Shown here in pieces: positions 1 through 39,626 of a DNA stretch of 39,626 bases (its first letter is position 1; every line of letters begins with the position of its first letter). The stretch comes from Nanobdellota archaeon (lineage in GTDB: Archaea > Nanobdellota > Nanobdellia > Tiddalikarchaeales > Tiddalikarchaeaceae). A program made the translations under genes and the position numbers. The notes under the pieces are model-generated. The model was given only the letters and a program-made list of their open reading frames with translations, did not search any database and was not told the origin of the DNA. The DNA lies in NCBI GenBank assembly GCA_016931175.1, contig JAFGFH010000023.1:1-39626 (forward strand). The letters run 5' to 3'.

Positions 1-21
1 AATTAACGAGACTATTCTTTA

Positions 22-990
22 ATGAAGAACGGTTTCAAGGAGTGTCTTCTTGGTTTCAAGCACCAAGTGAGTGAAGCTATTGAATTAGGTAAAGAGATTA
101 GTTTTGACAGCGTTAACAAGGTTTTAATCTGCGGAATGGGAGGCAGCGCTTTGCCAGGAGATTTATTAAACAGCTTGTTTTACCCATTAAACTTTGAATT
201 AGTTATTAATAAGGATTATATTATTCCTGAATTCATTAACGAGAATTATTTATGCTTCTGCATATCTTATTCTGGAAATACTGAAGAAACTATTCAAATG
301 TACAAGGATTTGGTTAAGAAGACTAGCAAAATTGTTGTAATCACGAGCGGCGGAGAAATAGAGAATTTAAGTATGAAGAATAAGACTGCAATGATAAGAG
401 TGCCCAAGGGTTTCCCTCCAAGAATGGCAACGGCTTACATGACGCTTCCCATTATTAACGTGCTCGTTAACTCTAACATTATAAATTATAATCTTAGGCT
501 TGAAATTGCAAAGGCTTCACCTTTTTTGGACTACGCTTACGAGCGCAAGGCTAAACTCTTAGCAAGGAAGTTGAAAGGAGTTACTCCTCTAATTTACACC
601 TCTAAGATGAACGAGATTACAGCGCTTAAGTGGAAGATAGCCTTTAACGAAAATGCTAAAACACCTGCGTTCTGCAACGTCTTCCCTGAATGGAATCATA
701 ACGAGTTAAACGGGTTTAATAACACAAAGACTAAGTTCGCTGCAGTCATGCTAACTGACAAATTAGATGACGAGAGAGTAAAGAAGAGGTTCAGGGTTAC
801 CAGCCGATTGTTGAAAAAGAAAGGTTTAAGAGTTTTGCCAGTTCCTCTTGAAGGAGACAGCAGATTGTCAAAGATATTATTCGGGATATTGTTCGGCGAC
901 TGGGTGAGTTACGAACTCGCACTGTTATACAACGAGGATGCTTTGAACGTTCCAATAATAGAGGTTTTAAAGAAGGATCTAAGAAAGTGA
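22..990 (+). CDS. Bifunctional phosphoglucose/phosphomannose isomerase (SIS domains)
   Basis: A 322-aa cytoplasmic sugar isomerase predicted to interconvert glucose-6-P or mannose-6-P with fructose-6-P. The first SIS domain shows CGMGGSA (residues 37-43) and SYSGNTEET (82-90). The second half carries FPEWNHNEL (221-229), which matches the family's Glu/His catalytic segment. The length matches archaeal PGI/PMI. An in-frame stop at 4-6 limits the start to the ATG at 22. The next gene begins 6 bases after the stop, so the two are probably co-transcribed. The family is clear from motifs; whether it uses glucose, mannose or both cannot be read from sequence. Confidence 0.9.
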   Translation: MKNGFKECLLGFKHQVSEAIELGKEISFDSVNKVLICGMGGSALPGDLLNSLFYPLNFELVINKDYIIPEFINENYLCFCISYSGNTEETIQMYKDLVKKTSKIVVITSGGEIENLSMKNKTAMIRVPKGFPPRMATAYMTLPIINVLVNSNIINYNLRLEIAKASPFLDYAYERKAKLLARKLKGVTPLIYTSKMNEITALKWKIAFNENAKTPAFCNVFPEWNHNELNGFNNTKTKFAAVMLTDKLDDERVKKRFRVTSRLLKKKGLRVLPVPLEGDSRLSKILFGILFGDWVSYELALLYNEDALNVPIIEVLKKDLRK

Positions 991-996
991 ATAATT

Positions 997-1482
997 ATGT
1001 TGAAAATGCACTCTTCAAGTTTTAAAGGGATAAGTTTCGGGATTGTTTCTGGAGTTATAACCACGCTCGGTATGATGGTTGGTTTGGACAGCGGAACACA
1101 GTCCAAGTTTATAGTAATACTTGGAGTGTTAACTATTGCAGTATCTGATGCTTTAAGCGACGCGTTAGGAGTTCACGTATCTGAAGAGTCTGACAAGGAG
1201 AGTGTTAAGAATATTTGGAGGTCAACGATTTCAACCTTTTTGTCTAAATTCGTTTTCGCTTCAAGCTTTATAATACCTTTAATCTTCTTTGATTTACGAA
1301 CAGCTATTCCTTTAAGCATATTTTACGGATTAGTATTAATCGCCAGCATTAGTTATATAATTGCAAAAAGGCAGAAAAAAAGCGCTAAACATGCTGTAAT
1401 TGAACACTTATTGATTGCTGTTATTGTAATAATTATTACTTACTTTGTTGGCAAATATTTCAGTTATCTAAGTCTAATATAA
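997..1482 (+). CDS. VIT1/CCC1-like (TIGR00267/DUF125-type) membrane protein
   Basis: A 161-aa polytopic membrane protein with about five hydrophobic segments. The N-terminal half resembles the VIT family: GIVSGVITTLGMMVGL in the first helix, then SDALSDALGVHVSEES, the acidic stretch that in VIT/CCC1 proteins lies by the metal path. That family moves Fe/Mn, so divalent-metal transport is the best guess. It lacks the large cytosolic metal-binding insert of plant VIT1. It starts 6 bases after the isomerase stop; an ATG at 1006 is an alternative start. No functional link to the isomerase is evident. Confidence 0.65.
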   Translation: MLKMHSSSFKGISFGIVSGVITTLGMMVGLDSGTQSKFIVILGVLTIAVSDALSDALGVHVSEESDKESVKNIWRSTISTFLSKFVFASSFIIPLIFFDLRTAIPLSIFYGLVLIASISYIIAKRQKKSAKHAVIEHLLIAVIVIIITYFVGKYFSYLSLI

Positions 1483-1497
1483 AATAATAAACGTAAG

Positions 1498-1523
1498 CTT
1501 TTTAAATCAATCAATGTTTTTTA
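1498..1523 (+). promoter_or_regulatory. Promoter of the rps13-rps4-rps11-rpoD operon
   Basis: A TATA-like CTTTTTAAAT at 1498-1507 lies about 33 bases before the rps13 ATG. The 20 bases at 1504-1523 (AAATCAATCAATGTTTTTTA) recur with one mismatch at the rpl18e promoter (14067-14086), which suggests shared control of the two ribosomal operons. Confidence 0.7.
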
Positions 1524-1535
1524 TCTTAATCGAAA

Positions 1536-2009
1536 ATGGTAGAACAAAAAACTGACAAAAAAAAGGATTTAAACCTGATTGTGAGAATCTTCAGTACTGA
1601 TATTAGCGGTAAGAAAAGCGCGGGTATTGGATTATGCAAGATTAGGGGTGTTGACAAAGTTTTCAGCAATGCAGTATTAAGTGTTGCGGGAATCCCTAAC
1701 AAGAAGCTTATTGGAGAATTATCAGAAGCTGATGTTAAAAAGATTGAAGATGTTATTAAAAAACCTGAAAGTTTCGGCATACCATCCTACTTATTCAACA
1801 GGAGATTAGACCCTGAAACTGGAGCTGATATGCACATGGTTGGAAGCGACTTAAAGCTTCAGAACGACTTTGATATTAGGCGCATGAGGCGTATACGCTC
1901 TTATAAGGGTTTAAGGCACGGATGGGGATTAAAGGTGCGCGGCCAGAGATTGAAGCACTTCAGAAAAGGCGGTGCCGCTATTGCTAAGAAGAAAAAGGTT
2001 TTGAAGTAA
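1536..2009 (+). CDS. rps13: 30S ribosomal protein S13
   Basis: 157 aa. Archaeal/eukaryotic-type S13, which sits at the head of the small subunit and contacts the large subunit and P-site tRNA. Visible features are the N-terminal LIVRIFSTDISGKKSAGIGL segment, the helix-hairpin-helix, and the basic tail with RRMRRIRSYKGLRHGWGLK and RGQR, close to the family's invariant RG(L/I)RHxxGLxVRGQ pattern. It opens the archaeal alpha operon and the next gene starts one base after its stop. The N-terminal extension relative to bacterial S13 is normal for archaea. Confidence 0.97.
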   Translation: MVEQKTDKKKDLNLIVRIFSTDISGKKSAGIGLCKIRGVDKVFSNAVLSVAGIPNKKLIGELSEADVKKIEDVIKKPESFGIPSYLFNRRLDPETGADMHMVGSDLKLQNDFDIRRMRRIRSYKGLRHGWGLKVRGQRLKHFRKGGAAIAKKKKVLK

Positions 2010-2010
2010 A

Positions 2011-2616
2011 ATGGGAGATATTAAAAAATTAAAGAAGAAGTTTGAAAGGCCTCAAAAGCCTTGGGAGAAGAACAGGATTATTGTTGAAAGAGAACTTATT
2101 AACAAGTACGGTTATAAGAATAAGAAAGAGGTTTGGAGATTCAAAGCACTTCTTAGAGGATTCAGGTCACAAGCTCGTAATATTGTAGCTTCACGTACTA
2201 ACCAGGCAAAGTTTGAAGGAGAGAACCTGCTTAACAGGTTAAGAGTTATGGGATTACTTGACGCGAAGAGCAGTTTTGATGACATTTTAGAGTTAAGCAT
2301 TGATGACATCAGCAAGAGAAGACTTGTTGCTTTAATGGTTGAGAAGGGATTGGCTAGAACATCAAAGCAGGCAAGGCAGTTTATTACTCACAAGCACGTA
2401 ATGGTTGGTGACAGGAAAGTTGCAAGCCCTAATTATATTGTTTTGAAGAATGAAGAGAATAGTATTAAATACGCTGGCAACAGTCCTTACAGTACTAAGA
2501 ATCACCCTTTAATTGAGGATATGAAGAATGTAGGAAATCATGCAGTTGTTAAGGAGAAAAAGGTTGAAGTTGCCGCACTTGTTAAGAAGAAAAAAGAAGA
2601 GGTGAAGGCAGAATGA
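2011..2616 (+). CDS. rps4: 30S ribosomal protein S4
   Basis: 201 aa. Primary 16S rRNA-binding protein. The S4 RNA-binding fold is seen at about residues 105-160 (ARTSKQARQFITHKHVMVGD, then an SPNYIV-type strand). The N-terminus KKKFERPQKPWEKNRI is typical of archaeal S4. The C-terminus is a Lys/Glu-rich tail. It lies one base after rps13 and overlaps rps11 by ATGA (2613-2616), which indicates translational coupling. Confidence 0.96.
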   Translation: MGDIKKLKKKFERPQKPWEKNRIIVERELINKYGYKNKKEVWRFKALLRGFRSQARNIVASRTNQAKFEGENLLNRLRVMGLLDAKSSFDDILELSIDDISKRRLVALMVEKGLARTSKQARQFITHKHVMVGDRKVASPNYIVLKNEENSIKYAGNSPYSTKNHPLIEDMKNVGNHAVVKEKKVEVAALVKKKKEEVKAE

Positions 2617-3011
2617 GTGATAAGAGGCAGAGGTGGGGCATAGCGCATATTTATTCTAGTTATAATAATACTTTAATTCACGTTACTGACACTACTGGTG
2701 CTGAAACTCTTGCTTTCAGGAGCGGAGGCAGAGTAGTTAAGCAGGGCAGGCAGGAGGGAAGCACTAATGCTGCAATGATGATAGCTAAGTCAATAGCAGA
2801 AGAGTTATTAAACAAAGGCGTTAATTCATTAAATATCAGGATAAGAGCTCCTGGCGGGCATAATGGTCCTATGAATCCTGGCAAGGGGGCTCAAGCAGCT
2901 CTCAGAGCGTTGTCAAGAGCAGGTATTAGGATTGGCAACATTGATGAGGTTACTCCTAAACCTCATGACGGGTGCAAGAAGAAGGGAGGAAAGAAGGGTA
3001 AGAGATTATGA
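2613..3011 (+). CDS. rps11: 30S ribosomal protein S11
   Basis: 132 aa. Platform protein of the small subunit near the E site. Recognised by WGIAHIYSSYNNTLIHVTD, the RIRAPGGHNGPMNPGKGAQA loop and the basic C-terminus ending KPHDGCKKKGGKKGKRL. Length is typical for archaea. The ATG lies in an ATGA overlap with rps4, and its own TGA overlaps the rpoD ATG (3008-3011). Confidence 0.97.
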   Translation: MSDKRQRWGIAHIYSSYNNTLIHVTDTTGAETLAFRSGGRVVKQGRQEGSTNAAMMIAKSIAEELLNKGVNSLNIRIRAPGGHNGPMNPGKGAQAALRALSRAGIRIGNIDEVTPKPHDGCKKKGGKKGKRL

Positions 3012-3769
3012 AGGCTGAAGTTTTAAGCAATAAGGATGATAAATTAATCGTTAACATTACTGGTGCTAATTTTGAAACTGTTAACAGTATCAGGAGAAGC
3101 TGTTTGAATAATGTGCCTACAATGGCTGTTGAGGACGTTCAAATCTACAGCAATAACAGTGCTTTATATGATGAAATACTGGCTCACAGGCTTGGTTTGA
3201 TTCCTTTAACTACTGACTTGAAGACTTATGTTAAACAAGCTGATTGCAAGTGCAAAGGTGCTGGGTGCGCGAGGTGCACTGTAGAGTTCGCTTTAGAAGC
3301 TAAAGGTCCTTGCGTTGTTTACAGCAGGGACTTGATTACTAAAGACAAAGCAGTTAAGCCAGTATTTGACGAGATGCCTATTGTTAAATTATTCGAGGGG
3401 CAGGAGATTAAGTTAACTGCAAAGGCCGTGCTTAATACTGGAACGTACCATTCAAAGCATGCTCCTTGCATGGCTTACTACCAATTCTATCCTAATATTA
3501 AAGTTTTGAAGAAGAAGAAAGCACTTGATGATGTCTGCCCAAGAGGCGTCTTCAAAGACGGCGAAGTAACAAAAGAGAGCATGCTTAAATGCAACTTGTG
3601 CGGTGCTTGCACTGAAGCAATGCCTGAAAGTGTTGAGATTAAAACCAGTGATGACAAGATTATGTTAACTGTTGAGAGCTGGGGCCAATTGTCAGCATTG
3701 GACGTTTACAACACTGCAATCAATGACAACATAAGTGATTTAGAAGAGTTTAATAAGCAGTTGAAATAA
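3008..3769 (+). CDS. rpoD: DNA-directed RNA polymerase subunit D (Rpo3)
   Basis: 253 aa. Homologue of bacterial alpha and Rpb3; it assembles with subunit L to nucleate the polymerase. The N-terminal dimerisation domain includes NSIRRSCLNNVP and the HRLGLIPL segment. C80-x-C82-x4-C87-x2-C90 resembles the Rpb3 zinc loop. The inserted ferredoxin-like domain has C177, C195, C198 and C201, enough for one Fe-S cluster. The position that would supply a fifth, CP-type Cys is Met (CTEAMP, M205). It is the last gene of the operon; in most archaea rpl18e would follow, but here a minus-strand gene ends two bases downstream. Confidence 0.95.
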   Translation: MKAEVLSNKDDKLIVNITGANFETVNSIRRSCLNNVPTMAVEDVQIYSNNSALYDEILAHRLGLIPLTTDLKTYVKQADCKCKGAGCARCTVEFALEAKGPCVVYSRDLITKDKAVKPVFDEMPIVKLFEGQEIKLTAKAVLNTGTYHSKHAPCMAYYQFYPNIKVLKKKKALDDVCPRGVFKDGEVTKESMLKCNLCGACTEAMPESVEIKTSDDKIMLTVESWGQLSALDVYNTAINDNISDLEEFNKQLK

Positions 3770-3770
3770 T

Positions 3771-4022
3771 TCACTTCTTTTTTCTGAAAAAAAGATTGTA
3801 TATTATTAATCCCATTAATGCTCCTATTATTCCTCCAAGCACTGCGTATATTATTACTAAAACAGGAAGCAGTGCTATCACGCCAAGTCCAACATCAGGA
3901 GAGTTATTAGGCATCCACACAGTGAATACGAAAACGTTTAAGACTGCAGCTCCAACTATTGCACCAATCACGAGCGCTGCCGCGTTCTTTGCCAATATTT
4001 TCAAGAACTTCTTCCAATCCAT
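3771..4022 (-). CDS. Small two-to-three-helix membrane protein, unknown function
   Basis: 83 aa and not recognised. After a basic/aromatic start (MDWKKFLKILAKN) come hydrophobic segments at about residues 14-35 and 45-78. The second is Gly-rich (VLGGIIGALMGLIIYNLFF) with a KKK end, so the C-terminus is likely cytosolic. It converges on rpoD, with stop codons almost touching. A TATA-like TTTTAAAA lies about 25-30 bases upstream on the minus strand (near 4041-4051). The lack of detectable shadow-ORF features, the promoter and the membrane topology support a real gene. Confidence 0.55.
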   Translation of the reverse strand: MDWKKFLKILAKNAAALVIGAIVGAAVLNVFVFTVWMPNNSPDVGLGVIALLPVLVIIYAVLGGIIGALMGLIIYNLFFRKKK

Positions 4023-4080
4023 GAATTTAATAGATTACCTTAACCTTTTTAAAACAAACTTTTCTAATAATACTTATTCT

Positions 4081-4166
4081 GCGGGGGTGGCAGAGCCTGG
4101 TCAAATGCGCAGGACTTAAGATCCTGTGGGTTAGTCCCTGCGAGGGTTCGAATCCCTTCCCCCGCA
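4081..4166 (+). tRNA. tRNA-Leu(UAA)
   Basis: The acceptor stem GCGGGGG (4081-4087) pairs with CCCCCGC (4159-4165), with discriminator A at 4166. The anticodon arm is CAGGA-CTTAAGA-TCCTG, giving anticodon TAA. There is a long class II variable arm and the T-arm is GAGGG-TTCGAAT-CCCTT. CCA is not encoded and there is no intron. Fragments of its 3' end are repeated downstream at 5057, 5130, 5913 and 7211, as expected for a tRNA used as an integration target. Confidence 0.97.
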
Positions 4167-4168
4167 CT
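4151..4168 (+). repeat. att-like repeat copy 1 (3' end of the intact tRNA-Leu)
   Basis: AATCCCTTCCCCCGCACT at the end of the intact tRNA. Exactly the same 18 bases recur at 5130-5147 and 15 of them at 7211-7225, outside any tRNA. This is the presumed ancestral copy. Confidence 0.75.
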
Positions 4169-4176
4169 CAAATATT

Positions 4177-4968
4177 TTATTTTAATCTTTCTTTTATTAT
4201 TTTAAGAATTTCAGAATCATTGCATTCCAAATTTAATTTATTTTTAACTAAGATTTCATACTTTTTTTGGGTGTATTTCATAAAATCCCATAATATTAGT
4301 ATTGCTTTCTTTACATCTTTCTTTTTAAGGGAAGTTGTTTTAGAACTTAAATAATAGTCCAATTCTTTCTGACTTATTTTTGTTGCAGGTTTCTTCATTA
4401 TATCATAATCATGCAATCCTTGCATCCTAGCTAATAAGGATAATACTGCCCAAGAATTGCCTTCAAGTACATTTAATACATAGAAATATTCTTTTCTCGC
4501 GTATTGTTTTGAAGCAAACAATAAATCTTCTCTAAGCATAATCATTTTCTTCTTAAATTCATCTTTTAAAACTAACCCCTTAGGTGATTTCAATCTCTTG
4601 GATTTATCTTTTAGTTTTCTTAATTGCCCCTTAGAATCCTTAATTATCTTCATAACTTTATCGCTTGGAATTGGCGGACGAATAGGTTCAGGTAATATCT
4701 CTAAATCAATTTTCTTATAATCATCACCAACGAAGACTTTAAAGTCCTCCTCAGATAATGCATATCCAAATTTAATCCTGCCTATTAAAGAAGCTAGTTT
4801 TCTCCAGTTCTTTCTTACACTCTTTAGCTTATTTTTAGTTACAAATACACCTATATCATAATCAGATAATTTGTCATAATCTCCTCTTGCAACAGAGTTA
4901 AAATAAGCACATTCAGTAATCCAAGAAGTATTCAATACATACTCCTCAAATTTTTTCAGCCTTTTCAT
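4177..4968 (-). CDS. Nucleotidyltransferase-fold protein with C-terminal helical domain
   Basis: 263 aa. The N-terminal 100 residues look like a pol-beta-superfamily nucleotidyltransferase: FNSVARGDYDKLSDYDIGVF (residues 23-42) with D36 and D38, and a third acid in KKIDLEIL (D88). The usual GS of the signature is NS here (N24). The rest is helical and Lys-rich, with a substrate-binding-domain look (NVLEGNSWAVLSLLARMQ), as in standalone adenylyltransferases. Targets in this group include antibiotics, tRNA ends and proteins; which applies is unknown. The gene points back at tRNA-Leu and ends 11 bases from it. A copy of its last codons sits at 5075-5129, so it is probably part of an integrated segment. 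Confidence 0.65.
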   Translation of the reverse strand: MKRLKKFEEYVLNTSWITECAYFNSVARGDYDKLSDYDIGVFVTKNKLKSVRKNWRKLASLIGRIKFGYALSEEDFKVFVGDDYKKIDLEILPEPIRPPIPSDKVMKIIKDSKGQLRKLKDKSKRLKSPKGLVLKDEFKKKMIMLREDLLFASKQYARKEYFYVLNVLEGNSWAVLSLLARMQGLHDYDIMKKPATKISQKELDYYLSSKTTSLKKKDVKKAILILWDFMKYTQKKYEILVKNKLNLECNDSEILKIIKERLK

Positions 4969-5056
4969 AAATAAATCACAGAATTAATTAATGATTAATT
5001 ATTTAAATAAATACCTTAAAAATAATCAAAAATGCTAAATAAGATTTAATCCTAAA

Positions 5057-5129
5057 AATCCCTCCCCACACACACTCAAATATTATTTTTTAATCTTTCT
5101 TTTATTATTTTAAGAATCATTGTATTCCA
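5057..5129. pseudogene. Duplicated remnant: degenerate tRNA-Leu 3' end plus tail of the nucleotidyltransferase gene
   Basis: 5057-5082 (AATCCCTCCCC...CACTCAAATATT) is a degraded copy of 4151-4175. It continues into a near copy of 4176-4227, the last codons of the minus-strand nucleotidyltransferase, with an 8-base deletion relative to the intact gene. It is immediately followed by another tRNA 3' end at 5130. There is no start and no complete gene, only a tail, so a second copy of that segment was once present and mostly deleted. Confidence 0.7.
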
Positions 5130-5147
5130 AATCCCTTCCCCCGCACT
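5130..5147 (+). repeat. att-like repeat copy 3 (tRNA-Leu 3' end)
   Basis: AATCCCTTCCCCCGCACT, identical over 18 bases to 4151-4168. The preceding TTCCAA resembles the TTCGA of the T loop. There is no tRNA 5' half nearby. It separates the nucleotidyltransferase segment from the protease segment. Confidence 0.75.
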
Positions 5148-5168
5148 TGTCTCTTATTAGTAGTAACA

Positions 5169-5177
5169 TTTATAAAC
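5169..5177 (+). promoter_or_regulatory. TATA box of the archaemetzincin-like gene
   Basis: TTTATAAAC centred 27 bases before the ATG at 5200, which implies a leaderless message. The same nonamer stands before the rpl35Ae and MoxR genes (36068 and 36380). Confidence 0.6.
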
Positions 5178-5199
5178 AAATTTTTTCCATTTATTTAAT

Positions 5200-5844
5200 A
5201 TGATTGAAGTTTTACTTATGGATGGTACTCAAGATTCACAAGCTGAAAATGCATTAAAAGTAGCTGTAGATGAACTTGCGAAATGTGTTGGTCTTGTAAA
5301 TTTAAAAGGCACTGGTTATAATCCTCAGATGTATAATTTAGTTAAAAGTTTAGAAAGTAAAAGTTATGATTCTCGTAGAAGACAAGTTAATACTGAAGAA
5401 TTAATCTTGAATGCTTATGATAAAACCAAAGCTTTTCCGGGTTTGGTTGTTATTGCTACTGACCAGGATTTGTTCAGTCCGGGTATTAATTGGTGTTTTG
5501 GTACAAGCACTGGATGTTATGAAACTGATAATCTTGGAAGAAGAGTTAATGAAAGAGATTATATCATTGGTTCAAAAAGTAGAATGCAAAGTTTTGGGGA
5601 ATTAGTGTTCTTATTCGCACACGAAATGGGACATAAGTTTGGAGCTGCACCCAGTGGAAGAAGAAATACTGTTGAAAATCTTGGTTCTCACTGCACTAAT
5701 AATAATTGTATTATGCAACAAAATGTTAATTTAAATGAAGCTATTAGATATGCACAAAGACTATATAAAAAATTAGAAAGAGGAGAAATTGATTCACTTT
5801 TCTGTAATCAATGCGGGCAAGATTTAAGAAACAACAATCAGTAA
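5200..5844 (+). CDS. Archaemetzincin-like zinc metalloprotease
   Basis: 214 aa. The zinc site HEMGHKFG (residues 141-148) is followed by HCTNNNCIM (H164, C165, C170, M172) and a CNQC pair (C202, C205). Order and spacing match the archaemetzincin signature, HEXXHXXGXXHC-X4-C-X-M, with a later CXXC that binds a structural zinc. Here the third zinc ligand is displaced: about 15 residues (AAPSGRRNTVENLGS) lie between the Gly and His164 instead of two. There is no signal peptide, so it is cytosolic. It has its own TATA box and lies between tRNA-derived repeats, so it is probably acquired. Substrates of the family are largely unknown. Confidence 0.75.
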   Translation: MIEVLLMDGTQDSQAENALKVAVDELAKCVGLVNLKGTGYNPQMYNLVKSLESKSYDSRRRQVNTEELILNAYDKTKAFPGLVVIATDQDLFSPGINWCFGTSTGCYETDNLGRRVNERDYIIGSKSRMQSFGELVFLFAHEMGHKFGAAPSGRRNTVENLGSHCTNNNCIMQQNVNLNEAIRYAQRLYKKLERGEIDSLFCNQCGQDLRNNNQ

Positions 5845-5867
5845 ATAATACTATAACTAACTCGTAG

Positions 5868-5924
5868 GAAGCATTATATAACCCTGTCTAAACTTAACCT
5901 TTGGTCTAAAGTGCTTCCCCTGCA
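5868..5924 (+). repeat. 57-bp direct repeat, left copy, ending in a degenerate tRNA-Leu 3' end
   Basis: It aligns without gaps to 7169-7225 with about 45 of 57 positions matching. Both begin GAAGCATTATATAACCC, share AACCTTTGGT in the middle and end in tRNA-3'-like TTCCCCTGCA / TTCCCCCGCA. Together the two copies flank the MFS gene. Confidence 0.7.
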
Positions 5925-5957
5925 TAGATTTTTATATTTTAGACTTGTTTTTGAGTT

Positions 5958-7136
5958 ATGGAGTTTGAAAATTTCACGAAGAATTTTTATCTGTATAAAT
6001 TCTTTAAGGATTTCGCATTTATTTATGCTGCTTATGTTATTATGTTTCAGTTAAGAGGATTATCTGTCTTTGAAATATCCTTGCTGCTCGCATTATGGTC
6101 TGGCATAACTGTCTTTTTTGAGGTGCCTTCAGGAGCTCTTGCTGATAAGTGGAATAGAAAATATATGATTAGTTTAAGCATGTTCTTTAAAGCTGTTTGT
6201 TTTATTATATGGATCTTTGCAAACAATTTCTTGACTTTTGCATTGGGTTTTGTCTTTGCTGGTGTTTCAGAAAGTTTCCGCTCAGGAACTGAAGAAGCAT
6301 TATTATATGATACCTTAAAGAGTTATAATAAAGAAAATAAATATAATAAAATTACTGGCAAGGCAAAGTTTTATGAGAAGATAGCTGTGGGTTCTTCAAT
6401 TTTTATTGGTGGTTTTTTGGCATCAATCAGTTTCAACTTAACCACAATATTATCGGTTGTGTTTATGTTAATTGCAATGATTTTTTCATTAAGGTTTAAA
6501 GAAACTAAGAAAAAAACCAGTACTGAAGAAGTAAAATATTTTAAATTAATCAGCGATGCAGTGAAACAATCATTGAAGAATAAGATAGTGTTAAAGGTTT
6601 TATTATTTTATTTAACTATTGCATCAGTGATTGGAATACTCGACGAGTATGATCAATTATATCTTAACTGGATAAATATTCCTATTGCTTTTTTTGGAGT
6701 TTGGGGTTTAACAAGATTAATAGTTGAAGCAATAGGTTCCAGAATATCACATAAAAAATTATTTAATATTAATAGTGAAAATATGATAAGAATACTTGGA
6801 GTATTATCGGGAATTGCTTTAATTATCTCAATCTCTTTTCCTTCAGTATTTATACTCCCTGTTTACATTCTTACATACTTTTTCACAGCAATAAGTGAAG
6901 TATTAATTGAAACAAAACTGCAAAAACAAATACAATCCCAAGTAAGAGCAACAGTTATTTCAATAGCTCACCTGATTGAAAACTTATCTGTAATAATATT
7001 AACATCAGTTTATGGTTTATTATCAACAATAGGAGGATTATATCATGGGTTCTTATTCTTTGCAATAATAATAATCAGTTATCCTATAATTACTCTATTC
7101 ATAAGAAAAGAAGCCAAAACAATTAAAACTGCTTAA
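5958..7136 (+). CDS. MFS transporter, probable drug/solute exporter
   Basis: 392 aa with about 12 membrane helices. Loop 2-3 carries GALADKWNRK (around residues 64-73), the MFS motif A (G-x-L-a-D-r-x-G-R-k). Charged central loop KETKKKTSTEEVKYF separates the two six-helix halves. The overall pattern resembles the drug-efflux branch of MFS; substrate is unknown. The TATA-like TTTTTATATTTT lies about 25 bases before the ATG. The gene sits exactly between the two 57-bp repeats, consistent with being a cassette-like insertion. Codon use is more A/T-ending than in the ribosomal operons. Confidence 0.85.
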   Translation: MEFENFTKNFYLYKFFKDFAFIYAAYVIMFQLRGLSVFEISLLLALWSGITVFFEVPSGALADKWNRKYMISLSMFFKAVCFIIWIFANNFLTFALGFVFAGVSESFRSGTEEALLYDTLKSYNKENKYNKITGKAKFYEKIAVGSSIFIGGFLASISFNLTTILSVVFMLIAMIFSLRFKETKKKTSTEEVKYFKLISDAVKQSLKNKIVLKVLLFYLTIASVIGILDEYDQLYLNWINIPIAFFGVWGLTRLIVEAIGSRISHKKLFNINSENMIRILGVLSGIALIISISFPSVFILPVYILTYFFTAISEVLIETKLQKQIQSQVRATVISIAHLIENLSVIILTSVYGLLSTIGGLYHGFLFFAIIIISYPIITLFIRKEAKTIKTA

Positions 7137-7168
7137 ATTATTAATATATTCTAATACTGACAGCACAA

Positions 7169-7225
7169 GAAGCATTATATAACCCGTCCTAAACCCAACC
7201 TTTGGTTAATATCCCTTCCCCCGCA
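7169..7225 (+). repeat. 57-bp direct repeat, right copy, ending in a tRNA-Leu 3' end
   Basis: Pairs with 5868-5924. The last 15 bases ATCCCTTCCCCCGCA (7211-7225) are identical to the tRNA-Leu 3' end, and the preceding GGTTAAT resembles the tRNA T-loop GGTTCGA. It is the most distal tRNA-derived copy, so it marks the likely outer edge of the island. Confidence 0.75.
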
Positions 7226-7260
7226 ACAGTTTTTTATTTAAAGAATAGTTAGAATATTTT

Positions 7261-7770
7261 ATGAAAATTCAAAAATTAATGAATTCTGATTTGAAGCATA
7301 AAGATAAAGTCTTTGAGATTGTTAAAATTATTAAAAATCCTGCTGATTTCAAGGAATTAATGGAATTGTTCCGTTCAGGAAATGATAAACTTAAAGGAAG
7401 TTGCGCTGAGGTTATGAAGTTCGTGTCTCAGGAAAAACCCGAATTATTCCTGCCATACATTGACGAGTTAATAAATCATATTAACAGCAAAGTTAACAGG
7501 GTCAAATGGGGCATTCCTGAAGCGATTCATTACATTGCAGAAAAGCACCCGGAAAAAGTAAGTAATGCAGTTCCTAAACTCTTAGAGAATACGAAAGACA
7601 AGAGCATCGTAGTCAGGTGGTGCGCTGCTTTCGCACTCTCAAGCATAGCAAAACATAACAAGAAACTGCAGAAAGAACTGATTAAAACGTTTGAACAATT
7701 AATAAAGACAGAAAATAATAATGGTATAAGAAATGTTTACTTAAACTCGTTAAAAGAAATTAAACAATAA
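7261..7770 (+). CDS. HEAT-repeat-like helical protein
   Basis: 169 aa, all helical. Repeating helix pairs occur at about residues 30-65, 66-100 and 105-145, with HEAT-like cores such as VRWCAAFALSSIAKHNKKL and the parallel VKWGIPEAIHYIAEKHPEKV. Such alpha-solenoids are protein-binding scaffolds; no catalytic motif is seen. It starts 36 bases after the distal tRNA-derived repeat, with a T/A-rich TATA-like stretch between. Its 3' end overlaps the convergent methyltransferase gene by 11 bases. The partner is unknown. Confidence 0.7.
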   Translation: MKIQKLMNSDLKHKDKVFEIVKIIKNPADFKELMELFRSGNDKLKGSCAEVMKFVSQEKPELFLPYIDELINHINSKVNRVKWGIPEAIHYIAEKHPEKVSNAVPKLLENTKDKSIVVRWCAAFALSSIAKHNKKLQKELIKTFEQLIKTENNNGIRNVYLNSLKEIKQ

Positions 7771-8362
7771 AGATTCTAGAAGAACCAGTCTCATCAGTTA
7801 AAATCTCCTTCTTTACTCTTAATCCGAGTTTTTTCAGCAAAGCCTTAACTCCTCCCTGCTTCATGTAATCCTTGTGATTAGTGTAATGCTCTTTGCCTGC
7901 TAAGAATTCAACAAGTTTAATCATTAAAGAATGTAAAGTATCCGGCAACGGAGAGCTGAAGTCAACAATTATCAAATTCTTAGCAACAAATTTCATATTC
8001 TTCAAGACACTAACTCTCTCCTCAGCGCTCATCTCGTGAAGCGCGAAACTAATAACAGCGTAATCAAACTCTTCACGTTTGAATCTTTTAGATAAATTAG
8101 CAGAACTCATGTGATAGAATTCAACGTTATCATAAAAGTTCCTTTTTGAAGCAAAAACATGCATCTTGGAAGATAATTCAACACCCGCAACTCTTGAACA
8201 CTTGCTGCGAAGATGGAAGACTAAAGCTCCTGTTCCGCACGCAGCGTCAACAACACTGCTTTTCTCTCTTATAAAACTTGAAATCTTATCCCTTAAAGCC
8301 TTTCCACCACTGTCTATTAACAAAGAGTAGAATAAACCGTCATACCAGTGCTTCTTATCCAT
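7760..8362 (-). CDS. Class I SAM-dependent methyltransferase
   Basis: 200 aa from the ATG at 8362. SAM-binding motif I is VVDAACGTGALVFHL (about residues 37-51), motif II GVELS, and the post-motif region has DYAVISFALHEMS. This is the Ubie/small-molecule type; the substrate is unknown. An ATG at 8380 would lengthen it by six residues but lies only about 4 bases from the TATA box at 8384-8392. The internal ATG (MDKKHWYDG) is 26 bases away, the spacing seen elsewhere here, so I prefer it. It is divergent from the next gene. Confidence 0.85.
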   Translation of the reverse strand: MDKKHWYDGLFYSLLIDSGGKALRDKISSFIREKSSVVDAACGTGALVFHLRSKCSRVAGVELSSKMHVFASKRNFYDNVEFYHMSSANLSKRFKREEFDYAVISFALHEMSAEERVSVLKNMKFVAKNLIIVDFSSPLPDTLHSLMIKLVEFLAGKEHYTNHKDYMKQGGVKALLKKLGLRVKKEILTDETGSSRIFIV

Positions 8363-8383
8363 GAATAAATAATAAAACATACG

Positions 8384-8392
8384 TTTTTAAAA
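8384..8392. promoter_or_regulatory. Shared divergent TATA box
   Basis: TTTTTAAAA lies nearly symmetrically between the minus-strand ATG at 8362 (26 bases) and the plus-strand ATG at 8415 (27 bases). A single near-palindromic TATA could serve both leaderless genes. Confidence 0.5.
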
Positions 8393-8414
8393 CAATTTTT
8401 CTCTATAAAAAGCT

Positions 8415-9194
8415 ATGAAAAAAGTGGTTTTAATCACTCACGCTAATACTAATTGGGACAATAACAAGTTCGCCAAGAAAGGCATAGAAGACTTAATAAG
8501 TGCAGGGCTTCCCGTGGTTGAACTAGCAGACGCGGACGATACAGGGAAACTGCGCGAGAGTTACGTTAAACACAATGGAGAGGTTTACCTATCAAACAGC
8601 GGCACATTCTCAGACAGTAATGTTAAAGATAATGAATTATTGAAAGAGAATAATATTTACTTATTAACAGGGGGATTCTTCACCAAGTGCCACAAGAGAA
8701 CATTCAATGACTTGGTAAGGAACAGTATTAAAGAAGATATTGAAATAATTCTTGCCGGCGACGCCATCTTCAACTATGACAAGAGAAGTGAAGAAGAACA
8801 AGAACCTAAAAGTGTTCCCATGTCATTATCCACTAATGAAGAAATTATTAATATGATTGCAGAAAATTATTTCAAAAACAAAGACCCTTCAGGCATAACC
8901 ACACTAAGCCAAGTCAGGAATTCAGGAGTAAACAAAGGAGACTTGTACTTGTTAAGCATAAACGGCAAACAATACTTGATAGGAAACAAACACATCTTTG
9001 AAGCAATTAACAAGAATTGCCCTCTTAACAGGAAAATAAGACATTTGAAGTCATTAATAAATCCTAGAATAGCACAAGAATACTTAATTGAAGAATACGC
9101 TCCTGAAAAACACGGAGATTTCAAAGATATTCCAATAATTGGTAAAAGAGTTAATATAAAATATTTCATAACAGCAAAAGAAGCACTGAATTAA
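8415..9194 (+). CDS. Unknown protein, weak isochorismatase-like hydrolase resemblance
   Basis: 259 aa, soluble. It begins with a Rossmann-like strand (MKKVVLITHANTN). Residues 80-115 read IYLLTGGFFTKC, then HKRTFNDL and IILAGDAIF, which recalls the isochorismatase region G-x-x-T-x-x-C-V-x-x-T-x-x-D-A ... V-x-D-A, with C92 as nucleophile. The Asp and Lys of that family's triad are not obvious, so the assignment is weak. The C-terminal third (SQVRNSGVNKGDLYLLSING) looks like a separate alpha/beta region. It is transcribed divergently from the methyltransferase. Confidence 0.4.
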   Translation: MKKVVLITHANTNWDNNKFAKKGIEDLISAGLPVVELADADDTGKLRESYVKHNGEVYLSNSGTFSDSNVKDNELLKENNIYLLTGGFFTKCHKRTFNDLVRNSIKEDIEIILAGDAIFNYDKRSEEEQEPKSVPMSLSTNEEIINMIAENYFKNKDPSGITTLSQVRNSGVNKGDLYLLSINGKQYLIGNKHIFEAINKNCPLNRKIRHLKSLINPRIAQEYLIEEYAPEKHGDFKDIPIIGKRVNIKYFITAKEALN

Positions 9195-9248
9195 CCACTA
9201 TATTATAAAAAAACTTTTAAGTATGATAATTTAAGTGTTTATCTGACA

Positions 9249-10775
9249 ATGCAGTACGAAACAGAATACGAAACTGAAGACTTATCCATTGAATCACCCA
9301 CTTTAGAAGGATTTGGTATTAAATATTCTCTTCCAAAAAAACTGCCTTTCAATATCTCAACATACGACCTTGGCCAGCCGTTAAATCAGAGAGAGATTGA
9401 TAATTTTTCAACAAGAATCGCAGATTTCCTTAAAGACATTGACTATTTCAACTGGGTTCTTAGAAACAGTCACGGCGTTCACGAATCAACAGGCATGCCT
9501 GATTACATGGTTTGGTCAACCGATTCTGAAGCTTGGGGTGATGATATTCAAGCAGTAAAAGAAGGAAGTTTAGTAACATTTAAGCACGTTAAAGGCCACG
9601 GGTGGCATAATATAATGATTTCAACATCCCAGTTGCTCAGCCAGGCAGCTACGGGTTACTTGCTGACAAATGATGAGAGGATGGGAAGAATAGTAGAACA
9701 ATACTGCAAAGGTATCACTGCGACTATGAAAGGAATGGTCTTCGGCGAAGATGATGAATTAGAGTACATAATGGCGCGCAACATACTGCCTGAAAGCCAT
9801 AATTTCTTAATGAAGAATGGCAGAGAAAAGGCAGTGGATTACTCAGAATGGCATAATGAGGAAGTTCACTGGAACGCTCAAAGGTTCAAGATTTCAAACA
9901 ATCCTTACTGGGGAGAGGTTTACGTCACGAATACGCGCTCAAAGGATGACCTGCCCCACATATTCAGAGCAGCAGCTTTCCTGCCTTACATTATTTCAAT
10001 AAGTGATGATGAAAAAATAATCAAAGCAGCTGCTGAGACTTGCACTTATTTGCAGGGCTTCTGCACTGACATTGTTGAAAACAATTTCCACATAAGAACA
10101 AAGAATTCAAAAGGGGAAGCGTTGATACCGAAAGGTGACTTGGCGAGTTTTGTTAACTATAACTGGATTGCTCCATTAGCAGAGAATAATGCAAGACTAT
10201 CAACAGTTCTAATAAGCAATAATGGAAAAAACAATATTAAGTTCTCAGATGGGATTGGAGGATTTTACGAATACTTTGCTAGAAAGATTAATTACTATAA
10301 TTATAAGATAATAAGAGGATTCCATATGAGTGCAATTATTCACTCATTAATAAACGGGCGCAAAAATACTGCTTATAACATGCTCAAAGGATTAATAAAC
10401 AGGGCGGATAATTTGATGAAAGGAAAAGGCCACAAAAAAGGTATGAATAATCCTCGCTGGAAAGCAGACCTAGCAACATTCTTATTGCGCGCAGCAGCGG
10501 TTGGCATGCCATTAACCTCAAAACAAGCAAGGCTGGTTCATAGCGAGTATGAAAAGTCAATTAGTGAGTATGAGAAGTTTAACAGGTGGGATTTATGGGA
10601 TGAATCAGTTCCTGACGGAGTTTACGGTTCAAACGGAGGCTACAAACCCAGAAGTAATAATTTAATTAAGATAGAGAACCTCGCACTAATACTTGAACTG
10701 CATGGTTCACCCTTCACCAACCCTTTAGGAGCAGAAGTTGTCAATCCAGAGATAATAAAAGAAGTATTAAGTTAA
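9249..10775 (+). CDS. Conserved-looking 508-aa protein of unknown function, possible alpha-toroid
   Basis: 508 aa, no signal peptide or membrane segment. It is rich in Trp, His, Tyr and acidic residues in clusters typical of an active-site cleft: HGVHESTGMPDYMVWSTDSE, VKGHGWHNIM, EWHNEEVHWNAQRF, and near the end RWDLWDESVPDGVYG. Long amphipathic helices alternate with these loops, so an (alpha/alpha)n barrel as in glycosidases or lyases is possible, but I do not recognise the family. The TATA-like CTTTTAAGT lies about 32 bases upstream. It is a monocistronic plus-strand gene facing a convergent glycosyltransferase. Confidence 0.6.
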   Translation: MQYETEYETEDLSIESPTLEGFGIKYSLPKKLPFNISTYDLGQPLNQREIDNFSTRIADFLKDIDYFNWVLRNSHGVHESTGMPDYMVWSTDSEAWGDDIQAVKEGSLVTFKHVKGHGWHNIMISTSQLLSQAATGYLLTNDERMGRIVEQYCKGITATMKGMVFGEDDELEYIMARNILPESHNFLMKNGREKAVDYSEWHNEEVHWNAQRFKISNNPYWGEVYVTNTRSKDDLPHIFRAAAFLPYIISISDDEKIIKAAAETCTYLQGFCTDIVENNFHIRTKNSKGEALIPKGDLASFVNYNWIAPLAENNARLSTVLISNNGKNNIKFSDGIGGFYEYFARKINYYNYKIIRGFHMSAIIHSLINGRKNTAYNMLKGLINRADNLMKGKGHKKGMNNPRWKADLATFLLRAAAVGMPLTSKQARLVHSEYEKSISEYEKFNRWDLWDESVPDGVYGSNGGYKPRSNNLIKIENLALILELHGSPFTNPLGAEVVNPEIIKEVLS

Positions 10776-10825
10776 AAAAAAAGTTATTCAAACTCTGCCA
10801 GAAGATTCAAAGAATTAAGGACATA

Positions 10826-11467
10826 CTAGCTTCTTAAGAACTCTATAATATCCTTTAATTTAAAATAAGAACTTCTTAAATTATTATTGTAAATGCAGGA
10901 GATTGGAACCTCACTTATTGAAAGCCTCTTCTCAACCGCCTGCTTTAATGTGGTTTTTTCAATGTTAAAGCAGTTGCCGTCAAAGCTTAAACTATTAACT
11001 GCTCTATTATTATAAAGTCTGAAACCGCTTTGAGGGTCTGTTACTTTAACACCAGTCTGCAAATTAATAATTAGAGAAGCAAAGAAGTTGCCTAATCTTC
11101 TCGTAATAGGCATGCTTGAATCAACCCTACTTCTAGTGCCAATAATAATGTCTCCTTTTGCTTTTAAGAAATTAGGAATCTCTTCAGGCAAGTGCTGCAA
11201 GTCAGCGTCTAAAGTTATAATCTTCTCTGCTTTCTTACTCTTCAAGTAATTAACGCCTATCTTAACCGCGTTAGCCTTTCCAGAGTTTTCAGCAATATTA
11301 ATTACTTCAACACCTTTAATCCTGCTAAGAATTAAAGACGTCTTGTCAGTGCTGCCATCATTAACAATTAAAACATTACTAACCTGCTTCTTAGCTCTAG
11401 CAACCACTTCTTTTATAGCCCTCTCCTCATTAAAGGCAGGGATTAAAACCCAAAGATTATCATTCAT
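10826..11467 (-). CDS. Family 2 glycosyltransferase (dolichyl-phosphate mannose/glucose synthase-like)
   Basis: 213 aa from the ATG at 11467. A GT-A fold is clear: WVLIPAFNEE at the start, VLIVNDGSTDKT, ITLDADLQHLPEEI (DxD-type metal site) and the TDPQSGFRLYN acceptor segment. There are no C-terminal membrane helices, as in the short DPM1 type. Predicted role is sugar transfer from NDP-sugar to a lipid phosphate at the membrane. The ORF stays open to an ATG at 11560 (31 more residues), but family members begin right at VLIPAFNEE and a TATA-like TTATTTAAGT sits about 25 bases before 11467. The longer start cannot be excluded. Confidence 0.85.
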   Translation of the reverse strand: MNDNLWVLIPAFNEERAIKEVVARAKKQVSNVLIVNDGSTDKTSLILSRIKGVEVINIAENSGKANAVKIGVNYLKSKKAEKIITLDADLQHLPEEIPNFLKAKGDIIIGTRSRVDSSMPITRRLGNFFASLIINLQTGVKVTDPQSGFRLYNNRAVNSLSFDGNCFNIEKTTLKQAVEKRLSISEVPISCIYNNNLRSSYFKLKDIIEFLRS

Positions 11468-11664
11468 TACTTTATGGAATAATAAATTACTTAAATAAGT
11501 TATCTTTCCTCCCTGCAGCTTAGACAATAACTCCTGTGAACGCATAATGTTTTGCCTCATTTAGGACAAATCCACTTTCCATCGTCTTTTTTTTTAATAA
11601 AATCGCCAATCCTTATATCTTATTTATATAAAGTTTTAAAAAATTTAGGCAAGTTTAATATTAC

Positions 11665-12282
11665 ATGTTTGAGAGAACTATTTTCATAATAGGCTTGTTT
11701 CTCTTCTTAGCAGCAAGCACTTTATTCCCTGCTTTGAAAAAGAAAAAGGACGAGTTCACTTCCATTAACATGATGGTGAGCTTTGTAACAATGATTTCTT
11801 ACGCTGTTCTAATAGCAGGAATTGGAGCAATAATATCACCAATGGGCAACTTGATTTACCCTACAAGGTGGCTGTTTTACATAATAAGCTGCAGTTTGCT
11901 AATGTACGAAGTAGGTATAATATTGAAGAAGTCCAAGATTGAAATTTTAGAAATGATATTCTTCAATGCAGCAGTAATGCTTACAGGATACTTTGCCAGC
12001 ATAACACTCGGTTCTGCAAAACTAGTATTCTTCTCAATAAGCACGGCTGCTTACTTGGCAAACCTGTTGTTAATACATGATAAGACAGCTAAAGAGAATA
12101 GTTTCATGAAAAGTGTTAAATGGTATGTTACAATTATGTGGAGTTTATTTCCAATAACTTGGATGCTTGGACCAACAGGTTACGAGCTCTTAAACACAAG
12201 CACAGCAGCAGTAATATACTTACTGCTTGACATTGCAACAAAAACAGTTTTCGGATACTATACTGTTAAGAAAGAGATGTAA
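11665..12282 (+). CDS. Microbial (type 1) rhodopsin with Arg at the primary counterion position
   Basis: 205 aa, seven membrane helices. Helix E has FFSISTAAYL (bacteriorhodopsin ISTAA), helix F WSLFPITWMLGPTG (bacteriorhodopsin W182, P186 and W189 map to W159, P163 and W166), and helix G LLLDIATKTVFG, where D189 and K193 match D212 and the retinal Schiff-base K216. In helix C, YPTRWLFYIISCSLLM aligns W69 with W86, which puts R68 where proton pumps have Asp85, Y72 at Thr89 and L79 at Asp96; Arg82 aligns with Y65. A normal proton pump is therefore unlikely. No retinal synthesis or transducer gene is adjacent. Two TATA-like boxes lie upstream (11624-11645). Confidence 0.85.
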   Translation: MFERTIFIIGLFLFLAASTLFPALKKKKDEFTSINMMVSFVTMISYAVLIAGIGAIISPMGNLIYPTRWLFYIISCSLLMYEVGIILKKSKIEILEMIFFNAAVMLTGYFASITLGSAKLVFFSISTAAYLANLLLIHDKTAKENSFMKSVKWYVTIMWSLFPITWMLGPTGYELLNTSTAAVIYLLLDIATKTVFGYYTVKKEM

Positions 12283-12290
12283 ACCTTTAT

Positions 12291-12623
12291 TTATTCTTTT
12301 ATTATTATTTCAAAAAAGCTTGAATTTCCTGAATTAATTATTTGGGATTCTAAATCATTAGCTCCCATGTTCCCGTACTCTTCATTCTTTCCCGCTTCAG
12401 GATCATGGTATTGAACAATAACGTCATTGCAGCAGTGGGACGCGTAATATATCAGTATAAAATGGTTATTCTTGGGAACTATAAGCACTGATTTCCTGGA
12501 AAAAACATTATCCACTGATTTTTGAAGAGTGTCATTTTCGTGCCTTCGGCTTAAATTAACCTTAACTGCTTTAACAAACTCGTAATGCGAAAGCAAATTA
12601 TTCCACTCATGGTTCTTAACCAA
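12291..12623 (-). CDS. Unknown 110-aa protein
   Basis: 110 aa, not recognised. A mixed alpha/beta protein with a central strand KSVLIVPKNNHFILIYYASH, a CC pair and VQYHDPEAGKNEE; the C-terminus is FFEIIIKE. No ATG is available near the front. The start used is TTG at 12623, with a TATA-like CTTAAAAA about 22-25 bases upstream. It follows the 86-aa gene on the same strand by about 30 bases, so the two may be expressed together. Its stop lies 9 bases from the convergent rhodopsin gene. Confidence 0.45.
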   Translation of the reverse strand: MVKNHEWNNLLSHYEFVKAVKVNLSRRHENDTLQKSVDNVFSRKSVLIVPKNNHFILIYYASHCCNDVIVQYHDPEAGKNEEYGNMGANDLESQIINSGNSSFFEIIIKE

Positions 12624-12654
12624 TTCTTTTGGATCGTGCTTTTTAAGAAAAAAC

Positions 12655-12915
12655 TTAATAGGGGGAATAAAATAATGAAAAAGGGCTTTTCTTTATAGCT
12701 TCAAGATTACGGTTAAGGCAGTCAATTATTTTAGTAACCGGCTGAAGAACCTTTCTGGCATACCTTGTCTTATTATTACATTTTTGATAAAACTCTTCAA
12801 CGTGTTTTAACGCATCACAGCAGCCTTCTTGATTATAGCGAAGGCGCGCGTTTTCAAGACAAACTACTTCTGAAACGTCATGAGATACAATATTGTCATG
12901 AATGAATTTATTCAT
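12655..12915 (-). CDS. Unknown 86-aa Cys-containing protein
   Basis: 86 aa, not recognised. Predicted helical, with four or more Cys (VVCLENARLRYNQEGCCDAL, YQKCNNK, IIDCLNR) that could bind metal or form disulfides. There is no signal peptide. A TATA-like TTTTTTTAAAG lies about 25-30 bases upstream on the minus strand. It precedes the 110-aa gene on the same strand. It is divergent from the PIN-domain gene. Confidence 0.45.
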   Translation of the reverse strand: MNKFIHDNIVSHDVSEVVCLENARLRYNQEGCCDALKHVEEFYQKCNNKTRYARKVLQPVTKIIDCLNRNLEAIKKSPFSLFYSPY

Positions 12916-13013
12916 CTCAATGATTAAAAAGAAGTTTTAGTCTTTAAAAAAAAAAAAATCTTGTTCTCAGCAAATTTTTTAATAAAGAAAACTTATATTT
13001 TTATACTGCAAAT

Positions 13014-14051
13014 ATGACTTTAAAAGACTCTTGGAACAGGTTTAAAACAGGAATTAAAATAGCTTTTAATAAGAAATCCTTTGACGAATTCTCAGATCTT
13101 CAAAAGTACAAGTTAAGGCTTGAAAAAACTGAGAGAAAGGTTCAGAACAAAATACCTGCTATCATGAACTTCTTTAATGACAAGTATAGTATAGTGGCTG
13201 ATGAGTATTATAAGAAAGGAAGGCAGGATGTTATAAACTTCGTTAACGGAGTATGCGGAGAAGGCGATGCTAAACCTAACAGGATTATTATTGACGATTT
13301 ATTGGATAAAGTGGATGAACTCCATGCAGAGTATGACATAATAAAAAAGACTGCCAGTGATGAAGACATGCAAAAATTAGCTAAGAAGAACGCGACTAAA
13401 CTATTCAGCGTTGAATTTGCTCAAGTCAAATCTTACTTTAAAGGTGAAACAAAATCAGAGTGTGATAAGATGTTAAACCACGTATGCTTATGCACCACTA
13501 ACTTCTACTTAATGAGCAGGAATTTCTTCGCAGACGGCACTGCTGCAATAATCGACACGAATTACGTTTCAAGAGTTAAAGAGTTCAATTCAGGAGTATC
13601 ATTAACCCCTAAGAATATAGAAGGCTGCAGTATTGACAGGTTCATAATTCCTCACAGCGTGTGCACTGAGATTAGAAAAACGCTTAAATACGATGCTAAC
13701 AAGGAATTGAAAGAGTTCGTCAAATCAGTTCTTGAAGACTTACTAAATCCTGGAAACATTATTGTTCCTGACCTTAATGCCAAGAAATTCCTTCCGAAAG
13801 ACTTGATTGAAAGATTCACTAAAGAGAACGGGGAACTGCACAAAGCAGACCTTGAAATAATATACATTTACAAAAAGTTCGGCGACCAGTTCAAAACAGT
13901 TTATTTGCTGTCCGATGACAGTGACTTGATTGAATACATGAAAGAGTTGTCAGAACAAACGCATAAAAATTTAGTAGTAAAATCCTCAAATAAAGGCAGC
14001 AAGTTCAATTTTGAAGAGTATTACAGTTTCGGCGATATTTCAAGCATTTAA
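13014..14051 (+). CDS. PIN-domain protein with N-terminal helical region
   Basis: 345 aa. The C-terminal part (about 175-335) has the four acidic positions of a PIN ribonuclease in order: IIDTNYVS (D181), PHSVCTEIRK (E219), HKADLEIIYI (D279) and LLSDDSDLIEY (D301-D304). The first 170 residues are helical and Lys/Glu-rich, with a KLRLEKTERKVQNKIP coiled-coil-like start; this extension is not a known partner domain to me. No antitoxin-sized gene is directly attached, so a classical VapBC toxin is unlikely. A role in RNA processing next to ribosomal genes is possible. The TATA box TTATATTTTTATA lies about 20-26 bases upstream. Confidence 0.75.
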   Translation: MTLKDSWNRFKTGIKIAFNKKSFDEFSDLQKYKLRLEKTERKVQNKIPAIMNFFNDKYSIVADEYYKKGRQDVINFVNGVCGEGDAKPNRIIIDDLLDKVDELHAEYDIIKKTASDEDMQKLAKKNATKLFSVEFAQVKSYFKGETKSECDKMLNHVCLCTTNFYLMSRNFFADGTAAIIDTNYVSRVKEFNSGVSLTPKNIEGCSIDRFIIPHSVCTEIRKTLKYDANKELKEFVKSVLEDLLNPGNIIVPDLNAKKFLPKDLIERFTKENGELHKADLEIIYIYKKFGDQFKTVYLLSDDSDLIEYMKELSEQTHKNLVVKSSNKGSKFNFEEYYSFGDISSI

Positions 14052-14060
14052 AAGCGATAC

Positions 14061-14086
14061 TTTTATAAATCAATCAGTGTTTTTTA
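14061..14086 (+). promoter_or_regulatory. Promoter of the rpl18e-rpl13-rps9-rpoN operon
   Basis: TATA box TTTTATAAAT (14061-14070) is centred about 29 bases before the rpl18e ATG. The overlapping AAATCAATCAGTGTTTTTTA (14067-14086) is 19/20 identical to the element at the rps13 promoter. Confidence 0.7.
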
Positions 14087-14093
14087 CTGTATC

Positions 14094-14453
14094 ATGAATA
14101 AAGGTCCGACTAGTTTCGTCACAAAAGGATTAATAATGGATTTTGAGAAATTAGTTAGGAAGACTAAGAAGCCTTTATTTGAACGCGTAGTCAAGGAACT
14201 TAAACGCTCTTCTCGGAACAAGAGGAGTGTTAATTTGTCAAAGATTAACCGTTACAGCGTTAAAGACGCTAACGTATTAGTACTGGGAAAAGTGTTAGGA
14301 GCTGGAGAGCTTAAACACCCAGTCAACCTAATCGCATTCGCTTACAGCGATTCAGCAATAAATAAATTAAAGGATTCAAAATCAACATTTAAGACATTAC
14401 AGGATTGGGTTAAAGACCCTAAAGTGCCTAATAAGGTGGTAATAATTGGATAG
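14094..14453 (+). CDS. rpl18e: 50S ribosomal protein L18e
   Basis: 119 aa. Archaeal/eukaryotic L18e, structurally related to bacterial L15. Family features are the N-terminal basic region KTKKPLFERVVKELKRSSRN, RSVNLSKINRYS, and VLVLGKVLGAGELKHPVNLIA. The ATG at 14094 is at leaderless distance from the TATA box; MDFEKL further in is less likely. It opens the second half of the alpha operon and overlaps the rpl13 start by 8 bases. Confidence 0.94.
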   Translation: MNKGPTSFVTKGLIMDFEKLVRKTKKPLFERVVKELKRSSRNKRSVNLSKINRYSVKDANVLVLGKVLGAGELKHPVNLIAFAYSDSAINKLKDSKSTFKTLQDWVKDPKVPNKVVIIG

Positions 14454-14871
14454 AATAATTATAGACGCAAAGGATTGTATTGTTGGAAGGATGGCAACGC
14501 AGGTTGCTCAACTTGCTAAGCTTGGCAAAGAAGTGGTTATAATAAACTGCGAGGATGCTGCAATCACAGGAGGCAAGAAGAAGGTAATAAGCGATTACTT
14601 AATTAAGCTTCACAGGGGAAGCACTGAGAAAGGCCCTTTCTACCCTAAGAGGCCTGACAGGTTCGTCAGGAGAGTAATCAGGGGAATGATGGATTATAAA
14701 GGATTTAAAGGCAAGCCTGCATTCAGCAGAGTAAAAACATTTATCGGCGCTCCTAAAGAGTACGAGGCTCAAGTCAGCAAGGACTTTAAATGCAAGAAAG
14801 TTAGTGATTTAGAAAAGTATAAGTTTGTTAAAATCAGCGACGTATGCAAACAATTAGGAGGCAAGTGGTGA
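14446..14871 (+). CDS. rpl13: 50S ribosomal protein L13
   Basis: 141 aa. Archaeal-type L13: IIIDAKDCIVGRMATQVAQL at the N-terminus, GGKKKVISDYLIKLHRGSTE, and RRVIRGMMDYKGFKGK. The start codon is TTG at 14446, inside the end of rpl18e (8-base overlap); no ATG or GTG is available before the conserved IIIDAK. Its TGA overlaps a GTG of rps9 (GTGA, 14868-14871). Confidence 0.94.
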   Translation: MDRIIIDAKDCIVGRMATQVAQLAKLGKEVVIINCEDAAITGGKKKVISDYLIKLHRGSTEKGPFYPKRPDRFVRRVIRGMMDYKGFKGKPAFSRVKTFIGAPKEYEAQVSKDFKCKKVSDLEKYKFVKISDVCKQLGGKW

Positions 14872-15281
14872 AAAATTTGAATCCAAAAAATATTATGACT
14901 TCAGGAAAGAGGAAGACAAGCATAGCAAGAGCTACTATTAAAAAAGGAAAAGGGGACATTAGGATTAACAGTATTAAATTAGACGTTTACGGAAACGAAT
15001 TAGCAAGGTTAAAGATTAAAGAACCTCTCATTCTCGCAGGTGATATAAGCGACAATATTGATGTAAGAATTAGTGTTAAAGGAGGAGGCTGGCAAAGCCA
15101 GGCTGAAGCGGCAAGGCTTGCACTCTCAAAAGCTATAATTGCTTATGCAAAAAAGGATGCTTTGAAGAAGAAGTTCTTGGATTATGACCGCCACTTATTA
15201 GTAGCTGATATTAGAAGAACGGAGCCTCAAAAACCTTACAGGTCTGCTGCGAGAGCCAAGAGGCAGAAGAGTAAAAGGTGA
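14868..15281 (+). CDS. rps9: 30S ribosomal protein S9
   Basis: 137 aa. S9 contacts the P-site tRNA with its basic tail. Recognised by TSGKRKTSIARATIKKGKGD, VKGGGWQSQAEAARLALSKA and the terminal AARAKRQKSKR. I place the start at GTG 14868: it overlaps the rpl13 TGA and has AGGAGG (14856-14861) six bases upstream, one of the few strong Shine-Dalgarno sites in the window. An ATG at 14844 in the same frame would put foreign residues before the conserved region. Its TGA overlaps the rpoN GTG. Confidence 0.94.
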   Translation: MKNLNPKNIMTSGKRKTSIARATIKKGKGDIRINSIKLDVYGNELARLKIKEPLILAGDISDNIDVRISVKGGGWQSQAEAARLALSKAIIAYAKKDALKKKFLDYDRHLLVADIRRTEPQKPYRSAARAKRQKSKR

Positions 15282-15481
15282 AAGTTTTGATAATACCAAT
15301 GAGATGTTTTACGTGCGGAAAACCCATAGCTCACTTATGGGAGGAGTTTAAGAAACTAAAACAGGAAAAAGGAGCTAAACAAGCCCTTGATGAGTTAAAG
15401 ATTGAAAGGTACTGCTGCAGAGGAGTATTCCTAGGACACGTTGACTTGATTGAAATAGTAGGAAGATACAAACACGCGTGA
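15278..15481 (+). CDS. rpoN: DNA-directed RNA polymerase subunit N (Rpo10/Rpb10)
   Basis: 67 aa. The atypical zinc site of Rpb10 is complete: IPMRCFTCGKPIAHLWEEF at the N-terminus and ERYCCRGVFLGHVDLIE further on (CxxC ... CC). It stabilises the D-L polymerase assembly platform. Start is GTG at 15278, overlapping the rps9 stop (GTGA). A TTG at 15287 would give the canonical MIIP-type start and is an alternative. Confidence 0.95.
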   Translation: MKVLIIPMRCFTCGKPIAHLWEEFKKLKQEKGAKQALDELKIERYCCRGVFLGHVDLIEIVGRYKHA

Positions 15482-15699
15482 ATAATATGACAACAAAAAA
15501 AGTAGGTTCAGCAGGAAGATTCGGCCCAAGATACGGAGCCAAGATAAGAAAAGCAGTTGCTACTATAGAGAAGAGCCAGAAGTCAAGGCAGGAATGCCCT
15601 GTTTGCAGGATTGGAAGTATGAAGAGGTTATCAAAAGGAATCTACCAATGCAAGAAGTGCAATGCTAAGATTGCTGGAAAAGCTTATACTCTTAAATGA
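15478..15699 (+). CDS. rpl37ae: 50S ribosomal protein L37Ae
   Basis: 73 aa. A C2-C2 zinc ribbon CPVC ... CKKC (residues about 40-61) follows KVGSAGRFGPRYGAKIRKAV, the family's N-terminus. Start GTG 15478 overlaps the rpoN TGA (GTGA); ATG 15487 is three codons inside. Its stop overlaps the rpoP ATG. The placement before rpoP and pcc1 is a known archaeal arrangement. Confidence 0.95.
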   Translation: MNNMTTKKVGSAGRFGPRYGAKIRKAVATIEKSQKSRQECPVCRIGSMKRLSKGIYQCKKCNAKIAGKAYTLK

Positions 15700-15854
15700 G
15701 AAGGTGCAAAAAAAAAATGGATTACGTTTGTTTACAATGCAGGAAAACAATTGACAACAACACTTTAAAGAAGAGAATCAGATGTCCTTTTTGCGGCTCA
15801 AAAATATTATTAAAAAAGACTACAGGAATAGAAAGAAAAGTCAAAGCGTTATGA
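15696..15854 (+). CDS. rpoP: DNA-directed RNA polymerase subunit P (Rpo12/Rpc10)
   Basis: 52 aa, below the size many gene finders accept. It reads YVCLQCRKTI, then KKRIRCPFCGSKILLKK: the CxxC ... CPxCGSxIL zinc ribbon of RpoP. Start ATG 15696 overlaps the rpl37ae TGA (ATGA); ATG 15717 (MDYVCLQC) is in frame and closer to the usual N-terminus. Its own TGA (15852-15854) overlaps the pcc1 ATG. It supplies the third RNA polymerase subunit in this window. Confidence 0.92.
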   Translation: MRRCKKKMDYVCLQCRKTIDNNTLKKRIRCPFCGSKILLKKTTGIERKVKAL

Positions 15855-16084
15855 TTCATAAGAGCAGCACGGAATTAAGTGTTACGAGTGCTGAAAAGAT
15901 AATACTCGCTTTGAGCCCGGAGTTAAAGAACGAAGTCAGCAAGAGATCAAGTGTGAAAATAAAAGGCAAAGGAAAAAAGTTGATAATAAGTGTTGAATCA
16001 ACGGATATAAACGCTTTAAGAGCGGGTTTAAACAACACTTTAAGACTAATAATGGCTTATGAGAAAGCATCAAGCATAAGGTGA
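15851..16084 (+). CDS. pcc1: KEOPS complex subunit Pcc1
   Basis: 77 aa. Pcc1 is the dimerising subunit of KEOPS, which makes threonylcarbamoyl-adenosine (t6A) at position 37 of ANN-decoding tRNAs. The C-terminal helix DINALRAGLNNTLRLIMAYE with an upstream strand LIISVES is the family's signature. Start ATG 15851 overlaps the rpoP TGA. The frame is open back to 15782, but that extension covers rpoP and would not be Pcc1-like. Confidence 0.85.
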   Translation: MIHKSSTELSVTSAEKIILALSPELKNEVSKRSSVKIKGKGKKLIISVESTDINALRAGLNNTLRLIMAYEKASSIR

Positions 16085-16091
16085 AGATAAA

Positions 16092-16445
16092 ATGGCAATA
16101 GAGGTTCCAAAAGAAGCAGAGAATGAGGTTTTAAAACTTCAACAATACCAGCAGCAACTGCAGATATTATCAATGCAGAAGCAGAACCTGCAGTCTCAAA
16201 TAGTTGAACTGGATCATTCTTTAACAGAATTAAAAAAAGTAACAAAAGAAGATGTTTATGAAATAGTTGGCAGTGTTATGATAAAGAGGGACAAAGACTT
16301 ACTAGTTAAGGACTTGAACAATAAGAGAGAAGACTTGGATATGCGAGAAGGTGTTGTGGAGAAGCAATTAGACAAGGTTAATAAGAAAGCAACTGAGATA
16401 CAAGATAAGGTAATGAAGATGGTAAGAGGGAATGATAAGAAATGA
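16092..16445 (+). CDS. pfdB: Prefoldin beta subunit
   Basis: 117 aa. Two long coiled-coil helices (about 5-45 and 75-113) flank a short hairpin with KVTKEDVYEIVGSVMIKRDK, the usual beta-prefoldin pattern (L..v..d..vyk.vG.vl). Archaeal prefoldin is an alpha2-beta4 chaperone that passes unfolded proteins to the thermosome. It lies 7 bases after pcc1 and overlaps the next gene by ATGA (16442-16445). Confidence 0.92.
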   Translation: MAIEVPKEAENEVLKLQQYQQQLQILSMQKQNLQSQIVELDHSLTELKKVTKEDVYEIVGSVMIKRDKDLLVKDLNNKREDLDMREGVVEKQLDKVNKKATEIQDKVMKMVRGNDKK

Positions 16446-16696
16446 AGACTCAAGTTTCTAACAACATAATTTCTAGTATTGAATTATTGGATGAGATAGT
16501 GGAGGACAAGTCAGTTCCTAAAAATATTAGGATAACTTGTGAGAAGACTAAAAAGATACTTACAGGAGACGGTGATGAGAAGGTTAAGATAGATACTGCT
16601 ATACAAAACCTTGATTTGCTGGCTGACAATGTTCAAGTGCCTACTTATACCAGGATGCAGATATGGAATATAGTGTCACTGCTAGAATCATCATAA
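16442..16696 (+). CDS. UPF0147 family protein
   Basis: 84 aa, all helical. The pattern SSIELLDEIVEDKSVPKNIR, then IDTAIQNLDLLADN and VPTYTRMQIWNIVSLLES is that of UPF0147, a small archaeal protein of unknown function usually found beside pfdB. It starts in an ATGA overlap with pfdB. It closes the ribosomal operon; a new TATA box lies at its 3' end. Confidence 0.85.
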   Translation: MKTQVSNNIISSIELLDEIVEDKSVPKNIRITCEKTKKILTGDGDEKVKIDTAIQNLDLLADNVQVPTYTRMQIWNIVSLLESS

Positions 16697-16698
16697 AA

Positions 16699-16706
16699 TA
16701 TATAAA
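16699..16706 (+). promoter_or_regulatory. TATA box for sepF
   Basis: TATATAAA ends about 34 bases before the sepF ATG (16741). With the usual spacing, transcription starts near 16728, leaving a short leader that contains TAGGAG about 10 bases before the ATG. Confidence 0.5.
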
Positions 16707-16740
16707 CTGCGCAACATTAGATAAAATAGGAGTTAAGAAT

Positions 16741-17130
16741 ATGGTATTGAAAGGTTTGAAAAAATTTACTGAAAGCTTGTTCGGAACTAACAGAGTCTCC
16801 TACGAAGCTAACATGGAAGAAGAGCCTGAAGAATACTTTGAAGTAACTCCGAAAAAGAACAAATTAGACTCTAAATTAACAATTAAATACTTCTTAGTAA
16901 ATGATTACGGGGATATTAAAAACATACTGGACTATGTCAGGGAAGGCAACACTATAGTAATTGCCAACATTAAAACATTGAAAGGCAAGGACATTACAGA
17001 ATTAAAAAGGGCTATTCAGAAGATTAAGAAGACATGTGAAGCCGTCGGCGGAGACATTGTAGGTTTAGAAGAGAACTTCTTACTAATACACCCTAGTGAT
17101 ATTATAGTCTCAAAAGAAGACCTGGCATGA
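16741..17130 (+). CDS. sepF: Cell division protein SepF
   Basis: 129 aa from ATG 16741. The N-terminus MVLKGLKKFTESLFG is the amphipathic membrane-targeting helix of SepF, followed by an acidic linker (MEEEPEEYFEVTP) and the globular domain LTIKYFLVNDYGDIKNILDY ... VGGDIVGLEENFLLIHPSDI. In archaea SepF anchors FtsZ to the membrane. The frame is open back to 16663, but that start lies before the TATA box and would put residues in front of the targeting helix. It overlaps the next gene by ATGA. Confidence 0.92.
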   Translation: MVLKGLKKFTESLFGTNRVSYEANMEEEPEEYFEVTPKKNKLDSKLTIKYFLVNDYGDIKNILDYVREGNTIVIANIKTLKGKDITELKRAIQKIKKTCEAVGGDIVGLEENFLLIHPSDIIVSKEDLA

Positions 17131-17906
17131 AGATTGACAACGCCTTATACAAGCCGGGAGAAGCAGATATCGCCTTTTTAGGATTAAATTATTATAAAAC
17201 GTGCGGAGAGCAGGGTAAAGGTCCTGAACTTATAAGAAAAGCCATGAACACCTTCGGCACGTATGATATTAAGACCCGGAAAGACGTATTTGATGAGCTT
17301 AAAATAGCTGATTTAGGAGATTTTAAACCTAAAAATTTTGAAGATTTAAGAAGCAATACGTTAAGGTTATTAAAGCAGGTAAAAGGAGTGCCTGTAATAC
17401 TAGGAGGCGAACACTTAATCTCTCTTCCAGTAATAGAAGCATTAAAACCTAAGAATGTATTAATCTTTGACGCCCACGCTGACCTTTTTGAAAAATATAA
17501 AGGAAACAAATACTCTTACGCTACAGTGAGCAAGAGGATAAGCGAGTCCGCTGATAGAGTAATAATCGCAGGAGTCAGAGACATGAGCTGTGAAGAAGCA
17601 ATCACTGTTCCTAAAAATGTTGAAATAGTTAATGACGTAAGATTTGTTACGAAAAAACTTAGAGGCAAAGATTGGTACGTTAGCGTTGACTTGGACGTCT
17701 TGGACCCAGTTTATTGTCCCGAGGTTAGCACGCCTATACCCTTCGGTCCTGATTTGAATACTTTAACCAAAGTGTTGAACAGCGTCTTTTTAAAACATAA
17801 CATACTAGGCTTGGACGTTGTTGAATTAACTTCTAAGAATCCAGGAATTTCAAGCATTAACTCTGCAGGATTAATAATGCAATTCTTGAAAAGATTATTA
17901 AAATAG
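17127..17906 (+). CDS. Ureohydrolase (agmatinase/arginase family)
   Basis: 259 aa. All six manganese ligands are present: GGEH (H96), DAHAD (D115, H117, D119) and SVDLDVLDP (D188, D190). Agmatinases usually carry a catalytic His in a YSHGT-type loop; here the loop is YSYATVSKR with Tyr131 in that place. The substrate may therefore not be agmatine, or proton transfer may differ. Family members cleave guanidino groups to give urea. Coupled to sepF by ATGA (17127-17130). Confidence 0.82.
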   Translation: MKIDNALYKPGEADIAFLGLNYYKTCGEQGKGPELIRKAMNTFGTYDIKTRKDVFDELKIADLGDFKPKNFEDLRSNTLRLLKQVKGVPVILGGEHLISLPVIEALKPKNVLIFDAHADLFEKYKGNKYSYATVSKRISESADRVIIAGVRDMSCEEAITVPKNVEIVNDVRFVTKKLRGKDWYVSVDLDVLDPVYCPEVSTPIPFGPDLNTLTKVLNSVFLKHNILGLDVVELTSKNPGISSINSAGLIMQFLKRLLK

Positions 17907-17925
17907 CATAATATTAACTAATAGC

Positions 17926-18123
17926 ATGGATATTGTAACCCTTCTAATATTAGGCGTAATGCTGGGAGTAATAATAGGATTAATCCTTAGCATAAGGCTT
18001 CTAGTTAATATAGTTACTTCTTTGGAAAAGAATTTGAACACTGTACAGAAGCTTGAAAAGCAAATAGTTAAGCACGAGGAAGAAGAAGAAAAGATTCTGA
18101 AACAATTACTAAAGAAGCGCTAG
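17926..18123 (+). CDS. Small membrane-anchored coiled-coil protein
   Basis: 65 aa, not recognised. One membrane helix (residues 4-28, LLILGVMLGVIIGLILSIRL) is followed by a Leu-zipper-like, highly charged coiled coil ending HEEEEEKILKQLLKKR. It follows the ureohydrolase by 19 bases on the same strand. It overlaps the convergent presenilin-like gene by 15 bases. Confidence 0.55.
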   Translation: MDIVTLLILGVMLGVIIGLILSIRLLVNIVTSLEKNLNTVQKLEKQIVKHEEEEEKILKQLLKKR

Positions 18124-18894
18124 AGAATTAATCGCTAATCCTAACAAACAACCTGCTGTTATGAAAGGCATTGCAGGATAATACCTGTTCTCTTTACCTA
18201 TTAATACTAGCAAAGTTAATCCTATCAACGCACCGTATATTACTAGTATAGAAGCGAGGAGAGCGCCGTCCCTTAACAGGATTCCTGCCAGAAGAAGAGG
18301 GAAGGCTATGTCTCCCCCTCCCAGTATAGCATTAGAATCCCCAACTCTTATTTTTAAACCGCTGAATATGTTAAGAGAAAACTGCGTCTTTGCAAGCGTA
18401 ATCATATGCTTTGACAACCTAACAGCTATGTAATCATAAACGCTGATTATTAGCAATAATATAATTGCAGAGAAACTGCTAAGCAAGGGCATTATGATAA
18501 CAACTATTCCTCCATAAACGAGCAGTTCTGTCATGTTATGAAAATAGTTATCTTTTGATGTCAACTTTATCAGCAGTAAACAGAAAGCAATTATTAAAGC
18601 GTATAATTCATTAATGAATACTGATAATGATACTGAAACGCTTAGAACAAAAGCGAACCCGTACCATAATATTAGAAGATTATTCACCTTAAACCTGCTG
18701 ATTATAATGAATAATATTGAGAGTATTATTATTGATATTGGAAGCGTGTACAAAGCATCATTAACAACTTCTTCGCTTTCAAAGACTTCAACACCATAGA
18801 CTTCAAAGTTCCTGCTTACAATGTAAAGCCCTACTATTTGAGCCAGAAGGAACAAAGAAAGCAGTAAAAGCGTTGTCTTCAAATCATACTTCAT
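18109..18894 (-). CDS. Presenilin/signal-peptide-peptidase-type intramembrane aspartyl protease
   Basis: 261 aa, about nine membrane helices. The two catalytic Asp motifs are visible: YD in SVYDYIAV (D154) and GxGD in AILGGGDIAFP (D195). The third family motif, PAL, appears as PAM (residues 240-242). This is the archaeal PSH type, related to eukaryotic presenilin, which cleaves peptides within the membrane. It is the last gene of a minus-strand operon. The ATG is preceded by GGTGGGTGGGGGGG, a strong Shine-Dalgarno-like run. Confidence 0.85.
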   Translation of the reverse strand: MKYDLKTTLLLLSLFLLAQIVGLYIVSRNFEVYGVEVFESEEVVNDALYTLPISIIILSILFIIISRFKVNNLLILWYGFAFVLSVSVSLSVFINELYALIIAFCLLLIKLTSKDNYFHNMTELLVYGGIVVIIMPLLSSFSAIILLLIISVYDYIAVRLSKHMITLAKTQFSLNIFSGLKIRVGDSNAILGGGDIAFPLLLAGILLRDGALLASILVIYGALIGLTLLVLIGKENRYYPAMPFITAGCLLGLAINSLALL

Positions 18895-18921
18895 AAATTA
18901 TCCCCCCCACCCACCAGTTTT

Positions 18922-19587
18922 TCAGAACTTGTCCTCGAAAAGGCTAGCGCATAAGAGTAGAACCATTCTAGGATTTCCTTTAGAGTTCTTGTAAATCTGC
19001 TTCACTTCATCATTAGTGAAAGGTTCAATAGAATCACTCTTCTTCTTTCTGGACTCGTTAAGCCTTGAAACTATTAACCTCTTAGTTTCTTCAAAATTCA
19101 TAGGAGGCACGTTCAAAACCTTGAAAAAAGATTTAATCTTAGGTTCTATATTCTTAATTTTTTTCAACAAATCATCGCTTGTAGTAATTATTAGTGTAAT
19201 CTTTGATTTAACCAAGTCAGTCATTATCTTAAGTATCTTGTTCTGAAGAATGTTTGACAGCGAAAGAATTAGCTCAAATCGGTCAATAGTTACAACAATT
19301 TGCTTCTTCAGCTCTTTCTCATTAGGCAGGGTTCTTAAATCGTTTAACGTGTTAAGGTTAAAGTCCCACTTGAAGAGTTTAATATCCTTCCTCTTCTCTA
19401 AATCACTAACTGCTTTTTCAACGAATAACGTCTTGCCTATTCCGAAATCGCCGTTTATAGTAATAATTGCTTGACTGTCCAAACTCTTCATAACTGTTGT
19501 TTTAACCTGGTCAAGGAAGCTTTGCCTGCCGACGAGCAAGTCCTTATCCCTGGGTGTTATGAATAAGAAGGGATTATTGACATTCAT
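18922..19587 (-). CDS. AAA+ ATPase of the Orc/STAND-like type
   Basis: 221 aa. Walker A is INGDFGIGKTLF (about residues 43-54), Walker B is KQIVVTIDRFE, sensor 1 ITLIITTSDDLL, and NSKGNPRMVLLLC at the end resembles sensor 2. The small size means the AAA module stands alone, without a DNA-binding winged helix, so it is not Orc1/Cdc6. The TATA-like ATTATAAAAAC lies 27 bases upstream inside the end of the methylthiotransferase gene. The presenilin-like gene follows after 27 bases. Its role, perhaps with that protease, is unknown. Confidence 0.75.
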   Translation of the reverse strand: MNVNNPFLFITPRDKDLLVGRQSFLDQVKTTVMKSLDSQAIITINGDFGIGKTLFVEKAVSDLEKRKDIKLFKWDFNLNTLNDLRTLPNEKELKKQIVVTIDRFELILSLSNILQNKILKIMTDLVKSKITLIITTSDDLLKKIKNIEPKIKSFFKVLNVPPMNFEETKRLIVSRLNESRKKKSDSIEPFTNDEVKQIYKNSKGNPRMVLLLCASLFEDKF

Positions 19588-19611
19588 AAGAAAAAAGGAT
19601 GCATCAAGTTT

Positions 19612-20847
19612 TTATAATTCTTTCCCGATTAAAGAACAGCTTGAGAACCCCGTTATTTCAGCAGTAACAATCTCTCCGAGCCTGCCTTTCATTTTAACAA
19701 GTTTATAAGAATCAGTTCTGCCTCTGCCTTCTTCATCAATTAATACTTCAAACCTTCTGCCCAAGAATTCCTTGTTTATGTTGTATGATATTTCTTTATG
19801 CAGTTTTTTTAACTCTTCAACCCTTTTCTTCACATCTTCAACACTAACCTGTTTTTTCATTAAACTCGCAGTTGTTCCTTTCCTCTTCCAATACCTGCTT
19901 ATGTTAATAATGTCTGGTTTAACCTTTTTAACCAAATGAATAGTTGAATTAAAGTCTTTGCTTGTTTCTCCAGGGAAACCAACTATTATGTCAGTAGCTA
20001 ATGTTAAACCAATTATTTCGTTTTTCAAATAATCAATCAAGTTAATGTAGTCTTTTGAAGAATACTTTCGCTTCATAAGCTTCAAGACTTTATCGCTGCC
20101 GGATTGAACCGGCAAGTGGACGAACTTGAACATCTTAGGATTATTCAACAAATTAATTAACTGTTTCTTATACTTGTCAGCGAATTGCGGATTCATCATG
20201 CCAAGCCTGATTTTGAAAGAACCTTTTATGCTTAATATTTGCTCAAGCAGTTCGATTATTGACGAATCTTTGTCCAAACCGTAAGCTCCCGTATCCTGAG
20301 CAGTTATCCAGAACTCTTTAACACCCCTCTTCAAAGCCTTCCTTACGTGATTTATCACCTCTTTCAGAGGATAAGAGTTTAATTCCCCTCTGGCGAAGCG
20401 GGTAGCGCAGTAAGTGCATTCTCCTAAGCAGCCGCTGCATACTGGAACTATCTCTATTACTTCATTCTTTTGTATTAAAGTAATATTAATCTTTGAATTC
20501 TTCAACGGCTTTATTGATTCTCTAATTGCTCCACTCACAACCCCTACTATGTCAAACACGTTGTCGCATCCTAAGAGGGGTGCTTTGAATTTATTTCTTA
20601 AAAGTTTAAGATTGGTCGTTACCAAGCAGCCGGTTATGATTAACCTCTTATCTTTCCACTTGTGCAAGTACTTTAGTATTTTGCTCTGAGTAGGTTCTTT
20701 AACAGTGCAAGTATTTACAATAATAATATCCGCCTGCTTCTCATCACTCGTAAAAGAGCAGCCTTTGTTTAATAACAAGTTCTGCATTATAATACTGTCT
20801 GCCTGGTTCTGAGCGCAGCCGTAAGTTTTAATGAATAAATTCTTCAT
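19612..20847 (-). CDS. tRNA t6A37 methylthiotransferase (MiaB/MtaB family, archaeal CDKAL1 type)
   Basis: 411 aa. N-terminal UPF0004 domain (KTYGCAQNQADS, IIVNTCTVKEPT, TGCLV), radical-SAM cluster motif CLGECTYC (CxxxCxxC), and a C-terminal TRAM domain (RFEVLIDEEGRGRTDSYKLV ... GEIVTAEITG). The enzyme adds a methylthio group to t6A37 to give ms2t6A on tRNA, so it acts downstream of the KEOPS product. ATGA overlap with the DUF167 gene upstream (20844-20847). Confidence 0.92.
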   Translation of the reverse strand: MKNLFIKTYGCAQNQADSIIMQNLLLNKGCSFTSDEKQADIIIVNTCTVKEPTQSKILKYLHKWKDKRLIITGCLVTTNLKLLRNKFKAPLLGCDNVFDIVGVVSGAIRESIKPLKNSKINITLIQKNEVIEIVPVCSGCLGECTYCATRFARGELNSYPLKEVINHVRKALKRGVKEFWITAQDTGAYGLDKDSSIIELLEQILSIKGSFKIRLGMMNPQFADKYKKQLINLLNNPKMFKFVHLPVQSGSDKVLKLMKRKYSSKDYINLIDYLKNEIIGLTLATDIIVGFPGETSKDFNSTIHLVKKVKPDIINISRYWKRKGTTASLMKKQVSVEDVKKRVEELKKLHKEISYNINKEFLGRRFEVLIDEEGRGRTDSYKLVKMKGRLGEIVTAEITGFSSCSLIGKEL

Positions 20848-21050
20848 AATATTTCTACCATTTTCTTCCTGCTTCCCGCACCGCTTATTATTCTTACCTT
20901 CTTCTTATAATAGTCCTGCAATAACTTGATTAATTCCTCATTAGCTCGTTTCTTAACAGGTTTGCTCTTAACACTTACAATTAATTTTCCGTCTTTAAGA
21001 TTAACTGCTTGTTCTTTCTGATTAGTCTTAACTTTTAATTCAATTATCAT
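20844..21050 (-). CDS. DUF167 (YggU) family protein
   Basis: 68 aa from ATG 21050. MIIELKVKTNQKE, LIVSVKSKPVKKRANEELIKLL and VRIISGAGSRKKMVEI match the DUF167/YggU fold, of unknown biochemical function. The frame runs back to 21080, but ATG 21050 lies in an ATGA overlap with the upstream gene (21047-21050), the pattern used throughout this window, and gives the standard N-terminus. Its TGA overlaps the next ATG. Confidence 0.88.
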   Translation of the reverse strand: MIIELKVKTNQKEQAVNLKDGKLIVSVKSKPVKKRANEELIKLLQDYYKKKVRIISGAGSRKKMVEIL

Positions 21051-21523
21051 CGTCTTAGAACCCTTAACAAACCAGCGCATGAAATAATTGCTAAAAGGGG
21101 AGAATTAATTATTGCAGAGATTAAAGCCAGTATTATCAGGGATGCGAGTCTTATTCCTAAATCATACCATAATTTCTTAGTAAGATAGTCAAGTGTTGAC
21201 TTAAAGTATAACAACGCGCAGGCAAGGAATAGAATTAATTGATTCAGGTATAATACTCCAAGCAATAATCCTAGCAGGGAGAAGAAAAAGAATTCCACGT
21301 AATCATTAATTACTAAGTTAGGAAGAGTGAAGTAAAAGATTATTAATGAGAACAGTAATAAAGCGATTATTGTCAAAGTATCATTGTACGAGGTTACAGC
21401 AGTATAAGCAGAAAAAGCGATTAATATAATCGTGATTATAAGAGTTAAAGATTTGAAGATTTCTTCCTTATTCTTGAGCTCGATTATTGCGTAATGCGTG
21501 ACTACGTACCCAATCAAGTACAT
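21047..21523 (-). CDS. Polytopic membrane protein of unknown function
   Basis: 158 aa from ATG 21523, five or six membrane helices with few charged residues (for instance TLIITIILIAFSAYTAVTSY and FFFFSLLGLLLGVLYLNQLI). Not recognised; a prepilin-peptidase-like shape is possible but its GxGD motif is absent. The frame continues to a GTG at 21550, but that codon lies against the TATA box at 21554-21563, so the inner ATG is more likely. First gene of the DUF167-methylthiotransferase operon. Confidence 0.6.
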   Translation of the reverse strand: MYLIGYVVTHYAIIELKNKEEIFKSLTLIITIILIAFSAYTAVTSYNDTLTIIALLLFSLIIFYFTLPNLVINDYVEFFFFSLLGLLLGVLYLNQLILFLACALLYFKSTLDYLTKKLWYDLGIRLASLIILALISAIINSPLLAIISCAGLLRVLRR

Positions 21524-21547
21524 TATTACAGGAAGCAATATTCTTAA

Positions 21548-21568
21548 CACGAAATATTTAAATTCGTG
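21548..21568. promoter_or_regulatory. Palindromic bidirectional promoter
   Basis: CACGAA (21548-21553) and TTCGTG (21563-21568) form an inverted repeat around ATATTTAAA. The TATA centre is 27 bases from the plus-strand ATG at 21585 and about 35 from the minus-strand ATG at 21523. The arms could be BRE-like sequences or a repressor operator. Confidence 0.5.
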
Positions 21569-21584
21569 ATTGTTTTAATCTTTT

Positions 21585-22136
21585 ATGGTTTACGAACCTT
21601 TAGAGGATTCATTCCTATTGCAGAAATGGGTCAGCAAGTTATGCAAGGATAAAGTAGTTCTTGACATGGGAACAGGCAGCGGTATACAAGCAATAACTGC
21701 GTTCCAAGCCGGCGCTAAGAGAGTTGTTGCTGCAGATTTGGACAGGGAAGCAATCCTTGAAGCTGGAAAGAATTTCAAGGCTAAAAACATGCCCATAAGA
21801 CTCGTTGAAAGCGACTTGTTCTCGAACATAGATGATAATGAAAAGTTTGATATTATAATCTTCAACCCTCCTTACCTGCCTTATGATGAGAACCTCGTTG
21901 GAGACGTTGACTTAAGCGGGGGCGAGATAGGCAACGAGTTAAGCATAAGGTTTCTAAGCGAAGCAGTTAAGCACTTGAACCCTGAAGGTTTCATACTCTT
22001 AATACTGTCCTCTGTCAGTGACCCTTTCGGAACCTTTGCTGAAAGCAAAGCATTAGGTTATGATTACATTATTCTTGAAGAGGTTAACTTAAACATGGAA
22101 TCCTTATACTGCGCCAAGTTCTTCTTAAGGGAATAA
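21585..22136 (+). CDS. HemK2/Mtq2-like protein-glutamine methyltransferase
   Basis: 183 aa. N-terminal YEPLEDSFLL, SAM motif VLDMGTGSGIQAI (residues 25-37) and the NPPYLPY substrate loop (94-100) are those of the HemK2/Mtq2 group, which methylates the Gln of the GGQ motif in release factor aRF1. It lacks the N-terminal helical domain of bacterial PrmC, as expected for archaeal members. Leaderless promoter at 27 bases. It lies next to YchF and ABCE1 genes, the latter also acting in termination and recycling. Confidence 0.85.
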   Translation: MVYEPLEDSFLLQKWVSKLCKDKVVLDMGTGSGIQAITAFQAGAKRVVAADLDREAILEAGKNFKAKNMPIRLVESDLFSNIDDNEKFDIIIFNPPYLPYDENLVGDVDLSGGEIGNELSIRFLSEAVKHLNPEGFILLILSSVSDPFGTFAESKALGYDYIILEEVNLNMESLYCAKFFLRE

Positions 22137-22172
22137 AGCTTTAAAACGCTTAATATTTCATTTTTAATTAGT

Positions 22173-23354
22173 ATGCTAATCGGTCTTGTTGGAAAACCTA
22201 ATGTGGGAAAGAGCACTTTCTTCAAAGCAATGACATTAATGGATGTTCTTATTGAGAACTACCCTTTCGCAACAATTAAACCTAACAGGGGAGTAGGGCA
22301 CGTAAGGGTTGAATGCGTTGAGAAAGAATTCAACACTAGATGCAATCCAAGGCAGGGTTACTGCATTGACGGCACCAGGTTCACAGGTGTTGAATTATTA
22401 GATGTTGCAGGACTCGTGCCCGGCGCTCATGAAGGCAAAGGTATGGGCAACCAATTCCTTGACGACTTGAGGCAGGCCGATGCTTTGATTCACGTAATTG
22501 ACGTGAGCGGAAGCACTAATGAGAAAGGTGATAATGTTAAACCTGGAAGCTACGACCCAGTAAATGATGTTAAATTCTTGGAGGAGGAATTGGATTACTG
22601 GTTTTATGGAATACTTAACAAAAAGTGGGTAAAGTTCTCCCGCACTGTTGAACAGACAAAGAAGGAATTATACAAGGAGGTGGCTAACCAGTTCAGCGGT
22701 TTAAAGATTACTGAAGAAATGGTCAAGGAAGCATTGAAGGGTTTCAATGCGAATTCGCCAACCTCTTGGACTAATGATGACTTGTTCAGGTTCGCTTCAG
22801 TGCTTAGGAAGACGAAACCTATTATTATAGCTGCGAACAAGATTGACAAGAGCACTGGCGAGGAAAATCTTAAAAGGTTAAAGAAAGAGTTTCCTGACTA
22901 TAATATTATTGGGTGCAGTGCAGAGGTTGAACTAGCGCTTAAGGAAGCAGCGAATAAGGGAATTATTAAATACGTCCCGGGAAGTTCAAGCTTTCAAGTC
23001 TTGAAACAGGATTTGAACGATGCTCAGAAGAGTGCTTTGGATTTCATGAAAAGGTTCCTGGACAAGTATGAGACAACCGGTGTTCAGGACGTCTTAGACA
23101 CTGTAGTCTTTAAAATGCTCAAGTATATTACAGTATTCCCTGGCGGAGTTAAAGGATTAAAGGACTCGCACGGCAGGACCTTGCCGGACTGCTTCTTAAT
23201 GCCTCCAGGCAGCACTGCTTTAGACTTCGCTTACCACATTCACACTGATATTGGCGACAAGTTCGTTAAAGCAATAGACGTGAGAACAAAAAAAGCTCTT
23301 GGCAAGAGTTACGAGTTAAAAAACAGGGACATTATAGAGATAATGACAACGTGA
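22173..23354 (+). CDS. Obg-family GTPase/ATPase, YchF (Ygr210) type with TGS domain
   Basis: 393 aa. G1 GLVGKPNVGKST (residues 4-15), switch region YPFATIKPN, G3 DVAGLVPGAHEG, G4 NKID, and a C-terminal TGS domain ending DRDIIEIM-like (KNRDIIEIMTT). The archaeal Ygr210 subgroup keeps NKxD at G4, unlike bacterial YchF, so GTP use is plausible. Linked to ribosome function. TATA-like CTTTAAAAC about 30 bases upstream. Confidence 0.9.
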   Translation: MLIGLVGKPNVGKSTFFKAMTLMDVLIENYPFATIKPNRGVGHVRVECVEKEFNTRCNPRQGYCIDGTRFTGVELLDVAGLVPGAHEGKGMGNQFLDDLRQADALIHVIDVSGSTNEKGDNVKPGSYDPVNDVKFLEEELDYWFYGILNKKWVKFSRTVEQTKKELYKEVANQFSGLKITEEMVKEALKGFNANSPTSWTNDDLFRFASVLRKTKPIIIAANKIDKSTGEENLKRLKKEFPDYNIIGCSAEVELALKEAANKGIIKYVPGSSSFQVLKQDLNDAQKSALDFMKRFLDKYETTGVQDVLDTVVFKMLKYITVFPGGVKGLKDSHGRTLPDCFLMPPGSTALDFAYHIHTDIGDKFVKAIDVRTKKALGKSYELKNRDIIEIMTT

Positions 23355-23390
23355 CAGGTTTTTTAAAAGACAAAAAGGATTGATTATTTT

Positions 23391-25127
23391 ATGCGTGTAG
23401 TAGTAGTTGATAAGAAGAAGTGCACCGGCGGCAAGGGATGCGATTACGTGTGCATCAAGTTCTGCCCTGTTAATAGGACAGGAAAGGATTGTATTACTGC
23501 AGGTCCTGATACTAAGATTATAGTAGATGAACCTTTATGTATTGGCTGCGGAATCTGCGTTAAGAAGTGCCCTTTTGACGCTGTTAAAGTGGTTAATCTG
23601 CCTAACGAGTTAGAATCACAGGAGGTTCACAATTACGGCAGGAATAATTTCAGACTCTTCAACCTCATCATTCCGCAGAAGAACCAAGTGATGGGATTAG
23701 TGGGTGTTAACGGTATTGGAAAAAGCACTTGTTTGAAGATATTATCCAACCAGTTAAAGCCTAACCTTGGAGAGATTGATTCCGAATTTGACGGGCAGAA
23801 AGTTATTGAATTCTTTAAGGGCAGCGAGGCGCAGCAATACTTTGAAGACTTGTACACTAAAGGAGTTCAGACGAGCTACAAACCCCAATACATAGAGTCT
23901 ATTCCTAAAATCTTCAAAGGCACTGTTAAGGAGTTATTAAACACTGTAAGCAATGATATTAAAACTGTGTGTGAGGAGTTGAATATTTCGCACGCCCTGG
24001 ACAGGAAGGTTAAGGATATAAGCGGGGGCGAACTGCAGAGAGTAGCAATCGCTGCTTCACTCTTAAAACCCAGCGAGTTCTTGTTCATTGACGAGCCGAG
24101 CAGTTACTTGGATATTAAGCAGAGGCTAATGATTGCCAACAGTTTAAGACAGCACGCTTCTAAGAAGAAGTGCAGCGTCGTAGTAGAGCATGACTTGATA
24201 ATGCTGGACTACTTGGCAGACGTCGGCCACATAATGTACGGAAGGCCGGGCGTTTACGGAGTAGTAAGCAAGTCTTTAAGCATAAGGGAGTGCATTAACA
24301 CTTACTTGGAAGGTTATATTAGAGAGGATAACATGAGGTTCAGGGATGAAGAGATAAAGTTCGAGGTTAAAGCGCCAACAAAAGCTTTAGGCGGTTATTC
24401 TTTAATATCATGGAAGAGTTTGACTAAGAAGTTAGGCAGCTTCAAATTAGAGGTTAACGAGGGAAGTTTAAAGCAGAACGAGATAGTAGGCATACTTGGA
24501 GAGAACGGCACGGGCAAGACAACGTTTGCGAAAATACTTGCTGGAGTGATTAAGCCTGACACTGGAGAATTAAATGACAGTGTTAAGATAAGCTATAAAC
24601 CCCAGTATATACAATTAGAGCATGACGACTTCGTAACAGCTGTATTGGCAAGGTGTCCTAAGAGCATAGTTGACAAGTTAGGCATAACTCACTTGTTGAA
24701 GAGGAAGCTTTCAGAACTCAGCGGGGGCGAACTGCAGAGAGTAGCAATCGCTGAATGCTTAGCAAGAGAGGCAGACATTTACTTATTAGACGAGCCGAGC
24801 GCGCACTTGGACGTTGAGCAGAGGCTTAACGTTGCTAAACTGTTAAGGGATATTATAAAGAAGAAGGAGGCCAGCGCTTTCGTAATAGACCACGACTTGT
24901 TATTCATTGATTACTTAAGCGACAGGTTATTCGTATTCTTAGGACAAGGAGGCAGTAATGGAATAACTTACGGACCAATGGATATGCATAAAGGCATGAA
25001 TTTGTTCTTGAAGGATTTGGGAATCACATTCAGAAGGGATAAGGACACTAAGCGTCCAAGAGCTAACAAGTTAGACAGCCAGAAAGACGTTGAACAGAAA
25101 GAAAGCGGCGAGTATTACTACCAGTAA
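23391..25127 (+). CDS. Ribosome recycling ATPase ABCE1 (Rli1)
   Basis: 578 aa. Two [4Fe-4S] motifs at the N-terminus (KCTGGKGCDYVCIKFCPVNR; CIGCGICVKKCPFDAV), then two ABC domains: Walker A GVNGIGKST and GENGTGKTT, signature SGGELQRVAIA twice, Walker B LFIDEPSSYLD and LLDEPSAHLD, with H-loops VVEHD and VIDHD. It splits ribosomes after termination together with aPelota or aRF1. Leaderless: TATA TTTTTTAAAA centred 27 bases upstream. Both signature motifs are encoded by the same 34 bases (24021-24054 and 24720-24753). Confidence 0.97.
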   Translation: MRVVVVDKKKCTGGKGCDYVCIKFCPVNRTGKDCITAGPDTKIIVDEPLCIGCGICVKKCPFDAVKVVNLPNELESQEVHNYGRNNFRLFNLIIPQKNQVMGLVGVNGIGKSTCLKILSNQLKPNLGEIDSEFDGQKVIEFFKGSEAQQYFEDLYTKGVQTSYKPQYIESIPKIFKGTVKELLNTVSNDIKTVCEELNISHALDRKVKDISGGELQRVAIAASLLKPSEFLFIDEPSSYLDIKQRLMIANSLRQHASKKKCSVVVEHDLIMLDYLADVGHIMYGRPGVYGVVSKSLSIRECINTYLEGYIREDNMRFRDEEIKFEVKAPTKALGGYSLISWKSLTKKLGSFKLEVNEGSLKQNEIVGILGENGTGKTTFAKILAGVIKPDTGELNDSVKISYKPQYIQLEHDDFVTAVLARCPKSIVDKLGITHLLKRKLSELSGGELQRVAIAECLAREADIYLLDEPSAHLDVEQRLNVAKLLRDIIKKKEASAFVIDHDLLFIDYLSDRLFVFLGQGGSNGITYGPMDMHKGMNLFLKDLGITFRRDKDTKRPRANKLDSQKDVEQKESGEYYYQ

Positions 25128-25466
25128 TTACAAGCTGCAAAGCAGTAAAACTATTAGTATTAAAATTAAAGGGCTGAAGAGCATTAATTTTGACATTATT
25201 GTAGGACTAGGCATGACAGGGTTTGATAATTTAATACTTTGCAGGTTGTTGAATAATTCTCCTGCCTTACTGATTAACTCCTGAAATGGTTCGGTTATGA
25301 AATTATTATTCAATATTATGATGAATACTAAACTGCTCATAACAAAAGGTATTACAAAATTGTGGGAGAAGCTCTGCTTGTCCAAAGCTGTTGCCCCGTT
25401 TCTGAAGAATATGAATGCGAGTATTGAAACCAATGCACTAATCATTAAGTCAAAGTTAGGTATCAT
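25128..25466 (-). CDS. Small membrane protein, unknown
   Basis: 112 aa, three hydrophobic stretches: ISALVSILAFIFF (about 9-21), FVIPFVMSSLVFIIIL (37-52) and LMLFSPLILILIVLLLCSL at the C-terminus. Not recognised. TATA-like CTTTTAAAG about 30 bases upstream on the minus strand supports expression. Its stop abuts the convergent ABCE1 stop. Confidence 0.5.
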   Translation of the reverse strand: MIPNFDLMISALVSILAFIFFRNGATALDKQSFSHNFVIPFVMSSLVFIIILNNNFITEPFQELISKAGELFNNLQSIKLSNPVMPSPTIMSKLMLFSPLILILIVLLLCSL

Positions 25467-25522
25467 AAGTGATTAATTATAGAGAAAAAACTCTTTAAAA
25501 GTGTTACTATAATATAGTGACA

Positions 25523-26296
25523 TTATACTCCTAAGATTACTGTGATTAAATTCCTTATTCCAGGCCCTAATCCTAATACGCAGATTACGAGTTTTAAGTA
25601 ATTCTTCAAATTATTATCCTTCTCTTTATCAATTAAGTAAAGTATTGGCAGTATAATCAGTTTCAAAGGGTACATGACAAAGCCCGTATCGAAGACTCCT
25701 GCAAAGAAGCCGCCTAAGACGTGAATCTCAACATAGTTGAAGAAGTCAACGTTAACAAAACTGCTGGTAGCATCAAACAAGTGGCTTGCGATTGCGAGCA
25801 TGTTAAAATTATTCTTTAACAAAGCGAACTTGCTGCGCAATAAAAAGAAAGGAGCGAGTGATAATAAGTAAAAGAATGTGAAATAAATTATTGCAGAACC
25901 ATTAACTATATTGATATAGAACAAGTGAGGTATTAAAAGCAGGAGAGGAGTGATTACTGTTATTTCGCCTCTTGTCTTAAACCTCTGGTCTAAGTACAAG
26001 CAAGCAAGCGCTGTTACGAAGAATATAATCCAAACACCAGGAGTTACTGTCCAGAAGAATCTCGGGTACACTCCTGAGTCAGCAAAAACTCTCACAATGC
26101 TTCCAAGAACTATGAAAGGAATGATTTGAAGAGCGGTTTTAAAGGTGAAATTAATCTTCTTCTTTAACAATAAGTAAGACAAGTATACTAGTATTACAGC
26201 AAGCCCTGCGTAAGAGATTGTGTCAAATATGTTGTAAGACTCCGGCCTGCTCCAACCCTTGATAAAGTATTCCTGAAAGAATTCAGTAATGTTCAT
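25523..26296 (-). CDS. DUF63 family membrane protein
   Basis: 257 aa, seven or eight membrane helices. The segments RPESYNIFDTISYAGLA, VRVFADSGVYPRFFWTVTPG and the pair ASHLFDATSSFVNVD / VEIHVLGG agree with DUF63, an archaeal integral membrane family with conserved His/Asp/Glu that could be catalytic or metal-binding. Function unknown. It overlaps the upstream gene by ATGA (26293-26296), so the two are co-translated. Confidence 0.8.
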   Translation of the reverse strand: MNITEFFQEYFIKGWSRPESYNIFDTISYAGLAVILVYLSYLLLKKKINFTFKTALQIIPFIVLGSIVRVFADSGVYPRFFWTVTPGVWIIFFVTALACLYLDQRFKTRGEITVITPLLLLIPHLFYINIVNGSAIIYFTFFYLLSLAPFFLLRSKFALLKNNFNMLAIASHLFDATSSFVNVDFFNYVEIHVLGGFFAGVFDTGFVMYPLKLIILPILYLIDKEKDNNLKNYLKLVICVLGLGPGIRNLITVILGV

Positions 26297-26607
26297 TTCT
26301 TAACTCTCTCCTTTATCTCATCCAACTTGTTCACTGCCAGACTTAACTGCTCAATGACTCCTTTCAGATTAGACTGGAGTTCAGTAATGTCTTCTTCAAG
26401 CAAGTTATTAGTCTTAAACAAAGGCTCGTTCATTAAGTCAAAATCTGCAGGTTTCTGGGGGGCAGGAATCTCCTGTTCAATGCTTTGAACGTCCTGGGGA
26501 TTGGTTAAGTCCTCTCCTTTTAAGCTGGTGAAAGGGTTCTTTAAATCCTCAACAGGAGACAAAGCCTCTTCTGCTTTCTTTTTCTTTGTGAAATCTAAAA
26601 TACCCAT
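26293..26607 (-). CDS. Small protein with amphipathic N-terminus and C-terminal coiled coil
   Basis: 104 aa from ATG 26607. MGILDFTKKKKAEE resembles membrane-surface targeting helices; the middle is Pro/acidic and disordered; the last 35 residues (ELQSNLKGVIEQLSLAVNKL) form a coiled coil. Not recognised. A TATA-like TTTTTAAATC centred 27 bases upstream favours 26607 over an ATG at 26616. Translationally coupled to DUF63. Confidence 0.55.
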   Translation of the reverse strand: MGILDFTKKKKAEEALSPVEDLKNPFTSLKGEDLTNPQDVQSIEQEIPAPQKPADFDLMNEPLFKTNNLLEEDITELQSNLKGVIEQLSLAVNKLDEIKERVKK

Positions 26608-26676
26608 TGCTAACATAGCAACTTATTCGTGATTTAAAAAGATTTAATAATTAAAAAATGCTTTTTATTTACTATA

Positions 26677-28017
26677 ATGCCTATTAATAAAACTGAAAAA
26701 AAAGAGCTTTTAGAGAAGAACAGGGCTGTTGACGAGGATGGTTGGAAGGCTCAGTACAAGATTGAAGTAAACACTCCTTTCCAGAGCATTGGCAAGTATT
26801 ATAACATGGTTTTAAAGGAATTATCCTCTTTTGGTTTCAAGAACCTCGTAAGAATAGACCAGTCATTAGCTGCAAGCCCAACCAGCGGTTTCTACGGCGA
26901 CGTTGCCCAGCGAAAGGCATACGCTAAAGACCAGTTTGATAAGGGCATGGGTCTTGTTAACAATATTGTGCAGACAGTTATTAAATTAATATATTCACTC
27001 AGAGAGTTCGACTTAGTATTAGATATTTATAAGAGGTTAGAGGAGAACGATGATACGAAGAAGATAAGCGCTGAACTGAACCTGAGAAGAATATTCATGG
27101 ACGAGGTTGATATTAAGAAGGGAAGAGGAAGCATGAACAACTTAACCACTGCTCAGGGAATGGAGTTCGTAAGCTTAAGGGACAACTTTTTAGTAATCAA
27201 GGATTTGAAGAGCATTGATGACTTAACCGTTAATGACAGGGTTAAGAGAATACTTAAGGAAAGGTTTGCCGAGTACGAGGATTGGAAGAATGCTTACAAG
27301 AAAGACGTTGAAGGAAGGAGGAAGATTCAGAGACAATATTTAAGAAACCAGATTGAGAGTTTAAAGATGCAATTAGATTGGGTTAAGCCTTATTATACTT
27401 TAATGCAGCAGTTAGATATTAGTTCAGGCGTTGCAGACCCTGACCTTTTGCCTGGAATAGATACTACAATAATTACTACAAAGATTAGGGGCATTATTGG
27501 AGGCGCGCCTAAAAAGTTAGCAACCGCGTTTGCTGATGTTGAGTTCAGGTTCAAAACAAGCCCTATACAAGTTAGGAGCGAGCAGGGCCAAGCTTACCAT
27601 CACAGGTTCAAGACTGAGATTATTTACACCCCTTACGTTATGAGCAACAGTGATTATGAAAAGATTGTTGAAGTAGAAACCTTGAAGGATATTGATTTCT
27701 TAAAAGAGATAGTAGGACAGAGCTTGGATGCTATAAAGGATGATTTAGAGAAGTATATGAAGGGAGAGGATATTAAGGAAGAGGAGAAGAAAGAGAAGCC
27801 TTTAAGCCCTTTCGGATTCCTAGTTCTGCCTTTTAAACCCTTATTTGCTCCATTGCTTAATCCTCCTAAATTACCTGCTTCAACCAGTTTTTCAAGTTAT
27901 AAGTTAGCAAATGATATGAAAGAGTTGAATGAAAAGATTATAGACACTACCTTCGGGGTTTACGAGAACTTCAAGGACGAGAACAGCTTCTATACTTGGA
28001 GTGCGAGCCTCGCGTAA
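26677..28017 (+). CDS. 446-aa helical protein of unknown function
   Basis: Not recognised. Largely helical with charged coiled-coil-like stretches (residues 95-135 and 195-245, for example YKKDVEGRRKIQRQYLRNQI), then an alpha/beta part around 270-340 containing FADVEFRFKTSPIQVRSEQG and YHHRFKTEIIYTPYVMS, then an acidic linker and a Pro-rich hydrophobic stretch PFGFLVLPFKPLFAPLLNPP (about 384-403). No signal peptide or catalytic motif. High codon quality and a promoter-like T/A stretch upstream mark it as real. It is followed after 33 bases by the endonuclease-IV-like gene with its own TATA box. Confidence 0.6.
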   Translation: MPINKTEKKELLEKNRAVDEDGWKAQYKIEVNTPFQSIGKYYNMVLKELSSFGFKNLVRIDQSLAASPTSGFYGDVAQRKAYAKDQFDKGMGLVNNIVQTVIKLIYSLREFDLVLDIYKRLEENDDTKKISAELNLRRIFMDEVDIKKGRGSMNNLTTAQGMEFVSLRDNFLVIKDLKSIDDLTVNDRVKRILKERFAEYEDWKNAYKKDVEGRRKIQRQYLRNQIESLKMQLDWVKPYYTLMQQLDISSGVADPDLLPGIDTTIITTKIRGIIGGAPKKLATAFADVEFRFKTSPIQVRSEQGQAYHHRFKTEIIYTPYVMSNSDYEKIVEVETLKDIDFLKEIVGQSLDAIKDDLEKYMKGEDIKEEEKKEKPLSPFGFLVLPFKPLFAPLLNPPKLPASTSFSSYKLANDMKELNEKIIDTTFGVYENFKDENSFYTWSASLA

Positions 28018-28050
28018 GAGTTATAAAAACAAAAATCCCCTACTATTATT

Positions 28051-29766
28051 ATGGTCTTTGATGACAAGTATTTTACGAGCGTGGACACTTCAAGCTACTT
28101 CACAGTAAGCGAGAAGGAGAAGATTTACGATGCTGCTTCAGGAATACAATTAGGTGAGAGTTTCAGCCCTGCAAACACGCCGTTGCAGGGAGCTCAATTG
28201 GCTGCGAATCACGGCCTGCCAACCTTTATGATTAGTGCTTGGGAGCCTGCAGGAGGAGAGAAGGGAGGAGGCGGGCACGGAACCGCTGTTGACAGGATAT
28301 CACAATTGCAGGAGAAAGCGATTGGCGAGGTTATAGCTGTTAATAATATGAATTTTGCCATGCATGCTCCAATCGTTGACATTATGGGTTTGGATTCAAG
28401 GCAGCAGGGTGGTGTCTTAAGCTCTGAGAAGAAGAGGGAGAACCTTAACCTGTTAAAGTTTAACATTGACCAGGCGGACAGGATAGCTGACACTGCCAAG
28501 TTAAAGAATACTCCTGTTAATATTCACACAACCAATGGTATAGGAAGCGTTGGCCACAAGTTTGACAGCGGTTATAGAACAAAGGAAGGGGAAGTGGTTT
28601 GGGGAACTCATAACGCGATGGTTGACAGGGACAGCGGGAGATTCTTCCCAATAGACAGCAAGTTCCAGTACATGAACATAAATGAAGGCAATAGTTTTGG
28701 TTATAATAAGGTGGACGGCACTGAGACGAGCGACGGGGTCATGGCATTGTATGAGATAACACCTGAAAAGGCGATTATAATGCAGAACAATACTGCACTC
28801 AATGAGGAGCGTAAGAAGATAGCTGATGCGCAGATAAGGATTAAGCAATTACAGGATGCAAAAACCGATCCTAGTGATCCAGTATTTGAAGATTTGAATA
28901 CTACAATCAGGACTGCGCAAGCACAAATATCGCATCTTGAAGCGCCAGCGTACGGCACAGGAACTATGAAGAATCAGTTCGTGAGCGTTGTTGATTACAG
29001 CAACGTCGTTGTTCCAAAACAGATAGCAGAGCTCGCCATGCACTCCCTAAAGAAAACTAAGACTAATCCAGTAATAGCTGTTGAGAACGAGCCAGGATTC
29101 CAGCTTGGAAGCAACCCTACAATATTAGTGGACTGGGTTGACAGGGCAAGAAAGGAGTTCTCAAACAGGTTAGTCAAGGATGAAGGATATGACAGAAGCA
29201 GCGCTGAAGACAAGGCTAAAGAATTGATAGGTTTGACACTTGATACTGGGCACTTGAACACTCTCAAGTCACAGATTAATCCTGACACTAACAAGCCATG
29301 GACTGATGAAGAGCTTAAGAAGATGGCTGAGAAGATGGCAAAGACGGGAGCTAAGCTTGTTCACATAGCAGATAATATTGGAGAGTTAGGGCAGGACACT
29401 CACTTAATGATTGGCAGGGGAAACGTTCAAAACGCTGAATTCTTAAAGATATTAAAAGAGAACGGTTTCAAGGGACAAGCCCAATTCGAAGCCTTCACGC
29501 AGGAGACTGCTTTTGACAAGTTAGGAGCACAGGCAAACCTTATGGGATTAGGCGCTCCAATGTACTCATCCACTCCTGCGCCTAGGTTCACAGAGGTTGG
29601 AAGTGATTTCTCATCCTCTTACTCATTAAGGAATGCTAACTACGGGCACATGATGTCCCCATTACACTGGAGCCAGTGGGGAGGACCTTTTGCAGGACTG
29701 CAGAGCACTTTCGGAGCAGGAGGCGGGCAGCAGAAGGACCAGTTCTCAGGAACACCAACAGAATGA
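28051..29766 (+). CDS. Endonuclease-IV-like TIM-barrel metalloenzyme with large insertion
   Basis: 571 aa. The nine zinc ligands of endonuclease IV (Nfo) can all be matched in order: H105 (AMHAPI), H159 (NIHT), E345 (AVENEPG), D398 and H401 (LDTGH), H438 (VHIADN), D449 and H451 (DTHLMIGRG), and E480 (FEAF). Nfo has about 280 residues. The extra length is an N-terminal region, an insertion of about 150 residues between H159 and E345 with a coiled coil (250-296), and a Gly/Pro/Ser-rich tail after 500. It may be an AP endonuclease, another phosphodiesterase or an isomerase. Leaderless TATA TTATAAAAA 27 bases upstream. Confidence 0.75.
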   Translation: MVFDDKYFTSVDTSSYFTVSEKEKIYDAASGIQLGESFSPANTPLQGAQLAANHGLPTFMISAWEPAGGEKGGGGHGTAVDRISQLQEKAIGEVIAVNNMNFAMHAPIVDIMGLDSRQQGGVLSSEKKRENLNLLKFNIDQADRIADTAKLKNTPVNIHTTNGIGSVGHKFDSGYRTKEGEVVWGTHNAMVDRDSGRFFPIDSKFQYMNINEGNSFGYNKVDGTETSDGVMALYEITPEKAIIMQNNTALNEERKKIADAQIRIKQLQDAKTDPSDPVFEDLNTTIRTAQAQISHLEAPAYGTGTMKNQFVSVVDYSNVVVPKQIAELAMHSLKKTKTNPVIAVENEPGFQLGSNPTILVDWVDRARKEFSNRLVKDEGYDRSSAEDKAKELIGLTLDTGHLNTLKSQINPDTNKPWTDEELKKMAEKMAKTGAKLVHIADNIGELGQDTHLMIGRGNVQNAEFLKILKENGFKGQAQFEAFTQETAFDKLGAQANLMGLGAPMYSSTPAPRFTEVGSDFSSSYSLRNANYGHMMSPLHWSQWGGPFAGLQSTFGAGGGQQKDQFSGTPTE

Positions 29767-29800
29767 TTTAAAAAAAACCAATACTTACTGAATTCTAACC

Positions 29801-30583
29801 ATGGCAAAGAAGAAGAAGAATAATAATAATCTTGACGAGTTATACGGCAAAGACTACGAGACAGCACTGAAATTTGCTGAGAAGATATTCCCAGAGTTCA
29901 ACAGCGTTATTAAAAGCATAGTTTATTTCGGCAGCAGCTCCAGGAAGAAAGAGCACGCTGGAGACATTGACGTATTAGTAATATTCAATGACGCGAGCGT
30001 TATAAGCGACAAGAAGTTCAAGATTTACTTCCAGCAGCAGATTAATGAGTCAATAAAAGCAGTAAGCGAGAAACTGCACGTTAATGCAGTAACTTTAACC
30101 GTGTTCTTTGAGAACTTAATCAACGGCGAGCCGGTGGTTATGAATATTATAAGAGACGGTGTCTCACTCATTGATACAGGCTTCTTCGCGCCACTTAAAG
30201 TATTGTTACTGAAAGGCAGCTTAAGGCCAAGCGCTGAAGCCATACTTAACAGTGCAGCAAGGGTTGGAATTCACATGACTAGGAGCAAACTTAATCTCTT
30301 ATCAGCTTTCCAGGAATTATACTTGGGAATGCTTGACGCTTCGCAGGCAACACTAATGGCTTATGGTGTAGTAGCTCCAAGCCCTGAAAAGGTTCCTGAA
30401 CTATTGAAAGGTATTAAAGTCGAAGCCAGTCTTGCAAAAATATTCTCAGACATGCAGAAAATCTTCAAGAATATAGAGCACCGCGAGTTGATGAAGATAA
30501 CTGGAAAAGACTACGATGCCTATCTTAAAAAGGCTGAAAAGTTCAACAACGCAATGGAAAAGAAACTAAAAAAGAAGATATGA
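29801..30583 (+). CDS. Nucleotidyltransferase with C-terminal helical (HEPN-like) domain, paralogue A
   Basis: 260 aa. Pol-beta-type nucleotidyltransferase core: IVYFGSSSRKKEHAGDIDVL with G44-S45 and D55/D57. A third carboxylate in the later strand (LTVFFENL) is not evident. The C-terminal half is helical (about 140-240) and includes LDASQATLMAYGVVAPSPEK and a FKNIEH segment, HEPN-like in outline. It is clearly paralogous to the protein at 32815: both share RD...DTGFF, QxxLMxxG...P, VP and K-x-IEH in the same order. TATA-like TTTAAAAAAAAC about 30 bases upstream. Confidence 0.72.
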   Translation: MAKKKKNNNNLDELYGKDYETALKFAEKIFPEFNSVIKSIVYFGSSSRKKEHAGDIDVLVIFNDASVISDKKFKIYFQQQINESIKAVSEKLHVNAVTLTVFFENLINGEPVVMNIIRDGVSLIDTGFFAPLKVLLLKGSLRPSAEAILNSAARVGIHMTRSKLNLLSAFQELYLGMLDASQATLMAYGVVAPSPEKVPELLKGIKVEASLAKIFSDMQKIFKNIEHRELMKITGKDYDAYLKKAEKFNNAMEKKLKKKI

Positions 30584-30584
30584 T

Positions 30585-31577
30585 TTAGTGGTCCAATGCT
30601 AATTGAGCAGATGGGTTGAAGTGAAGCTCCATAGTTTTCTCTTCCTTGCCAAAGCTCTTGAACAAGCCGTCATTAAGCACTTGTTTAGCGTAAGCATCAA
30701 GGCCTCCAAATCCTGAACTTAACATTACATTATTACACTGCCCCAAGTAAGAGATAACCTCTTTATTAATCCTCTCCTCAGTCTCTTCAGGGTGGAGCAT
30801 GTGAAACTCGTTGCGCTCGTCCTTCAATGTATTGCGGTACTTCTTAACACTATCAAGGGTTACATCAAACACGTACTTCTGTTCTGCAGCTTCCCTATCC
30901 TCAAAGCCGTTTCTTAAATTCTCAGAGATTATCTTGCACATCTCAAGAAGAGGCTTAAGGTTGCCTTCTTTTAATTTAGTCTCTATCTGTTTAAGCTCAG
31001 ACTTATTAGTGTATTTCTTCATTATGTTGTACATGTTGCTGAAGTAGCCAGGCAGTCCGTGGAAGTTCTTATAAGGAACGCGGCCTGGACCTAAGTTATG
31101 CCCTAAGATGAGAGTATTTACTATCTCTGCTGGACCCATACTATTTAATTTCTCTTTTTTTACTTTACCATTCGTGGATAAGTAATCAGCGAGCTCTCCA
31201 AGCATGTAATGCAATGGGTTTCTTGTCATAACCTTACCCATCTCGTCGCTGTTCACTTGAAGGCTGTCTGTTTCAATGTTAGTGTGTGATATTCTTCTGT
31301 TGTTGATGTTGTTTTCAAAGAAGACTCCGAGATTAGTAAGTCTGTTAATATATCTCTGTGACTCTTCGCTTATGCCCTCTAATGCTCCTGTCTGTTTGTT
31401 TTGCTTAATATCTTTAATCTTGCCGTCATTATCAAGAAGGTCGCTTAAGTAACCTGGAAGCATGTAAAAACTGTCTCTCTCAGCACTCTTGCCTTTTAGT
31501 GGTGCTTGAGCTGCCCTTATTGGAGTATCTCCTCTGTATACTATTTCACCAATTACATCCTCAAGACGCGCACTCAT
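30585..31577 (-). CDS. 330-aa protein of unknown function
   Basis: Not recognised; soluble, mainly helical. Two segments resemble each other: FYMLPGYLSDLLDNDGKIKD (about 37-56) and GLPGYFSNMYNIMKKY (about 173-188), with ELADYLSTNGKVKKEK between them. The C-terminal half is charged and contains one Cys (C282). It is convergent with, and one base from, paralogue A. A GGTGA Shine-Dalgarno-like site and a TATA-like ACTATAATTT lie upstream of ATG 31577. Together with the next gene it lies between the two nucleotidyltransferase paralogues. Confidence 0.55.
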   Translation of the reverse strand: MSARLEDVIGEIVYRGDTPIRAAQAPLKGKSAERDSFYMLPGYLSDLLDNDGKIKDIKQNKQTGALEGISEESQRYINRLTNLGVFFENNINNRRISHTNIETDSLQVNSDEMGKVMTRNPLHYMLGELADYLSTNGKVKKEKLNSMGPAEIVNTLILGHNLGPGRVPYKNFHGLPGYFSNMYNIMKKYTNKSELKQIETKLKEGNLKPLLEMCKIISENLRNGFEDREAAEQKYVFDVTLDSVKKYRNTLKDERNEFHMLHPEETEERINKEVISYLGQCNNVMLSSGFGGLDAYAKQVLNDGLFKSFGKEEKTMELHFNPSAQLALDH

Positions 31578-31710
31578 ACATTTGTCACCAAATTATAGTG
31601 AAAAAAAGAGATTTTTCTCTTTAAAAAACTTGGTTTTTGCTGTTAACTGCAAAATAAGTATTATTTACCATATTGTAAATAATTAATTATTCGCGGTTTG
31701 AAAAAATCAT

Positions 31711-32730
31711 TTAATGAATCAACCCAAACGCTCTTAGCTCTTCATCGCTCATGCCAGCGTTTCTCAAATCATCAGGGCTTACTCCAAGATTCAAATAGTC
31801 TTTTTTTACTAATCCTGGTGCGAGTCTTCCGAGCCTCAAGGCTTCAGCTACGACTTTGCTGGTTCTGTTCTCAACAGGTCTTGCCAGGTGCGGGACTCCT
31901 AAATTGTTGAAGAATGCATTCCTTCTCTCTTCCTTATTCATCCTCTTTTTTTCAACATTAACGACCTCTTTTAATGTTTTAATGCTTTCCTTGCTCTCAT
32001 TAACATTGTGCATTATTCTTTCCTGCACGTCAGGGTCTTTTTTATCATTAACGTCTTTATACAAGTTGTTTACATAATTAGCGTATTCTATTAACTGCTG
32101 GCGCGTCATCTTGTCAACGTTAGGCAGGAGAGGGTCGTGCTCTTTTATTGACTTTCTAAGTCTTTCGTCGCTATCCTCTGCTAAGGCTTCAAGCCCTTGC
32201 TTGAAGTTAAAATAGTTATAATAATGCATTAACTGCTGGCGCGTCATCCCGTCAAGATTAGGCAGGCGAGGATTGTATTTCTTTATTGAAGCTCTTAATT
32301 TATTATCACTCAAAGTTGCTGCTTCTGCAAACCCTTCATTAAAGATGTCATAATTACTGGACTGGGTTTGAAGTTCAAGGAACTTATCCAATGCTTCTAT
32401 TTTGCTCTTATAACGCTTTCTTCCCTTTGTTAAATCCTTTAATGCGTCAAAACAATTGTCAAGCTTTGAACTATTATAAATTCGTCTGAGTTCAGGAGCC
32501 ATGTTAAGATAAATACTCAGCCCCTTCTGCATTTTCTCATCTAATCTCCTAAATATTGTTTGAAGAACCTGGCCCTGCTCCTCATCACTTAATGCGTGGC
32601 CTAGTCTAGCCTCTTCAGCCGCAAGGCTTTGCTCATAGATTTTTTTTAAATTGAATAGTTTATCATCTGCTGCAAACTCTTTATCAAAATAAGTGCTTGA
32701 GTAATTTATGCAGTCCATTATTCTGCTCAT
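31711..32730 (-). CDS. 339-aa protein with tandem 46-residue repeats, unknown function
   Basis: From ATG 32730 (MSRIMDCINYSS). Helical and highly charged. Two adjacent 45-residue repeats, spaced 46 residues apart (about 131-175 and 177-221), share LR.SIK..(N/D)P.LPN.D.MTRQQL..Y.NY.N. The C-terminus has SPDDLRNAGMSDEELRAFGL, a short LR-AG type repeat. The frame runs to a TTG at 32778, but a TATA-like TTTAAA at 32757-32762 sits 29 bases before 32730, so I prefer the ATG. About 130 non-coding bases separate it from the 330-aa gene downstream. Confidence 0.55.
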   Translation of the reverse strand: MSRIMDCINYSSTYFDKEFAADDKLFNLKKIYEQSLAAEEARLGHALSDEEQGQVLQTIFRRLDEKMQKGLSIYLNMAPELRRIYNSSKLDNCFDALKDLTKGRKRYKSKIEALDKFLELQTQSSNYDIFNEGFAEAATLSDNKLRASIKKYNPRLPNLDGMTRQQLMHYYNYFNFKQGLEALAEDSDERLRKSIKEHDPLLPNVDKMTRQQLIEYANYVNNLYKDVNDKKDPDVQERIMHNVNESKESIKTLKEVVNVEKKRMNKEERRNAFFNNLGVPHLARPVENRTSKVVAEALRLGRLAPGLVKKDYLNLGVSPDDLRNAGMSDEELRAFGLIH

Positions 32731-32814
32731 ACGCTTTTTAAGCGATTTTTCTTCTTTTAAACCTTTCCCTAGTGACAAAGAAGTTTTTTAAATAAAATCA
32801 TTTTTCTACTAAAT

Positions 32815-33564
32815 ATGCTCAAAATAGTGGATGTTTTCATTCATAACTTATTGTCAAGAGTTTCTAATATAATCTCTGTCTGCGTCTTTGGAAGCAGGCA
32901 GTCAGAAAACGCTGAAGAGTCGAGTGATTTGGACATTTTAATCATTGTTGATGACACCTTTGACATTGACAAGGATTACACTACTGAGATTATTAAGAAG
33001 ATAAGCTACATGGTTAATCCTATAATTCACTGCCAAATCTTTTACTTGAAAGAGTTCTGGAAATACATAAGCACTGGCAGCCCAATCACTTTTACCATAT
33101 TAAGGGATTCCACTATCTATTATGATACTGGCTTCTTTGACGCTTTGCAGAAGCTCGTTAGGAGCGGGACGATTAAGCCTAAGACTGAAGCAGTTGAGAG
33201 GCAATTGACTATTGCAAAACAATTGATGAAGATTACTTACCACAGCGTTAACAAGGGATTGATTCAGAACTTGGAGGGTGCTATTGTTAGCAGCACTCAG
33301 AGTCTGCTAATGGAGATGGGTATTGAACCTCCTGCTCCTAAAGAGGTTCCTTTGTTTATTAAGAAGTATTTGGTTGAGAGGGAGATATTAAGCGATGAGT
33401 ATTACGTTATTGCCAGAAAGGTTATTCAGACGTATAAGGATATTGAGCATAATGTCAAGCCTGCTCTTAGCGGGAAGATATTGCAGGAATTGTATAATGA
33501 TACTAACAAGTTTGTTATGAAGGTTGAAGAGATATTATCAAATATTACTAAGAGAAAGGTTTAA
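32815..33564 (+). CDS. Nucleotidyltransferase with C-terminal helical (HEPN-like) domain, paralogue B
   Basis: 249 aa. Core motif ISVCVFGSRQSENAEESSDL then DILI: G26-S27 and D38/D40. A third catalytic acid in the HCQIFYLKEFW strand is not evident. Then ILRDSTIYYDTGFFDALQKL and a helical C-terminal half with SSTQSLLMEMGIEPPAPKEV and YKDIEH. Paralogue of the protein at 29801. Divergent from the 339-aa repeat protein, sharing a TATA-like TTTTTTAAATA (32784-32794) that lies 26 bases before this ATG. Not a CCA-adding enzyme: far too short and without that family's tRNA-binding parts. Confidence 0.72.
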   Translation: MLKIVDVFIHNLLSRVSNIISVCVFGSRQSENAEESSDLDILIIVDDTFDIDKDYTTEIIKKISYMVNPIIHCQIFYLKEFWKYISTGSPITFTILRDSTIYYDTGFFDALQKLVRSGTIKPKTEAVERQLTIAKQLMKITYHSVNKGLIQNLEGAIVSSTQSLLMEMGIEPPAPKEVPLFIKKYLVEREILSDEYYVIARKVIQTYKDIEHNVKPALSGKILQELYNDTNKFVMKVEEILSNITKRKV

Positions 33565-33589
33565 ATACGCATTTTTTAAATGATTTAGT

Positions 33590-34108
33590 ATGACCTTTGA
33601 AAAGTCAACTAAGAGCCGTTCTGTGTGCTTGAACTGTTCAAGAAGTTACACATTTAGAATAAGCGAAACAGAAATTAAAGCAGATATTTATGTCAAAGGG
33701 CTGGGAGTTTACATCTTAAACCAGTGCGACAATTCTGACTGCAATGCGTTAATGCTTATTCACACTTTTATTGAAGACGGCGCCAGGAGCTGGTCATTAG
33801 TTTACGGAGTAACTCCTAGTTTTCACAAAAACTTCCCTAAGATTGAAGTACTGCCTTTAATGGAGACGTGCGGACTTGAGGACTTGTGCGAGTTGAAGAA
33901 CCTGCCTGAGAACCAGGTTAAGAAATTAAAAATTCATCCTGTAAAGTTTAATCTCAAAAAACCCAGCCATCAAATGCTTATGAGTGTAATAGATTATAAC
34001 GAAGATAATAATGAATTAAAAGCTTACCAGTACACTAATAATATTGCCGTATTCCCTCAAATTATAACCCCTTTAATGCAGAGCTTCAACCAGTTCATAA
34101 ATGCGTAA
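33590..34108 (+). CDS. Unknown 172-aa protein with N-terminal zinc-finger-like cysteines
   Basis: Not recognised. C13-x2-C16 and C46-x4-C51 (VCLNCSRSYTF; QCDNSDCNAL) look like a small zinc site. The remainder is alpha/beta with two more Cys in METCGLEDLCEL. No membrane segment. TATA-like GTTTAAATAC lies about 27 bases upstream, overlapping the end of paralogue B. It resembles generic DUF4145-type modules in having an N-terminal zinc ribbon, but the rest does not let me assign that. Confidence 0.5.
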   Translation: MTFEKSTKSRSVCLNCSRSYTFRISETEIKADIYVKGLGVYILNQCDNSDCNALMLIHTFIEDGARSWSLVYGVTPSFHKNFPKIEVLPLMETCGLEDLCELKNLPENQVKKLKIHPVKFNLKKPSHQMLMSVIDYNEDNNELKAYQYTNNIAVFPQIITPLMQSFNQFINA

Positions 34109-34141
34109 GGTTTAAAAACAGAAAATTCTCAGAAATAGTAT

Positions 34142-34177
34142 ATGACTAACAAGTGTGATTGTCTTCACAAAGAGTAA
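34142..34177 (+). other. Mini-ORF 1 (11 codons) in the leader
   Basis: Reads MTNKCDCLHKE. Its ATG is 28 bases after the TATA-like TTTAAAAAC, the standard leaderless distance in this window, so it would be the first codons of the transcript. It shares Cys-Leu-His and the bases TGTCTTCAC with mini-ORF 2. Confidence 0.35.
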
Positions 34178-34277
34178 TAGTTTCTTCGTTAGTAAATGCT
34201 TTAAAAGTGATTCACCCCATTACTAGTTTTAGCTCACGCTCATTCTTTACTAAAAAGATTGAGAGAGGTGGTAATAA

Positions 34278-34313
34278 ATGAATAAAACAAAAGTAGGCGA
34301 GTGTCTTCACTGA
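34278..34313 (+). other. Mini-ORF 2 (11 codons) just before the GNAT gene
   Basis: Reads MNKTKVGECLH and ends 7 bases before the GNAT GTG. It has the best Shine-Dalgarno-like site of the region (GAGAGGTGG, 7 bases before the ATG). It is out of frame with GNAT. It could be a leader peptide coupled to GNAT translation. Confidence 0.4.
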
Positions 34314-34320
34314 TATTAAT

Positions 34321-35046
34321 GTGAGGGCATTCGATTCTGAAAAAGATGGATGGAGTCTTAAAAATATCTACCGCAGCGCATTTGCGGAAGAACCGTGGGG
34401 GGAATTCAAAAAATGCTGCAAATGCGGGAAAAGGTATGGTAAGGATGATGTAGAAGAGATTGTATCTTATGGCAGGTTTGGTGAAAAAAGTACAGCATAC
34501 ACTACAAAAAGCAGGAGATGCGAAAACAATGAGTGCATGACAGATATGCGGCCAATCGATCCAGAATGCATAGATACTCCCTTATATACGTCGAAAAATC
34601 TTGTCGACTTCTGGTCTAATGAAGACATAGATGGAGACTTAGAGTTTGCCTTATCACAATCTAATACAATTGTATTAGTAGCAGAGAGCGGCGGAGAATT
34701 GTTAGGATTCACTTGGGGTTATAAAATGCCTGAAAAACCTTTTCTTCAAGGAAAGGTAAACAAAGATAGTTTTTACATAGATGAGGTAGCTGTTAGGGGA
34801 GACAAGAGAAGAGTTGGAGTAGGAACAGCGTTATGTAAGGAACTGTTAAAAAGAATTGAAGCTATGGAAATATCAGATGTTGTGCTTAGGACTGATGAAA
34901 GAAACACAGCTTCCATGGGGTTGTATGAAAAGTTTGGTTTCAAACCAATAATTGATGAAAAAGATCCTAGGGGTTTTATTTATGACCCTTCCATGGGTTT
35001 AGAAAATAGGATTTATTTAAGAAAGGAATTGGATGAAAGAGAATGA
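34321..35046 (+). CDS. GNAT N-acetyltransferase with inserted zinc-binding segment
   Basis: 241 aa from GTG 34321. N-terminal YRSAFAEEPWGE and the acetyl-CoA loop RRVGVGTALCKELL (about 163-176), then RTDERNTASMGLYEKFGF, are GNAT features. Between residues 30 and 75 a Cys-rich insert (KCCKCGK ... RCENNEC) probably binds zinc. The substrate is unknown. The GTG start follows mini-ORF 2 closely; an ATG two bases earlier is followed directly by a stop. It overlaps the M20 gene by ATGA (35043-35046), which suggests that acetylation and deacylation are paired. Confidence 0.8.
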   Translation: MRAFDSEKDGWSLKNIYRSAFAEEPWGEFKKCCKCGKRYGKDDVEEIVSYGRFGEKSTAYTTKSRRCENNECMTDMRPIDPECIDTPLYTSKNLVDFWSNEDIDGDLEFALSQSNTIVLVAESGGELLGFTWGYKMPEKPFLQGKVNKDSFYIDEVAVRGDKRRVGVGTALCKELLKRIEAMEISDVVLRTDERNTASMGLYEKFGFKPIIDEKDPRGFIYDPSMGLENRIYLRKELDERE

Positions 35047-36032
35047 TGGTTGTTAAACTAGCAAGGGATCTGTTAAAGATCCCTTCCCCTTCAGGGGAAG
35101 AGAAAAAATTAGGAGAGTTCTTAGTTAAGAGGCTTGAAAAGAATTTTGTAGTTAAGACTCAAAAGGTTGGTGACAGATTCAATGTTCTGGCCACAATAGG
35201 AACACCTAACCTCTTATTAACAACTCACTTAGATACTGTGCCGGAGCAGTTAAGATTGCGAGAGGACGGTAAGTGGTTATACGGGCGCGGCGCTTGTGAT
35301 GCAAAGGGTATAATAGCTTCAATGATAGTTGCTGCTGAAAAAGCAGTTAAGGCGGGTTTGAAAGATTTTGGTCTATTATTTGATGTGAGCGAAGAGAGTG
35401 ATTTTTCAGGGATAAATAAGGCATTAAAAATCGTTAATCCAAAATTCGTTATAGTTGGGGAACCAACCAATTTCAGAATAGTTAAAGGACAAAAAGGGTT
35501 GCTTGGAATCAAAATTCAATGCTTAGGAAAGTCTGCTCCTGGTTCTACTCCAAAAAAAGGAATCTCAGCGATTAATAAAATACTTAATCTCCTTAGTAAG
35601 ATTAATAGTATTAAATTACCTAATGAAAAATTCTTAGGAGAGACAACATTGAATATTGGAAAGATTAAAGGGGGTTCTGCAGCGAACGTTGTTGCAGACT
35701 ACGCAGAAGCAATTATAGAATTAAGAACTACTAAACCTAACAAAGAGGTATTAAACTTAATTTATAAGTATCTGCCAGAGAAGAATGTAAATGTTGAATA
35801 CAGCTTTGAACCAGTAAAGGTAAAAGAGATTGATTGGGTTAAAGAATTCAAGCTTAAAGAGATAGTAGTGCCTTATTTTACTGAAATGTATTTCTGGACG
35901 AAGAAGGCGAAAGCAATAGTCTTTGGTCCTGGAGAGTATAAGTATGCACACTCTAGCAATGAACGAATTAGAAAGTCTGATTTAATAAAAGGTTCCGAAA
36001 TCTACTTTAAGATGATTAAAAGATTTGCCTGA
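35043..36032 (+). CDS. M20 family metallo-deacylase (ArgE/DapE/LysK-like)
   Basis: 329 aa. Metal ligands are visible: THLDTVP (H62), GRGACDAKG (D86), SEES (E117/E118), VGEPTN (E140) and AHSSNERI (H303). Family enzymes remove acyl groups from amino acids such as N-acetyl-ornithine or N-acetyl-lysine. In the dimerisation lid, where homologues have a His that enters the partner's active site (GKSAHxS), this protein has GKSAPGSTP with Pro166. The lid is also short. Coupled to the GNAT by ATGA. No other Arg or Lys biosynthesis genes are seen nearby. Confidence 0.85.
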   Translation: MMVVKLARDLLKIPSPSGEEKKLGEFLVKRLEKNFVVKTQKVGDRFNVLATIGTPNLLLTTHLDTVPEQLRLREDGKWLYGRGACDAKGIIASMIVAAEKAVKAGLKDFGLLFDVSEESDFSGINKALKIVNPKFVIVGEPTNFRIVKGQKGLLGIKIQCLGKSAPGSTPKKGISAINKILNLLSKINSIKLPNEKFLGETTLNIGKIKGGSAANVVADYAEAIIELRTTKPNKEVLNLIYKYLPEKNVNVEYSFEPVKVKEIDWVKEFKLKEIVVPYFTEMYFWTKKAKAIVFGPGEYKYAHSSNERIRKSDLIKGSEIYFKMIKRFA

Positions 36033-36067
36033 ATGAATAAAAATTTTTATTTTTGTTAAAGATAAAC

Positions 36068-36076
36068 TTTATAAAC
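36068..36076 (+). promoter_or_regulatory. TATA box of rpl35ae
   Basis: TTTATAAAC centred 31 bases before the ATG at 36103; same nonamer as at 5169 and 36380. Confidence 0.6.
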
Positions 36077-36102
36077 CACTCTTTTCTTAGGATTGTTACA
36101 TC

Positions 36103-36348
36103 ATGAATGGTATTATTACTAGTTATAGGAGAGGAAGAGGCACTCAGAAGGGCAACCAGATGATAGTCATGCCAGAAAATGCTGCAAAGGCAAAGGAATT
36201 AATCGGCAAGAAGGTAATCTTTAAGACAAAGACTAAAGAGATAACAGGCAAAGTGACTGCACTGCACGGCAGCAAGGGAGCTGTGAGAGTCTTGTTTGAA
36301 AAAGGAATGCCCGGGCAAAGCCTGCTCACAAAGGTTAGTATTGAATAA
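36103..36348 (+). CDS. rpl35ae: 50S ribosomal protein L35Ae
   Basis: 81 aa. Small beta-barrel protein; recognised by ITSYRRGRGTQKGNQMIV, AKELIGKKVIFKT, KVTALHGSKGAVRVLFEKGM and PGQSLLTKVSI. Length and end are typical. It stands alone with its own TATA box and is not part of a ribosomal operon. It is an archaeal/eukaryotic protein without a bacterial counterpart. Confidence 0.93.
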   Translation: MNGIITSYRRGRGTQKGNQMIVMPENAAKAKELIGKKVIFKTKTKEITGKVTALHGSKGAVRVLFEKGMPGQSLLTKVSIE

Positions 36349-36379
36349 TTCTATTTTGTTACTATCTAGTGACGAAACA

Positions 36380-36388
36380 TTTATAAAC
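36380..36388 (+). promoter_or_regulatory. TATA box of the MoxR gene
   Basis: TTTATAAAC centred 27 bases before ATG 36411. It lies only about 10 bases from a TTG at 36393, which rules out that longer start for a transcript from this promoter. Confidence 0.6.
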
Positions 36389-36410
36389 TAATTTGTCTCA
36401 AGAAAAATGG

Positions 36411-37934
36411 ATGAATGAGGCTTTGAGGCAGAAGGTAATCAATGCTATTGATTACTTGGGAAAATCTTTCTACATAAACCAAGATAATACTAGACTCCAT
36501 TATAAGATGGGCGGGGAAGATAAAAAAATGAGAACACCTGATGTTTCATTAATGTCAGTGCTGACTTACTTGTCAAATGGTAAGCAGTTAATCACTGGAA
36601 CTTATGGAGCTGGAAAAACAACGATTTCTGAAGCAATCTCAAGCATTTTTAACTCAATACCTTTAGAAATAGTTTCTGAAGGATTATTAAGGTGCAACCC
36701 TCAATTGACTGAGGAAAAAATGATTGGAAGGCCTGATTTAGGAATGCTTCAGCAAGGTATAGAGAAGGTTGTATGGAGCTACTTCACATTAATGCCTACT
36801 AATCTTATTGACGAATTCAACAGGATGGGTGCAGACAAGCAAATATTATTATTAGACTCTATTGACAGGGGCAATTTCAAATACTTAAACGATATGATTA
36901 AAAAGAACGGGGCAACTTATGCTACAAAAAACGAAATAGACGGAGGAAACACTGAACTTTTGCCCCCAATACTTGACAGGTTCAGCGTAGAAGTCGAAGT
37001 TGTTCCAGCAGTCGGCTACACTAAGTTAATAAATGGCGAGAAAAAAATCTTGTCAAACAAAGAAATAGCTGAAAAAATTATGGAAACAAATGAGGCAAAA
37101 AATTCTCTTGAAAAAATCATGAAAGAAAATGAAACAAAAATTATGAAAGAAGAGATTAATAAATCAATGGAAAAAGGCAACAATTTTGACAAAGAAGATG
37201 TGCGCAAACTTAATGAAATGAAAAGTTCTTTCAAGGAAAATTTATCAACACTTAATGAAGTTTATGAAGAAGACATTTTAAGCTTGCAGAATGAATTTCA
37301 AGAAAAAACTAAAGGATTAACTTTTAATGGTAATGAAAAAGAAGAAATGTTTGAAGACATTAAAAAAATCCATTTTGACGAAGACGCAGCCCAATTCTTA
37401 GAATACGTTTTCGCAGAGGCTAATTTTGACCCTGAGAACGGCTATAAAGGACAGCCAATAAATACTCAAAAGAATCACTCAATTAATTATTTAATGGCTA
37501 AATTAAAGGAAGACTCTTCATTAAGCATGAGATGGATTAATTCAATGATTAATTACTCAAAATCATTATCATGGCTAAAAGGAGAAGAAAAAGTAACTCT
37601 TGAAACGATTAAATACGTTTTGCCATACACTTTAATGAATAAGCTAAAAAGCACTGTAGATAATGACAGAAAACCATTAGAAACTAATAAGACCTCTTAC
37701 GCAAAAAAAGTATCTAAAGAAATATGTGACAGGTTTTTGGATGACTCAAAATACTTACCTGGTTTTAGTTCATTAATTGGCAAAATTCATGAGTGTATTG
37801 CACAAGGAGATGATAAAAATACTAGAAAAGCTCTTAATGCTATTAGGGATTGGAGTGAAAGCGAGCACCCGATTTTTGAATTCTTTAAAAAATCGGCTGA
37901 AAAAGAAGTAGATGGGGAGTATTATAATGCATGA
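36411..37934 (+). CDS. MoxR-type AAA+ ATPase
   Basis: 507 aa from ATG 36411. Walker A GTYGAGKTT (about 63-71), Walker B NLIDEFNR (D134/E135), and LLPPILDRFSVEVEV as sensor 1/arginine-finger region place it with MoxR ATPases, which remodel or activate partner proteins that carry VWA domains. Unusual is a Lys/Glu-rich coiled-coil insertion of about 100 residues (about 220-320) in the middle of the small domain. It overlaps the HEXXH-VWA gene by ATGA (37931-37934), so the two very likely work together. Confidence 0.85.
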   Translation: MNEALRQKVINAIDYLGKSFYINQDNTRLHYKMGGEDKKMRTPDVSLMSVLTYLSNGKQLITGTYGAGKTTISEAISSIFNSIPLEIVSEGLLRCNPQLTEEKMIGRPDLGMLQQGIEKVVWSYFTLMPTNLIDEFNRMGADKQILLLDSIDRGNFKYLNDMIKKNGATYATKNEIDGGNTELLPPILDRFSVEVEVVPAVGYTKLINGEKKILSNKEIAEKIMETNEAKNSLEKIMKENETKIMKEEINKSMEKGNNFDKEDVRKLNEMKSSFKENLSTLNEVYEEDILSLQNEFQEKTKGLTFNGNEKEEMFEDIKKIHFDEDAAQFLEYVFAEANFDPENGYKGQPINTQKNHSINYLMAKLKEDSSLSMRWINSMINYSKSLSWLKGEEKVTLETIKYVLPYTLMNKLKSTVDNDRKPLETNKTSYAKKVSKEICDRFLDDSKYLPGFSSLIGKIHECIAQGDDKNTRKALNAIRDWSESEHPIFEFFKKSAEKEVDGEYYNA

Positions 37935-39379
37935 ACTCGCTTTCTTTTGCCTTATTGAATGAATGTTTTAGAAGACTTAAAGGCTCGCTTGCTTTAAATA
38001 CTGTAAGATTTGATGAAGGCAGCGAAACTGCAGATATTAATTGCAAGAATTGGAGTATTAGTGTCGGGCCTGGCTTTGTTTACGAATTATTAGGTAAGGG
38101 TTTAAGTGAAGAGGAAGTTTATGAAGGTTTACTGGTTCATGAAATCGGGCATTTTAGGCACCACCCTTTTAATTTAGAAACTCATTTGTTAGAGATTGAT
38201 GCTTTAATGAGAAATAATTGTCCTTTAGGTTTTAAGGGATTATATGATGATTTTATGTGCAATTCAAGGATTATTCTTGAAAAAAAGGAGGCAAGATTAA
38301 GCAAAATTTATAGTGTTCTTGAGGCTAGTGGAGTTCTTGGAACTCTTAATGGTTTTTATAATTACTTAAGCAGGGATTACGGAGGCGACAGGATTTTTTC
38401 TGATAAAAAATTGACTCCAGTTCAGGCTGAAAAGATTGAAAGGCTTAAAGAAATTAATATTAAGTGCGCACGCAGTCTTCACCCTTTATACTTAATTGAT
38501 TTCTATAATATATTTAAGGATGATGATGTCAAAGATGAATCTTTAAATGATTTATTAGATGATTTGGGTGAACAGTATGGGGAGGATAAAGTTGTTGAAA
38601 CTGTTAAGAGGTTGATAGATGAGGGCAAGATTAATGGAAAAGAAGCAGGTAAGTATTGTAAAGCTTTGAATATTCATGAATTTGGTAATTTTGAGAAGCA
38701 TGTTGAAGAGTCTAGGAAGTATTCAATAAGTGTTCAAAAATTGAGAAGAACGGGTTTGAAGTTTAGTTCTCCTTTCTGTCCTGTAAAAGCGGGTGTTGAG
38801 GATTTGAGCAATTATGATCCTTTTAATAGTTTTGCCAGCGGTGGCAAGGCTGTGCCGGGATTATCTTATTATTGGATTAGTAAAGAGGATGGTTTTTTGG
38901 AGGAGTTTTCTACTTTGAATGATTTGGTTTTAATGGTTGACAGCAGCGGGAGCATGACTAATCCTAATAGTGGTGTTTCTTCTGCTGTTGTTTCAGCCAT
39001 GACTGTTGCGGGTTATTATATTGCTAATGATAGGAGTGTGGCTGTTGTTAATTTTTCAAATAATACTTTTGTCAGTGGTTTTTCTAAGAACAAGGATGAA
39101 GTTTTTCGTGAAATTTTTAAGTATCAAGGGGGTGGAACTACTCTTAATGTTGATAGTATTAATCTGGATTTTAAGGACAGGGATGTTTTAATAATTACTG
39201 ATGAAGAGATAAGTAATTTTGATGAAACTATTAGTTTTTTAAGTTCGAAAAAGTCTGATGAGAACCACGTTTACATTATAAGCATTCAGGGAAGTAATTC
39301 TGAAGATGCAACAAGTGGTATTCGCAGAATAAAATTGCAAGACCCAAAAGATATTCCAAAAATAGTAATAGGTGAATAA
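37931..39379 (+). CDS. Metallopeptidase-like (HEXXH) and VWA domain protein, DUF2201-like
   Basis: 482 aa. The N-terminal domain has LLVHEIGHFRHHP (H70, E71, H74) and YDDFMCN (D107-x3-N111), the HExxH plus DxxxN pattern of DUF2201-type VWA proteins. The C-terminal VWA domain (about 330-480) has a complete MIDAS: DSSGS (337-341), T403/T404 in GGGTTL and D424 in IITDEE. The middle (150-270) is helical. DUF2201 proteins are typical partners of MoxR ATPases, and this gene is translationally coupled to one. No signal peptide. Codon use shifts to more T-ending codons than in the MoxR gene. Confidence 0.82.
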   Translation: MNSLSFALLNECFRRLKGSLALNTVRFDEGSETADINCKNWSISVGPGFVYELLGKGLSEEEVYEGLLVHEIGHFRHHPFNLETHLLEIDALMRNNCPLGFKGLYDDFMCNSRIILEKKEARLSKIYSVLEASGVLGTLNGFYNYLSRDYGGDRIFSDKKLTPVQAEKIERLKEINIKCARSLHPLYLIDFYNIFKDDDVKDESLNDLLDDLGEQYGEDKVVETVKRLIDEGKINGKEAGKYCKALNIHEFGNFEKHVEESRKYSISVQKLRRTGLKFSSPFCPVKAGVEDLSNYDPFNSFASGGKAVPGLSYYWISKEDGFLEEFSTLNDLVLMVDSSGSMTNPNSGVSSAVVSAMTVAGYYIANDRSVAVVNFSNNTFVSGFSKNKDEVFREIFKYQGGGTTLNVDSINLDFKDRDVLIITDEEISNFDETISFLSSKKSDENHVYIISIQGSNSEDATSGIRRIKLQDPKDIPKIVIGE

Positions 39380-39385
39380 AAAAAA

Positions 39386-39626
39386 ATGAACGTTTTTGAT
39401 GTCTTCAAACCCAGAAAAGAAAACTTAGATTTAGAAAAAATAGCTAATACTTACGAAGTAAAAGATAAAGTCACGCCAATCAAAATAGAAGGAAAAACTT
39501 ACATACTAAAAATTAGCGAATACGAGAACCTAATACAAATATTAACAGAAACAGAAACCAAGTTAGAAGAAATAAGAGAATACACAGACCAGTATCAAAG
39601 TAGTAAATACTTCGGAGTCAGAATAG
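39386..39626 (+). CDS. Start of an unrecognised gene, cut by the window end
   Basis: About 80 codons from ATG 39386, six bases after the VWA gene stop, with no stop before the window end. Begins MNVFDVFKPRKENLDLEKIA, continues with a short beta segment (PIKIEGKTYILKI) and a helical, Thr/Glu-rich part. The close spacing suggests it is the third gene of the MoxR-VWA operon. A-ending codons dominate here, unlike the T-rich codons of the gene before. Confidence 0.55.
   Translation, partial: MNVFDVFKPRKENLDLEKIANTYEVKDKVTPIKIEGKTYILKISEYENLIQILTETETKLEEIREYTDQYQSSKYFGVRI

Follow-up and report, generated by a model that had tools for sequence, protein, structure and literature searches.

Work on Asgard archaea described schizorhodopsins (SzRs) as inward proton pumps. 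In Shark Bay mats, putative members of the family have been reported from Bathyarchaeota and Parcubacteria as well as from DPANN and Asgard archaea (PMC7495880). The helix C counterion site of these proteins is occupied by Phe or Tyr, and in their photocycle reisomerization precedes reprotonation (PMC13093656). In LaSzR2, a measured inward pump, Asp184 is the presumed counterion and Lys188 forms the Schiff base (PMC7704677).

The window analyzed here, the whole 39,626-nucleotide stretch of contig JAFGFH010000023.1 from a Nanobdellota archaeon, contains an intact ORF with an ATG start that is the sole Bac_rhodopsin gene of the host genome (887 kb, 96.6% complete). The encoded protein is a genuine type-1 microbial rhodopsin. 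It matches Bac_rhodopsin (PF01036) in Pfam over residues 5-198 (E 4.3e-26; 92.2 bits against a cut-off of 24.6), and a PDB sequence search ranks SzR4 (7e4g) first (E 1.8e-41, 43% identity) and AntR (9or2) second (E 3.6e-33), with the following rhodopsins at E 4e-14. We propose, with a probability of about 0.88, that the protein is a schizorhodopsin whose archaeal host has a reduced and DPANN-like genome, that it likely acts as a retinal-scavenging inward H+ pump, and that its gene was probably gained horizontally. The host is one that we take to be DPANN-like from its genome size and gene content. Because putative SzRs have already been reported in DPANN, CPR and Bathyarchaeota lineages (PMC7495880), the present gene is a further, ordinary member of a known family. 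The features on which the identification is based are the following:

11665..12282, + strand: schizorhodopsin-family type-1 rhodopsin gene (205 aa), whose best fold-search match is 7e4g (TM 0.92)
11863..11928, + strand: helix C codons, residues 67-88 by the alignments (model helix 67-86)
12229..12243, + strand: helix G codons by the alignments, from D189 (Asp212 in bacteriorhodopsin, the counterion) to K193 (Lys216, the retinal Schiff base residue)

The preliminary description of this locus had recognized a rhodopsin with Arg in place of the Asp85 counterion of bacteriorhodopsin (BR), Tyr at the Arg82 position and an R-Y-L triad in helix C, and had suggested that an anion may bind at Arg68. 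We determined the register of helix C from alignments that set the protein against SzR4 and AntR, against BR plus nine other type-1 proteins, and against ten relatives fetched for this analysis. In every alignment made R68 is equivalent to Arg82, and the remaining equivalences are W69 to Tyr83, F71 to Asp85, Y72 to Trp86, S75 to Thr89, C76 to Thr90 and E82 to Asp96. Furthermore, when helix C was scored ungapped in 13 registers against five references (BR, NpSRII, SzR4, AntR and a Buchananbacteria homologue), a single register scored positively with each of them, and it was always the one pairing R68 with Arg82 (+29, +30, +85, +101 and +117, respectively), compared with -19, -20, -34, -44 and -39 for the register pairing R68 with Asp85.

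By sequence comparison, then, the helix C triad is F71-S75-E82 (F-S-E) and Arg82 is conserved. Since only the R68-Arg82 register scores positively, the claimed novelty is a three-residue reading error, in which Y65 had been placed at the Arg82 position. The preliminary description would have regarded as its own refutation an alignment with closer homologues that shifts helix C so as to bring a carboxylate to the counterion site; these homologues do shift it, but the Asp85 site then holds Phe and no carboxylate. There is no particular reason to suppose that R68 binds an anion, because no Arg stands at the Asp85 site and R68 is an ordinary, unreplaced Arg82. Once helix C is realigned, nothing supports the reading in which Arg occupies the counterion site and the rhodopsin binds an anion or is photo-inactive; R68 falls at Arg82 in the ten relatives, SzR4 and AntR as well, and we give this reading practically no credence. 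The misreading is hereby corrected: the rhodopsin encoded by this gene has no Arg at its counterion site.

Outside helix C, the earlier assignments agree with the alignments: K193 is the intact Schiff base Lys, D189 corresponds to Asp212, and helices E and F keep their retinal-pocket residues, as does helix G. The F, S, C and E/D residues of helix C together with the D..K pair of helix G occur in SzR4, AntR and each of the ten fetched relatives, and as a set in none of the 10 other type-1 proteins compared. F71/S75/E82 thus provide the aromatic counterion-site residue and FSE-type triad of schizorhodopsins, and D189/K193 their helix G Asp/Lys pair (Asp184/Lys188 in LaSzR2). Two Bathyarchaeota relatives (L009:5992-6630 and L011:5992-6630) have Asp at the E82 position, giving F-S-D in place of F-S-E, and Thr at BR115; Glu81 of LaSzR2, the equivalent of E82, is not strictly conserved (PMC7704677).

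The residues expected of other rhodopsin classes were compared at the same positions. A BR-type outward proton pump would have Asp at BR85 and a carboxylate at BR96; F71 and E82 occupy these sites, and the earlier judgment that BR-like outward pumping is unlikely is sustained by the first of them. The xenorhodopsin pattern pairs Asp at BR85 with Pro at BR212 (PMC7704677), where the present protein has F71 and D189. Halorhodopsin-type anion pumps carry Thr or Asn at BR85 within NTQ or TSD motifs (PMC9601134), again the site of F71, and heliorhodopsins combine ESL in helix C and SxxxK in helix G with an inverted topology (PMC9601134), as against FSE, DxxxK and the loop charges of an N-out protein here.

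The structure prediction that had been put forward as a check gave a confident seven-helix model. The AlphaFold2 model, built from an 11-row alignment, has a mean pLDDT of 91.6 and a pTM of 0.88, and a fold search against the PDB returned the three 7e4g chains first (TM 0.91-0.92 by query length) and AntR next. Lys and Arg residues are distributed unevenly among the model loops, with about 13 on the side of the A-B, C-D and E-F loops and the C-terminus versus 2 on the opposite side, which argues for the usual N-out orientation and, with the seven predicted helices, for the arrangement of a schizorhodopsin.

Comparison with individual family members points in the same direction. With SzR4 the protein shares 43% identity over its whole length, the helix C residues F-S-C-E, Tyr at BR Trp86 and the helix G D/K pair, and its predicted fold superposes on SzR4 with TM 0.91-0.96; the two differ in that SzR4 has Trp at the BR Trp80 position, where the subclade of the present protein has P66, and in the four additional residues of the cytoplasmic E-F loop of the present protein. 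The resemblance to LaSzR2 (PMC7704677) extends from Asp184/Lys188 and D189/K193 to Glu81 and E82, whereas the proposed extracellular donor Asp172 of LaSzR2 corresponds, by numbering offset rather than by sequence alignment, to N177, a position at which SzR4 also has Asn. AntR (9or2, 9ork, 9ot0) is 38-39% identical and has the F-S-E triad in a near-identical helix C (TRWLFY..SCSLLMYE), but presents Thr, Phe and Asp where the present protein has N101, W166 and T171.

To place the protein among its relatives, we searched genome contigs. A single-sequence search of these contigs recovered no rhodopsin relatives, and a search with a four-row alignment gave ten relative loci. The phylogeny that the preliminary description had called for places the present protein inside an SzR clade of 13 members, including SzR4 and Asgard and Bathyarchaeota homologues, with support of 100/99. 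Its sister is a protein of a Buchananbacteria (CPR) genome with which it shares 54% identity and the YPTRW motif (96/92; 96/93 without the long-branch rows), and AntR lies inside the SzR clade on a long branch without a resolved position. We regard the precise position as only moderately secure, because a 14-row tree rooted on BR, with very long branches, does not resolve the sister pair. The nearest relative is found in MAG Buchananbacteria Bin_492 and the second nearest in archaeon Bin_444, both of which, judging by their names and accession series, probably come from the Shark Bay study that reported putative SzRs (PMC7495880). It is conceivable, but rather unlikely in our estimation, that the YPTRW subclade represents an SzR lineage circulating among reduced-genome archaea and CPR bacteria, with retinal supplied by neighbours and an altered extracellular proton uptake (P66, E174 and no Asp172 equivalent).

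By homology with the characterized SzRs, the present protein would bind all-trans retinal at K193, absorb light and transport H+ inward. Deprotonated D189 would be the only counterion, as had been suggested earlier, and this is probably so, given the neutral aromatic F71 at the Asp85 site. Light would convert the retinal to the 13-cis form, the Schiff base proton would exit past E82 to the cytoplasm, and the retinal would revert to all-trans before reprotonation, the Schiff base then taking a proton from outside, for a net inward H+ transport.

The supply of retinal bears on this scheme. Family searches of the host genome revealed no phytoene/squalene synthase (SQS_PSY; seven control genomes positive), no Brp/Blh (PF15461; two plasmids annotated with the gene both positive) and no RPE65-type oxygenase (two controls positive), so that the retinal-forming dioxygenase gene for which a search had been advised was not recovered, and the holoprotein would need external retinal, probably scavenged from neighbours. 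Blh and RPE65 likewise gave no match in the other SzR-bearing genomes searched (L003, L005-L012; G475, G477-G484), which makes external retinal appear usual for the SzR family; all these absences rest on family searches in incomplete genomes. The gene thereby sharpens the puzzle of an inward proton pump in cells apparently unable to make retinal.

The same absences, together with the lack of a rhodopsin in the four other genomes searched from the family, could be taken to mean that the host, unable to make retinal, carries the gene as a passenger that is decaying or without function. We assign this only a very slight chance: the ORF is intact and its functional residues are all kept, even though identity to the nearest relative is just 54%, and the searched Asgard, Bathyarchaeota and CPR genomes with an SzR are without recognizable Blh and RPE65 too. 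Little more probable is a photosensor, in which proton movement would be incidental and a partner protein would relay the signal. Why a cell should pump H+ inward is an energetic puzzle, and the physiological role of such pumping is unclear (PMC13093656); the host genome is also reduced. All this would suit a sensor; yet Pfam searches of the neighbours identified no recognizable transducer gene adjoining the rhodopsin, E82 and C76 are retained, and the 205-aa protein has no extra domain. Both the sensor and the photo-inactive protein considered in the preliminary description are less likely than an inward proton pump, because every schizorhodopsin-type residue is retained.

A TspO/MBR protein (E about 1e-51) is encoded near or directly beside the SzR gene in both nearest relatives, the CPR bacterium and the archaeon (L003:7886-8362 and L004:3924-4403), as the third gene on in one and adjoining in the other, and the two TspO proteins are 53% identical to each other. 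A functional link between TspO and SzR is not specific, since same-family genomes that lack rhodopsin have TspO too, and the host carries it on a different contig from the SzR gene.

The schizorhodopsin gene stands between flanking genes that can be traced in a genome of the same family (L047):

10826..11560, - strand: upstream flank, family 2 glycosyltransferase (PF00535 E 2.4e-22; 64% identical at L047:1614-2261)
13014..14051, + strand: downstream flank, protein of unknown family (345 aa; homologue at L047:2691-3677, 29% identity, E 1.9e-23)

In L047 about 0.43 kb separates the two flanking genes, a stretch that holds one small ORF but no rhodopsin; in the window the SzR gene and two small ORFs stand in between. 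Rhodopsins were present in 2 of the 378 class members and 2 of the 371 phylum members sampled. Because rhodopsin is rare in the class and a same-family genome keeps the flanking genes without it, acquisition by horizontal transfer, as had been suggested before, is likely, probably from a pool of genes in which CPR bacteria also share; transfer explains the pattern more simply than the alternative, loss in the relatives. A forced clade of the present protein and that of the other rhodopsin-bearing archaeon of the class was rejected (p-AU 0.019 and 0.009, values to be read loosely, as the pair was picked after the tree had been seen). The contig bears archaeal ribosomal proteins in an order shared with relatives, which makes a binning error unlikely. 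The locus adds a well-placed SzR to those known, in an archaeon whose genome is reduced; its contig also encodes archaeal ribosomal proteins, and L047 offers a site lacking rhodopsin for comparison.

Searches of phage genomes and viral contigs found no rhodopsin relatives, and base composition gives no sign of recent transfer (GC 0.356 and GC3 0.393 for the gene, compared with averages of 0.377 and 0.395 over the other genes of the window). No Rfam match was found around the rhodopsin gene, and the window ORFs at 8415-9194, 9249-10775, 12291-12623, 12655-12915 and 13014-14051 had no Pfam or NCBIfam match. One candidate promoter element precedes the gene:

11623..11632, + strand: possible archaeal TATA box (TTTATATAAA), 33-42 bases before the ATG, on weak evidence

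The 8-mer TTTATATA of this box occurs 4 times in the window versus 4.28 expected, that is, at chance level. At the site of L047 that corresponds to the rhodopsin locus, the small ORF (L047:2367-2609) encodes an 80-aa, apparently membrane-spanning protein.
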